Source of the DNA: Burkholderiales bacterium
GTDB taxonomy: Bacteria > Pseudomonadota > Gammaproteobacteria > Burkholderiales > Burkholderiaceae_C
Direction of reading: 5' to 3'
NCBI GenBank assembly: GCA_013044035.1
Contig: JABEVE010000016.1
Location: 62,001 to 126,000, forward strand
DNA: 64,000 bases
Of this stretch, positions 1 to 64,000 are shown piece after piece. Below the pieces are notes generated by a model. That model did not search any database, was not told the origin of the DNA, and worked only from the letters and a program-made list of their open reading frames with translations. Positions within the stretch are counted from its first letter, which is position 1. Every line of letters starts with the position of its first letter. Position numbers and translations under genes: made by a program.

Positions 1-232
1 CGGCGACGAGATGAAATTCCTTCACGCCGCTGTTCATGCGGAAGGGCAGGCTCCAGCCGTTAAGCGTGATGACCGGGTTGTAGGGGCGTCCGGATTGCGG
101 ATGCAGGGGTGCTGCCGTCTCGGCGCCGGTTTGGCTGTGGGGCTCGGGCGCGGTCGCCAGAGCATGGCGGCTTGCAGCGCTCGTGGCGACGAGTGCTGCG
201 GCGGCGCCGAGGAAGTTACGTCGTGTGTTCAT
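1..232 (-). CDS. Multicopper oxidase, N-terminal part (cut by window edge)
   Basis: Only the first 77 codons are present; the gene runs off the left edge. The start is the ATG whose complement is at 230-232. The N-terminus carries a twin-arginine signal (TRRNFLGAAAAL) followed by an Ala-rich stretch, so the protein should be folded with its cofactor and exported by Tat. The next segment (RPYNPVITLNGWSLPFRMNS) resembles the start of periplasmic copper oxidases of the CopA/CueO kind, which oxidise Cu(I) or organic substrates. The gene lies 22 bp downstream of a TolC-like gene and in an apparent copper-handling cluster, which supports the call. The copper-binding motifs lie outside the window, so the exact subfamily is open. 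Confidence 0.68.
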   Translation of the reverse strand, partial: MNTRRNFLGAAAALVATSAASRHALATAPEPHSQTGAETAAPLHPQSGRPYNPVITLNGWSLPFRMNSGVKEFHLVA

Positions 233-254
233 GGTGAATTCCTGGAGTGGCGGC

Positions 255-1712
255 TCAGTGACCAGCGGCGGGCGAGGCTGCGCCGGCGGACGGGTTGTCG
301 AGTGCTGTGGAAGTCCCCGCGTCGATGCCGAGTTGCGCCGCCTGCCAACTGGCATCGGCCAGCCAGTAATCACGCTGCGCGGCGATGCCCCCGCGTACTG
401 CCTGCGCCTGCGCTGCAGCAGCGGCGACGAGTTGGAACACGCCGATCAACATGCCGTTGTAGCGAAGCTGGTTTTCGTCCAGAACGGTCTGCGCCAGCGG
501 CACGATCTGCTGGCGACTGATGTCGTGCTGCTGCCAGGCATGTCGCAGCGCTGCATCGGCCTCGCGTAATTGCGAGGCCGCGTTTTGGGCCGTGGCGATA
601 GTCCGGTTGCGCGCTGCCAGCACCCGGTCTGCGGCAGCGCTGCGGCGGGCATCGCCGAGGTCGAACAGCGGCAGCGGCAGGATGAGGTCGAAACCATTTT
701 GTGGCGTGGCGTCGCTGTAGGTCTTGCGTAACCCGCCCAGTTCCACGTGGTCGATCAGGCTGGTGTTGCGCGCCAGGCCCGCCGCCACCGCAGTGGCGGT
801 GAAGTCAGCGCGGGCAAGCTGCACGTCGAGCCGGGTGTCGAGTGCGGTTTGCAGCGGCGTCGTGCCAGTCGCCGGAACTGGCTTTGGCACCGCCGGCAAT
901 TGCGCGGGCAAGGCCAGGTGCGCAGCTTGCTCCGGCGACAGGCCCAACGCCCGCACCAGGGCCTCACGGGTTTGGGTCGAGGCCATCTCGGCGCGGTTGC
1001 GTTGCTGGCGGCTATCGGCAGCGAACAGTGCCTGCTGTGCTGCATCGAGTTTCGTGAAGTTACCCGCTTGTTGCATGCGGGCAGCCAGGGTGGCGGTGGC
1101 CTGCGCAGCGTCTTCCACATCGCGGTTGTAGGCGGCACTCTGCTGTGCGGCAACCGCGCGCACCCAGGCCATGCGCGCCTGCGCAGCGGTGCGCAGCACC
1201 TCGCCGGCAAGCATGAGACGCAACTGCTCCTGCCGCGCCGTGTCGATGCGTGAACGGGTTGGGAAGGTGAGCAGGTCGAGCAGGCCGATGCTCAGGCTGC
1301 GGGTGATTTCCACTGCGCCGGCGCCAATCAGCAGGCGCTCGAAACCGAACACCGGGTTGCTCAGCCTTGCGGACTGAGTGGATGCGGCAGAGTCAGCCTG
1401 TGTCTGGGCGATGAGCGCCTGCAATGCCGGGCTGCCGAGCAGGGCGACGCGCACGGCATCGTCGGCCGATAGTGGTTTGCCCAGCAGCGCGTCAATCTGG
1501 CGCTGGGCCTCGGCATGTGCTCCAGCCGTGGCTTGAAGCTCCACGGCCAGGCCGGTGTGCGCTTGGACGATGTTGTTGGCCGCACGCAAATTGTTCTGCG
1601 TTTGCAGCGGTGCGCACGCCGCAAGGACCAAGACACCGAGGGGCAGCGTGGTTCGTGCCGTGCGGGACAGCGCGGCGACCAAAGGAGGAACGTGAAAGAC
1701 AGGGTATTGCAT
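255..1712 (-). CDS. TolC-family outer-membrane lipoprotein
   Basis: This 485-residue protein has the Ala/Gln-rich helical composition of TolC/CusC outer-membrane efflux proteins. The start at 1712 was chosen because it gives a signal peptide ending in a lipobox (VLVLAACAPL), so a mature lipoprotein begins at that Cys. An upstream extension to 1832 would add 40 residues with no export signal. Long coiled helices follow (for example ARQEQLRLMLAGEVLRTAAQ). TolC-like proteins form the outer-membrane duct of tripartite efflux pumps, but no inner-membrane pump is visible here. It is transcribed after the small metal-rich protein and before the multicopper oxidase, so metal, probably copper, detoxification is the likely role. 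Confidence 0.75.
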   Translation of the reverse strand: MQYPVFHVPPLVAALSRTARTTLPLGVLVLAACAPLQTQNNLRAANNIVQAHTGLAVELQATAGAHAEAQRQIDALLGKPLSADDAVRVALLGSPALQALIAQTQADSAASTQSARLSNPVFGFERLLIGAGAVEITRSLSIGLLDLLTFPTRSRIDTARQEQLRLMLAGEVLRTAAQARMAWVRAVAAQQSAAYNRDVEDAAQATATLAARMQQAGNFTKLDAAQQALFAADSRQQRNRAEMASTQTREALVRALGLSPEQAAHLALPAQLPAVPKPVPATGTTPLQTALDTRLDVQLARADFTATAVAAGLARNTSLIDHVELGGLRKTYSDATPQNGFDLILPLPLFDLGDARRSAAADRVLAARNRTIATAQNAASQLREADAALRHAWQQHDISRQQIVPLAQTVLDENQLRYNGMLIGVFQLVAAAAAQAQAVRGGIAAQRDYWLADASWQAAQLGIDAGTSTALDNPSAGAASPAAGH

Positions 1713-1871
1713 GAAAACCTCGCATCGCAGCGTGGCCGGCTGGGGCTCACGCGGCTGGGCCTGGAGAACGTGCGGCGCCTGGAGGCGCCTGCTCGCATGC
1801 GCTGCGCTCTCGGCTGAGGTGGCCCGGAGCACAAGGGCTCGGGTGCACCACGCCGCACGGCAGCGCGAGAT

Positions 1872-2270
1872 TTACAGGCGAGGTGGACGCAGCAGCGTCC
1901 GGGCTTCGGCGCTGTGCCAGCCGGTGGATGCGGCGATGGGGCCGTGCTGTTGCACCGGGCCGGGGTGGGAGGTGAGGGGTGCCGGCAGGCTGGCAGCGGC
2001 CATGCCGCAGACCACGCAGAGTTGGTGCGCGTGGTCGCTGCAACCGCTGTGGGCATCGCTTGCAGGCGGCTGGGCACCGCCGTGTTGCGAGGCTGTCATC
2101 GCAGCGTGATCGTGCATGCCCATGTCTGTCATGCCTTGCTCCGGCACTGGCGCCGCTACCTGGTTGAGCACCGCTGACTCGCTGTCGGCGAGCATCACGA
2201 CTTGCGCCCAGCCGCGCAGTGGCAGCAGGGCGAGCATCATGATGAGCAGTAGGCGGTACCAAGTTTTCAT
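1872..2270 (-). CDS. Small exported protein rich in His, Met and Cys; probable metal-binding protein
   Basis: This 132-residue protein starts with a clear signal peptide (MKTWYRLLLIMMLALLPLRG, cleaved near GWA). Two ligand-rich stretches follow: MTDMGMHDHAAM, and HSGCSDHAHQLCVVCGM with a CxxC. This composition is seen in small periplasmic proteins at the head of copper-resistance operons (DUF2946-like). An ATG seven codons upstream (2291) is also in frame, but 2270 gives the better signal sequence. It is the first gene of the minus-strand cluster and is divergent from argB. Metal binding is inferred from composition; no enzymatic function is visible. Confidence 0.55.
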   Translation of the reverse strand: MKTWYRLLLIMMLALLPLRGWAQVVMLADSESAVLNQVAAPVPEQGMTDMGMHDHAAMTASQHGGAQPPASDAHSGCSDHAHQLCVVCGMAAASLPAPLTSHPGPVQQHGPIAASTGWHSAEARTLLRPPRL

Positions 2271-2345
2271 GAAACAAAGTTTAACAATCATCCATCCAAC
2301 CCTGAACCTGCGCGGGTCTTCCTAAAATGCGCACGCCCGCTTTCA

Positions 2346-3317
<972 letters not shown>

Positions 3318-3321
<4 letters not shown>

Positions 3322-4004
3322 ACGTGGCACTCGCGCTGAGTTCCTGGAGCGGCGGCAAGGACTCGATGCTGGCCTTGCGCCAGGCGCGCGCTGCCGGGTT
3401 TGAGGTGCGCTGGCTGCTGGCCATGCTGGACGAGTCCGGCCTGTGCCTGCGCAGCCACGGTGTGCCGCTGGGCCTGATGCAAGCGCAGGCTGCGGCCCTC
3501 GGCCTGGAACTGGTGACCCCCAGTGCGGGCTGGGATGACTACCAGACGGTGTTCACGGCGCAGTTGCGCGAGCTCGCCGGGCGCGGGGCACAGGCTGCGG
3601 TGTTCGGCGACATCGACCTGCAGCCGCACCGCGACTGGGAGGAGCAGGTTTGCGCCGCTGCTGGCTTGCGCGCCGAGCTGCCGCTGTGGGGTCGTGCGCG
3701 ATCAGATCTGGCGCGTGCGTTCATCGCCCTGGGCTACAGCGCCCGCGTAGTCTGTGTCGACAGCCGGTACTTGCCCGACAGCTTTTGTGGTCGCTTGTTC
3801 GACGCCGCATTCATCGACGGTCTGCCGCCGGGTGTGGATGCCTGCGGCGAGAATGGCGAGTTCCATACCTTCGTGTTTGACGGCCCCGAATTTGCCCAGG
3901 CCGTGGCCCATGCGGTGACCGCTGTCGAACTGCATTTCGCACCGGTGCGCTTCGGTGGCGGACGTTATGTTTTCGCCCGGCTGGAGCGCGCCGATGCGGC
4001 GTGA
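3318..4004 (+). CDS. Dph6-like ATP pyrophosphatase (diphthine-ammonia ligase family)
   Basis: This 228-residue protein has the N-type ATP pyrophosphatase motif [13 protein letters not shown] near its start, which binds and adenylates a substrate. The [20 protein letters not shown] block near the C-terminus is the signature of the Dph6/MJ0570 family. In eukaryotes Dph6 amidates diphthine on EF-2; bacteria lack that modification, so the bacterial substrate is unknown. The start is either TTG at 3318, overlapping the argB stop, or GTG at 3324. It overlaps the next gene by 11 bp, so translational coupling with argB and the nucleotidase is likely. Confidence 0.8.
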
Positions 4005-4710
4005 TGCCGGCCATGCACCGACATGGTTGTTCGACATGGACAACACCCTGCACGATGCCTCGTGGCGGGTGTTCCCGCGGATGAACGTCGAGATGACCGC
4101 CTATATCCAGCGCCACCTCGGCGTCGACCCGACGGAGGCCAACCGCATGCGCAGCCATTTCTGGCGGCGCTATGGCGCCACGCTGCTCGGCTTGATGCAC
4201 GAGCATGGCGTGAAGGCCGCGCACTTCCTGGCCGAGACCCATCGCTTCCCAGAGCTGCCACGCATGCTGCGCGCCGATCCCAGCCAGCGCGCCGCCATAG
4301 CTCGTCTTCCGGGTCGCAAATGGGTGCTGACCAATGCGCCACGCGACTATGCGCTGCGGGTGTTGCGCCGGCTCAAGCTGCTCAAGTTGTTCCAAGGCGT
4401 CATCAGCATCGAGGACATGCGCCAGTTCGGCCGCCTGCGTCCCAAGCCCGACGCCCGCATGCTGCGCCATGTGCTGTGCCGTCATCACCTGCGCCCGGCG
4501 CAATGCGTGCTGGTGGAAGATACCTTGCAGCATCTCAAGTCCGCACAGCGCCTGGGCGTGCGCGGCGCATGGTTCACGCGCTACGAGCACCGCGGGCTGC
4601 GCCGCCAGCCGCATGCGGCGGCCAGGCCGAGGACATGTTGTGGCCGCCCGGCCTATGTGCGTGCGAAAATCGCTTCACTATGGCGTCTGCGTTCGTTGAT
4701 CCCGCGTTGA
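3994..4710 (+). CDS. HAD-family pyrimidine 5'-nucleotidase
   Basis: This is a haloacid-dehalogenase phosphatase of 238 residues. The nucleophile motif WLFDMDNTLHDAS (DxDxT) lies near residue 11, motif II is WVLTNAP, a Lys lies in LRPKPD, and the acidic motif IV is VLVEDTLQHLKSA. The order and spacing match the Sdt1/pyrimidine 5'-nucleotidase subgroup, which dephosphorylates pyrimidine mononucleotides. An upstream in-frame ATG at 3955 exists, but ATG 3994 gives the normal N-terminus. The 3' end overlaps slmA by 31 bp in another frame. Substrate specificity is inferred from the family and from the usual position next to slmA. Confidence 0.82.
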   Translation: MRRDAGHAPTWLFDMDNTLHDASWRVFPRMNVEMTAYIQRHLGVDPTEANRMRSHFWRRYGATLLGLMHEHGVKAAHFLAETHRFPELPRMLRADPSQRAAIARLPGRKWVLTNAPRDYALRVLRRLKLLKLFQGVISIEDMRQFGRLRPKPDARMLRHVLCRHHLRPAQCVLVEDTLQHLKSAQRLGVRGAWFTRYEHRGLRRQPHAAARPRTCCGRPAYVRAKIASLWRLRSLIPR

Positions 4711-5324
4711 ATTCCGCCCCTTTGCCGGCGGTCCCGGCGCAGCCACGCAAGCGTCCCAAGCCCGGCGAGCGGCGCGAGCAAATCCTTCAATGCCTGGCCG
4801 GCATGTTGGAGGAGCCGGGTACGGAGCGCATCACCACCGCCGCGTTGGCGCAACGTCTGCAGGTTTCCGAGGCGGCGCTGTACCGCCATTTCGCCAGCAA
4901 GGCGCAAATGTTCGAGGCGCTGATCGAGTTCATCGAACACAGCGTCTTCGGCCTGATCAACCAGATCACGCAGCAGCAGGAATCCGGCGCCCAGCAGGCG
5001 GCTCGTATCGTCCAGGCCTTGTTGGGCTTCGCCGAAAAAAACGCTGGACTCTGCCGCGTCATGTCGGGCGATGCGCTGGTTGGCGAACATGTCCGGTTGC
5101 AATTGCGCATGAACCAGTTCTTCGAGCGTGTCGAGGCCGCCCTGCGGCAGAGTCTGAAGCTGGCGGTGGAACAGGGTGGCATGGCCTCCGGCTTCAATCC
5201 TGCGCAGCGTGCTCAGCTTTTGGCCATCTACGTCTGCGGCTGTTTGCTGCAGTTCACCCGCAGCGGCCCCGGCCGGCTGACTGCAAGCGGCGTCGAGCGC
5301 GCCATCAGCGTTCTGCTGGCTTGA
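4680..5324 (+). CDS. slmA: Nucleoid occlusion factor SlmA (TetR fold)
   Basis: SlmA binds specific chromosomal sites and blocks FtsZ assembly over the nucleoid. The 214-residue product has an N-terminal helix-turn-helix (ITTAALAQRLQVSEAALYRH, then FASKAQMFEALIEFIE). The body (LINQITQQQESGAQQAARIV, then LGFAEKNAGLCRVMSGDALV) matches SlmA rather than a drug-type TetR repressor. A proline- and lysine-rich N-tail (PAQPRKRPKPGERREQIL) precedes the DNA-binding domain. The start ATG at 4680 lies inside the end of the nucleotidase gene. Its place just after argB and the nucleotidase is typical of Burkholderiales. Confidence 0.9.
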   Translation: MASAFVDPALNSAPLPAVPAQPRKRPKPGERREQILQCLAGMLEEPGTERITTAALAQRLQVSEAALYRHFASKAQMFEALIEFIEHSVFGLINQITQQQESGAQQAARIVQALLGFAEKNAGLCRVMSGDALVGEHVRLQLRMNQFFERVEAALRQSLKLAVEQGGMASGFNPAQRAQLLAIYVCGCLLQFTRSGPGRLTASGVERAISVLLA

Positions 5325-5442
5325 ACGCTTGCGGCTGGCTGGCCGCCTTACCGTGACACCCTTGGGGATGGCGCACCCAGGCTCATCCGCCAGGTGCGCG
5401 GGCAAACGCAGGGGCCAAGCCTGGTTCGGACACAGGTTGGTG

Positions 5443-5481
5443 TTGACAAAACCAGCGGTTTCAGAAATAGTACGACCGTTC
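5443..5481 (+). promoter_or_regulatory. Promoter and candidate TetR operator for the beta-oxidation operon
   Basis: A consensus -35 box TTGACA (5443-5448) is followed by a weak -10 region around AAATAGT (5465-5471). Directly beside it is an imperfect inverted repeat, GTACG-AC-CGTTC (5470-5481), of the kind bound by TetR repressors. It lies 22 bp before the start of the TetR gene, so autoregulation is likely. A 7-bp hairpin (GCGCACC 5371-5377, GGTGCGC 5393-5399) lies between slmA and this promoter. These sites are seen in the sequence; their function is inferred. Confidence 0.5.
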
Positions 5482-5502
5482 GATTTTTGAAATCCAGCCT
5501 TC

Positions 5503-6231
5503 ATGCCCCGTAAAACTGCATCCAATGCCAGATCCGCGCCAAGGCCGGCTGCCGCCGCGCGTGTGGTCGCCCCGAGCTCTGGCGAGATCGTCGAGTTGCC
5601 GGGCAAAGGCCACCAGACCCGCCAGGCGATACTCGATTGCGCACTGCAAATGGCGGGGCGCATCGGTCTGGAGGGGTTGTCGATCGGTGTGCTTGCCGAC
5701 CGCATGGACATGAGCAAATCCGGTGTGTTTGCCCATTTCGGCTCGCGCGAGGAATTGCAGATTTCCGTCATCCGCCGCTACCACAGCCTGTTCGAGGCCG
5801 ACGTGTTTTATCCCGCGTTGGATCAGCCCCGTGGCCTTCCGCGGCTGCACATGCTGTTCGACCGCTGGGTGCAGCAGGTCAGCCGCGAGGTGGAAACCGG
5901 CTGCATCTACATTTCCGGCGCCGTCGAGTTCGACGACCGGCCAGGCCCGGTGCGCGACGCGCTGGTGCTCATGGTGCAGACCTGGCACGACGCTCTGCTG
6001 CGTGCGGTGTCACAAGCCGTCGATGTCGGACATCTGCAGGCCGATACCCCGGCGCAGTTGCTGATGTTCGAACTGCACGGCCTGATCCTCGCGCTGCACC
6101 ACGATTCCCGACTGCTGCGCGTGCACGGTTGCGTCGAACTGGCACGGCACGGCTACCGGCGACTCATCGGTCAATACGCCACCCCGACCGGGATGAAACT
6201 GCTGCAGACACTCTGCAGCGCTGGCGACTGA
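5503..6231 (+). CDS. TetR-family regulator of the fatty-acid oxidation genes
   Basis: This 242-residue protein has a basic, low-complexity N-terminal tail (about 30 residues) and then a TetR DNA-binding domain (QTRQAILDCALQMAGRIGLE; LADRMDMSKSGVFAHFGSRE). The remaining helical domain should bind a ligand; in this context an acyl-CoA is the obvious candidate, as for FadR/PsrA-type TetR proteins. It lies 61 bp upstream of the acyl-CoA dehydrogenase gene on the same strand and directly downstream of a promoter with an inverted repeat. The regulatory target is inferred from position only. Confidence 0.82.
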   Translation: MPRKTASNARSAPRPAAAARVVAPSSGEIVELPGKGHQTRQAILDCALQMAGRIGLEGLSIGVLADRMDMSKSGVFAHFGSREELQISVIRRYHSLFEADVFYPALDQPRGLPRLHMLFDRWVQQVSREVETGCIYISGAVEFDDRPGPVRDALVLMVQTWHDALLRAVSQAVDVGHLQADTPAQLLMFELHGLILALHHDSRLLRVHGCVELARHGYRRLIGQYATPTGMKLLQTLCSAGD

Positions 6232-6292
6232 AGCGCTGCCATCAGCGCGCCTTCGGCCATACCCCTATCCGTTCCCATTTCAGGAGACCACC

Positions 6293-8092
6293 ATGCCCCA
6301 ATACACCCCGCCGCTGCGCGACATGCAATTCGTCCTGCACGAGGTGCTCGATGTCGTGCCTGCGCTGCGCGCATTGCCTCCCCATGCCGACGTCGACGCC
6401 GACCTCATCAACCAAGTCTGCGAGGAGGCCGGCAAGTTCTGCGCCGAGGTGCTGTTCCCCATCAACCTGAGTGGCGACAGCGAGGGCTGCCATTACGACG
6501 CGGCGACCCATGCCGTCACCACGCCCAAGGGCTACAAGGAGGCGTGGGCCCAGTATGTGGAAGCCGGCTGGCCGCTGCTGACCGCGGCGCCCGAATACGG
6601 TGGCCAGGGCCTTCCCCACCTGGTGGGCAGTGCCGTGCACGAAATGGAAAACGCCGCCAACCAGGCCTGGACCATGTACCCTGGCTTGACGCAGGGGGTG
6701 GTGGAGTTGCTGTCTGCGCATGGCAGCGAGGCGCAGAAAAACCTCTACCTGCCCAAGCTCGCATCGGGCCAGTGGACCGGCACCATGTGCCTGACCGAGC
6801 CCCATTGCGGCACGGATCTGGGGCTGATTCGCACCAAGGCCGAGCCGCAGGACGGTGGCGGCTACAAGCTCACGGGGCAGAAGATTTTCATTTCCAGCGG
6901 CGAGCATGATCTAGCCGAGAACATCATCCACATGGTGCTGGCCAAACTGCCTGGGGCGCCCGAGGGCAGCAAAGGCATTTCACTGTTCGTCGTGCCCAAA
7001 TTCCAGCCCGATGCCCGTGGCGACAAGGGTCAGCGCAACGGCATTTTTTGCTCAGGCATCGAGCACAAGATGGGCATCCATGGCAACTCCACCTGCCAGA
7101 TCACGCTGGACGGCGCCACCGGCTGGCTGGTGGGCGAGCCCAACAAAGGCCTGGCGGCCATGTTCGTGATGATGAACGGAGCGCGTCTCGGCGTGGGTAT
7201 GCAGTCGCTGGGCCTGACCGAAGTGGCTTATCAGAATGCGGTGGCCTACGCCAAGGACCGCCTGCAGATGCGCGCGCTCACCGGTCCGAAAGCGCCGGAA
7301 CAACCGGCCGATCCCATCATCGTCCACCCCGATGTGCGCCGCATGCTGCTCACGGCCCGCGCCTGGGCCGAAGGCGGGCGCTTCCTGGCCTACTGGGTGG
7401 CGCTGATGCTCGACCAGGCGCAGTTGCATCCCGACGACGATGTGCGCAAGGACGCCGATGATCTGGTGGCGCTGCTCACGCCCATCGTCAAGGCCTTCAT
7501 CAGTGACAACGGGTTCGACGCCACCAACGCCTGCATGCAGGTATTCGGCGGCCATGGCTACATCCACGAATGGGGTATGGAGCAATACGTGCGCGACGCC
7601 CGCATCAACATGATTTATGAAGGGACCAACACCATCCAGGCACTCGATCTCATTGGCCGCAAGGTGCTGATGGACAACGGAGCCAAGCTGAAAAAGTTCG
7701 GCAAGCTGGTCGCCGACTTCATCGACGCCGAAGGCGTGGATGAGGCCATGCAGGAGTTCGTCAACCCCCTGGCCGATCTCGGCGACAAGGTGCAGAAGCT
7801 CACCCTGGAGCTGGGCATGAAGGCCATGACCAACCGCGAGGAAATCGGCGCCGCCGCCGTACCCTATTTGCGCGTGGTCGGTCATCTGGTGTTCGCCTAC
7901 GGCTTTGCCCGCATGGCCAAGGTGGCTCAGGCCAGGCTGGCGCAAAACCCCGCGGACGCTGCCTTCTATCAGGCCAAGCTGCAGACCGCGCGGTTTTACT
8001 TCGCCAGGCTCTACCCGGAATCGGCGGCCGCCATCCGCATGGCGCGCAGCGGCGCCAAGGCGCTGATGGACACCGATGCCGCACTCGCCTGA
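6293..8092 (+). CDS. Acyl-CoA dehydrogenase (about 600-residue type with C-terminal extension)
   Basis: Catalyses FAD-dependent alpha,beta-dehydrogenation of acyl-CoA, the first step of beta-oxidation. At 599 residues it belongs to the long class with a C-terminal acyl-CoA-dehydrogenase-associated domain. Visible motifs are TGTMCLTEPHCGTDLG (FAD/substrate binding), TGQKIFISSGEHDL, and INMIYEGTNTIQALDLIGRK, where the Glu of YEGTN is the expected catalytic base. A good Shine-Dalgarno (AGGAG) precedes the ATG. It is followed by the FadB-like gene 58 bp downstream. Chain-length preference cannot be read from the sequence. Confidence 0.92.
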   Translation: MPQYTPPLRDMQFVLHEVLDVVPALRALPPHADVDADLINQVCEEAGKFCAEVLFPINLSGDSEGCHYDAATHAVTTPKGYKEAWAQYVEAGWPLLTAAPEYGGQGLPHLVGSAVHEMENAANQAWTMYPGLTQGVVELLSAHGSEAQKNLYLPKLASGQWTGTMCLTEPHCGTDLGLIRTKAEPQDGGGYKLTGQKIFISSGEHDLAENIIHMVLAKLPGAPEGSKGISLFVVPKFQPDARGDKGQRNGIFCSGIEHKMGIHGNSTCQITLDGATGWLVGEPNKGLAAMFVMMNGARLGVGMQSLGLTEVAYQNAVAYAKDRLQMRALTGPKAPEQPADPIIVHPDVRRMLLTARAWAEGGRFLAYWVALMLDQAQLHPDDDVRKDADDLVALLTPIVKAFISDNGFDATNACMQVFGGHGYIHEWGMEQYVRDARINMIYEGTNTIQALDLIGRKVLMDNGAKLKKFGKLVADFIDAEGVDEAMQEFVNPLADLGDKVQKLTLELGMKAMTNREEIGAAAVPYLRVVGHLVFAYGFARMAKVAQARLAQNPADAAFYQAKLQTARFYFARLYPESAAAIRMARSGAKALMDTDAALA

Positions 8093-8150
8093 GCCGCAGC
8101 CGCTGCGCCGTCCATCCGCCGACATCATCGATCCCAACCGAGGACCCGTC

Positions 8151-10547
8151 ATGACCCCCCGTTTCCCGATTCGCCAGGTTGCCGTGCTGGGCGCCGGCGT
8201 CATGGGCGCGCAGATCGCCGCCCATTGCATCAACGCCCGAGTGCCTGTGATCCTGTTCGATCTGCCGGCCAAGGAAGGGCCGAGCAACGCCATTGCCGAC
8301 AAGGCCGTGGCCAATCTCAAAAAACTCAGCCCGGCGCCATTCGGCTTGGCCGAGGACGCGGTGCAGATCCGCAGCGCCAACTACGCCACCGACCTGCCCT
8401 TGCTGGCCGGTTGCGATCTCGTCATCGAGGCCATCGCCGAGCGCATGGACTGGAAGCACGACCTCTACCAGAAGGTCACCCCGCACCTGGCGCCGCACGC
8501 GTTGTTCGCCAGTAATACCTCCGGGCTGTCGATCACGGCCTTGAGCGAGGGCTTCGAGGCCGGCCTGCGCACACGCTTTTGCGGGGTGCACTTTTTCAAC
8601 CCGCCGCGCTACATGCCGCTGGTCGAACTCATTCCCACGCCGAGCACCGCGCCTGAAGTGCTGGACCAGCTCGAAACCTTTCTCACCTCCACCCTGGGCA
8701 AGAGCGTGGTGCGGGCGCTGGACACGCCGAACTTCGTCGCCAATCGCGTCGGCGTTTTTTCCATCCTCGCGGTGATGCACGAGGCGCAGACCTTTGGCCT
8801 GAGCTACGACGTGGTCGACGACCTCACCGGGTCCAAGCTGGGTCGTGCCAAGAGCGCCACCTTCCGCACCGCCGACGTCGTCGGGTTGGACACCATGGGC
8901 CATGTCATCAAGACCATGCTGGACACCCTGCCGGCGGACCAAGATCCGTTCGCCGCGCTCTACGCCACGCCGCCTGCGCTGAAGGCGCTGGTGGACAAGG
9001 GGGCGCTGGGGCAGAAAACCGGCGCGGGCTTCTACAAGAAAGTGGGCCGCGACATCTTGCGCTACGACCCCGCCAGCGGCGACTACGTCGCGGGCGGCGG
9101 CAAGGCCGACGAGATCGTCGTGCGCATGTTGAAAAAGCCCGCGGCCGAGCGCTACAAGCTGCTGCGCGAGTCCAGCAATCCGCAGGCGCAATTCCTCTGG
9201 GCCGTGTTCCGCGACGTGTGGCACTACATCGCCGTGCATCTGGGCAGCGTGGCCGATAACGCCCGCGACCTGGACTTCGCCATTCGCTGGGGCTTCGGCT
9301 GGAACGAAGGTCCGTTCGAGAGCTGGCAGGCAGCCGGCTGGAAGCAGATTGCCGACTGGGTGGCCGAAGACATCGCCGCCGGCAAAGCCCTGTGCGGCGC
9401 GCCGCTGCCGGACTGGGTCGGGCAGATCGACGCCGTGCACAAACCCGAGGGTTCGTGGTCGGCCGCGCGCGGCGCCTACGTGCCGCGACGCGAACTGCCG
9501 ATCATGGCGCGGCAGTTGTTCCCGCAAACCGTGCTCGGCGAAGCGGTGCGCAATCCGGCCACGGCCGGTGTCACGGTGTTCGAGGACGAAGCCATCAGGC
9601 TGTGGGCGTCGCCCGAGTTTGACGATGTGCTCGTCGCCAGCTTCAAGACCAAGATGAACACCCTCGGCCCCGGCGTGGTGGCCGGCTTGCACCGTGCGGT
9701 GGATGAGGCCGAGCGTGGCTACGCCGGCCTGGTGGTGTGGCAGACCGCCGAGCCGTTTTCCGCCGGCGCCGATCTGCAGGCGATGCTGCCGGCCTTCATG
9801 GCGGGTGGCTCCAAGGCGATCGAGCCTGAAGAGAAGAAATTGCAGGACGTGATGCTGCGCCTTCGCTACGCCCAGGTTCCGGTGGTGGCGGCGATGCGCG
9901 GCCTGGCGCTGGGCGGCGGCTGCGAGCTGGCGGCCTACACCGCGCGCCGCGTGGCTGCGCTGGAAAGCTATGTCGGTCTGGTGGAGGTGGGCGTGGGCCT
10001 GATCCCTGGCGGCGGCGGCCTGACCTATCTGGCCCGCCGCGCCAGCGAACTGGCGCAGGCCAACGGTGGCAATGTCGACGTGCTCGCCTTCCTCAAGGCG
10101 CTGTACATGCAGCCGGCGATGGCGGCGGTGTCCAAGTCGGCTATCGAGGCACGGCAGATGGGTTATCTCTTGCCCGAGGACGTGATCGTGCTGCACAAGG
10201 ACGAGTTGTTGCATGTGGCCTGCTCGCAGGCGCGGGCCCTGGCCGATGCGGGTTACCGTCCGCCGCTTGTCGCGCGCATCACCGTGGCCGGTCGCAGCGG
10301 CACCGCCACCATCAAGAGCCAGCTCGTGAACATGCGCGACGGCGGCCAGATCAGCGCCCATGACTTCGCCCTCGGTGCTGCCGTGGCCGACGTCATGTGT
10401 GGCGGCGAAGTCGATGCCGGCAGCGTGGTCGACGAAGCCTGGCTGATGTGCCTGGAGCGCCGGCATTTCTGCGCCCTGCTGGACAACGCCAAGACCCAGG
10501 AGCGCATCATGGGCATGCTGCAGACCGGCAAGCCGGTGCGCAACTGA
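8151..10547 (+). CDS. Bifunctional 3-hydroxyacyl-CoA dehydrogenase / enoyl-CoA hydratase
   Basis: This FadB/FadJ-type enzyme of 798 residues has the domain order reversed relative to E. coli FadB. The NAD-binding dehydrogenase comes first (VAVLGAGVMGAQIAAH, residues ~9-24; catalytic His in CGVHFFNPPRYMPLVE). The crotonase domain is C-terminal (FSAGADLQAM; VAAMRGLALGGGCELAAY; GLIPGGGGLTYLA). It hydrates enoyl-CoA and oxidises 3-hydroxyacyl-CoA. The ATG at 8151 follows GAGGACC and starts directly before the Rossmann fold; an in-frame ATG at 8076 overlaps the dehydrogenase gene and is less likely. It is part of the operon of dehydrogenase, thioesterase, thiolase and hydratase. Confidence 0.92.
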   Translation: MTPRFPIRQVAVLGAGVMGAQIAAHCINARVPVILFDLPAKEGPSNAIADKAVANLKKLSPAPFGLAEDAVQIRSANYATDLPLLAGCDLVIEAIAERMDWKHDLYQKVTPHLAPHALFASNTSGLSITALSEGFEAGLRTRFCGVHFFNPPRYMPLVELIPTPSTAPEVLDQLETFLTSTLGKSVVRALDTPNFVANRVGVFSILAVMHEAQTFGLSYDVVDDLTGSKLGRAKSATFRTADVVGLDTMGHVIKTMLDTLPADQDPFAALYATPPALKALVDKGALGQKTGAGFYKKVGRDILRYDPASGDYVAGGGKADEIVVRMLKKPAAERYKLLRESSNPQAQFLWAVFRDVWHYIAVHLGSVADNARDLDFAIRWGFGWNEGPFESWQAAGWKQIADWVAEDIAAGKALCGAPLPDWVGQIDAVHKPEGSWSAARGAYVPRRELPIMARQLFPQTVLGEAVRNPATAGVTVFEDEAIRLWASPEFDDVLVASFKTKMNTLGPGVVAGLHRAVDEAERGYAGLVVWQTAEPFSAGADLQAMLPAFMAGGSKAIEPEEKKLQDVMLRLRYAQVPVVAAMRGLALGGGCELAAYTARRVAALESYVGLVEVGVGLIPGGGGLTYLARRASELAQANGGNVDVLAFLKALYMQPAMAAVSKSAIEARQMGYLLPEDVIVLHKDELLHVACSQARALADAGYRPPLVARITVAGRSGTATIKSQLVNMRDGGQISAHDFALGAAVADVMCGGEVDAGSVVDEAWLMCLERRHFCALLDNAKTQERIMGMLQTGKPVRN

Positions 10548-10564
10548 GTGCTGGACGTCGCGCG

Positions 10565-10989
10565 ATGAACCCCATGCTCAATGCTGGCCGCGCCGTGCTG
10601 GCGCAGCAGCCCTTCAGCGCGCTGCTGGGCACGGAGCTGTCGGTGTTTGAAGCCGACCGCGCCGTGCTGGAGCTGCCGCTGCGCCAGGATTTGTTGCAGC
10701 AGAACGGTTTTGCCCATGGCGGTGTGCTGTGCTATTTGGCCGACAACGCGCTGACCTTTGCCGGGGTGGCGTGCTGGGTGCGGCCGTCGTCACCTCAGAG
10801 TTCAAGATCAACTACCTGCGCCCCGCGCTTGGCGAGCGGCTGTGTGCCGAGGCCAGCGTGGTGCATGCCGGGCGCAGCCAGGCCGTCGTGCGCTGCGAGA
10901 TTTATGCCGTGCAAGGCGGCGTGCGCAAGTTGTGCGCCGCCGCCCAAGGAACCATCACCCTACTGGCCGAGCCGCGCAAGCCCGGCTGA
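10565..10989 (+). pseudogene. PaaI-type hotdog thioesterase with a -1 frameshift
   Basis: The N-terminal half, starting at ATG 10565, reads in one frame through the hotdog motif QNGFAHGGVLCYLADNALTF. The C-terminal half (LGAAVVTSEFKINYLRPALG, then the rest to TGA 10987-10989) reads in another. The break lies at the run of four G at 10763-10766. Adding one G gives a continuous protein of about 141 residues with the expected AGGGVLGAAVVT join. This is either a real inactivating frameshift or a homopolymer sequencing error. Such thioesterases commonly accompany beta-oxidation operons and release CoA from dead-end acyl-CoAs. Confidence 0.8.
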
Positions 10990-11015
10990 GCCACCCACTG
11001 CATCAGGAGCCCGTT

Positions 11016-12245
11016 ATGTCCCGCCAAGTTCAAGACGCCTACATCGTCGCCGCCGCGCGTACGCCCATCGGCAAGTCGCATCGCGGCATGTTCCGCAATA
11101 CCCGTCCGGAGGACTTGCTGATCGCCGCCATCCACGCCGCGCTCAAGCAGGCACCGGGGCTGGATCCGGCGGCCATCGAAGACGCCATCATCGGCTGCGC
11201 CATGCCCGAGGGCGAGCAGGGGCTGAACATGGCACGCATCATCGCGCTGTTGGCCGGGCTGCCGAATTCGGTCGGCGGCGTCACGGTCAACCGCTTTTGC
11301 GCTTCGGGCGTGACGGCCATCCAGATGGCGGCCGACCGCATTCGCGTCGGCGAGGCCGAGGTCATGCTGGCCGGCGGTGCCGAGAGCATGAGCATGGTGC
11401 CGATGAGTGGCAACAAGCCCTCGTTCAATCCCTTGGTGTTTGCCCGCGACGAAAACGTCGGCATTGCCTACGGCATGGGCCTGACCGCCGAGAAGGTGGC
11501 GCAGCAATGGAAGGTCAGCCGCGAGCAACAGGATGCCTTCGCGCTGCAGTCGCACCAGCGCGCGTTGGCGGCGTTTGCCGCCGGCGAGTTCAGTGACGAA
11601 ATCGTGTCGATCGACATCGTCGACCGCTTGCCGGATCTGGCAAGCGGCAAAGTGGTCGAGCGCCGCCGCACCGTCAACCTGGATGAGGGTCCGCGTGCCG
11701 ACACCTCGCTCGAAGCACTCGCCAAACTGCGCCCTGCCTTTGCCGCGCCCAAGGACCCTACGGGTAAGGCCACCGGCCTGGGCAGTGTCACGGCAGGCAA
11801 CAGCTCGCAAACCTCGGACGGCGCCGGCGCGCTCATCCTGGCGTCGGAGGCGGCGCTCAAGCGCTACAACCTGCAGCCGCTGGCGCGCTTCGTCAGCTTT
11901 GCCTCGCGCGGCGTGCCGCCCGAAATCATGGGCATCGGCCCGATCGAGGCCATTCCCGCTGCGCTCAAGGCAGGCGGGCTCAAGCTCGACGACATCGGCT
12001 GGATCGAGTTGAACGAGGCCTTCGCCGCGCAGTCGCTGGCGGTTATCAACACGTGCGGTCTCGACCCCTCCAAGGTCAACCCGCTGGGCGGCGCCATCGC
12101 CCTCGGTCATCCGCTCGGTGCTACGGGCGCGATCCGCGCGGCTACCGCCCTGTACGGCATGCGTCGGCGCAAGTTGAAATACGGCATGGTCACCATGTGT
12201 GTGGGTACGGGCCAAGGCGCGGCCGGCATTTTCGAACTGGTCTGA
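11016..12245 (+). CDS. Acetyl-CoA acyltransferase (3-ketoacyl-CoA thiolase)
   Basis: This 409-residue thiolase cleaves 3-ketoacyl-CoA with CoA, the last step of beta-oxidation. The nucleophilic Cys lies in VNRFCASGVTAIQMA, the catalytic His in GGAIALGHPLGATGA, and the second Cys in MCVGTGQGAAGIFE. The ATG at 11016 has AGGAG ten bases upstream and gives a normal thiolase N-terminus (VQDAYIVAAARTPIGK). An open frame extends upstream to 10758, but that is the frame through the thioesterase gene. It lies 26 bp after the frameshifted thioesterase and 74 bp before the enoyl-CoA hydratase. Confidence 0.94.
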   Translation: MSRQVQDAYIVAAARTPIGKSHRGMFRNTRPEDLLIAAIHAALKQAPGLDPAAIEDAIIGCAMPEGEQGLNMARIIALLAGLPNSVGGVTVNRFCASGVTAIQMAADRIRVGEAEVMLAGGAESMSMVPMSGNKPSFNPLVFARDENVGIAYGMGLTAEKVAQQWKVSREQQDAFALQSHQRALAAFAAGEFSDEIVSIDIVDRLPDLASGKVVERRRTVNLDEGPRADTSLEALAKLRPAFAAPKDPTGKATGLGSVTAGNSSQTSDGAGALILASEAALKRYNLQPLARFVSFASRGVPPEIMGIGPIEAIPAALKAGGLKLDDIGWIELNEAFAAQSLAVINTCGLDPSKVNPLGGAIALGHPLGATGAIRAATALYGMRRRKLKYGMVTMCVGTGQGAAGIFELV

Positions 12246-12319
12246 GACCCGGCAGGGGCCCGTGGCAACCCCCCTGTGCAACATCATTGCCTTGAACGAC
12301 CCCCTCCGGAGCGATCACC

Positions 12320-13084
12320 ATGTCCGAAATCCTCGCCCATCCTGAACAAGGCGTGCTGACCCTGACCTTCAACCGGGTCGAGAAAAAGAACGCGCTCACC
12401 AGCGCGATGTACGCCGCGCTGGCCGACCATCTGGAGCGGGCCGCCGGCGACGCGCACATCCGAGTGCTGGTTATCCAGGGTCAGGAGAGTCTGTTCACCG
12501 CCGGCAACGATGTGAGCGAATTCCTGCAGCGCCCCCCCGCCAGCATGGAGGCGCCGGTGTTCCGTTTCCTGCGTGCCATCGCCGACTTTCCGAAGCCTGC
12601 CATTGCCGCCGTCTGTGGGCCTGCCGTGGGCATCGGCACCACCCTGTTGCTGCATTGCGATCTGGTCTATGCGGGCGACAGCGCGCTGTTCTCGCTGCCC
12701 TTCGTCAACCTGGGTCTGTGCCCCGAGGCCGCGTCCAGCCTGCTGCTGCCGCAGCGGATCGGTCATGTGGCTGCAAACGAGAAGCTGCTGTTCGGCGAGC
12801 CCTTCACCGCCGACGAGGCGCACGAATTGGGTTTGGTCAACCGTGTGCTGCCGCCGTCCGAGGTCAATGCCTTCACCTTGCAACAAGCGCGCAAACTCGC
12901 GGCCAAGCCGCTGACCTCGTTGATGGTCACCAAGTCTCTGTTGCGCCAACCGCAGCGCGCTGCGGTGCATGCCATGATCACCGAAGAAGCGGGTCACTTC
13001 GAGCGCTTGCTCAAGGGCCCGGCAGCGAAAGAGGCATTTAGCGCATTTTTGGCCAAGCGCAAGCCGGATTTCTCCGGACTCTGA
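12320..13084 (+). CDS. Enoyl-CoA hydratase/isomerase
   Basis: This 254-residue crotonase-fold protein contains the oxyanion-hole segments LFTAGNDVSEFL and AVCGPAVGIGTTLLLHCDLV, and GLCPEAASSLLLPQRIG where a Glu is present at the usual catalytic position. It is a stand-alone hydratase or isomerase in addition to the crotonase domain of the FadB-like protein, and may handle other double-bond positions. It is the last gene of the beta-oxidation operon and ends 34 bp before the convergent trmL gene, with a strong hairpin in between. Confidence 0.87.
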   Translation: MSEILAHPEQGVLTLTFNRVEKKNALTSAMYAALADHLERAAGDAHIRVLVIQGQESLFTAGNDVSEFLQRPPASMEAPVFRFLRAIADFPKPAIAAVCGPAVGIGTTLLLHCDLVYAGDSALFSLPFVNLGLCPEAASSLLLPQRIGHVAANEKLLFGEPFTADEAHELGLVNRVLPPSEVNAFTLQQARKLAAKPLTSLMVTKSLLRQPQRAAVHAMITEEAGHFERLLKGPAAKEAFSAFLAKRKPDFSGL

Positions 13085-13089
13085 AGTTT

Positions 13090-13115
13090 GCGGTCGGCGC
13101 TGATGCGCTGACCGC
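13090..13115. terminator. Hairpin between convergent genes
   Basis: The arms GCGGTCGGCGC (13090-13100) and GCGCTGACCGC (13105-13115) pair with a single G-T position around a TGAT loop. The hairpin sits exactly between the enoyl-CoA hydratase and trmL stops and could serve both strands. No T-run follows, so it may act with Rho or as a stabiliser. Confidence 0.45.
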
Positions 13116-13117
13116 GG

Positions 13118-13594
13118 TCAGCCGCCACCCGCGTAAGCGCATTGCCGCCACGCCTCGAACACCCCGACGGCGACCGCGTTCGACAAATTCAGGCTTCGCT
13201 GCTCCGGGCGCATCGGCAAGCGTAGGCGCTGCGGCGGTGCGAAATCCTCCAGTATCTCGCTTGGCAATCCGGCGGTCTCGGCACCGAACACCAGCCAGTC
13301 ACCCGGCTGAAAACGGGGCTGACCAAGCAGCGTCGTGGCGAATTTGGTGAAGGCGAACATGCGGGTCGCTTCGACAGGATTTTGCGCGCACCGCCGCAGT
13401 GCCGCCCAGTCGCGATGCACGTGCAATTCGGCGTATTCGTGATAGTCCAGGCCCGCGCGTCGCAATTGCTTGTCGTCAAGCGAAAATCCGAGCGGCTCGA
13501 CCAGATGCAACGCGCATCCGGTGTTCGCCGCCAGGCGGATGACGTTGCCGGTGTTGGGCGGAATTTCAGGATGGACCAGGACGATGTTGAACAT
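13118..13594 (-). CDS. trmL: tRNA (cytidine(34)-2'-O)-methyltransferase
   Basis: This SPOUT-class methyltransferase modifies the wobble base of tRNA-Leu isoacceptors. The 158-residue length is normal. Motif 1 is PNTGNVIRLAANTGC, motif 2 is WLVFGAETAGLP and motif 3 is EQRSLNLSNAVAVGVFEAW, which form the trefoil knot and bind S-adenosylmethionine. The start at 13594 (MFNIVLVHPEIPPN) is the family's usual N-terminus; an upstream extension to 13678 adds unrelated residues. It lies 46 bp downstream of comF on the same strand. Confidence 0.93.
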   Translation of the reverse strand: MFNIVLVHPEIPPNTGNVIRLAANTGCALHLVEPLGFSLDDKQLRRAGLDYHEYAELHVHRDWAALRRCAQNPVEATRMFAFTKFATTLLGQPRFQPGDWLVFGAETAGLPSEILEDFAPPQRLRLPMRPEQRSLNLSNAVAVGVFEAWRQCAYAGGG

Positions 13595-13640
13595 GAAGGC
13601 ACAAGGCAAATGGCACATGGGTTGCTGCGGTCGGTGACGC

Positions 13641-14357
13641 TCAACCCGACGGCGGCGTCCGCAAGGCGACGGCCACACGGACCGCTGCTGCCCCTGCGCG
13701 CAGCAGCACCGATGCGGCTTCGCCCAGGGTGCTGCCAGTGGTCATCACGTCATCGATCAGCACCACATCCTGAGCCTTGCATGGGCCTGGAGCGGCGAAG
13801 ACGCCGCGCACATTCTTGGTCCTCAACGCCAGCGGCAGGCTGCTTTGCGGCGGCATCTCACGCACGCGCACCAAGACGTCGCTGCGTGCCGTGACGCGAA
13901 GCTCCCGAGCAAAACTGCGCGCCATTTCCCATGCCTGGTTGTAGCCGCGCTGCTGCAGCCGCACGGATGACAGGGGGATGGGTAGCACAAGGCCGGGTCG
14001 TGGGTGGCCAGCGGCCTGCCAGCGCGCGGCGAGTCGTTGGCCGAGCCAACGACCAATCGCCGGTTCGTCGCCAAATTTCAGGCGTTGAATCAAGCGATCG
14101 ATCGGTACACCATAGTCGCCCAGGGTCAAAGTCTGGATGTAAGGTGGTGGTGAGCGCAGGCAGGCCCCGCAGATGAAATTACCCGCCGGCAGCGCCAGAC
14201 CACAATGGCTGCAGCGTGGCTCGGCACCACTGAGGTATTGGCCCGTGCAGGGTTCGCACAGCGTCTGGCGCGAGGGCAGGGCGCAAAGCTCGCACAAACC
14301 CGTCGGACGCAAGGCAGCACCCATGTGTTCCAGCAGCGAGCCGAGCATCGTTGACAT
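13641..14357 (-). CDS. comF: ComF-family phosphoribosyltransferase-like protein
   Basis: This 238-residue protein starts with a double zinc-ribbon (CELCALPSRQTLCEPC and CSHCGLALPAGNFICGAC). It continues to a type I phosphoribosyltransferase domain with the PRPP loop DVVLIDDVMTTGSTLGEA. ComF proteins act in transformation in naturally competent bacteria, helping single-stranded DNA entry or processing; the enzymatic role is unclear. The block LPIPLSSVRLQQRGYNQA is a ComF hallmark. It lies upstream of trmL and is divergent from the BioC-like gene. No other competence genes are visible nearby. Confidence 0.87.
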   Translation of the reverse strand: MSTMLGSLLEHMGAALRPTGLCELCALPSRQTLCEPCTGQYLSGAEPRCSHCGLALPAGNFICGACLRSPPPYIQTLTLGDYGVPIDRLIQRLKFGDEPAIGRWLGQRLAARWQAAGHPRPGLVLPIPLSSVRLQQRGYNQAWEMARSFARELRVTARSDVLVRVREMPPQSSLPLALRTKNVRGVFAAPGPCKAQDVVLIDDVMTTGSTLGEAASVLLRAGAAAVRVAVALRTPPSG

Positions 14358-14488
14358 ATGGACACTATATTGCTTGCCCAGATACCCCCTGAAAATGCCG
14401 GGTCGATTCCAGCTTGCCCCAACCCCTTGAAGGCGACCCGTGTTCAGATTGCGCGGGCGTTCATCACGTCATCACTTCAGCAGGCCGT

Positions 14489-15406
14489 ATGTCCACGCCT
14501 CCCTCTGCGCTGCGCCTGGCTCACCAGTCCGGCGTCATCTTCGCGCGCGATCGACTGGCACGCAGGCCAGCCCCCTTCATTTGGCAAGAGGCTGCTCGCC
14601 GCATGGCCGAGCGCTTGCCGCTGCTCAAATTGCAACCCCAGTCGGTGCTCGACATGGGCTGCGCCTGGGGTGAGGGCCTTGCCTTGCTGCGCCAACACTA
14701 CCCTCAAGCGCAGATCATCGGTGTGGAGCCCTCGGTCTTGCTGGCCGATGTGGCGCGCAAGGCGCATGCGGGTCGAAGCTGGTTGCGCGGCCTGCGCGGT
14801 GGAGGCCGAACCGAGGTGATCACAGGGCCGTTGTCGGGACCGATCGGCACACGCGCAGTGCCCCACGCCGCGCAGATGCTGTGGTCGAATCTGGCACTTC
14901 CTTGGGTTGCCGAAATGGACTCTATGTTCGCCGCTTGGCACCGCGCTTTGCTGCCAGACGGCGTGTTGATGTTCACCACATTCGGGCCCGACACCTTGCG
15001 CGAATTGCGACAAGCGCAATGCCGCGATTCAGGCATTATCCCGCCCGCATACCCCGACATGCATGACTTGGGCGACATGCTGGTCCAGCAAGGCTTTGCA
15101 GAGCCTGTGATGGACATGGAGATGCTGCATCTGCGCTATGCACGCCCCAAAGATGCCCTGGCTGAGCTTGCCGAACTGGGAAGGCCCGCACACGCCGCCA
15201 CAGCGCAAGGATTGCGTACGCCCCGGCAGTGGCAAGCCTTGCAGCAAGCGTTGCTCAGTCAAGCACAAGCAGTGGGACAAACAGAAGTCGTGCTGAGTTT
15301 CGAGCTGATCTACGGCCACGCCTTCAAACTTGCAACCCAGCCTGCTCGCGCTGGTGTAGCCAGCTTCTCTGTGGAGCAACTACGGGCGACCGGGCGCAAA
15401 CGCTGA
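14489..15406 (+). CDS. bioC: SAM-dependent methyltransferase, BioC-like
   Basis: This 305-residue class I methyltransferase has the SAM-binding loop SVLDMGCAWGEGLALL near residue 53 and the BioC-like LPDGVLMFTTFGPDTLRELR. BioC methylates malonyl-ACP to start biotin synthesis. The phrase FGPDTLREL and the later PAYPDMHDLGDMLVQQGF match BioC well. The start is uncertain: ATG 14489 (MSTPPSALRL) looks natural, while an open frame exists from 14414. It is divergent from comF, and no other biotin genes are in the window. The protein is somewhat longer than E. coli BioC (251 residues). Confidence 0.72.
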   Translation: MSTPPSALRLAHQSGVIFARDRLARRPAPFIWQEAARRMAERLPLLKLQPQSVLDMGCAWGEGLALLRQHYPQAQIIGVEPSVLLADVARKAHAGRSWLRGLRGGGRTEVITGPLSGPIGTRAVPHAAQMLWSNLALPWVAEMDSMFAAWHRALLPDGVLMFTTFGPDTLRELRQAQCRDSGIIPPAYPDMHDLGDMLVQQGFAEPVMDMEMLHLRYARPKDALAELAELGRPAHAATAQGLRTPRQWQALQQALLSQAQAVGQTEVVLSFELIYGHAFKLATQPARAGVASFSVEQLRATGRKR

Positions 15407-15736
15407 TACGCATGGGTGTGGGCCTTCTGCCAGAGTCAATTCGGGGAAATTCCCGAAGCCAGTCCGGTGCCTTGCTGGCATGATGCAAGGAGGTAGTCGG
15501 TGACGGACTTTGTCTCGTTGCAGGCCCGAGATCGTTGTCTATGAGGAACGTGATGATTGGTCAGCGGAGAGCGGTGTTGATTGCGAGCAAGATCGGCGCA
15601 AATGCCCCCCGCTATCGTGGCACCCATCTCTATAATTCGACGCTGATACGTTTGTGCAGGATTGGTCTTGTGCAAGATCAATCCAGGGAATTAGGGGGCA
15701 ATTTTTCGGCAGCTGCCGGCGAAGCGAGGTGATCAC
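15407..15736. other. 330-bp intergenic region upstream of the oxidase operon
   Basis: No convincing coding sequence is seen. It holds a TATAAT hexamer (15631-15636) without a clear -35 partner, followed 22 bp later by a 26-bp near-perfect palindrome (listed separately). It probably contains the promoter and control region of the DUF2244 / cytochrome oxidase operon. Confidence 0.5.
15659..15684. promoter_or_regulatory. 26-bp palindrome, candidate operator or hairpin before the cox operon
   Basis: The left arm GGATTGGTCTTG (15659-15670), a TG centre and the right arm CAAGATCAATCC (15673-15684) match at 11 of 12 positions. It lies just downstream of the TATAAT at 15631 and 52 bp before the DUF2244 start. 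It could be a dimer-binding operator near the transcription start, or a hairpin in the leader RNA. The half-site spacing does not fit an FNR box. Confidence 0.5.
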
Positions 15737-16231
15737 ATGGCTGCACAGTTGGTGAGCGCCCTTGATTTCGGTCTGCTTGGCGCACCATCTGAGCAAGATG
15801 GTGCACTGATTTGGCTGTTCAAGCGCAATTGTTCGATCAGCCCCAAACAGTTGCTCGCCTTTTTCGCCTCCATGGCCCTGATCTCGTCGTGTGTGGCGCT
15901 GATGTGCTGGGAAGGCGGCGCGACATTGGTGCCACCATTTACAGTGGTGGAGTTGCTGGCGTTTGGCTCGGCGTTGTATGTCTATGCACGTCATGCTGCG
16001 GATCGCGAGCGGGTGACGGTATCGGCACAGTCGCTGGTTGTGGAGTGGGAGAATGCCGGCCGCATCGAACGGGCCGAGTTCAACCCGAGGTGGGCGAGAA
16101 TTGTGGTGAACGAGAAAGGTTTGGTCGAAATTTCAGGGGCGGGCAAGCTGGCTTTCATGGGCCGCTACACCCGGCCTGATCGGCGCGAGAAATTGGCTCG
16201 CGACTTGCGCCGTGCAGTGCTGGCAGTCTGA
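15737..16231 (+). CDS. DUF2244 membrane protein
   Basis: This 164-residue protein has two adjacent hydrophobic segments (about residues 36-57 and 65-82) and then a soluble domain (VTVSAQSLVVEWENAGRIER, EFNPRWARIVV). This is the DUF2244 pattern, and the family is regularly found at the head of aa3 oxidase clusters in Burkholderiales. The C-terminus (YTRPDRREKLARDLRRAV) is typical. Its function is not known; a role in oxidase assembly is suggested only by context. It lies 42 bp before the subunit II gene. Confidence 0.75.
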   Translation: MAAQLVSALDFGLLGAPSEQDGALIWLFKRNCSISPKQLLAFFASMALISSCVALMCWEGGATLVPPFTVVELLAFGSALYVYARHAADRERVTVSAQSLVVEWENAGRIERAEFNPRWARIVVNEKGLVEISGAGKLAFMGRYTRPDRREKLARDLRRAVLAV

Positions 16232-16273
16232 GCCAAACAGCTCGAACCATTTCAAAACTAGGTGACATCCAAG

Positions 16274-17125
16274 ATGAAACAGTTGAAGTACTACCTGACT
16301 GCGGCCTCGGCCCTGTGTGTCTCCACGGCTTTTGCTGATCAAAGCCTGACGGGCGGCCCGCAAGTCAACGGTATCGATTTCCAGCACCCCGTCACCAGCA
16401 TCGCGCGCGACGAGCGCGACCTCAACTACATGGTCATGCTCATCTGCCTGGCCATTGGCATCCTCGTCTTCGGAGTGATGTTCTATTCGGTGTTCAAGCA
16501 CCGCAAATCCAAGGGGGCAGTGGCGTCCCAATTCCACGAAAGCACCACGGTCGAAATCGCCTGGACCATCGTTCCGCTGCTGATCGTGATTGCCATGGTC
16601 ATCCCCGCGACCAAGACCGTAGTGGCGCAACAAAACGTCTCGGATTCCTACCTCACGATCAAGGTGACGGGTTATCAATGGAAGTGGGGCTACGACTATG
16701 TCGACGGTCCTGGCAAGGGCATCTCGTTTTACTCGACGCTGACGACGCCGATGTCGGAAATCTACGGTAATGCCCCCAAACCCAACAATTACCTCCTGGC
16801 TGTTGACCATGATCTGGTTGTGCCCGTCAACCAGAAGATCCGCATTCTCACCACCTCCATGGACGTCTTGCACGGTTGGTATGTGCCTTCGTTCGGGGTG
16901 CAAATGGACGCCATTCCCGGCTTCATCCGTGAAACCTGGTTCAAGGCTGATCAAGTGGGCACTTACTATGGCCAATGCGCACAGGTTTGCGGCAAGGGCC
17001 ATGCCTTCATGCCCATTGTGGTCAAGGTCGTATCGCTGCCGGACTACGCGGTATGGGTCAAAACTGAGCAAGCCAAGTTGAAGAAAGATGGCGGAACGCT
17101 AACACCGTCGGGCGCGACAAGTTAA
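16274..17125 (+). CDS. coxB: Cytochrome c oxidase subunit II
   Basis: Receives electrons from cytochrome c at the binuclear CuA centre on the periplasmic side. A signal peptide (LTAASALCVSTAFA) is followed by two membrane segments (about residues 52-74 and 96-117). The CuA-binding motif GQCAQVCGKGHAFMP carries the expected Cys, Cys, His and Met, with an upstream His in MDVLHGWYVPSFG. The aromatic electron-entry stretch GYQWKWGYDY is intact. The ATG at 16274 is preceded by AGGTGA; a GTG at 16262 would add four residues. There is no C-terminal cytochrome c domain, so this is the plain aa3-type subunit. It is the first structural gene of the cluster. Confidence 0.96.
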   Translation: MKQLKYYLTAASALCVSTAFADQSLTGGPQVNGIDFQHPVTSIARDERDLNYMVMLICLAIGILVFGVMFYSVFKHRKSKGAVASQFHESTTVEIAWTIVPLLIVIAMVIPATKTVVAQQNVSDSYLTIKVTGYQWKWGYDYVDGPGKGISFYSTLTTPMSEIYGNAPKPNNYLLAVDHDLVVPVNQKIRILTTSMDVLHGWYVPSFGVQMDAIPGFIRETWFKADQVGTYYGQCAQVCGKGHAFMPIVVKVVSLPDYAVWVKTEQAKLKKDGGTLTPSGATS

Positions 17126-17189
17126 GCGTCTCCTGATGTGACGGTTCGACTCAGTTACTAATCAATGTGTTTTTTGCCAGGAGTGCAGC

Positions 17190-18818
17190 ATGAGTGCAGT
17201 GCTTGATCCAGTCCATGCCCCAACCCACAGTGGGGATCATGCGCATGACCATCCTCACGGATGGCGCAGATGGGTGTTCTCCACCAACCACAAAGACATC
17301 GGCACGATGTATCTGGTGTTTGCTTTGTGGATGTTGTTCGAGGGCGGCATTCTGGCGATGGGTATCCGAGCTGAACTCTTCAAGCCCGGGATTCAGTTTC
17401 TGAATCCTCAGTTGTTCCTGTCGTTTTCGACGATGCATGGCATCATGATGATTTTCGGTGCTGTGATGCCTGCGATGGTGGGTTTCGCCAACTGGATGAT
17501 TCCGCTGCAGGTCGGTGCCCCCGACATGGCTTTCCCGCGACTCAACAATTTGAGTTTTTGGATGCTTATTCCTGCCGCTATTTTGCTCACATCATCGTTC
17601 TTCGTTCCCGGTGGGGCACCTGATGTCGGTTGGACACTCTATGCGCCACTGACCATCCAGCAGGGGATGGGTATGGATCTCGTGATTTTCGCGATTCACA
17701 TCATGGGCGCCTCGTCCATCATGGGTTCCATCAACATCATCGTCACCATCCTGAACATGCGCGCTCCGGGCATGACGTTGATGAAGATGCCGCTTTTTTC
17801 ATGGACATGGCTGATCACGGCGTATTTGCTGATTGCCATCATGCCGGTTTTGGCCGGGGCGGTCACCATGACCCTGACTGACCGTCACTTTGGGACCAGC
17901 TTCTTCAGTGCTGCCGGCGGCGGTGACCCCGTGCTTTACCAGCACCTGTTCTGGTTCTTCGGGCACCCCGAGGTTTACGTGATGATTCTGCCCGCCTTCG
18001 GCATCGTGAGTGCTGTCGTGCCGACTTTCGCTCGCAAACCATTGTTTGGCTACAGTTCGATGGTCTATGCATCGGCTTCGATTGCCATCCTCTCATTTAT
18101 CGTGTGGGCGCATCACATGTTCACCGCCGGCATGCCGGTCACGGGCCAGTTGTTCTTCATGTATGCCACCATGTTGATCGCAGTGCCTACGGGTGTCAAA
18201 GTGTTCAACTGGATTGCCACCATGTGGCGCGGGTCGATGACTTACGAAACCCCCATGCTTTGGGCCATTGGGTTCATTTTCGTCTTTACCTTTGGTGGTT
18301 TTTCCGGACTTGTGCTGGCGCTGGCGCCCATCGATACCTATGTGCACAACACCTATTACGTCGTCGCCCACTTTCACTACGTACTGGTTGCAGGCTCCCT
18401 GTTTGCCATTTTCATGGGCTATTACTACTGGTCGCCCAAATGGACGGGATTGATGTACAACGAAACAGCCGGCAAAATTCATTTCTGGGCGTCGATGATC
18501 ACCTTCAATGTGACCTTCTTCCCGCAGCATTTGCTTGGACTAGCTGGCATGGTGCGTCGTTACGCTGACTATCCTGTGCAGTTCACCGACTTCAATATGA
18601 TTTCCTCGATCGGCGCCTTCGGTTTCGGCCTGTCACAGGCTTACTTCCTGTTTGCCGTCGTGATTCCGATGTTCCGCGGTCAAGGCGATAAAGCGCCACA
18701 GCGTCCCTGGGACGGAGCGCATGGCTTGGAATGGGAAATTCCTTCACCGGCTCCTTTCCACACTTTTGAAACGCCCCCTAAGCTCGATGCCACTGCAACT
18801 AAAATCCTTGGTTACTGA
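17190..18818 (+). CDS. ctaD: Cytochrome c oxidase subunit I
   Basis: This is the catalytic 12-helix subunit (542 residues) that reduces oxygen at the heme a3-CuB site and pumps protons. The heme a ligand His is in [32 protein letters not shown] holds the CuB His and the cross-linked Tyr. [10 protein letters not shown] provides two more CuB ligands, and HFHYVLVAG binds both hemes. These features place it in the A-type heme-copper oxidases. An ATG with a weak AGGAG at 17179-17183 starts the gene. The small assembly-protein gene follows 22 bp later. Confidence 0.97.
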
Positions 18819-18840
18819 GAGCATTTGTGGGCGATCAACA

Positions 18841-18945
18841 ATGTCTTCTGAAAAAAACCACAAAAACCTGAGATTGGCACTCGTGCTGCTTAGTATCGTA
18901 GCCGTGCTTTTTCTTGGTTTTGTTTTTAAATGGTCATTTTTTTAA
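18841..18945 (+). CDS. Small single-span protein, cytochrome oxidase small assembly protein type
   Basis: This 34-residue protein (MSSEKNHKNLRLALVLLSIV, then hydrophobic to the C-terminus) has a short charged N-terminus and one membrane helix. Tiny genes of this type occur directly after ctaD in Burkholderiales and are annotated as cytochrome oxidase small assembly proteins. The position, 22 bp after ctaD, is exactly right. The usual next gene, ctaG (cox11), is missing here. The call rests on size, topology and context rather than on strong sequence motifs. Confidence 0.7.
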   Translation: MSSEKNHKNLRLALVLLSIVAVLFLGFVFKWSFF

Positions 18946-19013
18946 TATATACTTAAATATTATTAATTTGATTCAGCCTGCGTACGCAAAAATACACACT
19001 CAAGGCCGCGCAG

Positions 19014-19208
19014 TTGCGTAAATTTCTTTCGGCGTTCAAGGCTATTGCCTGGGCCTTTCTCGGCATTCGTAAATCCAGAGATCAAGAAGATGATTTTGCC
19101 AGACTTAATATTATTCATATAGTCATTGCTGGTTTGATTTCTGCGGCAATATTTATCGTCATACTCATCAGTATCGTACATTGGGTCGTATACAAATCGA
19201 ATCCATAA
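19014..19208 (+). CDS. DUF2970 small membrane protein
   Basis: This 64-residue protein has an amphipathic N-terminal segment (FKAIAWAFLGIRKS) and one membrane helix (VIAGLISAAIFIVILISIVH). The pattern matches DUF2970 proteins, which in Burkholderiales lie between ctaG and the subunit III gene. The start is probably TTG 19014 (RKFLSAFKAIAW); no ATG is available, and the frame is open only back to 18972. The upstream 70 bp is strikingly A+T-rich. Function unknown; linked to the oxidase by context. Confidence 0.72.
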   Translation: MRKFLSAFKAIAWAFLGIRKSRDQEDDFARLNIIHIVIAGLISAAIFIVILISIVHWVVYKSNP

Positions 19209-19224
19209 GGAAGAGGAAGGCAAT

Positions 19225-20085
19225 ATGTCCACACACGTGCAGCCCAAAGGCTATTTCCTGCCAGGCCCCTCGGCATATCCTGCCATGGCAGCAACTGGCG
19301 CGCTCACTATGGCGTTTGGTTTGACATTCTGGTTCAACGGCGTTCCTCACGGTGATCTGCTATTTTTTCTTGGCCTCTTCTTTTTCGTATTTACAAAATT
19401 TCGCTGGTTCGGGAAAACAATATCTGAAAGCGAGGCTGGCAAACATAATCTCGCAGTCGATACCTCCTTTCGTTGGAGTATGAGCTGGTTTATTTTCTCC
19501 GAGGTCATGTTTTTCGCCTCGTTTTTTGGCGCGCTCTACTATTCTCGCGTCTATTCATTGCCTGATCTTTCAGCTTTGCACAGCAAAATTCTCTGGCCAG
19601 CCTTCTCGGGGGCTTGGCCCAGTGTTGGACCGGCGGGACTGATTCCAAACATCAAGGAGGCCATGGATCCTTGGCCGATTCCGACAATCAACACGGCATT
19701 GCTACTCTCTTCGGGCCTGACGTTAACAATTTCCCACCACGCCCTGCGCGCAAGCCACCGGAAAAATGCAATTCTCTGGATGATGCTGACGTTGATACTG
19801 GGCTTTGCATTTTTATTGTGCCAAGCTTATGAATATCATCATGCCTATGAAGTTTTAGGTATCAAGCTATCTTCGGGAATTTATGGGTCGACCTTTTTTA
19901 TGCTGACTGGTTTTCACGGGTTCCATGTATTTTTGGGTGGAACCATGTTATCGGTTGTTCTGTTCCGCCTCATTCGCGGGGACTTCACCGCGGAGCATCA
20001 CTTTGGATTCGAAGCAGCCGCATGGTATTGGCACTTTGTCGACGTCGTCTGGTTGTTGCTTTACGTCTTGGTCTACTGGCTCTGA
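19225..20085 (+). CDS. ctaE: Cytochrome c oxidase subunit III
   Basis: This seven-helix subunit (286 residues) stabilises subunit I and proton uptake. Typical sequences are RWSMSWFIFSEVMFFASFFG, LTISHHALRASHRKNA, YEYHHAYEVLGIKLSSGIYG and the C-terminal WYWHFVDVVWLLLYVLVYWL. The N-terminal HVQPKGYFLPGPSAYP is usual for betaproteobacterial CtaE. It follows DUF2970 by 16 bp with an AGGAAG ribosome site. Base composition is visibly lower in G+C than in the flanking kilobases. A bidirectional terminator follows the stop codon. Confidence 0.96.
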   Translation: MSTHVQPKGYFLPGPSAYPAMAATGALTMAFGLTFWFNGVPHGDLLFFLGLFFFVFTKFRWFGKTISESEAGKHNLAVDTSFRWSMSWFIFSEVMFFASFFGALYYSRVYSLPDLSALHSKILWPAFSGAWPSVGPAGLIPNIKEAMDPWPIPTINTALLLSSGLTLTISHHALRASHRKNAILWMMLTLILGFAFLLCQAYEYHHAYEVLGIKLSSGIYGSTFFMLTGFHGFHVFLGGTMLSVVLFRLIRGDFTAEHHFGFEAAAWYWHFVDVVWLLLYVLVYWL

Positions 20086-20102
20086 ATCCATTCCTCATCT
20101 AG

Positions 20103-20131
20103 AAAAAACGCCGCAGTAAGCGGCGTTTTTT
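20103..20131. terminator. Bidirectional Rho-independent terminator after ctaE
   Basis: The arms AAAAAACGCCGC (20103-20114) and GCGGCGTTTTTT (20120-20131) are perfectly complementary around a five-base loop. A-run and T-run flank the GC stem, so it can stop transcription of ctaE on the plus strand and of the DUF2909 gene on the minus strand. Confidence 0.9.
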
Positions 20132-20153
20132 CATCAGGTTCAACTCTGCGAAT

Positions 20154-20366
20154 TTAGGGACCGGAAACTGGGAAATCCGCAGGATGAATCCAGCCCATTT
20201 TGTAACTGATGATGATGAAGAGGAACAGCAAAATGGAAAAGCCGATCCTGAATGTCAGTGCATTGACGGCGCGATTGGTTTTGCCTTTATCTTTCATGAC
20301 GAAATACAAGCCAGAAAAAAGACTGACTAGAATCAGAATAAAGGCGATGATGATGACAATTTGCAA
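20154..20366 (-). CDS. DUF2909 twin-transmembrane protein
   Basis: This 70-residue protein has two membrane helices (IVIIIAFILILVSLFSGLYF and GFSILLFLFIIISYKMGW) joined by a basic loop (KDKGKTNRAVNALTFR). This is the DUF2909 pattern, a small protein usually encoded on the opposite strand beside SURF1 in Burkholderiales. An AAGGAG ribosome site lies just upstream. It shares the terminator at 20103-20131 with ctaE and is divergent from SURF1. Function unknown. Confidence 0.82.
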   Translation of the reverse strand: MQIVIIIAFILILVSLFSGLYFVMKDKGKTNRAVNALTFRIGFSILLFLFIIISYKMGWIHPADFPVSGP

Positions 20367-20386
20367 GTTGAACTCCTTCGTCTGAT

Positions 20387-21175
20387 TTGATCACTGTGTC
20401 GATTCTTCCGCCTTTGAAATCGCCAGCATCTAATCCCCTGCTCAAGGCGCGGGAAATCGTGACGTTGATTTTTGCGCTTGCTTTGATTCTGGTGACGGCC
20501 TTGCTGGGGGGGTGGCAACTTGATCGAGCTGAGTACAAGAAGGCTTTGACGGCCCGCATTGCAGAGCGCATGCAAGCACCCCCGTTGATTCAAGCTGGAG
20601 ACGCACTTGATTTTAAACCCAATGAGTGGCGCCACGTCATAGCCTATGGTGAATATTCCGCGGACTGGACCGTCTATTTGCAAAATCGCCAGCACAATGA
20701 TCAGCCTGGATTTTGGGTTCTGACGCCATTACATATCGTGGGAAGTCAGACTTACATCATGGTGATGCGCGGCTGGGTTCCACGTAATTTCGACGCCATC
20801 GATTTGTTACCCAAAGTGAAGACGCCGCGGAAGATAACGCAAGTCGACGGACGTCTAGCCCCTGCCCCCTCACAGTGGTTTTCTTTTGCGCCCGACCCGC
20901 CTGGCGCGGTGATTCGTCAAAATATCGAACTTACCCAATTTGCAAAGTATCACAATATCAAAATGCTGCCCTACGTGATTCAAGAAATGGGCGTTGAAAA
21001 GGATGGTCTTGTGCGGAGTTGGCCACAGCCCGATGTCGGCATGTACACCAATTATGGATATGCTTTTCAATGGTATTCCATGACGGCGCTGGGCTTGGGC
21101 CTTACCATTTATTTTCTGGGAAAGCGTGTCCGAGATCGATCCAGAACGTTAAGGCACAAGGAGTTGCATTCGTGA
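20387..21175 (+). CDS. SURF1-family oxidase assembly protein
   Basis: SURF1 helps heme a insertion into subunit I. The 262-residue protein has one membrane helix near each end (IVTLIFALALILVTALLGGW and MTALGLGLTIYFLG) with a periplasmic domain between. Typical motifs are LGGWQLDRAEYK, VYLQNRQHNDQPGFWVLTPL and VMRGWVPR. No ATG lies near the expected N-terminus; TTG 20387 or GTG 20396 is the probable start. Its stop overlaps the GTG of the next gene, so the assembly genes are translationally coupled. Confidence 0.9.
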   Translation: MITVSILPPLKSPASNPLLKAREIVTLIFALALILVTALLGGWQLDRAEYKKALTARIAERMQAPPLIQAGDALDFKPNEWRHVIAYGEYSADWTVYLQNRQHNDQPGFWVLTPLHIVGSQTYIMVMRGWVPRNFDAIDLLPKVKTPRKITQVDGRLAPAPSQWFSFAPDPPGAVIRQNIELTQFAKYHNIKMLPYVIQEMGVEKDGLVRSWPQPDVGMYTNYGYAFQWYSMTALGLGLTIYFLGKRVRDRSRTLRHKELHS

Positions 21176-21822
21176 GCGAAAACTCGACCAGTGCCGACCC
21201 AATGCGCCCTAGGGAAGAAAAGTCGCGCCAGCGGAGCATGCTCACGTTCTGGCTGGTGGTGTTGGTCACCGCCGCGCCGTTCGTTGCAAGCACTTTTTTC
21301 TTCTTCGTCATCAAACCCCAAGGCAAACCGCCCTATGGGGAGCTGATTCAGCCTCAGCGGCCGGTCCCGCAACTTCAACTCACAACTTTGACTGGCGAGT
21401 CGGTCGATCTTCGCCGATACAACGGTTACTGGTTGATGATCGTCGCTGGAGCGGCGGCATGTGACAAGTCCTGCCAATCACTGCTCTACGATATTCGGCA
21501 ATTTTTCATCGCGGCCGGAGATGACCGTTATCGCGTTGCTCGCATCTGGCTGGTGACGGATTCCGGCCCCGTCAATCCTGGCGTGTTCGAGCCCGCCCAA
21601 GGCACCGTCATCCTGCGTGCGCAGCCCGATCAACTCAAGCAGTGGCTGCCGCTTGCCCCTGGTGAGCATCTTGAGGGACCGATCTGGTTGGTCGACCCGC
21701 TTGGAAACTTGATGATGCGGTTTCCCTCCAACCCGAACCCATTGAAAACCTTGTCCGTTTTCAAGAAATTGCTCTACAACACAGCAGGGTGGAAAGCCAA
21801 GCATCTGGAGCCCTTGCCGTGA
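21172..21822 (+). CDS. Membrane-anchored thioredoxin-fold protein with CxxxC, SCO-like
   Basis: This 216-residue protein starts with GTG 21172, overlapping the SURF1 stop, with AAGGAG upstream. One N-terminal membrane helix (LVVLVTAAPFVASTFFFFVI) is followed by a periplasmic domain. GYWLMIVAGAAACDKSCQSL holds a CxxxC, as in the copper site of Sco1, and IWLVDPLGNLMMRFP resembles the later part of Sco proteins. Family members in Burkholderiales are usually called cytochrome oxidase transmembrane proteins. Since no classical sco and no cox11 lie in this cluster, it is the only visible candidate copper or thiol chaperone. Copper binding is inferred. Confidence 0.65.
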   Translation: MSENSTSADPMRPREEKSRQRSMLTFWLVVLVTAAPFVASTFFFFVIKPQGKPPYGELIQPQRPVPQLQLTTLTGESVDLRRYNGYWLMIVAGAAACDKSCQSLLYDIRQFFIAAGDDRYRVARIWLVTDSGPVNPGVFEPAQGTVILRAQPDQLKQWLPLAPGEHLEGPIWLVDPLGNLMMRFPSNPNPLKTLSVFKKLLYNTAGWKAKHLEPLP

Positions 21823-23006
21823 GCACAACACTGAACACCATGATCAATCTGTCCACGGCCGTGCCTACCGTTTGGTCCTTCTCACTGCACTGGTTGCAGG
21901 CTGGTATGTGGGTGGCCGGGTTGATCCTGATCCTGTGGGCGGCTTTTCGCATGCGCTGGCCCAAGCTTGTCGCACTGTTGGTATTTCTCACCATGGACCT
22001 GGTGATGTTCGGTGCTTTCGTGCGCCTGACCAACTCTGGCCTCGGCTGCCCGGACTGGCCAGGCTGCTATGCCCATTTCACACCTGCACAGGCGCATCAC
22101 CAAATCAATGAAGCCGTGGCCGAGCAGGGCGGTACGCAAGGCAATGTCAGTCCATTCAAGGCCTGGATCGAGATGATCCACCGTTACGTGGCCACCATCA
22201 TCGGCACGCTCATCTTGGCCATGGCCATTCGTGCAAGCTGGGCGCGCAAGCATGGCAAACAGATTGCGCTGGGCTTGCCGTACTTGTTGCTGGGCTGGGT
22301 CATTTTGCAGGGGTTGTTCGGCGCTTGGACTGTCACGCTGCTCCTCACGCCGCTGATTGTCACTCTGCATCTGATGGGGGGCATCATCCTTTTGATGCTT
22401 GCAGTCTGGTTCTGGATGAGGAATCGACCTGATCTGCCGAAGGTTTCCACCACTGTTCTTACACAGGTCTTAGTGTGGGCTGCGATGTTGGCGATGCTCT
22501 GGCAAATTTTCCTCGGTGGATGGGTCAGCACCAACTACGCAGCCTTGGCCTGCACCGGTTTTCCGACCTGCAACGGCAGTTTCCAGCCTGATGCCAATTG
22601 GGCGGAGGGCTTTACCTTTTGGCGCAACCTGGGGGAGAACCCCAACGGCTCGGCCATCTCCTTGCAGGCGCTGGTCGCAATCCAGTGGGGTCACCGATTG
22701 TTCGCTGCCCTGACAGCCATCATCGTGCTCGGAGCCACTTGGAATATGAGTCGCTACCGCGAATTGCGCAAGCTGGCCCTGTGGATTTCTGGCCTGTTGT
22801 TTGCACAGATTACCCTAGGCGCCAGTGTGGTGATTTTTGCCCATCCTTTGGGTTTGGCTGTCGGTCATAACGGTGTTGCAGCCTTGATGATGCTGATGTT
22901 GACAATCGCGGCTTATCGGGTGAGTCATCTCGAATCGCGCAGGCTCGTCGGTGACGATGCTGCGCTTGTTCCCGTCACGCTTCAACGCGCACAGGCCAAA
23001 CCATGA
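21819..23006 (+). CDS. ctaA: Heme A synthase (CtaA/Cox15)
   Basis: Oxidises heme O to heme A for the aa3 oxidase. This integral membrane protein has about eight helices and 395 residues from GTG 21819, which overlaps the preceding stop. The extracytoplasmic Cys pairs [12 protein letters not shown] and [11 protein letters not shown] are both present. Heme-ligand His residues lie in [14 protein letters not shown] and [13 protein letters not shown]. The two halves are internal repeats, as expected. An in-frame ATG at 21789 overlaps the previous gene further and is less likely. It is coupled to ctaB by an ATGA overlap. Confidence 0.93.
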
Positions 23007-23902
23007 AGAGCTCTACCTTGCCTCGCCCTCCCGGGCTGCTCCACTCCATCAAGCAACTCTACGCCCTGACCAAGCCGCGCGTGGTGCAGCTCATCGTTTT
23101 TTGTGCCGTGATTGGCATGTTTCTGGCTGTTCCTGGCTTGCCCGCGTGGAGGCCCCTCGTCTTCGGGACCTTGGGTATCTGGCTGGTCGCCAGCGCAGCG
23201 GCGGCATTCAATTGCCTGGTGGAACAGAAGATCGACGCGGTGATGCGCAGAACATCCTGGCGCCCATCCGCGACAGGTGAATTGGGCACATCATCCATCA
23301 TTGTCTTTTCCGGCGTTTTGTGCGCGGGGGGAATGCTGCTGCTCTACACCCAGGTGAACCCTTTGACGATGTGGCTGACCTTCGGCACCTTTATTGGTTA
23401 CGCCGTTGTCTACACGGTGTTGCTCAAACCGGCGACACCGCAGAACATTGTCATCGGTGGAGCCTCTGGAGCCATGCCGCCCGTGCTGGGTTGGGCGGCG
23501 ATGACCAACGGCATCTCGGCGCAGGCGCTCATCTTGTTCCTCATCATTTTTCTGTGGACGCCGCCGCATTTTTGGGCTTTGGCCTTGTACCGAACTGACG
23601 ATTACAAAAAATCTGGGTTGCCGATGTTGCCGGTGACGCATGGGTCCGAATACACCAGGCTTCAGGTCTTGCTCTACACCCTGGTGCTCACGGCCGTATC
23701 GCTCATGCCGTTTGCCATGCATATGAGCGGGCTGGTCTATGCCATTGCCGCTGTGGTGCTCGACACCATTTTCATCGCCTACGCCTGGGAGCTCAAGCAG
23801 CGCTACAGCGATATGCTCGCGCGCAAGACATTTCGCTACTCCATCGTCTACCTGTCCTTGTTGTTCGCAGCCATGCTGCTGGACCACTACATCACGATTT
23901 GA
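23003..23902 (+). CDS. ctaB: Protoheme IX farnesyltransferase (heme O synthase)
   Basis: This UbiA-family prenyltransferase adds farnesyl to heme B, giving heme O for CtaA. It has 299 residues and many membrane helices. The first Asp-rich prenyl-binding motif reads [15 protein letters not shown], with Glu where an Asp is common. The second region is [20 protein letters not shown]. An N-terminal [14 protein letters not shown] is typical. It starts inside the ctaA stop (ATGA). A sco gene often follows in relatives; here gluQ follows after a 130-bp gap. Confidence 0.94.
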
Positions 23903-23932
23903 TTCCGGCAACGCATGCCGCGCCGGCAGCTG

Positions 23933-23953
23933 AGCCGCCGATTTTCGGCGGCT
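23933..23953. terminator. Hairpin downstream of ctaB
   Basis: Perfect 9-bp arms AGCCGCCGA (23933-23941) and TCGGCGGCT (23945-23953) surround a TTT loop, 30 bp after the ctaB stop. No T-run follows. It probably marks the end of the oxidase assembly operon. Confidence 0.4.
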
Positions 23954-24033
23954 GCATCTCGGGCCTGCTGGGTCGGCGCGCCAACATCGTGTCGTCCGGT
24001 GCCTCGGATGACGCGGTCGAATTCTAGGCTGCG

Positions 24034-24897
24034 ATGAGCTATACCGGCCGTTTTGCACCCTCGCCCACAGGTCTTTTGCATGCCGGATCCTTGCTGGCCG
24101 CGCTGGCGTCCTGGCTGGATGCGCGCTCGCATGGCGGTCGTTGGCTGGTCCGCATCGAAGATGTCGACCAGTCCCGTTGCAAACCAGGGGCTGGTCGTGA
24201 GATCTTGCGGCAGCTTGCCGGCTGCGGCTTGATCCCGGATGCGCCAGTGTGGTGGCAATCACAACGCGGGACAGCGTACCAATCGGCGCTCGACAGCTTG
24301 TTGGTGAAAAACAAAGCCTATGCCTGCGCCTGCTCGAAACGCGAGATCGACCAAGTCTTGCGGTCTCGGGGACTGATGCCTCAGCGAGGGGAGGAGCGTC
24401 TGTATCCCGGCACTTGCAGGGAGGGGCTCGGCGGTCGTCGACCGAGAGCTTGGCGCTTACGCGTGCCCGCGGCGACCGGGGCACGAGTGCAATGGGAAGA
24501 CAGGCGCCTCGGTGTTCAAACACAGCAGGTCGATCAGACCGTGGGTGATTTCCTGCTCAAGCGTGCCGACGGGCCGTGGGCTTACCAATTGGCCGTCGTG
24601 GTGGACGACGCGGCCCAGGGGGTCAGTCACGTGGTCCGCGGCGAAGACATCGCTGACTCCACCGCGCGGCAAATTCTCTTGCAACGCGCCTTGGAACTAC
24701 CCACTCCGAGCTATCGCCATATCGGCTTGTTGCGCGATGCCGAGGGCCGCAAGTTGTCCAAGCAAAACGGCGCAGAAAGCATCGTGCCTGGCCTCGCGGC
24801 GGTCTCGCACTCCATCCAAAGCCTGGGACTGAACCCAAGGGGAAAAACGCTGGGAGAGTTGCTGGAAAACGCGACGAACCAGTGGCTCGATGTCTAG
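24034..24897 (+). CDS. gluQ: Glutamyl-Q tRNA(Asp) synthetase
   Basis: This truncated glutamyl-tRNA synthetase paralogue attaches glutamate to queuosine in tRNA-Asp. At 287 residues it has only the catalytic core and lacks the anticodon-binding domain. The HIGH-like motif is in [20 protein letters not shown]. Zinc ligands are seen in YACACSKRE and LYPGTCREG. The KMSKS-like element is [12 protein letters not shown]. The start ATG lies 130 bp after ctaB. It converges on rhlE. Confidence 0.93.
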
Positions 24898-25027
24898 TAC
24901 CGGGTCGGCATCCGGTCAATTCATGCGGTGCTGGCGATGTTGGGACGGACACCACACGACGAACATCCCGAAAGGACGCAACCTGGGCTGGCCTGCAAGG
25001 CAGATCAAGATGCGCCGCTCGTGTGCC

Positions 25028-26464
25028 CTACTTGGCTGAAGGTTTGCCCCCGAGCAATGCAGCAAGTGCGCGACGTGGGCGAATGTTGGGAGAGATGGCG
25101 CCGCGCGATGGCATGGTCGGGTTGTCTTCCCAAATAGGCCGGGCGTTCGGGTCGGCTTCGTAGGGTTTGTCGAACCAGCTGTCGCGTGGTCCAGGCCGAT
25201 GGTTGCTGCTTGCGCGGGCCAGCGCAGGTGTGGACGACTCCGTTGATTTTTCCGGGTGAACCGGCCGGCGGCTCGTTCGCGGCTCCACCGCGAGCGTGCG
25301 AACTTCAATGCCGCGCTTGATCAGTTTTTCGATATCACTGAGCGAGCGGCTGTCGCGCTCGGTGGCCAAGGTGATCGCCAGGCCCGAGGCTCCAGCGCGA
25401 CCGGTGCGACCAATGCGGTGCACATAATCTTCCGCGCTGAACGGTACGTCATAGTTGATCACACCGGGCAATTCGACGATGTCCAGTCCGCGCGCTGCGA
25501 CATCGGTGGCCACGAGGACGGCAACCTCGTTGCGCTTGAAGGCGTCCAGCGTCGCCAGGCGTTCGGCTTGCGACTTGTCGCCGTGCATCGCTTGCGCTTT
25601 CAATCCGTCGCGCTCGAGGATGCGTGCCAGCCGGCTGGCGCCCAGACGGCTGTTGACGAACACGATGGTTTGCTTCAAGTCATGTTCTCGCAGCAACTGC
25701 AGCAGAGCGGGATGCTTGCTGTCTTCGCTCAACTTGTAAACCAGTTGTTGCACGTTCGTCGCCGTGGCATTGGGACGAGCCACTTCCACGAGAACCGGAT
25801 CTTGCAGATAACTCTGCGCGAGACGTCTGATTTCGGTGGAGAAGGTTGCCGAGAACAGCAGGGTCGTGCGTGCCTTGGGCAGAAAAGCGAGGATGCGTTG
25901 CAGGTCTGGCAAAAAACCAATGTCCAGCATGCGGTCGGCTTCGTCCAGCACCACGAATTCCACTTGAGCCAGGCTGACGTTCTTGGCTTCGAGGTGATCC
26001 AGCAGTCGGCCCGGGGTCGCCACCAGCATTTCAACCCCCAGCCGCAAGGCAGTCTTTTGTGGAGCCATGTCCATGCCGCCGAATACGCACGCACAACGCA
26101 GTTGTGTGTGGCGCGCATAAGCTTGTATGTTGCTGAAGACCTGATCCGCCAGTTCGCGGGTCGGTGCCAGGACTAGGGCGCGAACGGGATGCCTGGCTGG
26201 CGAAACACTACTCGTCGCCAGCGGCAATAATTTTTGAAGAATGGGCAGTGAGAACGCCGCTGTCTTGCCTGTGCCGGTCTGCGCCGCCCCCATCACGTCG
26301 CGCCCCGACAGCACGATGGGGATGGCACGCTCTTGAATGGGTGTCAGACTCTCGTACCCCATATCAGTCACTGCCTGCAGCAAACGCGCGTCAAGCCCGA
26401 GGTCGCTGTAGCGTTGAGCTTGCTGGATCGTCGCGTTCAAGGCGGTGGGCTGGTCGTTCATCAA
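25028..26464 (-). CDS. rhlE: DEAD-box ATP-dependent RNA helicase, RhlE type
   Basis: This 478-residue helicase has the Q motif (YSDLGLDARLLQAVTDMGYE), motif I AQTGTGKTAAF, motif II VLDEADRMLDIGF, motif III LFSATFS and motif VI HRIGRTGRAG. These are followed by a basic, low-complexity C-terminal tail of about 90 residues. RhlE proteins remodel RNA in ribosome assembly and mRNA decay. The start may be either of two adjacent Met codons. It is divergent from the universal stress gene, with the tRNA-Met gene upstream on the same strand. Confidence 0.92.
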   Translation of the reverse strand: MMNDQPTALNATIQQAQRYSDLGLDARLLQAVTDMGYESLTPIQERAIPIVLSGRDVMGAAQTGTGKTAAFSLPILQKLLPLATSSVSPARHPVRALVLAPTRELADQVFSNIQAYARHTQLRCACVFGGMDMAPQKTALRLGVEMLVATPGRLLDHLEAKNVSLAQVEFVVLDEADRMLDIGFLPDLQRILAFLPKARTTLLFSATFSTEIRRLAQSYLQDPVLVEVARPNATATNVQQLVYKLSEDSKHPALLQLLREHDLKQTIVFVNSRLGASRLARILERDGLKAQAMHGDKSQAERLATLDAFKRNEVAVLVATDVAARGLDIVELPGVINYDVPFSAEDYVHRIGRTGRAGASGLAITLATERDSRSLSDIEKLIKRGIEVRTLAVEPRTSRRPVHPEKSTESSTPALARASSNHRPGPRDSWFDKPYEADPNARPIWEDNPTMPSRGAISPNIRPRRALAALLGGKPSAK

Positions 26465-26536
26465 GGCGAATTGTCTGCGGAGAAACCCAAATTATGCGCC
26501 TCAGGAACGATTCCCCGACATGGGTGCTTTAAATCG

Positions 26537-26613
26537 TGGTAGGCCGTGTTGGACTTGAACCAACGACCAAAGGATTATGAGTCCTCTGCTCTAACCAACT
26601 GAGCTAACGGCCC
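26537..26613 (-). tRNA. tRNA with CAT anticodon, probably elongator tRNA-Met
   Basis: On the minus strand the gene folds as a 77-nt cloverleaf. The acceptor arm GGGCCGT pairs with ACGGCCT, including one G-U pair. The D arm is TAGCTCAGTTGGTTAGAGCA, the anticodon loop is CTCATAA and the T arm contains GGTTCAAGTCC. An A discriminator is followed by an encoded CCA. The CAT anticodon cannot by itself separate elongator Met from the lysidine-modified Ile2 tRNA. Confidence 0.92.
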
Positions 26614-26707
26614 GAATTGCCGCCCAAAGCCGCAAAATTTTCATTCTAAGGGGCCGATGGGTACGCCCTGGTCTTGTTGGTACTGGCGGTACTGGCGAAG
26701 AAAAACG

Positions 26708-26743
26708 TTGAAGGTGAAGGGGCGGTTTGTCATAATTCGATAC
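26708..26743 (+). promoter_or_regulatory. Promoter of the universal stress gene, probably giving leaderless mRNA
   Basis: TTGAAG (26708-26713), a 17-bp spacer and CATAAT (26731-26736) form a good sigma-70 promoter. Transcription should start about seven bases later, at 26743-26744. That is at the ATG itself, and no Shine-Dalgarno sequence could be transcribed. Confidence 0.6.
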
Positions 26744-27181
26744 ATGAAGCCACCCCTGCGTCTTCTGCTGCCAATCGATGGCTCGGTCTTTACGAAGCGA
26801 GCATTGGATTTTGTTTTGAACCGTCTCGAGTGGTGGCGTGAAGCGCCGCTTTGTGTTTTGCTGCATGTCGAATCGGCCGTGGGTACAGCGTTGGCCAGAT
26901 CGTATCTGGCGCGGGAGGTGCTTGACAGCTATTACGCCGAGCAAAGCGAAGCGGTGCTGGCGCCAGCGAGTGAGAGTCTGCGGCGGGCGGGGTTGCAACC
27001 GGAGGCTTATCGTCGTCATGGAGACGCGGCAGCACAGATTGTTAAATTTGCCGGCGAGCACGCGGTTGATTTGATCATGATGGGATCGCACGGCCATACG
27101 GCGCTCAGCGGCATGGCGCTCGGGTCGGTCACCACCAAGGTCATTGCGTCGTCCAGCATGCCCGTCTTGATCGTGCGTTGA
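26744..27181 (+). CDS. Universal stress protein (UspA family)
   Basis: This 145-residue single Usp domain has the ATP-binding signature GSHGHTALSGMALGSV (G-2x-G-9x-G-S/T) near the C-terminus and the N-terminal acidic residue in LLLPIDGSVFTKRA. Such ATP-binding Usp proteins help survival under stress or starvation. ATG 26744 gives the family's normal N-terminus; an in-frame ATG at 26657 would add 29 unrelated residues. The start coincides with the predicted transcription start. The FimT-like gene follows 12 bp downstream. Confidence 0.88.
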   Translation: MKPPLRLLLPIDGSVFTKRALDFVLNRLEWWREAPLCVLLHVESAVGTALARSYLAREVLDSYYAEQSEAVLAPASESLRRAGLQPEAYRRHGDAAAQIVKFAGEHAVDLIMMGSHGHTALSGMALGSVTTKVIASSSMPVLIVR

Positions 27182-27193
27182 AAGGTCAAGCGC

Positions 27194-27733
27194 ATGCACT
27201 CGACCAAGCCATCACAGACCGGCATCACACTGGTCGAGTTGCTGGTTGCGGTGGCTCTGCTGGCGGTTTCGCTGGCGGTCGCCGCTCCGGCATACCGGGT
27301 CATGATCGACACCAACCGCCTGAGCGCCGGTGTCAACGCCTTCTCGGGCAGTTTGCAACTGGCCAGGTCCGAGGCTGTACGCCGAGGCCAGCGGGTCACG
27401 CTGTGCGTCAGCGATGATGGCAAGAACTGCAGCACAACAGGCGGCTGGCATCGGGGCTGGATTGTGTTCCATGACCCCGATGGCAATGCCCAACGAGATT
27501 CCAGTGAGGCCTTGATCCAGGTACAGGCAGCACTGCAATTTCTCTCCATACGTGGCAATCAGCCTGTTACGCGTTACGTCTCTTACACCGAACATGGCTG
27601 GCCGAGACTTGTGAGTGGCGCTTTGCAGATGGGGACCCTCGCATTCTGCACGCCCGGGATCGCGGGCCACAGCCTGATTCTGTCAAGTGCAGGGCGCGCC
27701 AGGTTGAGTGGCGCGGCTTGTTCGAGCGTTTAA
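27194..27733 (+). CDS. Type IV pilin-like pseudopilin, GspH/FimT family
   Basis: This 179-residue protein has a prepilin peptidase site TG/ITLVELLVAVALLAVSLA, with Ile in the usual Phe or Met position and the conserved Glu at +5. The body (SLQLARSEAVRRGQRVTLCV, WHRGWIVFHD) is typical of GspH/FimT minor pseudopilins, which prime type IV pili or type II secretion pseudopili. It is an isolated pseudopilin; no other pilus genes are near. Disulfide formation between paired Cys residues (LCVSDDGKNC) is possible. Confidence 0.82.
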   Translation: MHSTKPSQTGITLVELLVAVALLAVSLAVAAPAYRVMIDTNRLSAGVNAFSGSLQLARSEAVRRGQRVTLCVSDDGKNCSTTGGWHRGWIVFHDPDGNAQRDSSEALIQVQAALQFLSIRGNQPVTRYVSYTEHGWPRLVSGALQMGTLAFCTPGIAGHSLILSSAGRARLSGAACSSV

Positions 27734-27760
27734 GCGTTTCGGGACCAGCGCCACGGCGCC

Positions 27761-28780
27761 TCAGCGCTGGCTGAGGGCATTACCCACAAGCTTGGCCGTG
27801 ATGTCCACGATCTGAATCATGCGGTCGTAGGCCATGCGGGTCGGGCCAACCACACCCAGGGTACCCACCACCTGACCATCGACTTCATAAGGCGAGGTGA
27901 TGATGGACAGTTCCTCGAACGGCACCACGCCGTTCTCGCCGCCAATGTAGATGCGCACACCCTCGGCTCGTGCCGAGATGTCGAGCAGCTTGAGCAGATA
28001 CGATTTTTGCTCGAACAAGTCGAACAGCCGGCGCAGGCTGGCGAGATCACTCGACAGGTCATCGACTTTCAGCAACTGCTGCTGCCCGGAGATGACCACA
28101 TGGTCTTGCTGCTCAGCCGCAGCCTGACTGCCCACGGCCACGGCGGCCTGCATCAAGGCAACGATTTCACCCCGCAGATGCTCCACTTCGCCACGCAGTT
28201 GCGCGCCGACTTGCTCGAAACTCAGGCCGCTGTAATGGGCATTGAGATAGTTCGCCGCTTCCACCAGATGGCTCTGGGTGTAGTGCTGATCGGACAGGAT
28301 GATGCGGTTTTGCACATCACCGCTCGAATCGACCAGGATGACCAGAATGCGCTGCTCCGAGAGGCGCAGAAACTCGATGTGGCGGAAGGCGGTATTGCGC
28401 CTCGGGCTCATCACCACGCCGACGAAATGCGACAGGTTCGAGAGCAGTTGCGCCGCTTGCACGATGACTTTCTGCGGCTCCACGGTGGCAAGTTGCGTCT
28501 TGAAACTCTGCTCCAGTTCCACGGCAGCCGATACGGGACGGGCCGTGAGCATGGTGTCGACGAAGAGACGGTAGCCGCGCGGCGTGGGGACGCGCCCGGC
28601 CGAGGTGTGCGGACTGGTGATGAGGCCCATGTCCTCGAGGTCCGACATCACATTGCGAATGGTTGCGGCCGACAACTCCAGCCCGGAGGCGCGCGACAAG
28701 GTGCGCGACCCCACCGGCTGGCCGTCGGCGATATAGCGCTCGATCAGGGTCTTGAGCAGGACTTGGGCACGTTGATCCAT
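27761..28780 (-). CDS. hrcA: Heat-inducible transcription repressor HrcA
   Basis: HrcA represses chaperone genes by binding CIRCE elements and depends on GroEL for folding. The 339-residue protein has an N-terminal winged helix ([40 protein letters not shown]) and the [20 protein letters not shown] block. The C-terminal [20 protein letters not shown] is also diagnostic. No CIRCE element was seen upstream of it, and grpE or dnaK are not in the window. It is divergent from nadK. Confidence 0.95.
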
Positions 28781-28936
28781 GGCACCCCGATTTTAGGAGC
28801 GCAGCCAGGCATGCAACTGACATACCCTCCAGGCGCCCGCTAGGGCTGTGCTGTGCTGTAATTCAACCGCCAGCACGGCACTCTGCTGTTTTGCACGATT
28901 GCCACCCCTTGGCTCCCACGGCTCGATACTGCGCTC

Positions 28937-29836
28937 ATGCCCTTTTCCGCATTTCAACAGGCCATTCTGATCGGCAAGTATCAGGCCGTTGGCGTCAGCC
29001 GTACGTTGGCGGAAATAGGTGCATGGCTGTCGGAGAACGGGGTCGAAGTCATGGTCGAGCGGCAAACGGCGCAGCATGGCGATCTTCCCGGTTATGCCGA
29101 ACTCAGTCTGGCAGAAGTGGGTCTCCGCGCAGCGGCTGGCGACTGGGTCGCGGTGGTGGTGGGCGGCGATGGAACCATGCTGGGCGCTGCACGCCAGCTC
29201 GCGCCGTACGGCGTCCCGCTCATGGGCATCAATTCCGGGCGGCTCGGCTTCATCACCGATATCGCCGAGCCCGATTGGCGCCAGGCGCTGACGTCGATGT
29301 TGGCGGGGCATTTCGAACGCGAATATCGCGCCATGCTCACCGGTGAGATCATGCGTGGCGGCCAGCGCATCTTCGTCGGCATCGCCATCAATGACGTGGT
29401 GGTCAACCGTAGCGGCGCCGCCGGTCTGGTCGAGTTGCGCGTGGACGTGGACGGACGGTTCATGTCCGTGCAGCGCGCCGACGGGCTCATCGTCGCCACA
29501 CCAACCGGGTCTACCGCCTACGCCATGTCGGCCGGCGGGCCCATCCTGCATCCCAGCCTTCCCGGGCTGGTCCTCGTGCCCATTGCCGCGCACACCCTGT
29601 CGAATCGGCCGATCGTGCTGCCCGAGCATGTGCGCATTGACATCGAGGTAATGTCGCCGAAGGACGTGGGCGTGAATTTCGACATGCAGCACTTCGCCGA
29701 TCTGCTCGGCGGCGACCGCATCAGCTTGCGCACCGCGCCGCACCGCGCCATATTCCTGCACCCGCCGGGCTGGAGCTATTTCGCCACGTTGCGCAAGAAG
29801 CTGCACTGGCATGAAATCCTCGGTGTCGAGGGCTAG
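28937..29836 (+). CDS. nadK: NAD kinase
   Basis: Phosphorylates NAD to NADP in the cytoplasm. The 299-residue product has the signature VVVGGDGTMLGAARQLA, the NAD-binding NDVVVNRSGAAGLVEL, and ADGLIVATPTGSTAYAMSAG. A glycine-rich GINSGRLGFITDI loop lies between. The ATG at 28937 gives a normal start. The pair hrcA (divergent) / nadK / recN is common in betaproteobacteria. RecN starts 86 bp downstream. Confidence 0.95.
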   Translation: MPFSAFQQAILIGKYQAVGVSRTLAEIGAWLSENGVEVMVERQTAQHGDLPGYAELSLAEVGLRAAAGDWVAVVVGGDGTMLGAARQLAPYGVPLMGINSGRLGFITDIAEPDWRQALTSMLAGHFEREYRAMLTGEIMRGGQRIFVGIAINDVVVNRSGAAGLVELRVDVDGRFMSVQRADGLIVATPTGSTAYAMSAGGPILHPSLPGLVLVPIAAHTLSNRPIVLPEHVRIDIEVMSPKDVGVNFDMQHFADLLGGDRISLRTAPHRAIFLHPPGWSYFATLRKKLHWHEILGVEG

Positions 29837-29922
29837 CGAATGCATTGCCGCCCCTCACGACTTTGCGTGGCCTCGGCCGTGCCCCACTGCATGGCTGCGC
29901 CCGCGGCTGGCTGATCACTTCC

Positions 29923-31596
29923 ATGCTGCGCCGTCTGTACATCCGCGATTTCGTGCTGGTCGCCGAACTGGAACTCGAACTCGGTGCTGGCTTCACCGTA
30001 CTCACGGGTGAGACCGGTGCCGGCAAGTCCATCCTGATCGACGCGCTCAAGCTGGCCCTGGGCGAGCGGGGCGATGCCTCGGTGCTGCACCCTGGCAGCA
30101 GCCGTGCCGAGATCAGTGCCGAGTTCGACGCCATTCCGGAGTTGGCTGGCTGGATGCATGAGCAAGGTTTCGAACCTCAGGACGGCGTGCTGTTGCGCCG
30201 CGTGATCGATGCCCAGGGCCGTTCGCGGGGCTACATCAACGGCAGTCCCGCCACGCTCACACAGTTGCGTGCAGCCGGGGCGATGTTGGTCGACATCCAC
30301 GGTCAACACGCCTGGCAAAGCCTGGCTCGCAGCGGCGCCGCGCGCGAACTACTCGACGCCTATGCCCAGGCGTCTGCACCCGCCCAGGATTGCGCGACAG
30401 CATGGCGTCAATGGAAAGACCTGAGCGAGCGGTTGGAGACGGCCCGTGCGGATGCCGGCCGTGTGCAAGAGCGTCGTGAGCAGCTGGCCATGCAGCTCAC
30501 CGAGCTTGCGCGCCTCGCGCCCCGAGTGCAGGAGTGGGAGCCGCTGAATGCCGAGCACCACAGACTGGCGCATGCGGCTGAACTCATCGAGCATCTGCAG
30601 GCCGCCGAGCAACTGCTGGACGATGACGAGACCGGCGCATCGCGTCAACTGGCCCGCGTTCACCAGGAGTTGCACGCGGCCGGCCAAGTCGACGCCGACC
30701 TGGCCGGGCTCATCGAGCAGTTGGAATCAGCCCAGTCCTTGGTGCACGATCTGACGCACGAGCTGGCGGCAAAGCTTCGGCAGACCGAGCTCGACCCTCG
30801 CCGCCTGGAGGAGGTCGATGCACGACTGTCGTCCTGGCTCGGGCTGGCACGACGCCATCGCGTGCCGCCAGGGGAGTTGCATGCGCTGTGGCAAGGTCTG
30901 CAGGCCAGACTCGTCGAACTGGAGCAGGGCACCGATCTGCCTGCGCTGGAACGCCAAGTCGAGGCGGCCGACAAGACCTTGCGCCGAGCCGCAGCGCAAC
31001 TCAGCGCGCTGCGCGCCGCCGTTGCCCCCAAGTTGGCTCGAGGCGTGCAACAGCAGATGCAAAGCCTGGGCATGAAAGGCGGCCGTTTCGAGGTGGCCTT
31101 GCACCCGCTGGAGGGGATTCGAGCCCACGGTGCCGAGGATGTGGAACTGCTCGTGGCAGGCCACCCCGGAGCTGCGTTGCGGCCGTTGGAGCGGGTCGCG
31201 TCGGGCGGCGAACTCTCGCGCATTGCCCTGGCGGTGGCCGCCATCACGTCGGCACAGCAACCCGTCGGTACGCTGATCTTCGATGAGGTGGATGCCGGAA
31301 TTGGCGGCGCCGTCGCTCATACGGTCGGCCGTTTGCTCGCCGCGCTGGGCGGGAACCGACAGGTTCTCGCCGTGACCCATCTGGCGCAGGTCGCGGCATG
31401 CGCGGGTGCGCATCTCCAGGTCAGCAAGCAGAGCGTGGGGGAGGCAACGGGAAGCCATATGCAAAGCCTGGATGCGCCTCAGCGCGTTGGCGAAATTGCG
31501 CGCATGCTCGGGGGCGATGCAGCTTCCGCCGTCGCCCAGGCACATGCGCGCGAACTGTTGCAAGACGCCCCGAATCCGACCCGGTTGCCGACATGA
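29923..31596 (+). CDS. recN: DNA repair protein RecN
   Basis: This SMC-like ATPase acts in double-strand break repair. It has 557 residues. Walker A is LTGETGAGKSILIDALKLAL near the N-terminus, a long helical coiled-coil middle is rich in Leu, Ala, Glu and Gln, and the C-terminal ABC part has VASGGELSRIALAVA and TLIFDEVDAGIGG. The ATG at 29923 places MLRRLYIRDFVLV at the start, as in the family; the frame is open further upstream without similarity. Its stop overlaps the rapZ start. Confidence 0.94.
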   Translation: MLRRLYIRDFVLVAELELELGAGFTVLTGETGAGKSILIDALKLALGERGDASVLHPGSSRAEISAEFDAIPELAGWMHEQGFEPQDGVLLRRVIDAQGRSRGYINGSPATLTQLRAAGAMLVDIHGQHAWQSLARSGAARELLDAYAQASAPAQDCATAWRQWKDLSERLETARADAGRVQERREQLAMQLTELARLAPRVQEWEPLNAEHHRLAHAAELIEHLQAAEQLLDDDETGASRQLARVHQELHAAGQVDADLAGLIEQLESAQSLVHDLTHELAAKLRQTELDPRRLEEVDARLSSWLGLARRHRVPPGELHALWQGLQARLVELEQGTDLPALERQVEAADKTLRRAAAQLSALRAAVAPKLARGVQQQMQSLGMKGGRFEVALHPLEGIRAHGAEDVELLVAGHPGAALRPLERVASGGELSRIALAVAAITSAQQPVGTLIFDEVDAGIGGAVAHTVGRLLAALGGNRQVLAVTHLAQVAACAGAHLQVSKQSVGEATGSHMQSLDAPQRVGEIARMLGGDAASAVAQAHARELLQDAPNPTRLPT

Positions 31597-32567
31597 ACGA
31601 CATCTCCGGCAGCGGCACGGGCGAAACAGTCGCTCCGAGCGGACGCATCCAGCTCGTGCTCCTCTCCGGCGTGTCCGGCTCGGGTAAATCCATCGCCCTC
31701 AATGCGCTGGAAGACGCCGGCTATTACTGTGTGGACAACCTGCCGCCGCAACTGGTGGACCAGCTTCTGGCCGTGGCCACCGAGTCCGGTCACACGCATC
31801 TGGGCATCGCCATGGATGTGCGCAGCGCCGACAGCCTGGGCCTGCTGCCGGCGCTGGCGCGTCGTCTGCGCCAGCGCTGCGACCTGCACTTCATCTACCT
31901 CGACTGCACCACCGACATGCTGGTGCAGCGTTTTTCCGAAACGCGCCGCGCCCACCCGCTGACGGCACGCGGGCTGGCTCCGGTGGCACCCGACCAACCC
32001 TTGCCGTTTTCGGCGCCGTCGCTGATCGAGGCCATCGAACTTGAGCGCGAGCTGTTGGCGTCCGTGGCCTCATTAGGCCTGCACATCGACACCAGCGGCC
32101 TGCGCCCTGCGCAGTTGCGTTCCTGGGTGCGCCAGGCCGTAGGCGTTCACGCTTCCCGGCTTACGCTGCTGTTCGAGTCCTTTGCTTTCAAGCGCGGCGT
32201 GGCCCTGGATGCGGATTATGTGTTCGACGTGCGCATGCTGCCTAATCCGCACTACGACCCATCCCTGCGCGGCCTCACCGGGCGCGACGCTCCGGTGGCC
32301 GACTACCTGCGCAGCCAGCCAGCCGTCATGCGCATGCTCGACGACATCACCGGTTTCCTGCAGCATTGGCTGCCCGCAATGGCCGAGGACCAGCGCAGCT
32401 ATGTGGTCGTTGCCGTGGGTTGCACCGGTGGCCAGCACCGTTCGGTGTTTCTCGCCGAACAGCTCGGCAAGCACTTCGTCGCCGAGTACAGCGTGTTGGT
32501 GCGCCACCGCGAGCTCGACGCCGCGGACAGCGTCGGCACGGCAGCTCGCCCGTCAGGCGGGGCCTGA
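31593..32567 (+). CDS. rapZ: RNase adapter RapZ (nucleotide-binding)
   Basis: RapZ controls amino-sugar metabolism in E. coli by delivering the small RNA GlmZ to RNase E. The 324-residue product has Walker A LSGVSGSGKSIALNALED, then YYCVDNLPPQLVDQL. The C-terminal domain contains FDVRMLPNPHYDPSLRGLTG and VAVGCTGGQHRSV. The N-terminal tail is about 18 residues longer than usual. In betaproteobacteria it normally lies near hprK and PTS genes; here it follows recN with an ATGA overlap. The target RNA in this organism is unknown. Confidence 0.92.
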   Translation: MNDISGSGTGETVAPSGRIQLVLLSGVSGSGKSIALNALEDAGYYCVDNLPPQLVDQLLAVATESGHTHLGIAMDVRSADSLGLLPALARRLRQRCDLHFIYLDCTTDMLVQRFSETRRAHPLTARGLAPVAPDQPLPFSAPSLIEAIELERELLASVASLGLHIDTSGLRPAQLRSWVRQAVGVHASRLTLLFESFAFKRGVALDADYVFDVRMLPNPHYDPSLRGLTGRDAPVADYLRSQPAVMRMLDDITGFLQHWLPAMAEDQRSYVVVAVGCTGGQHRSVFLAEQLGKHFVAEYSVLVRHRELDAADSVGTAARPSGGA

Positions 32568-33205
32568 TGATGGCCTTGCCAGCAACGCAAGACTTGCCGC
32601 TCTTTCCTCTGCAAAGCGTGTTGTTCCCCGGAGGCCTGCTCGGGCTTCGGGTGTTCGAGGCGCGCTACATGGACCTGATCACTCATTGCCTGAAAACGGG
32701 CGACGAATTCGGCGTGGTGCTGATCCTCTGCGGCAGTGAAATCGGTCGACCGTCAGCCGATGCCGACCTCGCCGCCGTGGGTTGCCGAGCCAAGGTGCTG
32801 GACTGCGACATGTACGACGCGGGATTGCTGCATGTGCGTTGCCGGGGCGGCAGCCGCTTCGTGCTGCGCAGTCACGAGACGGTGGCGCTGGGCCTGCAGG
32901 TGGGTCGGGTCCACGCCATCGACGATGACCCGAAAGCCACCCTCGAAGCGCGTCACACAGGCGCGGCTTTTGCGCTCGGCCGTGCCATTGCGGCTCTTGA
33001 TCTGCAGCGGCAAAAGCCATTCCTGCCGCCGTACCGACTGGACACGCCGGGTTGGGTGGCCAACCGCTGGGCCGAAATCCTGCCCATCGCCACCGAAGCC
33101 CGGCAGCGCCTGATGGAATTGCCCGATGGCACGCAGCGCCTGGATGTGGTCGATCGCTACTTGCGTCAACATGGCATCGTCGGCGAATCGCCGCCCTTGC
33201 AGTAG
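32567..33205 (+). CDS. Lon N-terminal-domain (LAN) protein
   Basis: This stand-alone Lon substrate-binding domain of about 212 residues lacks the ATPase and protease parts. It begins LPLFPLQSVLFPGGLLGLRV and FEARYMDLITHCL, the usual opening of the family. Two adjacent ATG codons (32567 and 32570) overlap the rapZ stop. The C-terminal half is helical (TEARQRLMELPDGTQRLDVV). The biochemical role of these proteins in bacteria is unknown; substrate or adaptor binding is inferred. Confidence 0.83.
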   Translation: MMALPATQDLPLFPLQSVLFPGGLLGLRVFEARYMDLITHCLKTGDEFGVVLILCGSEIGRPSADADLAAVGCRAKVLDCDMYDAGLLHVRCRGGSRFVLRSHETVALGLQVGRVHAIDDDPKATLEARHTGAAFALGRAIAALDLQRQKPFLPPYRLDTPGWVANRWAEILPIATEARQRLMELPDGTQRLDVVDRYLRQHGIVGESPPLQ

Positions 33206-33285
33206 CTTGTCCTTCGGACGTCGGTGCGCTGCCGTGTGCAACGTGCGAGGGGCGTGAGCGCGGGCTCCCGGCCATAACCTGGGGT

Positions 33286-34479
33286 TCAAGCGGGTGCGAG
33301 GGCTTGTGGGCCGCCTTGCAGTTTGGCCGAGCTTGCGGCCGTCTGCAGGAGTCTGCGTACCGGGGCTGGCAGCCCCAGGGCCAGCGCCTCCGGCAGCGTG
33401 AACCAGGTGCCGCCGGCTTCGCGCGCACCAAGCGTCGGTGTGATGCGGACCTGCAAGGGCTCAAGTTGCAAGTCCACATGGGTCAGTGCATGCCGGGTGA
33501 CGGGGCGAAGACTGTGCCCAGTCAGCACACCCAATTGCGCGGCATGTCGCAGCGCCTGCTCGCGGCTGTCGAACTGAGGCAGGCACCACAGGCCGGGCCA
33601 GATGCCGGTTGTGGCCCGCCGCTCCAGCCAGATCAAGGCGGAGTCCGCCTGAACGTACTCTGCCCAGAGCAAGACCCAGGTCTGCGTACGTCGCGCTTTG
33701 ACGGCTTTGACAGGGGTGTCCCTGGTTCGTTGCTGGGCGTTTGAGCCATGCGCCGCATCGAACAGCGGTGCGGCACCAGAACCAGATTGGCGCGTGCGGC
33801 AATCACTCTGAAACGGGCATTGCAGGCAGAAAGGGTTGCGGGGTTTGCAAACCGTCGCACCCAGGTCCATCAAGCCCTGGGTGTAGGCCTGGATGTCGTG
33901 CCTGGGGAGCAGACGCTCGGCCAGACTCCAAAGGGCGTGCAATTCAGCCGCAGTGCCCGCGGAGGCAGGCAGGGCATGGGAGCGGCCCAGCACGCGTTTG
34001 ACGTTGCCATCCAAAATGGCAGCGTGCTCGCCGAAGCAGAAAGCGGCAATGGCGGCTGCCGTCGAGCGACCGATTCCCGCAAGTTGCCGCAAACCTTGCG
34101 CCGTGCGTGGAAAGTCGCCGCCATGCTCTTGGCAGATTTGCTGTGCGCAGCGGTGCAGATTTCGCGCCCGGCGGTAGTAGCCCAGGCCGCTCCATTGGGC
34201 CAGGACATCGTCTTCGCTGGCCTCGGCGAGTGCTTGCACGGTCGGAAAGCGCTGCAGGAAACGCGGGTAGTAGGCGAGTACCACCGCGACCTGGGTTTGC
34301 TGCAACATGATCTCCGATAGCCACACGCGGTAAGGGTCGGTGCTGGCTTGCCAGGGCAGGTCGTGACGGCCATGGCTGCGCTGCCAGGCAACCAGTCGCT
34401 CGGCGAAATGCGGCGGTCCCTGTTGCAGCGATTCCTGGCGTTGCGGCTTCGCGGCCGTTGCAACGCAAGGGGCACTCAC
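33286..34479 (-). CDS. mutY: A/G-specific adenine glycosylase
   Basis: Removes adenine mispaired with 8-oxoguanine. The 397-residue protein has the catalytic Glu in VWLSEIMLQQTQV, the helix-hairpin-helix LAGIGRSTAAAIAAF, and the catalytic Asp in AAILDGNVKRVLGR. The 4Fe-4S cluster ligands are in CKPRNPFCLQCPFQSDC (C-x6-C-x2-C-x5-C). The C-terminal MutT-like domain is present. It overlaps the stop of the dynamin-like gene (ATGA), so the two are co-transcribed. MutM, which acts in the same oxidised-guanine pathway, lies just upstream. Confidence 0.95.
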   Translation of the reverse strand: MSAPCVATAAKPQRQESLQQGPPHFAERLVAWQRSHGRHDLPWQASTDPYRVWLSEIMLQQTQVAVVLAYYPRFLQRFPTVQALAEASEDDVLAQWSGLGYYRRARNLHRCAQQICQEHGGDFPRTAQGLRQLAGIGRSTAAAIAAFCFGEHAAILDGNVKRVLGRSHALPASAGTAAELHALWSLAERLLPRHDIQAYTQGLMDLGATVCKPRNPFCLQCPFQSDCRTRQSGSGAAPLFDAAHGSNAQQRTRDTPVKAVKARRTQTWVLLWAEYVQADSALIWLERRATTGIWPGLWCLPQFDSREQALRHAAQLGVLTGHSLRPVTRHALTHVDLQLEPLQVRITPTLGAREAGGTWFTLPEALALGLPAPVRRLLQTAASSAKLQGGPQALAPA

Positions 34480-36641
34480 TTCATGGCTCCCTCGAAATAC
34501 TGGCGCAATTGGGCGCGCTGGTGGCGCATGTCACTGGCTTGCTTGCGCAATTGGGCAATGCGCTGGCCGAGTTCGCCCTCGGCGTTTTCCACCTGTTCAA
34601 GGCTTTGCATGCGCCGGCCGAGATTGCGCTTGCGCTCGCGAACTTGCACGTCGAGCTGCGCCAGTGATGCGCGGTTCCAGTGCTGTGCGTCGCGCACGCC
34701 ACGTTCCAGCAGACTGCGCAGCCGCGCCAGAGCCGACAGCACCAGGCGCTCGGCATGGGCGGTGTTTTGAAGCCGCAGCCAGCGTGACGGGGTGAGGTAG
34801 CGCAGGTAATCCTGCTGTGTGCTGTCGAGTTCCAGGCGTATGCCTTCGAGCTTCAGCGCCTTGGGGTTGGGAACTGAAAATGCGAACTCGGTGTTGAGCT
34901 GCGTACACGCCCCGGTCAGCATGGCGCGGTTCTCTTCCAGCACGGCTTCAACCTCGCCAATACGTCGACGCACGTCGGCGAAAGTGGCTTCGAGAACGCC
35001 GCGCACCCCCGTCTTCAGCACCGCTGTCTTGATGCGCTGGCGCAACTCGGCCAGTTGGCTGAGCGTCACCTGCACGTCGAGCAACTCGCCCACCTTGGCC
35101 AGTTGACGGGCGTTGACCATATGTAGCGCCTGGACCTTGGACAGGCCAGCATCGAACTCCTTGCGTTCCATGCCGATGCGCATCACCAGGTTGCGCACCA
35201 CGTGTTTGTTCTTGCCTTCGAGGCCCGCCAGCTCCAGTCGCTGTTCATCGGCCTGCCGAATTTGCTGCTGGAACTGGCGCTCAAGCAGCATGAGCGTGTC
35301 GAGCAGAGTGGCACGCCAGCCACTGTCAATGAGTTCGCGCCGTTCACGGTCGGCAACCTGACTGAGCGCTGCTTCCAGAGCCGGCACCCCCGAACGTGCA
35401 AGTAGCTCCGGGTCTTGCTGGATGCGCGCGAGCAGGGCCTTGTGGGCGCTGATGGTGAACACGCGTTCGACCGGAATTTGCAGAATGGATGCCACAGATT
35501 CGCGCTGGCGTTCGATCTGGGCCTGCACCGCAGCAGGCCCCAGCAAGGGATCCCAGAGCGTGTCGATCTTGTTGAGCACGACCAAGCTGCGCAAGCGCCC
35601 GGCCTCGCCCACATGCTGGGTCCAGAGCTCCAAGTCGCTGCGCGTGACACCCGTGTCGGCACCCAGCAGAAAAACCACGGCATGCGCCGCGGGGATGAGC
35701 GAGAGCGTGAGTTCTGGCTCGGCACCGAGCGCATTCAGGCCAGGCGTGTCGAGTATGGTGAGCCCTTGGGCCAAAAGCGGGTGATCGACGTTGAGCAGTG
35801 CGTGGCGCCAGCGCGGCACTTCCACCAATCCTTCGCTGGTCCGCACGATGCCTGCGCGAGCGGCATCTTCCAGGTAAAAGCCCAGCTCCTGGGCGCGCTC
35901 GAGCGAGACGGCGAGCGTGTCCGACAAATGCGCCAGCGCCGCGCTCATGCCTGCAGCGTCGTCGGCCGCGAAGGGCAAATCGCTCCAGGCGTCGTGCCGC
36001 GTTTTCCATTGCGCAAGGGTCGCGGCGTCGAGTCGGGTCTCGATCGGCAACAGGCGCAACCCGATGGGCAAGCGCGGGTCTGAGGCCAGTTCCATCGGGC
36101 ACATGGTGGTGCGCCCGGCCCCGGCAGGCAGGATGCGCTGGCCATGGCCGGAAAAGAAAATGGCGTTGATGAGCTCGGACTTGCCGCGAGAGAATTCCGC
36201 CACGAAGGCCAGTTGCACCAGGTCTTGCCGCAGGCGCTGCTCCAGCCCGTTCAAACTTTCTTGCCACAGCGCCGGATCGAAATCCGATTGCCGCAGCCAC
36301 TTCGACAGCGTCGCCAATCGCCCCAGCCGCTGCTCGCGCCAGGCACCGAAGCGCGTCCACTCGGCTTGCAGGTCGTGAGGAAGCGCACGGCCGTCCGAAG
36401 CTTCCTCGTCCCCCTCGGGGGGCGGCAGCCGCGAAGCGGCGGACTGGGGGTCAACGCGAGGAAGCGCACGGCCGTCCGAAGCTTCCTCGTCCCCCTCGGG
36501 GGGCGGCAGCCGCGAAGCGGCGGACTGGGGGTCAACGCGAGCAAGCGCACGGCCGTCCGAAGCTTCCTCGTCCCCCTCGGGGGGCGGCAGCTGTGCAGCG
36601 GCGGCCAGAGGGTCGTTGACAAGAGGGGCCTGGTCATTCAT
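34476..36641 (-). CDS. Dynamin-like large GTPase with repeated N-terminal tail
   Basis: This 721-residue protein has GTPase motifs VAEFSRGKSELINAIF (G1, with Ala in place of the usual first Gly), TTMCPMEL (G2 region), LDTPGLNALG (G3) and VVLNKIDTLWDP (G4), followed by a long helical bundle. This matches bacterial dynamin-like proteins, which bind or remodel membranes. Residues ~18-90 consist of three 27-residue repeats of the type LPPPEGDEEASDGRALPRVD. They come from an in-frame 81-bp DNA repeat and are probably disordered. Relatives start near residue 90. It is coupled to mutY by overlap, which is common in Burkholderiales. The biological role is unknown. Confidence 0.82.
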   Translation of the reverse strand: MNDQAPLVNDPLAAAAQLPPPEGDEEASDGRALARVDPQSAASRLPPPEGDEEASDGRALPRVDPQSAASRLPPPEGDEEASDGRALPHDLQAEWTRFGAWREQRLGRLATLSKWLRQSDFDPALWQESLNGLEQRLRQDLVQLAFVAEFSRGKSELINAIFFSGHGQRILPAGAGRTTMCPMELASDPRLPIGLRLLPIETRLDAATLAQWKTRHDAWSDLPFAADDAAGMSAALAHLSDTLAVSLERAQELGFYLEDAARAGIVRTSEGLVEVPRWRHALLNVDHPLLAQGLTILDTPGLNALGAEPELTLSLIPAAHAVVFLLGADTGVTRSDLELWTQHVGEAGRLRSLVVLNKIDTLWDPLLGPAAVQAQIERQRESVASILQIPVERVFTISAHKALLARIQQDPELLARSGVPALEAALSQVADRERRELIDSGWRATLLDTLMLLERQFQQQIRQADEQRLELAGLEGKNKHVVRNLVMRIGMERKEFDAGLSKVQALHMVNARQLAKVGELLDVQVTLSQLAELRQRIKTAVLKTGVRGVLEATFADVRRRIGEVEAVLEENRAMLTGACTQLNTEFAFSVPNPKALKLEGIRLELDSTQQDYLRYLTPSRWLRLQNTAHAERLVLSALARLRSLLERGVRDAQHWNRASLAQLDVQVRERKRNLGRRMQSLEQVENAEGELGQRIAQLRKQASDMRHQRAQLRQYFEGAMK
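36377..36619. repeat. Three tandem 81-bp repeats inside the dynamin-like gene
   Basis: Copies start at 36377, 36458 and 36539. The first two are identical over all 81 bp; the third matches closely for about 53 bp and then diverges. Each copy contains the GC-rich palindromic core CCCCCTCGGGGGGCGGC. Since 81 is a multiple of three, the reading frame is kept. Confidence 0.93.
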
Positions 36642-36786
36642 GGGCGAAGGTCAAGTACGGCTGCAAATGGAGGACACAGTCATAGCGTATCTTGCCGCAA
36701 GGGTATCCGGCCAGATGGGTCTGCAGGTGTTGCAAGTCTGCCATGCCGGGGCCTAGGTTCTGGCGGATCTTTCCTTGCGTGGTGAT

Positions 36787-37632
36787 TCAGCCAGCGCGTC
36801 GTTGTCTCTGGGCTGGTCGCTTCTGGCAATGCGGGCAAAAATAGGTGCTGCGCTGTCCTTGGCTGATCCGGTTGATGCGCGCCCCACAGGCATGGCAGGG
36901 CAGGCCGGCGCGGTCGTAGACCCGAGTGTTGAGCTGGAAGTAGCCGAGTTCGCCGTCGGCATGGGCAAAGTTGCGCAGGGAACTGCCACCGGCAGCCACG
37001 GCGGCGCCAAGGGTGTTGCGTATGGCTTGCGCCAAGCTCTCGCAGCGCGCTTGCGAGAGCTGGCCCGCAGGAGTCAGCGGGTGAATGCCGGCATGAAACA
37101 GCGCCTCGCAGGCGTAGATGTTGCCGACCCCGGTGACGATGGACTGGTTCAGTAGTAAGGGCTTGATGGCGGCCTTTCTGCCCCGTAAAGCCTGGTGCAA
37201 GACGCTGCCGTCGAAGCTCGTTCCCAGCGGCTCGGGGCCGAGCTTGTCGAGCAGCGCATGCGTGGAACTTCCGGCTGCTTGCCAGACCACGGCGCCGAAG
37301 CGGCGCGGGTCACGCAAGCGGAGTTGGCCGCGGTCCGTGATCCAGACGAAGTGATCGTGCATCGTCAGCGCCTCGGCGGGTTGGCCCGAGGCCGTCCAGC
37401 GCAGCGAGCCGGACATGCCCAGATGCACGATCAGATCGCCGGCCTGCATCCGCAGCAGCAGATACTTGCCACGCCGGTCCAGCCGCTCGATGCGCTGTCC
37501 CTGTAGCTGTTGCGGGGCGCAACCCAGAGGCCAGCGCAGGACCTTGCCCTGGATGATGGAGTCGATGCGGGCTCCGATGAGCGCACGCTCGAGTCCCAGG
37601 CGGGTGACCTCGACTTCGGGAAGTTCAGGCAT
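36787..37632 (-). CDS. mutM: Formamidopyrimidine-DNA glycosylase
   Basis: Excises 8-oxoguanine and formamidopyrimidines and nicks the abasic site. The 281-residue product has the catalytic N-terminus [14 protein letters not shown] (Pro next to the start Met is the nucleophile). The helix-two-turn-helix contains [17 protein letters not shown]. The C-terminal zinc finger is [20 protein letters not shown] with CPHC following. It is read in the same direction as the dynamin-like and mutY genes downstream. The 145 bp between mutM and the GTPase gene holds no further gene. Confidence 0.95.
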
Positions 37633-37770
37633 GCAAACATTGTGCTTGAGTCATCACGGTGTTGCAGCCCTGGGCAGCCCAAGGGCTTGACTTTCCCTCG
37701 TGGCTATCCGTGGCGGCGGTTCCTGTTGCGGGGAGCCACCCTAAAATCAGTGCATCACGAGGATTCGTTC

Positions 37771-39513
37771 ATGCGCCTTGCCGTTTTTGCCGCAGCCCTG
37801 TTGGCTGCCTCATCCTGGCTTCACCCGGCGCACGCCGCGCCCGAGGCTCAATCCAGCCGATCGGCCGCAGTGGCCAGGCAGGACGATCAACCTGGGGCGC
37901 AGGATCTGGCGCGGTGGTTCTACGCCGTGCTTACCGGTGAAATTGCAGCCAATTCCGGCCATCCGGCCGTGGCCTACACCGAGTTGCTCAAGGCGGCGCG
38001 CGACATGAACTCCGAGGCGCTATTCGAGCGCGCCACCGAGGTGGCGGTCGCAGCGGGTGCGCCTGAGCAGGCGCTTGCCGCCGTGAACGCCTGGCGCAGT
38101 GCCCAGCCGGAATCGCCCAAGGCCCAGACGTGGGCGGCGCAATTGTTGGTCGCGCTGGGGCGCAACGCCGATGCGGTGTCGGCCATCTCCCGCATCATCG
38201 CCATCACGCCCGAGCCGCAGCGGCCCAAAACCATTCTGTCGCTGGCGTCGTTGTTCGCTCGCGCCAGTGACCCGCGCGCTGCTATCGATCTGGCGAAGAA
38301 GTCGCTGGCCGCCTATCAATCCATACCGCAGTCAGGCGTAGTCATCGGCCTGTTGCAGGCGCGCGCCGGCGATGCCAAGCTTGCCTTTGCCGCCGCATCC
38401 AGGGCTTTGGTCGCTGACCACGGCATGCAAGCCGCAGCGGCTTTGCTGCTGCGAACCTACACCGTGAACCCGCCGCAGGCCGACGCGCTGTTGCCGCGGT
38501 ATTTCACGGCCAGGCCGGACGATGCCGACCTGCGCCTGGCCTGGATTCAGGCTGCGCTCGGGCAGCAGCGCGACGGCATTGCGCTGACCCAGGCCCTGGC
38601 ACTAAGCACGGCACGGCCTGAGCTGGCTCAGGGCTGGCTCATCCTCGGATCATTGCAACTCCAGCAGGAGCAGGTCTTGCAAGCGCAGAAGTCATTCCTG
38701 ACCTACCTCAGCCTGGTCAGTCAGCCGGGGGTTTCGACGGCGAGTGCCGACAGCGCCCGCGCCTACCTGGCGCTTGCCGACGCAGCCCGCAAGCAGCATG
38801 ACTATCCGCAGGCCGAACGCTGGCTGGCGCAAGTCCCGGCTGGTCAGGAGTCCTTGGCTGTGACCCTCCAGCAGGCCACCATCCTGGCCGATCAGGACAG
38901 GTTCAAAGCAGGGCTCGAGCTACTCGACAAACTGCCCAGCGCCACGCCTGAACAGCGACGCGAGCGCCTGTTCGCCCTGGCTCAGCTCTACCGCACGGCC
39001 AAGCACTATTCCCAGGCGTATGCCGTGCTCAAGACGGGGCTGGCGCAGTTCGGCCAAGACGCGGATTACGTGTACGAAGCCGCCATGATGGCCGAGAAGG
39101 CCGGCGACACCGCGGACATGGAAGCACTGCTGCGCAGGGTCATCGCTGCGCATGCTCACTACCAACCGGCCTACAACGCCCTTGGATACACCCTGGCGGA
39201 TCGGGACAAGCAATTGCCGCTGGCGCTGCAGCTCGTGACCCATGCGCTCGAGCTCTCTCCCGGCAACCCCTTCGTGCTCGACAGCCTGGGCTGGGTGCAA
39301 TTCCGCATGGGTGATCTGAAGTCAGCGCGCGCTTCACTCGAGCAGGCCTACGCGGCCAGGCAGGATCCGGAGATCGCGGCGCATCTGGCCGAGGTGCTAT
39401 GGCACCAGGGGGACAAGGCGCGCGCTCGAAAGATCCTGCATGAGGCCTTTGATCGTGCGCCACACGATGACGTCGTGAAGGCAGCCATGCAGCGCATGGA
39501 TGTGCGGTTTTGA
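37771..39513 (+). CDS. Exported tetratricopeptide-repeat protein
   Basis: This 580-residue protein has a signal peptide ending in WLHPAHAA and then multiple TPR-like helical repeats. The clearest are at the C-terminus (YQPAYNALGYTLADRDKQLP and PFVLDSLGWVQFRMGDLKSA). It is predicted periplasmic. Its gene directly precedes lolB and ispE with overlapping stops and starts, the usual order in Burkholderiales. TPR proteins are scaffolds; a role in envelope or lipoprotein traffic is suggested only by context. The ATG at 37771 was chosen because it starts the signal peptide; the frame is open upstream to 37510. Confidence 0.83.
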   Translation: MRLAVFAAALLAASSWLHPAHAAPEAQSSRSAAVARQDDQPGAQDLARWFYAVLTGEIAANSGHPAVAYTELLKAARDMNSEALFERATEVAVAAGAPEQALAAVNAWRSAQPESPKAQTWAAQLLVALGRNADAVSAISRIIAITPEPQRPKTILSLASLFARASDPRAAIDLAKKSLAAYQSIPQSGVVIGLLQARAGDAKLAFAAASRALVADHGMQAAAALLLRTYTVNPPQADALLPRYFTARPDDADLRLAWIQAALGQQRDGIALTQALALSTARPELAQGWLILGSLQLQQEQVLQAQKSFLTYLSLVSQPGVSTASADSARAYLALADAARKQHDYPQAERWLAQVPAGQESLAVTLQQATILADQDRFKAGLELLDKLPSATPEQRRERLFALAQLYRTAKHYSQAYAVLKTGLAQFGQDADYVYEAAMMAEKAGDTADMEALLRRVIAAHAHYQPAYNALGYTLADRDKQLPLALQLVTHALELSPGNPFVLDSLGWVQFRMGDLKSARASLEQAYAARQDPEIAAHLAEVLWHQGDKARARKILHEAFDRAPHDDVVKAAMQRMDVRF

Positions 39514-40217
39514 GCTGCCGCCATCGCATCCCCGGCATCCGCGCACACGAGCCGCCTGTGCTGCGACTTGCGCGCAGCTGCACTGGGTTTATGCCCATTG
39601 CGCTGGGGCTTTCGCTCCTGCTCACCGCCTGCGCCATTCCTTCCGCGCCAAAACCCACTGCGGCCCAAACCGCTGCCTTGTCGCTGAACATCCGTGGACG
39701 TATATCGGTGGTCACGGGTGAGCCCCCCGAGCAAAAAAATCTCTACGGTGGATTCAGGCTTGAATTGCTAACCGGAGGCACCGGCCAATTCGATGTGTTC
39801 TCCCCGCTGGGCCAGATGTTGGCCCAAGCTCGCTGGACACCCGACTCAGCCAGTTTGAGCAACGGTCGACAGACTCAGGTCTTTGCCTCTTTCGAGGGCA
39901 TGACCACTGCAGTTCTCGGCGTGGCCCTACCGCGCGCCGCGCTGCAAAACTGGGCGCGCGGAGAGCCCGCAGCCACGTTGCCTTTCACGCGGCTCGACGA
40001 TGGGGCATTCATGCAACTCGGCTGGCGGGTAGAACCTCGTTTCCAGCGGGGCAGGCTGTATGTGTTGCGCGCCAAGCGTGTACAAGGACCCCCTGCGCAA
40101 TTCAGCCTGGTTGTGGACGAGACCCCGGCCCAAGCGGCGAGTCTGGCTGCATCGTCCCCTACGCCGCAGGCATCCGGCTTCACGGCTTCGCCCACCCTGG
40201 AGTCGGCAAAGCCGTGA
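39510..40217 (+). CDS. lolB: Outer-membrane lipoprotein receptor LolB
   Basis: LolB accepts lipoproteins from LolA and inserts them in the outer membrane. A lipobox LLLTACAIP is visible, and the mature part (LNIRGRISVVTGEPPEQKNL, FDVFSPLGQMLAQARW) fits the family. The start is uncertain: TTG 39510 overlaps the TPR stop, GTG 39558 gives the best signal peptide (LRLARSCTGFMPIALGLSLL), and ATG 39591 gives a very short one. A C-terminal Ala/Ser/Pro-rich tail of about 35 residues is unusual. It overlaps ispE by four bases. Confidence 0.82.
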   Translation: MSCRHRIPGIRAHEPPVLRLARSCTGFMPIALGLSLLLTACAIPSAPKPTAAQTAALSLNIRGRISVVTGEPPEQKNLYGGFRLELLTGGTGQFDVFSPLGQMLAQARWTPDSASLSNGRQTQVFASFEGMTTAVLGVALPRAALQNWARGEPAATLPFTRLDDGAFMQLGWRVEPRFQRGRLYVLRAKRVQGPPAQFSLVVDETPAQAASLAASSPTPQASGFTASPTLESAKP

Positions 40218-41269
40218 AGCCGGAGGTCGATCGCATCGACGCGCCTGGCAGAGGTTTGACTGCGCTTTACAACGTCCCCGCGCCAGCCAAGATCAACTGG
40301 TTCTTGCATGTCCTGGGCCGCCGCGCCGACGGCTATCACGAACTCCAGACGGTGTTCCAGTTCATCGACTGGTGCGACTGGCTTGACTTCGAGCGTAACG
40401 AGACGGGTGCCATCTGGCGTGAGGGTGGCAATGACCTGCCTGGCGATGATCTCTGCGTGCGCGCGGCGCAACTCCTGCAACGGCATACTGGCTGCCACTT
40501 CGGCGTTCGGATCCATCTGTGCAAGTCCATTCCCCTTCAGGCTGGTTTGGGCGGCGGTAGCTCCGACGCCGCCAGCACCTTGTTGGCGCTGAACCGACTC
40601 TGGGGCCTCGGCCTGGCCCGCCCTGCGTTGCAGCGCCTGGGACTTCAACTCGGTGCCGATGTTCCGGTCTTCATCTTCGGCCATAACGCCTTCGCCCAAG
40701 GCGTAGGCGAGAAACTGACGGCAGTGGACTTGCCCACCTGGCCCATGCTCGTGGCCTGGCCCGGACAAGGAGTGTCCACCGCCACCATCTTCACCTCCGA
40801 AGCCTTGACAAGAAGCACGCCCGCCGTGACAATTTCAAGCTTTGCGGAATTTGTGCAGCTTGCGCAGGTGGAGGATGTCGAGGCTTGCGGGGCAAAAGCG
40901 CGCGGGGCGGATGTGCTCAAGACGAATGCCCCCAAGGCGGTTTGGGCAGCAAGTCATGAAGCCGCCCAGGCAACCACGGCATGCGCCACGGTCATGCGGC
41001 AGATTCCCAAGCTGGGCCTGGATTTTGGCCGTAACGATTTGCAGGCTGCGGCGCAGGCGGCGTTGCCGCAGTTGGCTCAGGCTGAAACCTGGTTGCTCGG
41101 GCAGACTGGGAGTGGTCTGGTTCGCATGAGCGGTTCAGGCTCGGCGCTTTTTTCACCCTGCAGGCCAAGCTTGGAGGGGAGTTTGCAGCCAGTTCCGGAT
41201 GGTTGGCGGGTTCGGCAATGCCGGGCTCTGGCGCGGCATCCGTTGGCAGGCTGGGCGGCAGAAGATTGA
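40214..41269 (+). CDS. ispE: 4-(cytidine 5'-diphospho)-2-C-methyl-D-erythritol kinase
   Basis: This GHMP kinase of the non-mevalonate isoprenoid pathway has the substrate motif VPAPAKINWFLHVLGRRADG and the ATP loop IPLQAGLGGGSSDAASTL. The C-terminal GSGLVRMSGSGSALF is motif 3. The start is GTG 40214 inside the lolB stop. At 351 residues it is about 60 longer than E. coli IspE. The extra length is mainly an Ala/Thr-rich segment around residues 215-260, plus a longer N-terminus. It precedes tRNA-Gln and prs. Confidence 0.92.
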   Translation: MKPEVDRIDAPGRGLTALYNVPAPAKINWFLHVLGRRADGYHELQTVFQFIDWCDWLDFERNETGAIWREGGNDLPGDDLCVRAAQLLQRHTGCHFGVRIHLCKSIPLQAGLGGGSSDAASTLLALNRLWGLGLARPALQRLGLQLGADVPVFIFGHNAFAQGVGEKLTAVDLPTWPMLVAWPGQGVSTATIFTSEALTRSTPAVTISSFAEFVQLAQVEDVEACGAKARGADVLKTNAPKAVWAASHEAAQATTACATVMRQIPKLGLDFGRNDLQAAAQAALPQLAQAETWLLGQTGSGLVRMSGSGSALFSPCRPSLEGSLQPVPDGWRVRQCRALARHPLAGWAAED

Positions 41270-41415
41270 CGCCAGGGCGGGTGCAGCGGAACGCGTTCTA
41301 GCCAAGCCGGGATGAAAATTCCGTACAATTTTGGATTCTGTTTTCGACGTCGTCGAATGGGGTTGTCGCGTCGAAGTGTTGCACAGCCATGGTGTGCCGT
41401 TAAAGGCTGTACCGT

Positions 41416-41489
41416 TGGGGAGTCGCCAAGTTGGTTAAGGCACCGGATTTTGATTCCGGCATTCGAGGGTTCGAGTCCTTCCTCCCCAG
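41416..41489 (+). tRNA. tRNA-Gln (TTG anticodon)
   Basis: Acceptor arms TGGGGAG and CTCCCCA, D arm CGCCAAGTTGGTTAAGGC, anticodon arm CCGGATTTTGATTCCGG with TTG, and T arm GAGGGTTCGAGTCCTTC form a complete cloverleaf. A G discriminator is followed by CCCA, so the 3' CCA is not encoded exactly. Its position between ispE and prs is the conserved one in Burkholderiales. Confidence 0.95.
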
Positions 41490-41605
41490 CCCACCGCCGG
41501 CGTTGTTGCATTGCTGGCGGGGTTTCAATCCAGCTTCTTGAGCCAGTCTGACGTTGCTTGTTGCCCGCCGTCGTGGGCAGCGCAAGCGGATTTCCACTCC
41601 AAACC

Positions 41606-42577
41606 ATGAATCAGAACTCGGCTGATTTTGTCGTTTTCACCGGTAACGCCAATCCGGCGCTGGCACAGCAGGTGGTCGAGCAGTTGGGTATCGGTCTCGG
41701 CCAAGCCTTCGTTGGCCGCTTCTCCGATGGCGAGGTCACGGTCGAGATTCAGCAGAACGTGCGCGCGCGCGAGGTGTTCATCATCCAATCCACCTGCGCG
41801 CCGACGAACGACAGCCTGATGGAATTGATGATCATGGCAGACGCACTCAAGCGCGCTTCTGCCGAGCGCATCACCGCTGTCATTCCCTATTTCGGTTATG
41901 CGCGGCAGGACCGACGGCCACGTTCCTCGCGCGTTCCCATCTCCGCCAAAGTCGTCGCCAATATGTTGCAGGCCGTGGGGGTGGCGCGCGTGGTCACCAT
42001 GGATCTGCATGCCGATCAGATCCAGGGATTTTTCGATATTCCGGTCGACAACATCTACGCTTCCCCCATCCTGCTCGGCGACCTCAGGGCGAAGACGTAT
42101 TGCGACCTCATCGTGGTCTCGCCCGACATCGGCGGCGTGGTGCGCGCGCGCGCGCTGGCGAAGCTTATGGACTGCGATCTGGCCATCATCGACAAGCGCC
42201 GCCCCAAGCCGAATGTGTCCGAAGTGATGAATGTCATCGGCGAGATCGATGGCCGCAACTGCATCATCATGGACGATATGGTGGATACCGCCGGCACCCT
42301 GACCAAAGCGGCCGAGGTGCTCAAGGCGCGCGGCGCCAAGCGGGTCGTGGCTTACTGTACGCATCCGGTTTTTTCCGGCCCGGCCATCGAGCGCATCAAC
42401 GCCAGCGCGCTGGATGAAGTAGTCGTCACCAATACCATTCCCCTACGCGGCAATGCGCTTGAATGCCCCAAGATTCGCCAGCTATCGGCGGCGCAGTTGA
42501 TTGCCCAGACCATGCTGCGCATTGCCCAGGGCGGTTCGGTGCTGCAACTGTTCAATGAACAAGAAACCCTGTTCTGA
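41606..42577 (+). CDS. prs: Ribose-phosphate pyrophosphokinase
   Basis: Makes PRPP from ribose 5-phosphate and ATP for nucleotide, His and Trp synthesis. The 323-residue length is usual. Visible motifs are [19 protein letters not shown], the flexible catalytic loop around [16 protein letters not shown], the divalent-ion motif [14 protein letters not shown], and the PRPP loop [18 protein letters not shown]. The ATG at 41606 is the family start ([16 protein letters not shown]); an upstream open frame from 41558 is not expected to be translated. rplY follows after 150 bp. Confidence 0.97.
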
Positions 42578-42727
42578 ATGCCGTCAGGCACGGTGCCGGG
42601 GGTTTCCGTTGGAGTTTTCTTTCGAATTCGCGCCGCCCGAATTTTCGGGCGTGTGAACCCTGCGGGATGCTGGTCGCGAGCATCCCGATTTGCAACCGGG
42701 GCCCAAGGCCCCATTTGAGGAGTCGAC

Positions 42728-43378
42728 ATGAAAGTCGTCGCATTTGAACGTACAGCGCAAGGCACTGGTGCGAGCCGCCGCATGCGCAACGCCGGCAAGG
42801 TTCCCGGCATCGTCTACGGTGGTGAGCAAAAGGCACAGATGATCGAACTGGATCACAACGCCCTCTACCACGCCCTGAAGAAAGAGCAATTCCATTCATC
42901 CATCCTGGATCTGACCGTGGGTGAGCAGCAGACTAAGGTGCTGCTCAAGGCGTTTCAGGTCCACCCTTTTCGCCCCATCGTGTTGCACATTGATTTCATG
43001 CGTGTGGCCGCCGATCGCAAGATCACGATGAAGGTGCCGCTGCATTTCGTGCATGCCGAAGAGTCGCCGGCCGTCAAGCTCGAAGGCGGCATGATCAGCC
43101 ATGTGCTGAGCGAACTGGAAATCAGTTGCCTGCCCGGCGATCTGCCCGAGTTCATCGAAGTGGACCTGAGCAAGATGCAAAAGGGACATTCGCTGCACGT
43201 CAATGACTTGAAGCTGCCCGGTTCGGTCACGGCCGTGACCCACGGTGCCGAGAACCCGGTGGTTGCAACTGTGCTGAATCAGGCTGCGGCCGAGGCAGCG
43301 GAAGCCACGGCCGAGCCGGATGCCAAGGATACCAAAGACACCAAGGAAGGAGAGAAAAAAGCCCCCGAGAAGAAGTGA
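42728..43378 (+). CDS. rplY: 50S ribosomal protein L25 (general stress protein Ctc type)
   Basis: Binds 5S rRNA. The two-domain 216-residue form is longer than E. coli L25. It starts [20 protein letters not shown], continues [20 protein letters not shown], and has the second domain ([20 protein letters not shown]). It ends in an Ala/Glu-rich tail and then a Lys-rich tail ([11 protein letters not shown]). A GAGG site lies before ATG 42728. In many relatives pth follows; here a terminator and a gene on the opposite strand follow. Confidence 0.95.
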
Positions 43379-43421
43379 TGTCTCGGGTGTTGCGGCGTTT
43401 GTGTTGCCGCCGGGTTGTGAT

Positions 43422-43449
43422 GCAAACGCCACCTTCGGGTGGCGTTTGC
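43422..43449 (+). terminator. Terminator hairpin after rplY
   Basis: Perfect 12-bp arms GCAAACGCCACC (43422-43433) and GGTGGCGTTTGC (43438-43449) close a TTCG tetraloop, 43 bp after the rplY stop. The stem ends in a TTT-rich strand, but only a short T-run follows. Confidence 0.7.
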
Positions 43450-43529
43450 CTTGATGCGATGCATCCGTGCGGGAGTACGGAAATGTGGCCGCCTGAGGGC
43501 AGCACTTCGTCCTTCTCCACGCCCCGCGT

Positions 43530-43925
43530 TCAGGCCGCAGGCACAGGGCGTGGTTTGCGGTCCTCGCCGACGGCGACGAAGGTGAGCGTGGCTTCGGTCA
43601 CACGGTAGACCTGGGTGTTCGGGATGCCGCGCTCCGCGAACACCTCGACCTGCACGGTGACAGAGGTGTTGCCCACGCGCACCACTTCGGCGTAGAACGA
43701 CAGCACATCGCCGACGAACACCGGGTGCTTGAACACGAACTCTTTCACTGCAACCGTGGCCACCCGGCCCCGGGCGCGCTTGGCAGCGGCTATGCCGCCA
43801 GCCATGTCGACCTGGGCCATGATCCAGCCGCCAAAAATATCGCCATGCATGTTCACGTCTGCTGGGCGGGGCTGGATGCGCAAGACCGGTTCGCGGCCCG
43901 AGGGCAATTGCTGGGTTTCGTTCAT
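43530..43925 (-). CDS. Acyl-CoA thioesterase, YciA/hotdog family
   Basis: This 131-residue hotdog-fold thioesterase contains ADVNMHGDIFGGWIMAQVDM (the active-site Asn-Met-His-Gly and acidic region) and VGDVLSFYAEVVRVGNTSVT. The length and motifs match YciA-type broad acyl-CoA hydrolases. The start at 43925 (MNETQQLPSG) is chosen over 44012 because the extension has no family similarity. It is on the opposite strand to rplY and divergent from the ABC exporter. Confidence 0.87.
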   Translation of the reverse strand: MNETQQLPSGREPVLRIQPRPADVNMHGDIFGGWIMAQVDMAGGIAAAKRARGRVATVAVKEFVFKHPVFVGDVLSFYAEVVRVGNTSVTVQVEVFAERGIPNTQVYRVTEATLTFVAVGEDRKPRPVPAA

Positions 43926-44026
43926 GGGAAAGGCTCGCAGTGGGCAAGGATTGGCCGTAGGCATTGAATAATGCGCGGTTTGCTGTTGGCTGCCGTGAAG
44001 GCAGCGTCCCATTGTCTTTGAATCCC

Positions 44027-45871
44027 ATGCGACACCAAGCTTCGTCCGACGTGCCTTTGCCCCCTCGGAGCGCTGGGGCGCCCCAACCCAGTTGGGCTGC
44101 AGTGCGCAAGCTCGCGCCCTATTTGTGGGCGTACCGCTTACGCGTCGTCGTGGCTTTGCTCATGCTGGTGGCGGCCAAGGTGGCGAACGTTGGTGTGCCG
44201 CTGGTGCTCAAGGACATCGTCGACGCACTCGATCTCAAACCCGGCGACCCGCGCACTGCGTTGGTCGTGCCGGTGGCCCTGTTGCTGGCCTATGGCGCCT
44301 TGCGCCTGGGGGTCTCACTGTTCACCGAGTTGCGTGAAATCGTGTTTTCGCGTGTGACGCAGGGTGCGGTGCGTAACGTCGCGCTGCAGGTGTTCGATCA
44401 TTTGTTCTCGCTGTCGCTGCGCTACCACCTGGAGCGTCAGACCGGCGGCATGTCGCGCGATATCGAACGCGGTACGCGTGCCATCTCCAGCCTGGTGTCG
44501 TACACGCTCTACAGCATCCTGCCGACACTGGTGGAGATGGCTCTGGTGATCGGCATCCTGATGGTGAAGTACGACTGGTGGTTTGCCGGCATTGCCCTGG
44601 TGGCGCTGGCCGTGTACATCGTGTTCACGGTCGTCGTCACCGAATGGCGGACTGGTCTGCGTCGCACCATGAACGAGCAGGATTCGCGAGCGAATCAGCG
44701 CGCGGTGGACGCATTGCTGAACTACGAGACCGTGAAGATTTTCGGCAACGAGGCGCACGAGGCAAGGCGCTACGACGACAACCTTCACCGCTGGATGGTC
44801 GCCGCGGTGCAGTCGCAGAACTCGCTGTCGCTGCTCAACCTGGGGCAGAGCTTCATCATCGCTACCGCCGTGACGCTCCTGGTGTGGCGCGCGACCGTTG
44901 GGGTGGTTCATGGCGGCATGAACCTGGGTGATCTGGTGCTGGTCAATGCCTTCATGATCCAGTTGTATGCGCCGCTGAACTTTCTTGGCGTCATCTACCG
45001 CGAGATCCGCCAGGCCCTGACCGACATCGAGCGCATGTTTTCCATCCTGGAGCAAAATCGCGACATCGCCGATGGACCGGACGCACGACCATTGGCGGTG
45101 AGCCAGGGCACGCTGCGCTTCGAGGACGTGCACTTCGGCTACTCGCCAGCGCGGCAGGTTCTGCAGGGTCTTAGCTTTGAAGTGGCTGGGGGCGAAACCG
45201 TGGCCATCGTCGGGCCTTCAGGTGCGGGGAAATCCACCTTGTCGCGCCTCATCTTCCGCTTCTACGAAGTGGACTCAGGCCGCATCACAATTGACGGTCA
45301 GGGCATCGCCGACGTCACGCAGACCAGCCTGCGGGCGGCCTTGGGCATCGTGCCGCAAGACACCGTGCTGTTCAACGACACCATCGGCTACAACATAGCC
45401 TACGGCCGCCCTGGGGCCAGCCAGGAGGAAGTGGAGGCTGTCGCTCGTGCCGCGCAGATTCACGATTTCATCGCACGCCAGCCCCTGGGCTGGAACACCC
45501 AGGTTGGTGAGCGCGGGCTCAAGCTGTCTGGCGGCGAGAAGCAACGCGTGGCCATTGCCCGAGCCTTGTTGAAGAACCCGCCGATCCTGATCTTTGACGA
45601 AGCCACCTCGCAACTCGACTCGGCCAACGAAAAAGCCATTCAGAGCCAGATTCGGTTGGCGGCGCGCAATCGCACCACCCTGATCATCGCCCACCGGCTC
45701 TCCACCGTGGTGGATGCGCACCAGATCCTGGTGCTCGATGCCGGGCGCATCGTCGAACGCGGCGCGCACGCGCAACTGCTGGAGCTGAAAGGGGTCTACG
45801 CCCGGATGTGGGCGTTGCAGCAAGAGCAGGCACGTGAACTGCAGGCGCCCGGATTGCTGCAGGTGGCCTAA
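44027..45871 (+). CDS. ABC exporter, Atm1/HMT type (permease and ATPase fused)
   Basis: This half-transporter of about 614 residues has six N-terminal membrane helices and a C-terminal ATPase with Walker A IVGPSGAGKSTLSRL, Q-loop IVPQDTVLFNDTI, signature [17 protein letters not shown] and Walker B ILIFDEATSQLDS. The transmembrane stretch RYHLERQTGGMSRDIERGTR and the later LNYETVKIFGNEAHEARRYD are characteristic of Atm1-type transporters, which export glutathione conjugates or Fe-S related sulfur compounds. The start is ATG 44027 or an in-frame ATG at 43964. The substrate cannot be read from the sequence. Confidence 0.88.
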   Translation: MRHQASSDVPLPPRSAGAPQPSWAAVRKLAPYLWAYRLRVVVALLMLVAAKVANVGVPLVLKDIVDALDLKPGDPRTALVVPVALLLAYGALRLGVSLFTELREIVFSRVTQGAVRNVALQVFDHLFSLSLRYHLERQTGGMSRDIERGTRAISSLVSYTLYSILPTLVEMALVIGILMVKYDWWFAGIALVALAVYIVFTVVVTEWRTGLRRTMNEQDSRANQRAVDALLNYETVKIFGNEAHEARRYDDNLHRWMVAAVQSQNSLSLLNLGQSFIIATAVTLLVWRATVGVVHGGMNLGDLVLVNAFMIQLYAPLNFLGVIYREIRQALTDIERMFSILEQNRDIADGPDARPLAVSQGTLRFEDVHFGYSPARQVLQGLSFEVAGGETVAIVGPSGAGKSTLSRLIFRFYEVDSGRITIDGQGIADVTQTSLRAALGIVPQDTVLFNDTIGYNIAYGRPGASQEEVEAVARAAQIHDFIARQPLGWNTQVGERGLKLSGGEKQRVAIARALLKNPPILIFDEATSQLDSANEKAIQSQIRLAARNRTTLIIAHRLSTVVDAHQILVLDAGRIVERGAHAQLLELKGVYARMWALQQEQARELQAPGLLQVA

Positions 45872-45940
45872 TTTTTTTCGATCTTTGTCGTGGATTGTCG
45901 AAAGGCTGACGCATGCGCGACGAAACCAGGGAAATGCCAC

Positions 45941-45968
45941 TTGCGCCTCGGAATCGTGTTGTTACACT
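45941..45968 (+). promoter_or_regulatory. Possible promoter of the glutamate/aspartate transporter operon
   Basis: TTGCGC (45941-45946), a 16-bp gap and TACACT (45963-45968) lie 38 bp before the gltI start. The match is moderate. A GGAG ribosome site lies at 45997-46000. Confidence 0.35.
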
Positions 45969-46006
45969 CCGTCGATTATTTTTGCAACTCACCGACGGAG
46001 ATTCAC

Positions 46007-46903
46007 ATGACCTTGTTCAAACAGTTCGCGCTGGGCGCGGCGCTGGCGCTGGCTTTCACCGCAGTACAAGCCGAAGCGCTCACTGGCACGTTGAAGAAAA
46101 TCAAAGACACCGGCAGCATGACCGTCGGCTATCGCGAATCGTCCATCCCCTTCTCCTATCTCGACGGCAACGGCAAGCCGATCGGCTACGCCATGGAACT
46201 GTGCGGCAAGATTGTCGATGCAGTGAAGGCCGACCTGCAGATGCCCAACCTGAAGGTGAACTATGCACCGGTGACGTCGAGCAACCGCATCCCGCTGCTG
46301 GAAAACGGCACCATCGATCTGGAGTGCGGCTCCACCACCAATTCGGTTGCGCGGCAGAAGCAGGTGGCGTTCGGTCCCACCTACTTCGTCATCAACGTCA
46401 CTGCCGCGGTGAAGAAGGATTCGGGCATCAACGACTTTGCGCAACTCGGGGGCAAGACCATCGTCACCACCTCCGGCACCACCTCCGTGCCGCTGCTGAA
46501 GAAATACGAAAAAACCAAGGATCTGGATTTCAAGGAAATTTACGGCAAGGATCACGCCGAGAGCTTCCTGCTGATGGCTGACGGCCGCGCCGTGGCTTTC
46601 GTCATGGACGACATCCTGCTGGCCGGCCAGATCGCCAACTCCAAAGACCCCGCCGCCTACAAGATCCTGCCCGGCTCGCTGCGTAGCGAGCCCTACAGCA
46701 TGATGCTGCGCAAGGACGATCCTGAGTTCAAGGCCCTCGTGGACAAGACCATCGACGGTGTGATGAAGTCGGGCGCGATCAACCAGATTTACGCCAAGTG
46801 GTTCACCAGCGCGATTCCGCCCAAAGGCATCAATCTGAATTTCGCGGAAACCGCAGCGATCAAGGAAGCCTTCGCCCACCCCAACGACAAGGGCGTGGAA
46901 TAA
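46007..46903 (+). CDS. gltI: Glutamate/aspartate ABC transporter, substrate-binding protein
   Basis: This periplasmic solute-binding protein (family 3) of 298 residues has a signal peptide (FALGAALALAFTAVQAEA). Ligand-pocket motifs are VGYRESSIPFSYLDGNGKPI, IDLECGSTTNSVARQKQV and KTIVTTSGTTSVPLL. This combination is typical of GltI/DEBP proteins that bind glutamate and aspartate. The permease and ATPase genes follow in the order gltJ, gltK, gltL, which makes a complete importer. Confidence 0.92.
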   Translation: MTLFKQFALGAALALAFTAVQAEALTGTLKKIKDTGSMTVGYRESSIPFSYLDGNGKPIGYAMELCGKIVDAVKADLQMPNLKVNYAPVTSSNRIPLLENGTIDLECGSTTNSVARQKQVAFGPTYFVINVTAAVKKDSGINDFAQLGGKTIVTTSGTTSVPLLKKYEKTKDLDFKEIYGKDHAESFLLMADGRAVAFVMDDILLAGQIANSKDPAAYKILPGSLRSEPYSMMLRKDDPEFKALVDKTIDGVMKSGAINQIYAKWFTSAIPPKGINLNFAETAAIKEAFAHPNDKGVE

Positions 46904-47035
46904 GCCGTCTGGCCGCGGCGCGGGCTGCGCCTGCGCTGTCGCCTGCAGATGCAGGCTGGTGCCGAACCTGATCTCCAGGGACGGCACCAGCAAACAGCCC
47001 TCGCACCACCGAAGGCCACGGTCTGAAAACCAGCC

Positions 47036-47764
47036 ATGCTCAAACTCGGCATTTTTTCGCAAAACACCCCGGATGGCGACACCACCTGGGCGATGTCGCT
47101 GCTCTCCGGTCTGGAATTCACCCTCATCCTCGTCGCCCTGGCTTGGGTCGTGGGCATGACGCTGGGCTCGCTGCTGGGCGTCGTGCGCACCACCAACAAA
47201 CGCTGGGCCGTGGCCTTGGGCGACGCTTATGTGGAACTGTTCCGCAACATTCCGCTGCTGGTGCAATTCTTCCTCTGGTATTTCGTCATCCCGGAGTTCA
47301 TCCCGCCGCTCAAGCGCCTGGCCATCGCGATGGATCCGACCCAGTTCCAGTTGCTGACCTCGGTGGTGTGCCTCGGGCTGTTCACCTCGGCTCGCATCGC
47401 CGAACAGGTCAAGTCCGGCATTTTGTCGCTGCCGCGAGGCCAGCGCATGGCCGGTTACGCCATGGGGCTGACGCAAGGGCAAACCTATCGCTATGTGCTC
47501 CTGCCCATGGCGTTTCGCATCGTCTTGCCTCCGCTCACGTCCGAGTCGATGAATCTGGTGAAGAACTCGGCGGTGGCCTATTCCATCGGCCTGACCGAAT
47601 TGTTTTTTCGTACGCGCGAGATGGGCGAGATGACCTTTCAATACTTTGCCGCTTTCGGTGCAGCAACCTTGCTGTACATGATCGTGGCGTTTTCCATCAA
47701 CCGTGTGTTCGCCTGGGTCGAGCGTGCAGTGGCGGTGCCTGGCTACCTCGGTGGGAAGAGCTGA
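47036..47764 (+). CDS. gltJ: Glutamate/aspartate ABC transporter permease GltJ
   Basis: This 242-residue membrane permease belongs to the polar amino-acid (HisMQ) family. Five or so helices are visible, with the EAA-type loop RGQRMAGYAMGLTQGQTYRY and the stretch VELFRNIPLLVQFFLWYFVI. It pairs with GltK to form the membrane channel. It begins 132 bp after gltI. The next gene starts one base after its stop. Confidence 0.92.
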   Translation: MLKLGIFSQNTPDGDTTWAMSLLSGLEFTLILVALAWVVGMTLGSLLGVVRTTNKRWAVALGDAYVELFRNIPLLVQFFLWYFVIPEFIPPLKRLAIAMDPTQFQLLTSVVCLGLFTSARIAEQVKSGILSLPRGQRMAGYAMGLTQGQTYRYVLLPMAFRIVLPPLTSESMNLVKNSAVAYSIGLTELFFRTREMGEMTFQYFAAFGAATLLYMIVAFSINRVFAWVERAVAVPGYLGGKS

Positions 47765-47765
47765 G

Positions 47766-48452
47766 ATGGGTGCTTTCGACTGGTCATCCATCGCGCAATC
47801 GCTGCCCTTCCTGATGAAGGGCCTGGCCTACACCGTGCAACTCACCGTGGTGGCGGCCATCGGCGGCACGTTGTGGGGCATTCTGCTCGCGCTGGCGCGG
47901 CTGTCGAGCATCAAGTCGCTGGCCTGGGCGGCTGCCGCCTATGTGAATCTGATGCGCTCGATCCCGCTGCTCCTGGTCATTTTCTGGTTCTATTTCCTCG
48001 TGCCCATCATGCTGCAGTGGGTCACGGGTGCGGAGTACCCGCCACGCATCGGTGCAGAACGCTCGGCTTACGTCACCTTCATCTTGTTCGAGGGTGCGTA
48101 CTTTTGCGAAATCGTGCGCGCAGGCATCCAGAGTATTTCCAAGGGGCAACTCGGCGCGGCTTACGCCATGGGGCTCAACTACTCCCAGTCCATGCGTCTG
48201 ATCATCCTGCCGCAGGCGCTGCGCAATATGCTGCCGGTGCTGCTGACACAGACCATCGTGCTGTTCCAGGACGTGTCGCTGGTAGCGCTGCTCAACGTGA
48301 CCGACTTCGTTGGCGCCGCAGTCAAAATCGCCCAGCGCGACAGCCGCATCGTCGAGATGTACACCTTCGTCGCCGTGGTTTATTTTGTCCTCAGCTACGG
48401 CCTGTCGCTGGGCGTGAGGCTGCTGAACAAGCGTGTGGCCATCATTCGTTGA
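47766..48452 (+). CDS. gltK: Glutamate/aspartate ABC transporter permease GltK
   Basis: This 228-residue permease is paralogous to GltJ, with VNLMRSIPLLLVIFWFYFLV and the EAA loop ISKGQLGAAYAMGLNYSQSM. It forms the second half of the channel. ATG 47766 follows the gltJ stop directly; an in-frame ATG at 47703 lies within gltJ. The ATPase gene begins 25 bp later. Confidence 0.92.
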   Translation: MGAFDWSSIAQSLPFLMKGLAYTVQLTVVAAIGGTLWGILLALARLSSIKSLAWAAAAYVNLMRSIPLLLVIFWFYFLVPIMLQWVTGAEYPPRIGAERSAYVTFILFEGAYFCEIVRAGIQSISKGQLGAAYAMGLNYSQSMRLIILPQALRNMLPVLLTQTIVLFQDVSLVALLNVTDFVGAAVKIAQRDSRIVEMYTFVAVVYFVLSYGLSLGVRLLNKRVAIIR

Positions 48453-48477
48453 ACGTCTCGAACCTAATCACATCATC

Positions 48478-49218
48478 ATGTCCATGATCGACATCCAGGC
48501 CATCAGCAAGTGGTACGGCAGCTTCCAGGTCCTGACAGACTGTTCGACCCATGTCGACAAGGGCGAAGTGGTGGTGGTGTGCGGGCCTTCGGGCTCGGGC
48601 AAGTCCACGCTGATCAAGTGCGTCAACGCGCTCGAGCCGTTCCAGAAGGGCGATGTGATCGTCGATGGCATCTCGGTGGCCAATCCCAGGACCCAGTTGC
48701 CCAAGCTGCGCGCACGCGTCGGCATGGTGTTTCAGCATTTCGAGCTGTTCCCCCATCTGTCGGTGATGGAGAACCTCACGCTCGCACAACTCAAGGTCTT
48801 GGGCCGCAACAAGCAGGAGGCCATCGCCAAGGGCGAGCATTACCTCGATCGAGTCGGCCTGGGCTCGCAGCGCGACAAATTCCCCGGCCAGCTCTCGGGT
48901 GGCCAGCAACAGCGCGTGGCCATCGCGCGCGCGCTATGCATGGACCCCATCGCCATGCTGTTCGATGAACCCACATCGGCACTCGATCCCGAGATGGTGG
49001 GCGAGGTGCTGGAGGTCATGGTCGGCCTCGCCCAGGAGGGCATGACCATGATGGTGGTGACGCACGAAATGGGCTTTGCCCGCAGTGTGTCGAGCCGCGT
49101 GGTGTTCATGGATGCCGGGCGCATCGTGGAAGACTGCGCGACCACCGAGTTCTTCGGCAATACCAGCGCTCGCAGCGAGCGCGCGCAGCAGTTTCTGGGC
49201 AAGATTCTGGCGCACTGA
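48478..49218 (+). CDS. gltL: Glutamate/aspartate ABC transporter ATPase GltL
   Basis: This 246-residue ABC ATPase has Walker [20 protein letters not shown]-loop [15 protein letters not shown], signature [17 protein letters not shown] and Walker [16 protein letters not shown]. These and the [18 protein letters not shown] start match the polar amino-acid importer class. The first ATG (48478) or the one two codons later (48484) may be used. It completes the gltIJKL operon. Confidence 0.93.
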
Positions 49219-49351
49219 TTGGCGCCAACCGGAGTCCGGGGCCGGGGCGCTGGGCAGGCGCGCATTACTATTCGCTGGCATTTGCAGTGGCCTTGCGTCG
49301 CCAAACAGCGGCCATCCCGCTGGCGTTGCGCAGCCCGCTTCCTCTCCACCC

Positions 49352-50422
49352 ATGCAACAGTTCCAACACACTCAAATCACCCTCGCCCGCCCCGACGACT
49401 GGCACCTGCACCTGCGTGACGACGCGGCGCTGACTTACACCGTCGCGTGGACGGCGACACAGTTTGCTCGCGCCATCGTCATGCCCAATCTCAAGCCGCC
49501 GGTGGTGAACACCGCACAGGCACTCGAGTATCGCCATCGCATCCTCACGGCGCGACCGAAGGGTTCGAGCTTCCAGCCGCTGATGACGCTTTATCTCACC
49601 GACACAACACTCCCGGCTGAAATCGAGCGTGCCAAGGCCAGTGGTGCGGTGCATGCGGTCAAGCTCTATCCGGCAGGAGCCACCACCAACTCCGCCAGTG
49701 GTGTGACCGATCTGGACCGCGCCTACCCGGTGTTCGAGGCCATGCAGCAGCATGGCATGCCGCTCCTGATTCATGGCGAAGTCACCGACCCCGAGGTCGA
49801 CGTCTTCGATCGCGAGGCGGTGTTCATCGAGCGCCATCTGCTGCGCATCCGGCATGATTTTCCAGCGCTCAAGATCGTGCTGGAGCACATCACCACGGCA
49901 CAAGCGGCAAGCTTCGTGCGCGAGCAGGCTGCGGTGGACGCGCGCGGCACGCCGCTGCTGGCCGCCACCATCACCGCCCACCATCTGCTCTACAGCCGCA
50001 ATGCCATGTTCAGCGGGGGCATGCGGCCGCATTACTACTGCCTGCCGGTGCTCAAGCGCGAGCGTCACCGCCTGGCGCTGGTGGCCGCGGCCACCAGCGG
50101 CGATGCGCGCTTTTTCCTCGGCACGGACTCGGCGCCGCATGCGCGGGCGCTCAAAGAAGCCGCCTGCGGCTGTGCCGGCTGCCTCACCGCGCCGCATGCG
50201 CTGGAGTTGTATGCCCAGGCATTCGAGCAGGCTGGTGCGCTCGACAGACTCGAAGCCTTCGCCAGCCACTTCGGCGCCGACTTCTATGGCCTGCCGCGCA
50301 ATCCTGGCCAGATCACTCTGCGCCGCGTGCCCCAGTGCATTCCCGAGCACCTGCCGTATGTCGGTGGCGACATCGTGCCGCTGGATGCTGGGCAGACCCT
50401 GGCCTGGAGCCTGGTGGCCTGA
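49352..50422 (+). CDS. pyrC: Dihydroorotase
   Basis: Cyclises carbamoyl aspartate in pyrimidine synthesis. The 356-residue type I enzyme has the zinc-binding [10 protein letters not shown], the carboxylated Lys in [14 protein letters not shown], His ligands in LLIHGEVTD and VLEHITT, and the active-site Asp in [10 protein letters not shown]. The start at 49352 ([16 protein letters not shown]) is the family's usual N-terminus. It lies upstream of the RNase P RNA gene and 133 bp after gltL. Confidence 0.95.
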
Positions 50423-50462
50423 GCACCGCCGGAGTGGCGGCGCGCGACGATAATGCAGGTGC

Positions 50463-50807
50463 GAAGCGGGCCGGGCAGCCGCGCTGGCGTGGGGCGACCC
50501 ACGCGGTGAGGAAGGTCCGGACTCCACAGGGCAGGGTGACGGCTAACGGCCGTGCGCGGTGACGCGACGAACAGGACCACAGAGACGAGTAAGCGCGGCG
50601 CAAGCCGCGTGGACGTGAAACGCGGCAACCTCCACCCGGAGCAACACCAAATAGGCAGGCGGAGCAGGGCTTTCGGGCCTTGTGAAAGCGCGGCCCGCGC
50701 GAGCCTGCGGGTAGGTGGCAACGAGCCGTTGCGGTAACGCGCGGCCCAGAGGAATGGCTGCCACGTCGGGTAACCGATGCACAGAATCCGGCCTACAGGC
50801 CCGCTTC
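50463..50807 (+). ncRNA. rnpB: RNase P RNA (class A)
   Basis: The 5' end GAAGCGGGCC (50463-50472) pairs perfectly with GGCCCGCTTC (50798-50807), closing the P1 helix. Universal RNase P elements are present: GAGGAAGGTCCGGACTCCAC near the 5' side, ACAGGGCAGGGTGACGGCTA, the GGTAAACG-type region (here GCGGTAACGCGC), and ACAGAATCCGGCCTAC near the 3' end. A GATAAT box at 50449-50454 lies eight bases before the 5' end and is the probable -10. The RNA is about 345 nt. It processes the 5' ends of tRNA precursors. Confidence 0.96.
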
Positions 50808-51110
50808 GCATTGTTTTCAGGTTTGGTGCTGGGGCCGGGCTGCCGAGCGGTTCGGATCGAGAGGTGCCGGGCGTGATGCGCCCGTCTGCACCGAAGTGGC
50901 GCCAAGCGATGTGTTCCCCCCGACGGCGCAGCCATCGGAGTAGACCTGTCGGCGACGACGATGTCCATCACCAAGTCTTGCCCGTGCAGTCAGATCACAG
51001 TGGCGATCTCGCGCGATCACCAGGCCCGCGCAAATGTCCATCTCGAAGCGCACCTCTGAGCTCAATGTCACTGGTTACCATCGCCCGACAGTCCAATCCA
51101 GGGATCAACC
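50808..51110. other. 303-bp gap between rnpB and the GST-like gene
   Basis: No gene-like open frame, tRNA or clear repeat is seen. A short T-rich stretch just after the RNase P RNA (ATTGTTTTCAG) may help 3'-end formation. The promoter of the GST-like gene presumably lies here, but no good consensus was found. Confidence 0.5.
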
Positions 51111-51737
51111 ATGGAACTCATCGGCATGCTCGACTCACCTTATGTGCGCCGCGTCGCGGTGTCGCTGCAACTGCTCGGCCTGGAGTTCAGGCACCGCCCC
51201 TTGTCGGTGTTCCGCACCTTCGAGCAGTTCCAGCGCATCAACCCGGTGGTCAAGGCGCCGACGTTGATCTGCGACGACGGCCAGACCCTGATGGATTCCA
51301 GCCTGATCCTGGATTACGCCGAAGCCTTGGCAGGACCCGGAAAGTCGCTGCTGCCGCACGATATCGCGCCGCGCCAGCAGGCCCTGCAGCGCGTTGGTCT
51401 GGCGCTCGCGGCTTGCGAGAAGAGTGTGCAAATCGTCTACGAACGCAATCTGCGTCCCGTCGAGAAGCGCCACGAACCCTGGCTGCAACGCGTGACGGGC
51501 CAACTTCTGAGCGCCTACGACGGGCTCGAGGCAGCGTTGGCGCAGCAGCCTTTCGACGTGCAACTGCAAGCAGGCATCTGCACCGCCGTGGCTTGGATGT
51601 TCACGCAACAAACGGTACCCGATTGCGTCGACGCTGCGCGCTATCCACATCTAGCGGCGCATTCGGCCCAAGCCGAGCAACTGCCCGCGTTCCGTGCTGC
51701 GCCCTATGGCGATGGCACCTATCCTGTCCAGGTTTAA
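51111..51737 (+). CDS. Glutathione S-transferase-like protein
   Basis: This 208-residue protein has a thioredoxin-fold N-terminal domain (MELIGMLDSPYVRRVAVSLQ, NPVVKAPTLICDDGQTLMDS, with the Pro and Ser expected for glutathione binding) and a helical C-terminal domain. The set matches bacterial GSTs. The substrate is unknown. Its stop codon overlaps the stop region of the convergent DUF190 gene at 51734-51737. Confidence 0.86.
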   Translation: MELIGMLDSPYVRRVAVSLQLLGLEFRHRPLSVFRTFEQFQRINPVVKAPTLICDDGQTLMDSSLILDYAEALAGPGKSLLPHDIAPRQQALQRVGLALAACEKSVQIVYERNLRPVEKRHEPWLQRVTGQLLSAYDGLEAALAQQPFDVQLQAGICTAVAWMFTQQTVPDCVDAARYPHLAAHSAQAEQLPAFRAAPYGDGTYPVQV

Positions 51738-52051
51738 GGCCACCCGCACTGCGCCTGCCAGGAGACGATATGCCCGGCTGGCACCATCTGCTGGATGCGG
51801 GGCAGCACGGAGGCCACCACCTCGGGGTCGTCGTAGAACTCCAGCACAAGCGGCAGATGCACGTTCAGGCGCAGCAGATCGTCGGCATGCACCTCCCCCT
51901 TGCTGCCGAAACCGGCCACGCCACGAAACACGGTGACGCCGTGGACCTTGTGCTGTTCGTGCAGCAGCTTGAAGATTTCATGCATCAGGTTGTGGCCCTG
52001 CACCTTGTCGCCTTCCTTGATGTAGATGCGCGCCATCGTGACGGTTTTCAT
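51734..52051 (-). CDS. DUF190 protein
   Basis: This 105-residue protein has the DUF190 pattern (ARIYIKEGDKVQGHNLMHEI, HGVTVFRGVAGFGSKGEVHA, LPLVLEFYDDPEV). The fold is PII-like, and these proteins are frequently encoded beside crcB. It is the last gene of the minus-strand operon headed by the fluoride riboswitch, three bases after the second crcB. A regulatory or accessory role in fluoride export is suggested by this neighbourhood, but its function is not established. Confidence 0.87.
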   Translation of the reverse strand: MKTVTMARIYIKEGDKVQGHNLMHEIFKLLHEQHKVHGVTVFRGVAGFGSKGEVHADDLLRLNVHLPLVLEFYDDPEVVASVLPRIQQMVPAGHIVSWQAQCGWP

Positions 52052-52054
52052 GGG

Positions 52055-52432
52055 TCAGACTCCCAGGGTGTGTGAAAGATAGGCGCCGAGCGCCGTGCCC
52101 AGCATGGACAAGACAACGGACAGAACCACGTAGAGCCAGGCCTTGGCAGCCTCGCCGTTTTCAATCAGGGTCAGGGTTTCCAACGAAAAGGTGGAAAACG
52201 TGGTGTAGGTGCCGACACCGCCCGTGAGGATGCCGGTGCGCATGGCCGGGCTGATGGCGGCATATTTCAGGGTTTCGTCAAACAGGAAGCCCATCAGGAA
52301 CGAGCCGACGATATTGATCGACAGCGTGGCGAAGGGGAACGACCTCCCCAGCGCGCGCTGCACGACGAGGGTGTGCCCGTAGCGGCTGAAAGCGCCGATG
52401 AGCGCGAAGATCGCGATGTAGAGAAATGTCAT
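52055..52432 (-). CDS. crcB: Fluoride channel CrcB/Fluc, second copy
   Basis: This 125-residue fluoride-specific channel subunit has four membrane helices. Family motifs are GAFSRYG, ATLSINIVGSFLMGFLF (with the conserved Asn) and GTYTTFSTFSLET (with the Phe residues that line the pore). The start at 52432 (MTFLYIAIFALIG) is preferred to 52534, which would overlap the upstream crcB. It is 16 bp after the first copy and similar to it throughout. Fluc channels work as antiparallel dimers, so the two copies may form homodimers or a heterodimer. Expression is probably under the riboswitch at the operon head. Confidence 0.93.
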   Translation of the reverse strand: MTFLYIAIFALIGAFSRYGHTLVVQRALGRSFPFATLSINIVGSFLMGFLFDETLKYAAISPAMRTGILTGGVGTYTTFSTFSLETLTLIENGEAAKAWLYVVLSVVLSMLGTALGAYLSHTLGV

Positions 52433-52448
52433 CGAAGTCGCTCGCGGC

Positions 52449-52835
52449 TCAGGAGTCGGTGAATTGCAGATGGCGCGACAGATAGGCGCCGAAGAACGCG
52501 GCGGCGACCGACAACACCACGGACGCGCCGACATAGAGAGCCGCCAGGATCAAATGCCCGAGTTCGAGCAGATGGATGGCCTCGATGGAGAAGGTGGAAA
52601 ACGTGGTGTAGGTGCCGAGACCGCCGGTGAGAATGCCTGTGCGCAGCTCCGGGCTGACGTTGATGCGCTCCAGCGTTTCGAAAAACAGGAAGCCCATCAG
52701 GAACGAGCCCAGCACATTGATCGACAGGGTGGCGAACGGAAAGGCGTCGCCGAGCACGCTCTGCACCACGAGAGACTGCCCATAGCGGGCGAATGCGCCC
52801 AGGATGGCGAAAATGGAGATGTAAACGGAAACCAT
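52449..52835 (-). CDS. crcB: Fluoride channel CrcB/Fluc, first copy
   Basis: This 128-residue four-helix channel has the same motifs as the following copy: GAFARYG, ATLSINVLGSFLMGFLF and GTYTTFSTFSIEAI. It expels toxic cytoplasmic fluoride down its electrochemical gradient. It begins 138 bp after the HyfB-like gene. That gap holds a small hairpin (GTGCCG/CGGCAC on the minus strand) but no fluoride riboswitch of its own, so control probably comes from the distant operon leader or from an unseen internal promoter. Confidence 0.93.
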   Translation of the reverse strand: MVSVYISIFAILGAFARYGQSLVVQSVLGDAFPFATLSINVLGSFLMGFLFFETLERINVSPELRTGILTGGLGTYTTFSTFSIEAIHLLELGHLILAALYVGASVVLSVAAAFFGAYLSRHLQFTDS

Positions 52836-52973
52836 GAAACGTCCTGAAAATCAAGAATGAGTGGGTCGTGCCGCGGTGTCGGCACGGTGCGCGGCCCGAG
52901 CTGACGCGACGACAACCGGGATTGTTGTTGTTTTCTCGGGGGCGGTTGGCTCGCAGCGGTTGTTGTGCGCGCA

Positions 52974-54992
52974 TCAGGTTGGCGGCGTCCACACCAGGAC
53001 CAGCCCGAACACCAGCACCAGCAGGATGCCGATGTAGGCGAGATAGGCGTTCATCAGGCCGTTCTGCAGAAAGCGCAATCGGCGCGCCAGCCACTCCACC
53101 GTACGCACCGCCGGGGTGAACAGCAGCGCGCCGAACATGGGGGCCTGCGAATAGCTGAACTGCAGTTCCCTGAGAAAGTAGGGCTTGCCTTCGAACTGTC
53201 GTGCCACGGCGTTGTGGGGACGATAGACAAAGTTGTAGAACACCCGCATCGCGTTGGAGAACGACAACGCGGTGGTCGCTCCGGCGTGGGCGGCATAGTC
53301 TTCGCCGCCGCACCACAGCGGCGCGCGGCGCACCGCAAAGCGCCTGCGGCCCCAGACCAGCCAGAGTGGCAACAGCGACAACAGCGGCACGGCCAGCACC
53401 AGCATGGCTGGGGAGATAAAGGCAAACCCGGCCGACAATGGCACCAGCAGCCAGCCATGGGTCATCTGCCGTGCAGCGTCCGCGGCGGGCCACGCGGCCT
53501 GTTGCATCAGCGGCAGCCACCACACCAGGGTCACGGCGAACACCGGCACGGCCAGCCCGGTGATGAGCACGGAGAGCGTTTGCAATGCCGTCAGTTTCGC
53601 CTGGTGTTTGCGATGTTGCGCGGAGTGTTCCTCGTTCTGGCCCAGCAGACCGACGCCGAACAGTTTGACCATGGTCGCCAGGGCGATGGCGGCGGTCAGC
53701 GCCAAGCCCGCCCCGGCCAGCGCCAGGGCGATGCGCGAGCCGTCGCCTTTCAGGGTGAAGTCGTGGAACAGGGTCTGGAACAAATACCACTCGCTCACAA
53801 ATCCGGCGGTGGGTGGCATGGCGGCCAGGCTCATGACCGCGAACACCGCGCCCAGGCCGAGGGTGAGTGGCGCATGGCGCAGGATGGCGCTTTGGCGCAG
53901 ATGATGGTTGCCCTGCAGCGCGGCGGCTGAATCGGCCGTGAGAAACAGGCTGCCCTTGGCCAGACTGTGGCCCATCAGGTGAAGCATGCCAACCGTCCAG
54001 GCCAGCGCCGACAGCATGTTCTGGCCACCGGCACGGAAAATCAGCGCCGCGCCCAGCGCGGTCACCGCAACCCCGGCGTTCTCGGCGGAGGAAAACGCCA
54101 GCAGCCGCCGCCAGTCGCTTTGCTGGAAGGCGTAGAGGATGGCGAGGATGGCCGTGAACGTGCCCGCCGCCAGCACCACCACACCAAAGCCCGCCAGCCA
54201 GGGCGGGTTGCCCATCCATTGCAGCAGCGCACGACCCAGCGCGAAGTAGGCGGCGTTCAGGACGATGCCCGACATGAGCGCGCCGGTGGAGCCGCTGCCG
54301 CTGCCGTAAGCCCCCGGATACCACTCGTAAAACGGCAGCAGCCCGAGCTTGGCGCCGAAGCCGGCCAGCCACAACAGGCCGAGGACAAGGGCCGGGGCCA
54401 CGCCCCATCCGGTCCACCGCAGGGCGTAGGTGCCGAAGGCCAGACTCGGTCCCAGCATCAACACCGCCAGCAGCAAGGCCACGCCACCCACTTCCAGCAG
54501 CGCGAGCATGAACAGGTTGTCGTACCCAGCCTGCACGCTGCGATGATCCGCCAGCAGCATGAGCGCGCCGCCGAACCCCATGGCCTCCCAGGCGATGAGA
54601 AAACTCGCGCCGTCTTGCAGGCCGTACACGCCCAAAGCGCCGAGCAGCGACAGCGCCGCGCCCGTGGCCCAGCCGCGTGTGTGCTGGGTGCCGCCGCACA
54701 AGGATGCAAAAAATGCGGGCAGCAGCGCGGGCAGCATCAGCCACAGCGCGGCGGCATCGGGGTGGAAGATGACGGGGTCATCGCCGAGTTGCAGCACGGC
54801 CTGCCCCGCGCTACCGCCGGGCAGGCCCCACAGCGCGCCGACGGCGGCGAACGCGCAGCCCAGTCCGAGCAGCAGGCGGGGCAGGGCGGTGCCCAGGAAT
54901 AAATCGACCAGAAGCGCCAGCACCCAGACCAGCGCCGCAAGGCCAAAGGCGCTGAGGGTGATGGAACTGGCGATGGCGTCAGGCAGATTCAT
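52974..54992 (-). CDS. HyfB-like antiporter-type membrane subunit (NuoL/M family)
   Basis: This membrane protein of 672 residues has about 14-16 helices. It belongs to the proton-translocating antiporter-like family of complex I and group 4 hydrogenases. LLPFYEWYPGAYGSGSGSTG and ALMSGIVLNAAYFALGRALL are the core motif; GMLHLMGHSLAKGSLFLTAD contains the conserved His and Lys. The ATG at 54992 follows GGAGG and overlaps the end of the HyfI fusion. In hydrogenase 4, HyfB is usually encoded first; here it is the last complex gene, just before crcB. It should carry ion flux driven by the redox arm. Confidence 0.85.
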   Translation of the reverse strand: MNLPDAIASSITLSAFGLAALVWVLALLVDLFLGTALPRLLLGLGCAFAAVGALWGLPGGSAGQAVLQLGDDPVIFHPDAAALWLMLPALLPAFFASLCGGTQHTRGWATGAALSLLGALGVYGLQDGASFLIAWEAMGFGGALMLLADHRSVQAGYDNLFMLALLEVGGVALLLAVLMLGPSLAFGTYALRWTGWGVAPALVLGLLWLAGFGAKLGLLPFYEWYPGAYGSGSGSTGALMSGIVLNAAYFALGRALLQWMGNPPWLAGFGVVVLAAGTFTAILAILYAFQQSDWRRLLAFSSAENAGVAVTALGAALIFRAGGQNMLSALAWTVGMLHLMGHSLAKGSLFLTADSAAALQGNHHLRQSAILRHAPLTLGLGAVFAVMSLAAMPPTAGFVSEWYLFQTLFHDFTLKGDGSRIALALAGAGLALTAAIALATMVKLFGVGLLGQNEEHSAQHRKHQAKLTALQTLSVLITGLAVPVFAVTLVWWLPLMQQAAWPAADAARQMTHGWLLVPLSAGFAFISPAMLVLAVPLLSLLPLWLVWGRRRFAVRRAPLWCGGEDYAAHAGATTALSFSNAMRVFYNFVYRPHNAVARQFEGKPYFLRELQFSYSQAPMFGALLFTPAVRTVEWLARRLRFLQNGLMNAYLAYIGILLVLVFGLVLVWTPPT

Positions 54993-55869
54993 ACACGCCT
55001 CCATGCACCCGCTGCGGCTTGCGTCGCAGCAGCAAAAGCAGCGCCTCGATCAATGCTGCCGGGTTGGGTGGGCAGCCGGGCAGCCACACATCCACCGGCA
55101 GGATGCCCTCCAGCCCCTGATGGCAGGCGTAGCCGCCGCCATTGGTGCCGCCGCCGGTGGCGCAGGTGCCGGCCGCCATCACCCAGCGCGGTTGCGGCAA
55201 GGCCTCATAGGTGCGCAGCAGCGGCTCGCGCATCGCGGCAGTGACGGGGCCGGTGACCAGCAGCAGATCGGCGAAACGCGGCGACGGGGTGAAGAACACA
55301 CCCAGCCGGTGCAGGTTGTAGAAGGGGTTGAGCAGGGCTTGCAGTTCGCTCTCGCAGCCGTTGCACGAACCGGCATCGACATGCCGGACGTGCAGGCTCT
55401 TGCCGAAGATTTTGAGTTCTCGCGTGAGCGCTTGTTCGTTCGAGTCTCCCCCTCCTGACTTCCCCCACGCGGTGGGTGAGGAATGGTCCGCTCCCTCTCC
55501 ACGATGTGGGGAGGGTTGGTGTGGGGAGGTTTCTACCAAACCCCGATTCAACAAATCCGCCTTGTCGCGCACGCCGAATGCCCAGTCGTGGCTGATGCTG
55601 AACGCACCCGCGGGGCAGACCTCGGTGCAAAGCTGGCAGCCGACGCAGCGGGCATAGTCGAGTTGCACCTGCTGGCCAGTATCGACCCCAATGGCGGAGG
55701 CTGGACATGCGGCGACGCAATCGTTGCAGCCGCTCTGCGTCGCGTTGCAGCGCGTCGCGTCTAAACGTGGCAGACCGAGCACGCCCTCCTGCCCGTCGGG
55801 GCCGGGATGCTGCGGCCAGGGCGTGGTGGCGCGGCCTTTGTGCAATCCGAACCACGTCCATAGCGGCAT
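54979..55869 (-). CDS. Ferredoxin domain fused to HyfI/NuoB-like small subunit
   Basis: This 296-residue protein joins an N-terminal 8Fe ferredoxin-like domain (HyfH/NuoI-like) to a small subunit like HyfI/NuoB. The first cluster has Cys in CNATQSGCNDCVAACP (unusual C-x6-C start). The second is the regular CVGCQLCTEVCP. The small-subunit part keeps the N2-type ligands SCNGCE, GTCATGG and LPGCPP. Residues ~113-142 (TSPHQPSPHRGEGADHSSPT and beyond) look like a translated intergenic repeat inserted between the domains. ATG 55869 after AAGGAGACGACC is preferred to 55893, which overlaps the HyfG stop. It should pass electrons from a soluble donor towards the membrane. Confidence 0.85.
   Translation of the reverse strand: MPLWTWFGLHKGRATTPWPQHPGPDGQEGVLGLPRLDATRCNATQSGCNDCVAACPASAIGVDTGQQVQLDYARCVGCQLCTEVCPAGAFSISHDWAFGVRDKADLLNRGLVETSPHQPSPHRGEGADHSSPTAWGKSGGGDSNEQALTRELKIFGKSLHVRHVDAGSCNGCESELQALLNPFYNLHRLGVFFTPSPRFADLLLVTGPVTAAMREPLLRTYEALPQPRWVMAAGTCATGGGTNGGGYACHQGLEGILPVDVWLPGCPPNPAALIEALLLLLRRKPQRVHGGVYESA
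55447..55534. repeat. Repeat-like palindromic sequence inserted in frame
   Basis: This 88-bp stretch contains CCCCCACGCGGTGGG and TCCCTCTCCACGATGTGGGG with GGGTTGGTGTGGGGAGG. It resembles the dispersed intergenic palindromes of many proteobacterial genomes rather than coding sequence. It encodes a Pro/Ser/Gly/His-rich linker between the ferredoxin and small-subunit domains and does not break the frame. No second copy was seen in this window. Confidence 0.55.
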
Positions 55870-55879
55870 GGTCGTCTCC

Positions 55880-57400
55880 TTACCGATCGGCACCGGCGAC
55901 GGACAGGCCGAAGCTGGCCTCGTTGATGGCGTAGTCCATCATGTTGCTGTCCTCCACGGTGAAGGGGAACACCCGCCAGTTGGAAAACGACGGGTCCTTG
56001 ATCTTGACGCGCTGCAGTCGGGTGCGGCTTTCATCCAGATGAACCGCGTAGAGCAGCCCGCCGCGCGTGCCCTCCACCCAGCCTAGGCCTTCGCCTTGCG
56101 GGTCGGGCTCCTCCATCACGTCGCAGCGCAGCACCGAACCGGGTTTGACGCGGCCGATGGTCTGGCGAATGATGGCCAGTGACTCGCGGATTTCCGCCAT
56201 GCGCACCAGCGAGCGGGCATGGGCATCGCCGACTTGTTGCACGGGCACGGAAAAGCGCACCTTGTCGTAGTTGGCGTAAGGGTGGTCGCGGCGCAGATCG
56301 CGGTCGAGGCTGCTGGCGCGCTCGATCGGTCCGCATGCGCCCTGGTCGAACGCAACCTGGCGGTCGAGGTGGCCGGTCGTCATCAGGCGGTCGAGATGGC
56401 TGCGGGTGCTTTCAAGGCGCTGCAGATAGCTGGCGATGTCGTCGGTGACCGTGTCGAGCGCGGCGTCCAGGCCGCTCACATCGAGGTCGCGGCGCAACCC
56501 GCCGGGGGTGATGAGGCCGCGCAAAAACCGGCTGCCAGTGAGTTTGCCGTTGATCTGCTTGAGCCGTTCTTCGAGCAACAGCCCTTGCGCCTCGCCCACT
56601 TTCAACGTGGTGGTCTTCGACAGATGGCCGAGATAGTGCAGATGGTTGTAGAGCCGCTCCAGCTCCGCGAGGATGACACGCAGATAGCGCGAGCGCGGCG
56701 GCGCACGCCAGCCCATCGCGCCTTCCACCGCCTGCACAAACGCCAGCGCGTGCGCCACCGAGTCGATGCCGCTGACCCGCTCGGCGAGCGTACTGCCCGT
56801 GCGCGCATCCGCTCCCTGGAACCGCGCTTCCATCGCGCGGTGTTTGTAGAACAACCGCGGGTGATAGTGCAGGATGCCTTCGCCGATGTAGAAGAACAGG
56901 AATTGGGCCGACTCCACGATGTCCGCCCGCACCGGGCCGAAGGGCAGGCGCTGGATGTCCGGCCCCAAGACCTGCGGCACGATCGGCGGCTGTGGCGTGA
57001 AATCGAGAGCCGCGGCATGGATGTCGAAACCATGCGCAAGCGGCGCGGATTCGCGCGGCATGCCTTCGTGCAGCACCAGCGGGTTGGGTTCAGGGTGGCC
57101 AGTAAAACGCAGGCCGTCAAGGTCCATCATCTCGCGCTCGTACCAGCCCAGCAACGGCAGCTTGTTGGCCAGCGAGGGCAGGGTGCGGTCCTCTGGGCGC
57201 ACGCGCCAGACTTTGTAGGGCTGCTTGGCGCCCTGACTCAGCACATAGATCACGTCCAGCCCGCCGTCGCTGCAGCCGCAGGCGTAGGCCATCTGCATGC
57301 GGCCATGGGCGCTGGGGGTGTCGCCCAGCGCGGTGAGCAGGACGTCGGTGGCGGCAGGCAACTCTGCAGGGCTCAGGCGGATGGTGTCGCAGTGGCGCAT
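55880..57400 (-). CDS. HyfG-like large subunit without NiFe ligands (Ehr type)
   Basis: This 506-residue protein fuses a NuoC-like N-terminal domain (LPLLGWYEREMMDLDGLRF, ~residues 81-99) to a NuoD/hydrogenase-large-subunit domain. In NiFe hydrogenases the first metal motif is ER-I/V-CGxC. Here it reads ERVSGID, with Ser210 and Asp213 in place of Cys. The C-terminal DPCxxC is also absent; the protein ends SFGLSVAGADR, closer to the metal-free NuoD end. So it cannot bind NiFe and is not a hydrogenase. This matches energy-converting-hydrogenase-related (Ehr) proteins. It starts one base after the HyfF-like stop. Its redox partner is unknown; quinone is one possibility. Confidence 0.87.
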   Translation of the reverse strand: MRHCDTIRLSPAELPAATDVLLTALGDTPSAHGRMQMAYACGCSDGGLDVIYVLSQGAKQPYKVWRVRPEDRTLPSLANKLPLLGWYEREMMDLDGLRFTGHPEPNPLVLHEGMPRESAPLAHGFDIHAAALDFTPQPPIVPQVLGPDIQRLPFGPVRADIVESAQFLFFYIGEGILHYHPRLFYKHRAMEARFQGADARTGSTLAERVSGIDSVAHALAFVQAVEGAMGWRAPPRSRYLRVILAELERLYNHLHYLGHLSKTTTLKVGEAQGLLLEERLKQINGKLTGSRFLRGLITPGGLRRDLDVSGLDAALDTVTDDIASYLQRLESTRSHLDRLMTTGHLDRQVAFDQGACGPIERASSLDRDLRRDHPYANYDKVRFSVPVQQVGDAHARSLVRMAEIRESLAIIRQTIGRVKPGSVLRCDVMEEPDPQGEGLGWVEGTRGGLLYAVHLDESRTRLQRVKIKDPSFSNWRVFPFTVEDSNMMDYAINEASFGLSVAGADR

Positions 57401-57401
57401 C

Positions 57402-58859
57402 TCACACCCCTCCCAGTTGCGTAGCGATGCCAGCCAGATGGGTCCAGATCGGTGGCAACCACCACAGCCCGAGCAGCAGGATGACGGCCAGAGCCACGGC
57501 CATTGGCGCCACGTGCGTGAAACCGAGTTTCAGGTGTGGCGCGTGCTCCGGCCGCGAGCCGAAATACATCGCGCGGAAGTGGTTGAGAAAGCCGATGAAG
57601 ATGACGATGAGCAGCACCGCCATCCACCACACCGCCCAGGGATTGGCGCTTTGCATGCCACCGCGCAGGATGGCGAGTTCACTCAAGAACAGACCGAACG
57701 GTGGCGCGCCGGTGATGGCCACGGCTCCAGCCAGCCACATCGCTCCGGAGCGCGGAAAAAAGCGCAGCACGCGGCGGATTTTGCCGATGTCTTTGCTCGC
57801 GTAAGCATGCATCGTGTTGCCCGCACCGAAGAACACAAGCGACTTGGTGAGCGAGTGATTGAGCATGTGATACAGCGCGCCGATCACCCCTAGGGGTCCG
57901 CCGAAACCGAAGCCCAGCGCGACCACGCCCATGTGCTCCACGCTGGAATAGGCGGCGAGGCGCTTGATGACGGTCTGGCGGCTGATGAACAGCGCCGCCA
58001 CCAACAGGCTGAACGCGCCCAGCACCACGAGTGCGGTGCGCGCCGTGGCCTCGATGCTGGTGTGCTGCAGGATGTTGAGGTAACGCACGATGCCCAGCAT
58101 GGCGCAGTTGAGCAGTGCACCCGACAGCATGGCCGACACTGGCGCCGGGCCTTCGCTGTGCGCATCCGGCAGCCAGGTGTGCATCGGCGCCAGGCCGACC
58201 TTGGTGCCAAAGCCCACCAGCACGAGCAGGAAGCTGAGCAGCAGCAACATCGGCTCGGCCTTGGGCGCGATGCCGGCGAGGTTGGCCCAGGTCATGTCGT
58301 ACTCCGGGCCGAGGATGAACGTGCCGGCCCAGTAAAACAGCACCGTGCCCAGCAGCGCCAGGCCAAGACCTGCGGAGACGATGACGATGTACTTCCACGC
58401 CGCCTCGATGCTTTCCGGCGCGCGCTGAAACCCCACCAGAAACGCGCTGACGATGGTGGTGAGGTCGATGGCGATCCAGTACAGCCCCGGGTTGTTCTGC
58501 ACCGGCGCCAGAAACATGCTGAGCGCAAACGCGGCGAACAGGCTGTAGAAGCGGTGCAATCGCGCCAGCTCCCCATGCATCCAGCGCATGTAGCCGATGG
58601 CGTAGACGCTGGCCAGCAGATAGACGATGGCCAGGCACAGCATGACCCACACGCCGAAGTCGTCGAGCAGCAGGTAGTGATTCAGCGCGGTGATGGCGGT
58701 GTCGGGCGTGGCGATAAGCAGCACGATCACCAGGATGAGGTCGATGATCGCCGCGGCGAGGTTCAGCGCCTCGGCAATGCGGCTGCGGCGCGATGCCCAG
58801 CTTCCCACCGCCGCGAGCGCTGTGACGGCCCAGATCGCATACATGGCATTCCAGATCAT
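57402..58859 (-). CDS. HyfF-like antiporter-type membrane subunit (NuoN/M family)
   Basis: This 485-residue membrane protein has about 14 helices. The core motif is APMHTWLPDAHSEGPAPVSA with MLSGALLNCAMLGIVRY following, as in HyfF, HycC and NuoM/N. GALYHMLNHSLTKSLVFFGA carries the conserved His and Lys of the ion path. It is the second antiporter-like subunit of the complex besides the HyfB-like protein. It sits between the HyfE-like and HyfG-like genes, in the usual Hyf order. Ion translocation is inferred from the family. Confidence 0.87.
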   Translation of the reverse strand: MIWNAMYAIWAVTALAAVGSWASRRSRIAEALNLAAAIIDLILVIVLLIATPDTAITALNHYLLLDDFGVWVMLCLAIVYLLASVYAIGYMRWMHGELARLHRFYSLFAAFALSMFLAPVQNNPGLYWIAIDLTTIVSAFLVGFQRAPESIEAAWKYIVIVSAGLGLALLGTVLFYWAGTFILGPEYDMTWANLAGIAPKAEPMLLLLSFLLVLVGFGTKVGLAPMHTWLPDAHSEGPAPVSAMLSGALLNCAMLGIVRYLNILQHTSIEATARTALVVLGAFSLLVAALFISRQTVIKRLAAYSSVEHMGVVALGFGFGGPLGVIGALYHMLNHSLTKSLVFFGAGNTMHAYASKDIGKIRRVLRFFPRSGAMWLAGAVAITGAPPFGLFLSELAILRGGMQSANPWAVWWMAVLLIVIFIGFLNHFRAMYFGSRPEHAPHLKLGFTHVAPMAVALAVILLLGLWWLPPIWTHLAGIATQLGGV

Positions 58860-58895
58860 GCCTTGCTCCAGGTGCTGTGCAATGCACCCATCGCC

Positions 58896-59576
58896 TCACC
58901 CCACCAACCGGGTGAGTTCGCGGCTGCTGGTCGTTCCCACTTCCTTGTGCAGGAAGCGGATCAGCATGCCGAAGGTGGAGACGATGATCAGCAGGTCGAA
59001 CAGGATCACCATTTCCAGCAGCAGCGGCATGCCCGGCACCAGGATTTGCGAGCCGAGAAAAATGCCGTTCTCGATCACCAGCAGGCCGAGGATGGAACTC
59101 ACCGCCTCCGCGCGCAACACCAGCATCAGAAAGCCGATGAGCTTGAGCGCGAACATGGCGGTCAGCGCCAGCACGGCGATGTTGTCGACCAGGTTCATGC
59201 GCACGCCCAGCTTCTCGGCCACTGCGTAGGAAAACAGCACCAGAAAGCCGCCGAGCACGATGCTCGACGCCGGTTGCAACAAGGGCGTGAACTCGCGGTT
59301 CTGCCCCAGGCCGTTGACGATGCGCACCAGCAGATACGGCAGCAGGGTGCCGCGAAACAGCGCGGTCAGCGCGGCGATGAAAATCAGCTCCGGGTAATGT
59401 CCGGTGATGCCGATGGCCAGCGACAGCGCCGCAATCACCCATGACTCGGCGGCGAAGGCCAGGATGTGGTTCTTGATCCAGTGCGATCCCAGCATGACGA
59501 AGGCCAGGATGAGCGCGATGATGATCAGCAGGCTGAAGATGGATGCCTGCACGCCGCCAAGGTGGAAAATCAACAT
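58896..59576 (-). CDS. HyfE-like membrane subunit (NuoK-related)
   Basis: This 226-residue membrane protein has about seven helices. The C-terminal half (GLLVIENGIFLGSQILVPGM) resembles NuoK/MrpC with a conserved acidic residue. The N-terminal half is the HyfE-specific extension. It begins 16 bp after the HyfC-like stop. Such subunits connect the antiporter-like subunits to the HyfC subunit and may take part in the ion path. Confidence 0.83.
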   Translation of the reverse strand: MLIFHLGGVQASIFSLLIIIALILAFVMLGSHWIKNHILAFAAESWVIAALSLAIGITGHYPELIFIAALTALFRGTLLPYLLVRIVNGLGQNREFTPLLQPASSIVLGGFLVLFSYAVAEKLGVRMNLVDNIAVLALTAMFALKLIGFLMLVLRAEAVSSILGLLVIENGIFLGSQILVPGMPLLLEMVILFDLLIIVSTFGMLIRFLHKEVGTTSSRELTRLVG

Positions 59577-59592
59577 GGCCCCTGTCCTCTGC

Positions 59593-60537
59593 TCAAACCT
59601 GTCGCGCGACGATGGCGAGGATGGCCATCAGGAAGGACAGCGCCAGCGGTTCCTGATAGCGGTAAAAGCGCAGGCGCGACTGCGCGGTATCGACGAACAC
59701 CATGATGAGCCCCAGCAGCGCCCACTTCGCCAGCAGCGCCACGGTGGCGCCGGCGATGCCCAGCGCGGTGCCCTGGATGGACAAGCCCCAGGGGATGGTC
59801 AGCACATTGAGGAAGATGGTGTAGAGAATGGCCTGCTTCATCCACGATGCCCACTTCAGCAGCGCCAGCAGCGGGCCGGAGTATTCGAGGATGCGCGCCT
59901 CGCCGATCATGTAGATCTCATCGTGGATGCTCGAATGGATCGGCAGGCGCTCGGTTTCCACCGTGAGCAGAATGAAAAACGCCGCCACCAGAAACAGATG
60001 CGCCGGGCCCCAGAACACCGCCGGCTGCGCCACCAGCAGGTGATTGACGACGAAGGGCAGCATGGCTTGTGCCAGCAGGGTGATGCCAATGAACACCATG
60101 ATCAGCGTCGGCTCGGCCAGAATCGCCAGCATGGCCTCGCGGCTTGACCCCAGCCCGCCATAGGGATGGCCGCTATCGAGACCTGCGAGCAGGATGGCGA
60201 AGCCGCCCAGCGTCAGAATGAGGCCACCGCCCAGCATGTCGCCCATGTCCGAGAGCGGCAGCGGGTAGTTGGTCAGCACCGGGATGAGCAGGGGCACCGT
60301 GAGCATGGCCGCGAATGCCACGATGGGCGCGGCCCAGAAAATCCAGGAGGCCGTCTGCGGCACCACGATCTCCTTGCGGAACCACTTGAACAGATCGCGG
60401 TAGGCCTGGAACAGGCTGGGGCCTGCGCCGCGCTGCACCTTCTCTTCCATCATGGCGATGAAACCGTACAGCAGGGGCGAGAGCAACACAACCGCCAGAA
60501 CCTGGGCGATTTGCTGCCATACGGCTTGTGCTTGCAT
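59593..60537 (-). CDS. HyfC-like membrane subunit (NuoH family), first gene of the operon
   Basis: This 314-residue protein of about eight helices is related to HyfC/HycD and NuoH, the membrane subunit that docks the redox arm. AMMEEKVQRGAGPSLFQAYR and LFKWFRKEIVVPQTASWIFW are the typical N-terminal region. HSSIHDEIYMIGEARILEYS corresponds to the NuoH loop that contacts the redox subunits and the quinone cavity in complex I. The ATG at 60537 has a strong site GGGAGGAG a few bases upstream. The fluoride riboswitch lies directly before it. Confidence 0.87.
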   Translation of the reverse strand: MQAQAVWQQIAQVLAVVLLSPLLYGFIAMMEEKVQRGAGPSLFQAYRDLFKWFRKEIVVPQTASWIFWAAPIVAFAAMLTVPLLIPVLTNYPLPLSDMGDMLGGGLILTLGGFAILLAGLDSGHPYGGLGSSREAMLAILAEPTLIMVFIGITLLAQAMLPFVVNHLLVAQPAVFWGPAHLFLVAAFFILLTVETERLPIHSSIHDEIYMIGEARILEYSGPLLALLKWASWMKQAILYTIFLNVLTIPWGLSIQGTALGIAGATVALLAKWALLGLIMVFVDTAQSRLRFYRYQEPLALSFLMAILAIVARQV

Positions 60538-60539
60538 CG

Positions 60540-60637
60540 ACTCCTCCCATGCAGATCACCCACCGCACGCAGCGGCACTGGGTAGGAGTCATCAGCCCCG
60601 GCTGGCGCCGGGGCGGTTGCGGCGAACTCCATCGCCG
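60540..60637 (-). promoter_or_regulatory. Fluoride (crcB-motif) riboswitch with translational expression platform
   Basis: On the minus strand the leader reads GGCGATGGAGTTCGCC (60636-60621), then GCAACCGCC, a GC hairpin (GCCCCGGC / GCCGGGGC, 60595-60614), and GGGGCTGATGACTCCTAC near the 3' side (to 60582). This order of conserved blocks is that of the crcB-motif fluoride riboswitch. The GACTCC strand can pair with GGAG in the 5' hairpin loop, as in the fluoride-bound pseudoknot. The overlapping GACTCCTACCC (60580-60590) can instead pair with the Shine-Dalgarno GGGAGGAGTC (60539-60548) of the HyfC-like gene. Fluoride should therefore free the ribosome site and turn the operon on. The aptamer match was recognised by eye, and the switch mechanism is inferred. 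Confidence 0.87.
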
Positions 60638-60652
60638 TCTCGTTTGTGACGA

Positions 60653-60681
60653 GTTTAAAAGCGTCGAAAGTCGTAGGTCAA
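60653..60681 (-). promoter_or_regulatory. Promoter of the riboswitch-headed operon
   Basis: On the minus strand TTGACC (60681-60676) and TTTAAA or TTAAAC (about 60659-60653) are separated by 16-17 bp. The predicted start near 60646 would place the aptamer almost at the 5' end of the transcript. The -35 box is good; the -10 box is weak. Confidence 0.55.
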
Positions 60682-61131
60682 GGCGACATTCGTGTCCAAA
60701 TGCAATGAACCTGCCCACCTGCTGCCCATGGTCGCCAAGCCAGGCAGGGCATGCATCTGCCTGTGCCCAGAGAAAATCCGGTTCCCGTGAACCCAGGGGT
60801 GATCAGGGCGCTGAACGCAGCCAGGGTTGCTTCAGCGTTCCGGCCCGACATGGCGGGAGCCGTCGGCGATGCCGTCCCTGGGTACTGCCGTCTTGCGCGC
60901 CCAGCACCACATGCCGCGCCAGATCGGGCCAGACGCGGCCATGCGGCGCGACTCGCGCAGGCCGAGGGTGGGTTTCGTGACATGCGGGTTTCAAGATCGA
61001 ATATATCGCTTGCACTTATGGTTTCAAGTGCTTCATTTAAGTAGTTTTTTTCGATTTCATCTGTCCAAAAACACAGCCTTGATGGTTGGGCTAAGTGCTT
61101 GTTTGATAAGCCAATTTTTCAATTTGGCCTA
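60682..61131. other. 450-bp region between the Ehr-like operon promoter and the mraZ promoter
   Basis: Short open frames exist on both strands (for example 60751-61044), but none resembles a known protein, so no gene is called. The last 140 bp is markedly A+T-rich and contains small inverted repeats (GCACTT 61012-61017 with AAGTGC 61026-61031; CCAATTT with AATTTGG near 61111-61127). It probably holds control sites for the division cluster. Confidence 0.5.
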
Positions 61132-61196
61132 TTGACGATGGTTCTTTTGCGCCCTACAGTGCAGTTAAGTGCAAAAAAGTGGGTAAAAGTGCAGGG
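61132..61196 (+). promoter_or_regulatory. mraZ promoter with four MraZ boxes
   Basis: A -35 box TTGACG (61132-61137), 17 bp and a -10 box TACAGT (61155-61160) form the promoter. AGTG repeats at 61158, 61168, 61178 and 61188 are spaced exactly 10 bp apart; the third reads AGTGGG and the others AGTGC. MraZ is known to bind GTGG-type direct repeats with this period upstream of its own gene, so autorepression of the dcw cluster is likely. Confidence 0.72.
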
Positions 61197-61231
61197 GCCG
61201 GGCTCTGCGCTGAAGGCAATCGGAGAAGCGC

Positions 61232-61660
61232 GTGTTCATTGGCATATCGGCGTTGACGCTGGACGGCAAGGGTCGCATGACCGTGCCTGCGCGCCACCGC
61301 GACATGCTGCTGGCGCAGGCTGCCGGTCGGTTGACCCTGACCAAAAGCCCCGAGGGCTGCCTGATGTTGTTCGGCGACGCGCAATGGCAGGAGTTTCGCG
61401 CCAGAATCAGCCAATTGCCCATGGAGGCGCAGGGCTGGAAGCGCATCTATCTGGGCCATGCCACCGAAACCGAGATCGACGCCACGGGACGCGTGCTGAT
61501 CTCGCCGGAACTGCGTGCGGCGGCGCGCATCGAGCGCGAGATCGACTTGATCGGCATGGGTTCGCATTTCGAGATCTGGGACCGCGCCACCCACCAGTCG
61601 CGCGAGGCGGCGGTGATCGAGGCCGGCATGCCTGAAGCGGTACGCAACATCGTGGTGTGA
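61232..61660 (+). CDS. mraZ: Transcriptional regulator MraZ
   Basis: This 142-residue protein has two AbrB-like DNA-binding halves (LTLDGKGRMTVPARHRDML and IDATGRVLISPELRAAA). It represses the division and cell-wall cluster. The start is GTG 61232 (FIGISALTLDGKGR); no ATG is better placed. It is the first gene of the dcw cluster, 12 bp before rsmH. Four direct repeats just upstream are its likely operator. Confidence 0.95.
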   Translation: MFIGISALTLDGKGRMTVPARHRDMLLAQAAGRLTLTKSPEGCLMLFGDAQWQEFRARISQLPMEAQGWKRIYLGHATETEIDATGRVLISPELRAAARIEREIDLIGMGSHFEIWDRATHQSREAAVIEAGMPEAVRNIVV

Positions 61661-61672
61661 AGGTGACCCCAG

Positions 61673-62674
61673 ATGCCAAACCCCGCCCCCACCGCTGCAG
61701 CGCCGCTGCAGCACCGCACCGTGTTGCTGCACGAGGCCGTCGAGCTGCTGATGACCGACCCGGCCGGCATCTATCTCGATGCGACTTTCGGCCGCGGTGG
61801 CCACACGCGGGAATTGCTGACGCGCCTGGCGCCCCAGGCGCGCGTGGTGGCGCTGGACCGCGATCCTCAGGCCATAGCCGCCGGCCAGGACTTGGCGCGG
61901 GCCGATGCGCGCCTGACGCTGGTGCACGCCGCATTTTCCGAATTGGGCGCGGTGCTGGATGGGGTGAACCTGCCCAGGGTGCAGGGCATGTTGCTCGATC
62001 TGGGCGTGTCGTCGCCGCAGCTCGACGAGACCCGGCGCGGCTTCAGCTTTCGAGGCGACGCCCCGCTGGACATGCGTATGGACACCACGCGCGGCATCAC
62101 GGCCGCGCAATTTCTGGCCCAAGCCAGCGTTGATGACATCACCCGGGTGCTGAGAGACTATGGCGACGAACGGGCTGCTTTCCCGATTGCAAAGGCGGTT
62201 GTGGCTCGCCGCGAACGGGGCGAGCCCGTCACCCGTACCGCCGAGCTTGCCGGCCTCGTGGCGCAAGCGGTGCGCAGTCGCGAACCGGGGCAGGATCCGG
62301 CCACGCGCACCTTTCAAGCTCTTCGGATTCACGTCAATGCCGAGCTTGCCGAACTCGAAGCGGCACTCGCGCAGGTGATGGCCAGGCTGGCTGATGGAGG
62401 GCGGCTCGTGGTCATCAGCTTTCACTCCCTCGAAGACCGCATCGTGAAGCAGTTCATGGCGCGGCAGTCGCGTGCGCCCGAGCAGACGCGCGAGCAATTG
62501 CGCCTACCAGTGGCGCCGGTGACATTCCATCCGGGCCTGAAGCTGTTGACCAAGCAACGCCCTGGTGCGGCCGAAGTCAAGGCCAACCCGCGCTCGCGCT
62601 CTGCCATGCTGCGCGCCGCCGAGCGCCTGCCGAGGCTGGCGGCCACGGCTGGGGCGCCGGAGGTGGGCGCATGA
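61673..62674 (+). CDS. rsmH: 16S rRNA (cytosine(1402)-N4)-methyltransferase
   Basis: This 333-residue SAM-dependent enzyme contains [30 protein letters not shown] (SAM loop), [20 protein letters not shown] and the C-terminal [16 protein letters not shown]. These are the RsmH signatures. It methylates C1402 in the ribosomal P site. The last bases overlap the ftsL start (ATGA). It is the second gene of the dcw cluster. Confidence 0.96.
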
Positions 62675-62970
62675 CGCGGCTGAACCTGTTGCTGTTGCTC
62701 ATCGCCATGGCCAGCGCCATGCTCGTGGTGCGGGCGCAGTACGAGGCGCGTCGCACCTTTGCCGCGCTCGACGCGGCACAGCAGCGGGCCATGCAATTGC
62801 AGCTTGACCACGACCGCTTGCAGGTGGAGGTGCGCGCGCTCTCCGTGCCCGGGCGCATCGAGGAGCTGGCGCGCCATGCGCTGGGACTCGTGCCGGTGAC
62901 GCCTGCCCGGACCGACTACATCAGCGCCGCACGCCTGCCCAGCCTGCCGGCATCCATTCCTACGCGATGA
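62671..62970 (+). CDS. ftsL: Cell division protein FtsL
   Basis: This 99-residue single-span protein has a very short cytoplasmic N-terminus, a membrane helix ([20 protein letters not shown]) and a periplasmic leucine-zipper-like coiled coil ([20 protein letters not shown]). FtsL forms a complex with FtsB and FtsQ and activates FtsWI. Position between rsmH and ftsI, with overlaps on both sides, confirms it. Confidence 0.93.
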
Positions 62971-64000
62971 AGCTCATGGGGAAACGCCAAGCCGCTCCAG
63001 GCTCTCGCCCACCTCAAGGGGGGCGGCGGTTGCAGAGCGGCGTCCTCGGCGCGCTGGGCTCGCGCGCCCTCGGCGCGGCGCCGCGCCAGGCGCAGGCGCA
63101 GAGCAGTCCGCTGCTGCGCCTGCGCCTGGCGCCCGGGCGTGCCTGGCTGGTCAAGGGTTTGCTGTATCTCGCCTTCGCCGCGCTCATCGGCCGCGCCTTG
63201 TGGGTGCAGGTCATCACCACCAACTTCTACCAGCAGCAGGGGGATCTGCGCTTCATCCGCACCATCGAGCTGCCCGCCATGCGCGGGCGCATTCTCGATC
63301 GCCACGGCAATATCCTGGCTTCCAGCATTCCGGTCAAGACCATCTGGGCCGACCCCGAAACGCTGGAGGCCGATCCCGGCAAGGTGAGCGAACTCGCGCA
63401 GTTGCTCAAGCTCAACACGGCCGAGCTGCAGCGGCGTCTGAGTCTGGACAAGCAATTCGTGTATGTGAAGCGCCAGGTCGACGTCGACACCGCGCGCCGA
63501 GTGCAGGCACTGGGTATCAAGGGAATTTATTTCTCCCCAAGTTACAAACGCTACTACCCCGAAGGTTCGGCGGCGGCGCAATTGGTGGGTTTCACCGACC
63601 TGGAGAACCAGGGCCAGGCCGGGGTCGAACTCACCTTCCAGAAAGACCTGGCGGGCCATTCGGGGACGCGCAAGGTCATGCGCGACCGTCTCGGCAATGT
63701 GATCGAGGATGTCGGCGGCGGCGTGCCGCCAGTGAACGGCGATGACGTGCAACTGTCGATCGACAGCAAGATCCAATACCTCACCTACCAGGCCTTGAAA
63801 GATGCGGTGACCAGCAACAAGGCCAAGAACGGCAGCGCCGTGGTGCTCGACGCGACCAACGGGCAGGTGCTGGCGATGGCCAACTATCCGAGTTTCGATC
63901 CCAACCATCGCAGCAGCATGACCCAGTCGGACATGCGCAACTACGCGCTGACCGACACCTTCGAGCCCGGCTCGGTGATGAAGCCCATCACCATCGCCGC
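62967..64000 (+). CDS. ftsI: Peptidoglycan transpeptidase FtsI (PBP3), cut by window edge
   Basis: The gene starts at ATG 62967 inside the ftsL stop and runs off the right edge; about 344 codons are present. After a membrane helix (residues ~60-78, LVKGLLYLAFAALIGRALWV) the dimerisation domain follows (AMRGRILDRHGNILASSIPV, GFTDLENQGQAGVELTFQKD) and the transpeptidase domain begins (GSAVVLDATNGQVLAMANYP). The catalytic SxxK would be the SVMK of FEPGSVMKP at the edge. The cytoplasmic N-tail (~residues 9-58) is unusually long, Gly/Arg/Gln-rich and repeat-like. It synthesises septal wall with FtsW. Confidence 0.94.
   Translation, partial: MKLMGKRQAAPGSRPPQGGRRLQSGVLGALGSRALGAAPRQAQAQSSPLLRLRLAPGRAWLVKGLLYLAFAALIGRALWVQVITTNFYQQQGDLRFIRTIELPAMRGRILDRHGNILASSIPVKTIWADPETLEADPGKVSELAQLLKLNTAELQRRLSLDKQFVYVKRQVDVDTARRVQALGIKGIYFSPSYKRYYPEGSAAAQLVGFTDLENQGQAGVELTFQKDLAGHSGTRKVMRDRLGNVIEDVGGGVPPVNGDDVQLSIDSKIQYLTYQALKDAVTSNKAKNGSAVVLDATNGQVLAMANYPSFDPNHRSSMTQSDMRNYALTDTFEPGSVMKPITIA

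Follow-up and report, generated by a model that had tools for sequence, protein, structure and literature searches.

A Fluoride Riboswitch-Linked, Hyf-Like Complex without a [NiFe] Site in a Burkholderiales Bacterium

The complex encoded behind a fluoride riboswitch in the 64,000-nucleotide stretch of Burkholderiales DNA analyzed here (the window) is one of a group of Hyf-like complexes that lack a [NiFe] site and form a well-supported clade, here named F-Ehr. Genome comparisons suggest that its role probably goes beyond assisting the fluoride channel CrcB. With slightly less than even confidence, we favor the view that it is a dedicated ion-moving complex which would serve as a fluoride defence of its own. 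In the literature searched (open-licence papers only), no description of a separate non-hydrogenase clade was found.

Riboswitch and Gene Row in the Window

Based on Pfam and NCBIfam, the riboswitch is followed by HyfC-E-F-G-I-B, two CrcB proteins and a DUF190 protein, all encoded on the minus strand (table 1). The gene row listed in a first-pass annotation, made from the letters alone, is thus upheld. The last gene of the row, DUF190, terminates beyond the extent given there (52055–60681). Both CrcB copies score above the Pfam CRCB cut-off. From hyfC to DUF190, the intergenic gaps (ORF coordinates) are 16, 36, 1, -14, -26, 138, 16, and 3 nt, and no terminator-like site is listed in the 138-nt gap between hyfB and crcB. 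Neither a formate dehydrogenase nor a HycB/HyfA partner was detected among the nine gene products by Pfam and NCBIfam, and no donor or acceptor gene is among them.

Table 1. Features of the riboswitch-led gene row in the window.
Feature	Coordinates	Strand	Remarks
Promoter-like site TTGACC-18-TAAACT	60652..60681	-	Adjoins aptamer upstream; weak, consensus 9/12, no proof of function
Fluoride riboswitch aptamer (RF01734)	60576..60645	-	Rfam 59.7 bits, E 4.9e-14; pseudoknot strands GGAGT/ACTCC
Expression platform	60538..60575	-	Shine-Dalgarno block GGGAGGAGTC complements aptamer 3' strand GACTCCTACCC
hyfC-like (NuoH-like) membrane subunit, 314 aa	59593..60537	-	PF00146, 106 bits
hyfE-like membrane subunit, 226 aa	58896..59576	-	NF008556 E 1.2e-14, under its cut-off; no Pfam match
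hyfF-like antiporter-like subunit, 485 aa	57402..58859	-	PF00361; hydrogenase 4 subunit F models under cut-off
hyfG-like (HyfG/NuoCD-like) large subunit, 506 aa	55880..57400	-	Pfam/NCBIfam; 0/4 Ni-ligand Cys
hyfI-like small subunit, 304 aa	54979..55893	-	2x[4Fe-4S] ferredoxin domain fused to NuoB-like domain
hyfB-like antiporter-like subunit, 676 aa	52974..55004	-	Asn250 where TM8 Lys expected
crcB (Fluc fluoride channel), copy 1	52449..52835	-	PF02537, 88.5 bits
crcB, copy 2	52055..52432	-	PF02537, 89.8 bits; start internal to longer listed ORF
DUF190 protein	51734..52051	-	PF02641, 92.1 bits

The leader had been read as a crcB-motif RNA, and the Rfam covariance model agrees: the aptamer, located in the 5' leader 38 nt upstream of hyfC, scores well above the curated gathering cut-off of RF01734 (34 bits) and is the single match found across the 3.7-Mb genome of the window. 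A chance match is ruled out by its E-value, together with clade-wide recurrence and a pairing scan. In the expression platform, the computed pairing between the Shine-Dalgarno block and the aptamer 3' strand has a mean probability of 0.96 without ligand, and the AGGAG of this block is 0.92–1.0 unpaired once the pseudoknot strands are barred from pairing.

A Riboswitch-Linked Clade without Nickel Ligands

In a quick HyfG tree of 88 rows (SH-aLRT support only), all switch-preceded rows fall into one 53-row clade (SH-aLRT 100), in which 48 rows have a switch (seven on sub-threshold evidence; nine collected via the riboswitch and hence not independent), five are not assessable and none is without it. 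Outside this clade, 30 rows were scored without a switch, including nine complex I, [NiFe] or far outgroup rows. An earlier tree of the same kind (73 rows) placed all 28 switch-scored rows, which had been gathered by HyfG similarity with a query alignment of sequences already known to bear the switch, inside a 38-row clade (SH-aLRT 99); the lone row of this clade that was switch-less at first scoring (L095) was subsequently found to contain an extended core of the aptamer. The loci gathered by HyfG similarity were the best 80 of 513 relatives. The fluoride link proposed for the window is therefore conserved clade-wide, and the synteny of riboswitch and complex recurs in other genomes.

A similar picture was obtained within the class of the window. 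Five of the six HyfG loci above 570 bits in a 229-genome sample have an already known switch, and inspection of the sixth revealed a diverged aptamer (17.7 bits); no switch was found on the contigs of the 35 loci scoring 372 bits or less. In addition, 10 of 26 over-cut-off riboswitches in 369 genomes of this class lead into the complex, indicating that it is a main, unexplained output of the fluoride regulon.

Extended aptamers of actinobacteria were missed or underscored by both Rfam and model R1. Those of L095, L108, and L147 were found by pairing scans, and those of L072, L094, L110, and L148 were recognized by reading the leader; Rfam gave nothing in L148 and nothing for fluoride in L147. 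The pairing scan, whose rules were fixed after the leaders had been inspected, yielded 46 matches in 1.56 Mb (one of which, in L130, is probably spurious) versus none in reversed sequences. Model R1 is non-discriminating at the scores of extended aptamers. Its better match in L147 (14.6 bits) sits within hyfC and that in L094 (23.8 bits) falls on the opposite strand; switch-less loci have R1 matches of 11–17 bits, none of which precedes the first gene in the same orientation.

The HyfG protein of the window carries S, D, S, and G in place of HycE C241, C244, C531, and C534, and its model matches the fold of HycE (7z0s_E, TM 0.88). All four Ni-binding Cys of formate hydrogenlyase are absent in 48/48 switch-bearing HyfG rows, so that the label "formate hydrogen lyase" misfits this clade; 12 of the 30 switch-less rows possess these Cys. 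The search for Hyp maturation genes covered HypD, which had no match in the genome of the window (G000, 95% complete) and was not found in 24 of the 38 clade genomes searched, this one included; the 14 genomes with HypD may own other hydrogenases. Based on the Ni ligands and HypD, a formate hydrogenlyase or hydrogenase was rejected, and the earlier view of a non-hydrogenase complex is supported by the absence of these ligands in the window and in the 48 rows. A formate hydrogenlyase or hydrogenase acting as a switch to anaerobic metabolism, as proposed in passages of a 2024 review (PMC11139923), would fit the likeness to HycE in sequence and fold, but is extremely improbable considering the missing Cys residues, the absence of a formate dehydrogenase from the nine products of the row, and the distribution of HypD.

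The quinone site is changed as well. NuoCD H224 and Y273 correspond to V and G in the HyfG of the window, and among switch-bearing rows the complex I quinone-site Tyr is absent in 48/48 and the His in 47/48, the sole row with His at this column being the second copy in L156. A complex I or quinone reductase was rejected on account of these absent residues. Since both Ni ligands and quinone-site residues are missing, the HyfG pocket may have another substrate. A Mrp antiporter, which has the Mrp membrane set without NuoB/NuoD-like subunits, was also rejected as HyfG and HyfI homologs are present.

Redox Parts, Membrane Arm, and a Possible Fluoride Defence

The HyfI of the window retains all of its 8 + 4 cluster Cys, as do 23/23 class A HyfI rows. 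The N2-type ligands, which belong to the cluster adjoining the active site, are absent in 6/6 class C rows (members of an actinobacterial subclade) and altered at two of the four positions in 4/4 class D rows. All four N2-type Cys are kept in 33 of 46 HyfI rows, suggesting that electron transfer still matters in most members. Redox parts vary in relatives outside the clade too, and change may have run in either direction. It is quite unlikely that a redox reaction (electron sink or bypass of fluoride-inhibited metalloenzymes) is primary and ion movement secondary: the full electron path in class A HyfI would suit such a role, as would a HyfG pocket devoid of Ni ligands, of the quinone-site Tyr and almost always of the His, but the row holds no donor or acceptor gene, and the cluster beside the pocket is missing from one subclade of actinobacteria.

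In the membrane arm, Asn replaces the TM8 Lys of HyfB in 39/39 clade genes versus Lys in 19/20 ordinary HyfB (a set filtered by length), and HyfF has a neutral residue at the corresponding position. Ordinary proton pumping is therefore doubtful. The ion-path residues of TM5, TM7, and TM12 are retained, and residue comparison revealed no fluoride-binding motif.

CrcB is absent in 15 of the 40 genomes carrying the complex and present in 25, some of the genomes being incomplete. Ten of these 15 have CLC genes (18 in total); neither of the two motifs diagnostic of fluoride, GEVTP and GNN.L/GMGL, was found in the CLC reading frames of any of the 18 loci, and two of these CLCs contain the near variants GIVTP and GVVTP. 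The other five CrcB-less genomes gave no CLC match. Both motifs were seen in two of five CLC-F control loci, namely in the CLCs of the riboswitch-rich L051 and L097; the remaining three (L053, L064, L067), in which no CLC is known, showed none. A GDISP match in L177 lies antisense to the CLC. In three genomes without CrcB (G118, G331, G234), all riboswitches found stand ahead of the complex genes. The lack of CrcB in 15 of 40 genomes and of the fluoride signature in their CLCs is the basis for considering the complex probably more than a CrcB helper.

Such genomes raise the question of whether the complex itself extrudes F- or HF. A complex-I-family machine, derived from a proton-pumping complex and rebuilt as an exporter, might be the main defence where CrcB and CLC-F are lacking, and both the Asn in TM8 and a redox cluster that is dispensable in one subclade are consistent with this scenario. 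We consider it possible, although rather unlikely. Most of the 40 genomes have CrcB, which in the window even shares the row of the complex, no fluoride-binding motif emerged, the near variants blur the CLC result, and some other exporter may be encoded elsewhere in these genomes, some of which are incomplete. No member of the superfamily of this complex is known to move halides.

Passages of the 2024 review state that fluoride depresses the proton-motive force and cytoplasmic pH, that Na+/H+ antiporters are common outputs of fluoride riboswitches, and that Fluc conducts passively, with the membrane potential as its driving force (PMC11139923). In a reading close to the first-pass annotation, the complex could pump protons at the expense of redox energy and re-establish membrane potential and pH, which would allow F- to leave through the passive Fluc channels. 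The passive nature of Fluc, the shared gene row in the window, and the intact cluster Cys of class A agree with this possibility, which nevertheless seems unlikely given the absent or altered N2-type ligands of classes C and D, the loss of the TM8 Lys, and the genomes without CrcB. A redox-driven pump aiding survival next to CrcB is therefore doubtful in the form given there.

For the ion-moving defence complex that we tentatively prefer, entry of HF would turn on the riboswitch, in the window through freeing of the ribosome site. The complex may then shift ions, either H+ or fluoride, across the membrane and so lessen the burden of acid and charge that HF/F- imposes. In the lineage of the window, a ferredoxin-like donor might pass electrons to three [4Fe-4S] clusters with intact ligands, which may drive ion movement. 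In the actinobacterial lineage the ligands of the last cluster are gone, and therefore ion movement there must have another drive and could be antiporter-like. On the other hand, weak-acid reasoning predicts that expulsion of H+ without a fluoride exporter leads to more F- accumulation, which fits the CrcB-less genomes badly.

Beyond Fluc and CLC-F, the complex is a further candidate for a fluoride defence, and its genes are candidates for fluoride tolerance in organofluorine biotechnology. Moreover, the clade offers a natural series of complex-I relatives in which redox parts differ and most of the membrane arm is kept, a series that bears on the coupling of redox and ion movement.

Comparison with Known Systems

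The complex resembles energy-converting hydrogenase-related (Ehr) complexes, whose description includes group 4-like subunits without Ni/Fe ligands, antiporter-like subunits, and a redox-coupled ion translocation that is merely suspected in the passages concerned (PMC6349859). By subunit content it belongs to this type, with redox-coupled translocation being putative. However, the clade of the window differs in having the order C-E-F-G-I-B rather than mostly B-C-E-F-G-I, a fluoride riboswitch, and Asn for the TM8 Lys of HyfB. Fusion of a ferredoxin domain to HyfI also occurs outside the clade, in two relatives (L078, L079). The Mycobacterium tuberculosis Rv0082-Rv0087 locus is presumably of the Ehr type.

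Subunits of Escherichia coli Hyc/Hyf are homologous to those of the complex, and the similarity extends to the HycE-like fold of HyfG, but the gene row of the window lacks Ni ligands and any HyfA/HycB-like or formate dehydrogenase gene, and its genome lacks a detectable HypD. Respiratory complex I shares NuoB/C/D/H/L/M-like subunits with it; unlike complex I, the row contains no NADH module, and the switch-bearing rows lack the quinone-site Tyr and, with the one exception given above, the His. Fluc/CrcB and CLC-F have riboswitch control in common with the complex, and CrcB even its gene row, yet they are unrelated proteins, and the complex is present even in genomes in which neither could be detected.

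The earlier statement that formate-hydrogenlyase-like genes had been linked to the motif is borne out in print: passages of a 2010 paper (PMC2864571) tie "formate hydrogen lyase" genes to the fluoride riboswitch, and those of the 2024 review repeat the association and read it as a metabolic shift (PMC11139923). Judging from these passages, gene lists apart, the published genes are very probably identical to those of this clade and were misnamed. What distinguishes the present result from those accounts is that the clade of the window is shown to be separate and to lack the [NiFe] ligands.

Fluoride riboswitch and the clade of complexes linked to it

The first-pass annotation had read the leader as a crcB-motif fluoride aptamer on the minus strand, and the Rfam fluoride model (RF01734) matches it at 60576-60645 (-) with 59.7 bits (cut-off 34). 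The gene row was also described correctly: a hyfC-led row of Hyf type (C-E-F-G-I-B) starts 38 bases past the aptamer and is followed by two crcB genes and DUF190, with its end at 51734. Using the same model, a second fluoride riboswitch was not found elsewhere in the 3.7-Mb genome of the window, including at its second, ordinary B-first Ehr-like complex (locus L164, contig C59).

The Shine-Dalgarno block GGGAGGAGTC of the leader complements the aptamer strand GACTCCTACCC, and the two pair in the folded leader with a mean probability of 0.96. When the pseudoknot strands were kept from pairing, as a stand-in for the fluoride-bound form, AGGAG of this block was predicted to open (0.92-1.0). Since AGGAG is paired in one form and open in the other, predicted folding suggests that the leader may be a translational ON switch. 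Across related leaders, the complement of the leader's own aptamer strand was longer than in shuffles in 15 of 32 (p at most 0.05; rows are related), and its sequence tracks the aptamer type (ACTCC, ATGCC or ACCCC). In several leaders (L051, L059, L064, L074 and L103), this complement runs into a terminator-like T-run, in place of which the window and its close kin use the ribosome site.

Relatives were gathered by HyfG similarity from 120 near genomes and from plasmids; a survey of 84,980 species genomes gave 513 relatives, of which the best 80 were kept. Riboswitches at all these loci were located with our own aptamer model plus Rfam. In a 73-row HyfG tree, the 28 rows that had by then been scored with a switch all fell within one 38-row clade (SH-aLRT 99). 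The single row inside it first scored as switch-less, L095, shares with its kin an aptamer core with an extended insert, unreported by Rfam (see table). The pairing scan used for such cores gave 46 matches in 1.56 Mb and 0 in reversed sequences, one of the matches (L130) being probably spurious. In an 88-row tree, the clade comprised 53 rows, 48 with a switch, 5 not assessable and 0 without; seven of the 48 calls (L072, L094, L095, L108, L110, L147 and L148) come from sub-threshold scores, from pairing-scan matches or from reading the leader, and nine of the 48 rows were first picked up by their riboswitch. The 30 rows scored as switch-less all lie outside the clade; 21 of them are nearer relatives, and the other nine are complex I, [NiFe] or far rows. 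Gene order is C-E-F-G-I-B in the clade and mostly B-C-E-F-G-I outside.

A less biased test was provided by 229 genomes of the window's class searched with a HyfG profile (E at most 1e-60): six loci scored above 570 bits, and the other 35 scored 372 or less. Five of the six already had a riboswitch in an independent RNA search. In the sixth (genome G148), the leader contains, 72 nt before the HyfC match, a diverged aptamer with intact pseudoknot, which scores 17.7 bits (E 3.6e-5 for 17 kb) and is reported by neither Rfam nor the RNA search. None of the 35 lower-scoring loci lies on a contig with a switch in the RNA search. Based on HyfG sequences, the riboswitch-linked rows form a clade of their own.

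Fluoride islands and genomes without CrcB

Plasmids from Caballeronia, Burkholderia multivorans and B. cenocepacia carry the operon within clusters of 3, 4 and 6 fluoride riboswitches, each cluster spanning 17 kb. Other switch-led genes of these islands and related loci encode inorganic pyrophosphatase, a HAD-type protein (weak Pfam match), DUF190, CrcB, a CLC with the fluoride signature GEVTP, a MutS-domain ATPase, and proteins without Pfam match; fluoride regulon lists name similar kinds of genes (PMC2864571 and PMC11139923). One Pfam-less family shares the stretch DFLWWFIQGS(I/L)MD among L052, L053, L064, L067 and L097. HyfF of L053 is split over two frames. Three loci (L066, L099 and L156) contain two adjoining fluoride-linked complexes, one per main subclade.

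Coordinates of features in the window and at related loci
Feature	Locus	Position	Strand	Remark
RNase P RNA (class A) gene	window	50463-50811	+	About 0.9 kb past operon end, strand opposite to operon
Aptamer core with longer insert	L095	6780-6853		Actinobacterial, below Rfam cut-off; pairing scan
Aptamer core with longer insert	L108	6707-6793		As L095
Aptamer core with longer insert	L147	8485-8542		As L095
Aptamer cores with longer insert	L110, L148			Actinobacterial, below Rfam cut-off; reading of leader
tRNA-Sec gene	L095	6629-6720	+	Directly upstream of operon's aptamer core
Fluoride aptamer	L057	3067-3131	+	Near relative; past operon end, opposite strand; downstream ORF HIT-family-like by eye
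Plasmid-borne fluoride islands	L051, L052, L053			3, 4 and 6 riboswitches within 17 kb
Riboswitch-linked protein, 0 Pfam matches	L053	1760-2473	-	
Riboswitch-linked protein, 0 Pfam matches	L052	12304-13629	-	
Riboswitch-linked protein, 0 Pfam matches	L103	14575-15405		
MutS domain V protein behind fluoride riboswitch	L051	582-2150		
MutS domain V protein behind fluoride riboswitch	L070	14750-16282		
DUF190 protein	L052	4163-4531		Beside island riboswitches; also P-II family match, E 2.1e-6
Two successive HyfB-like genes	L162	2308-6116		Class B operon; both Asn at TM8 position

Searching 40 clade genomes for CrcB gave no match in 15, of which four (G234, G118, G331 and G148) are at least 94% complete. 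CrcB occurs in 147 of 185 genomes of the class at large. In an RNA search of 369 genomes, 10 of 26 riboswitches over the cut-off lead into hyfC, and a CrcB match lies in the 3-kb locus of a similar number (10).

CLC genes (18 in total) are present in 10 of the 15 CrcB-less genomes, and a CLC match was not found in the other 5. The fluoride motifs GEVTP or GNN.L/GMGL were found in none of the 18 reading frames, two of which have the near variants GIVTP and GVVTP, and both motifs are present in the comparison CLCs of L051 and L097. Every riboswitch found under strict filters in G118, G331 and G234 (1, 1 and 2) leads into the complex; these genomes are not independent because they belong to one family. 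Gene content indicates that the complex is probably more than a CrcB helper.

Catalytic subunit and redox clusters

Among solved proteins, E. coli HycE comes closest to HyfG, both by sequence (7z0s_E) and by fold (TM 0.88, using an AlphaFold model with mean pLDDT 85.3). The nickel-binding Cys of HycE (C241, C244, C531 and C534) are replaced by S, D, S and G in the window HyfG. All four are missing in 48/48 switch-bearing rows and present in 12 of the 30 rows without a switch. Complex I quinone-site residues are likewise missing in switch-bearing rows (Tyr in 48/48, His in 47/48). HypD is required for building [NiFe] sites; it was not found in 24 of 38 clade genomes, the window's among them, and is present in 5 of 8 genomes of relatives retaining the four Cys. 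A hydrogenase identity was ruled out by the missing nickel ligands, and these residues indicate that the fluoride-linked complex is no hydrogenase.

Clade HyfI rows fall into four classes by redox-cluster ligands. Class A (23 rows, window included) retains all eight ferredoxin and four N2-type Cys, the N2-type cluster adjoining the HyfG pocket. Class B has ligands of just one ferredoxin cluster (13/13), with Asn as the fourth N2 ligand in 3/13. Class D, with four rows from the actinobacterial phylum, lacks Cys at two of four N2 positions. In the six class C rows, also actinobacterial, every N2 position seen carries Asp, Glu or Ser (6/6; L110 is truncated at its last position). No internal stops interrupt the class C HyfG genes, which are 48-64% identical to L108 HyfG, and 5/5 members whose leader was seen have an aptamer core upstream of hyfC. 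Because class C N2 ligands are replaced, the fluoride-linked complex of at least one lineage is, judging from these residues, without the known electron route into the HyfG pocket. The direction of redox-part changes among the classes is inferred.

Membrane arm and possible role

At what we take to be the ion-path positions of complex I, HyfF retains the TM5 Glu/Asp, TM7 Lys and TM12 Glu, HyfB retains most corresponding residues, and HyfC Glu157/220/228 are retained in nearly all rows. At the TM8 Lys position of HyfB (NuoM K265, E. coli HyfB K252), 39/39 clade genes of sufficient length for comparison have Asn, where 19/20 ordinary ones have Lys. The HyfF TM8 position is neutral in the clade, as in E. 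coli HyfF and 6/7 ordinary complexes, and 0 ionisable TM8 residues were found in either antiporter-like subunit of the clade rows compared.

According to PMC11139923, HF entry lowers pH and proton-motive force, membrane potential drives Fluc, and Na+/H+ antiporters are frequent outputs of fluoride riboswitches. The reading that we favour, quite possible if somewhat short of probable, is that the complex moves ions and would thereby relieve the acid and proton-motive-force load once HF enters and both fall; electrons would drive this movement where clusters are intact, and an ion gradient otherwise. A bolder reading, that the complex moves fluoride itself, appears unlikely to us; the clade genomes without CrcB and the HyfB TM8 Lys-to-Asn change speak for it. 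Under the weak-acid law, proton extrusion alone would lead to more F- accumulation. Searches of open-licence papers turned up none that recognises the complex as its own clade lacking a [NiFe] site or assigns it a role.

Compared with known systems, HyfG of the window resembles E. coli HycE in sequence and fold and differs in lacking its nickel ligands, whereas switch-bearing HyfG differs from complex I in the quinone-site Tyr and, nearly always, His. Clade HyfB differs from ordinary complexes at TM8 (Asn for Lys), but a neutral TM8 residue in HyfF is shared with most ordinary complexes compared.
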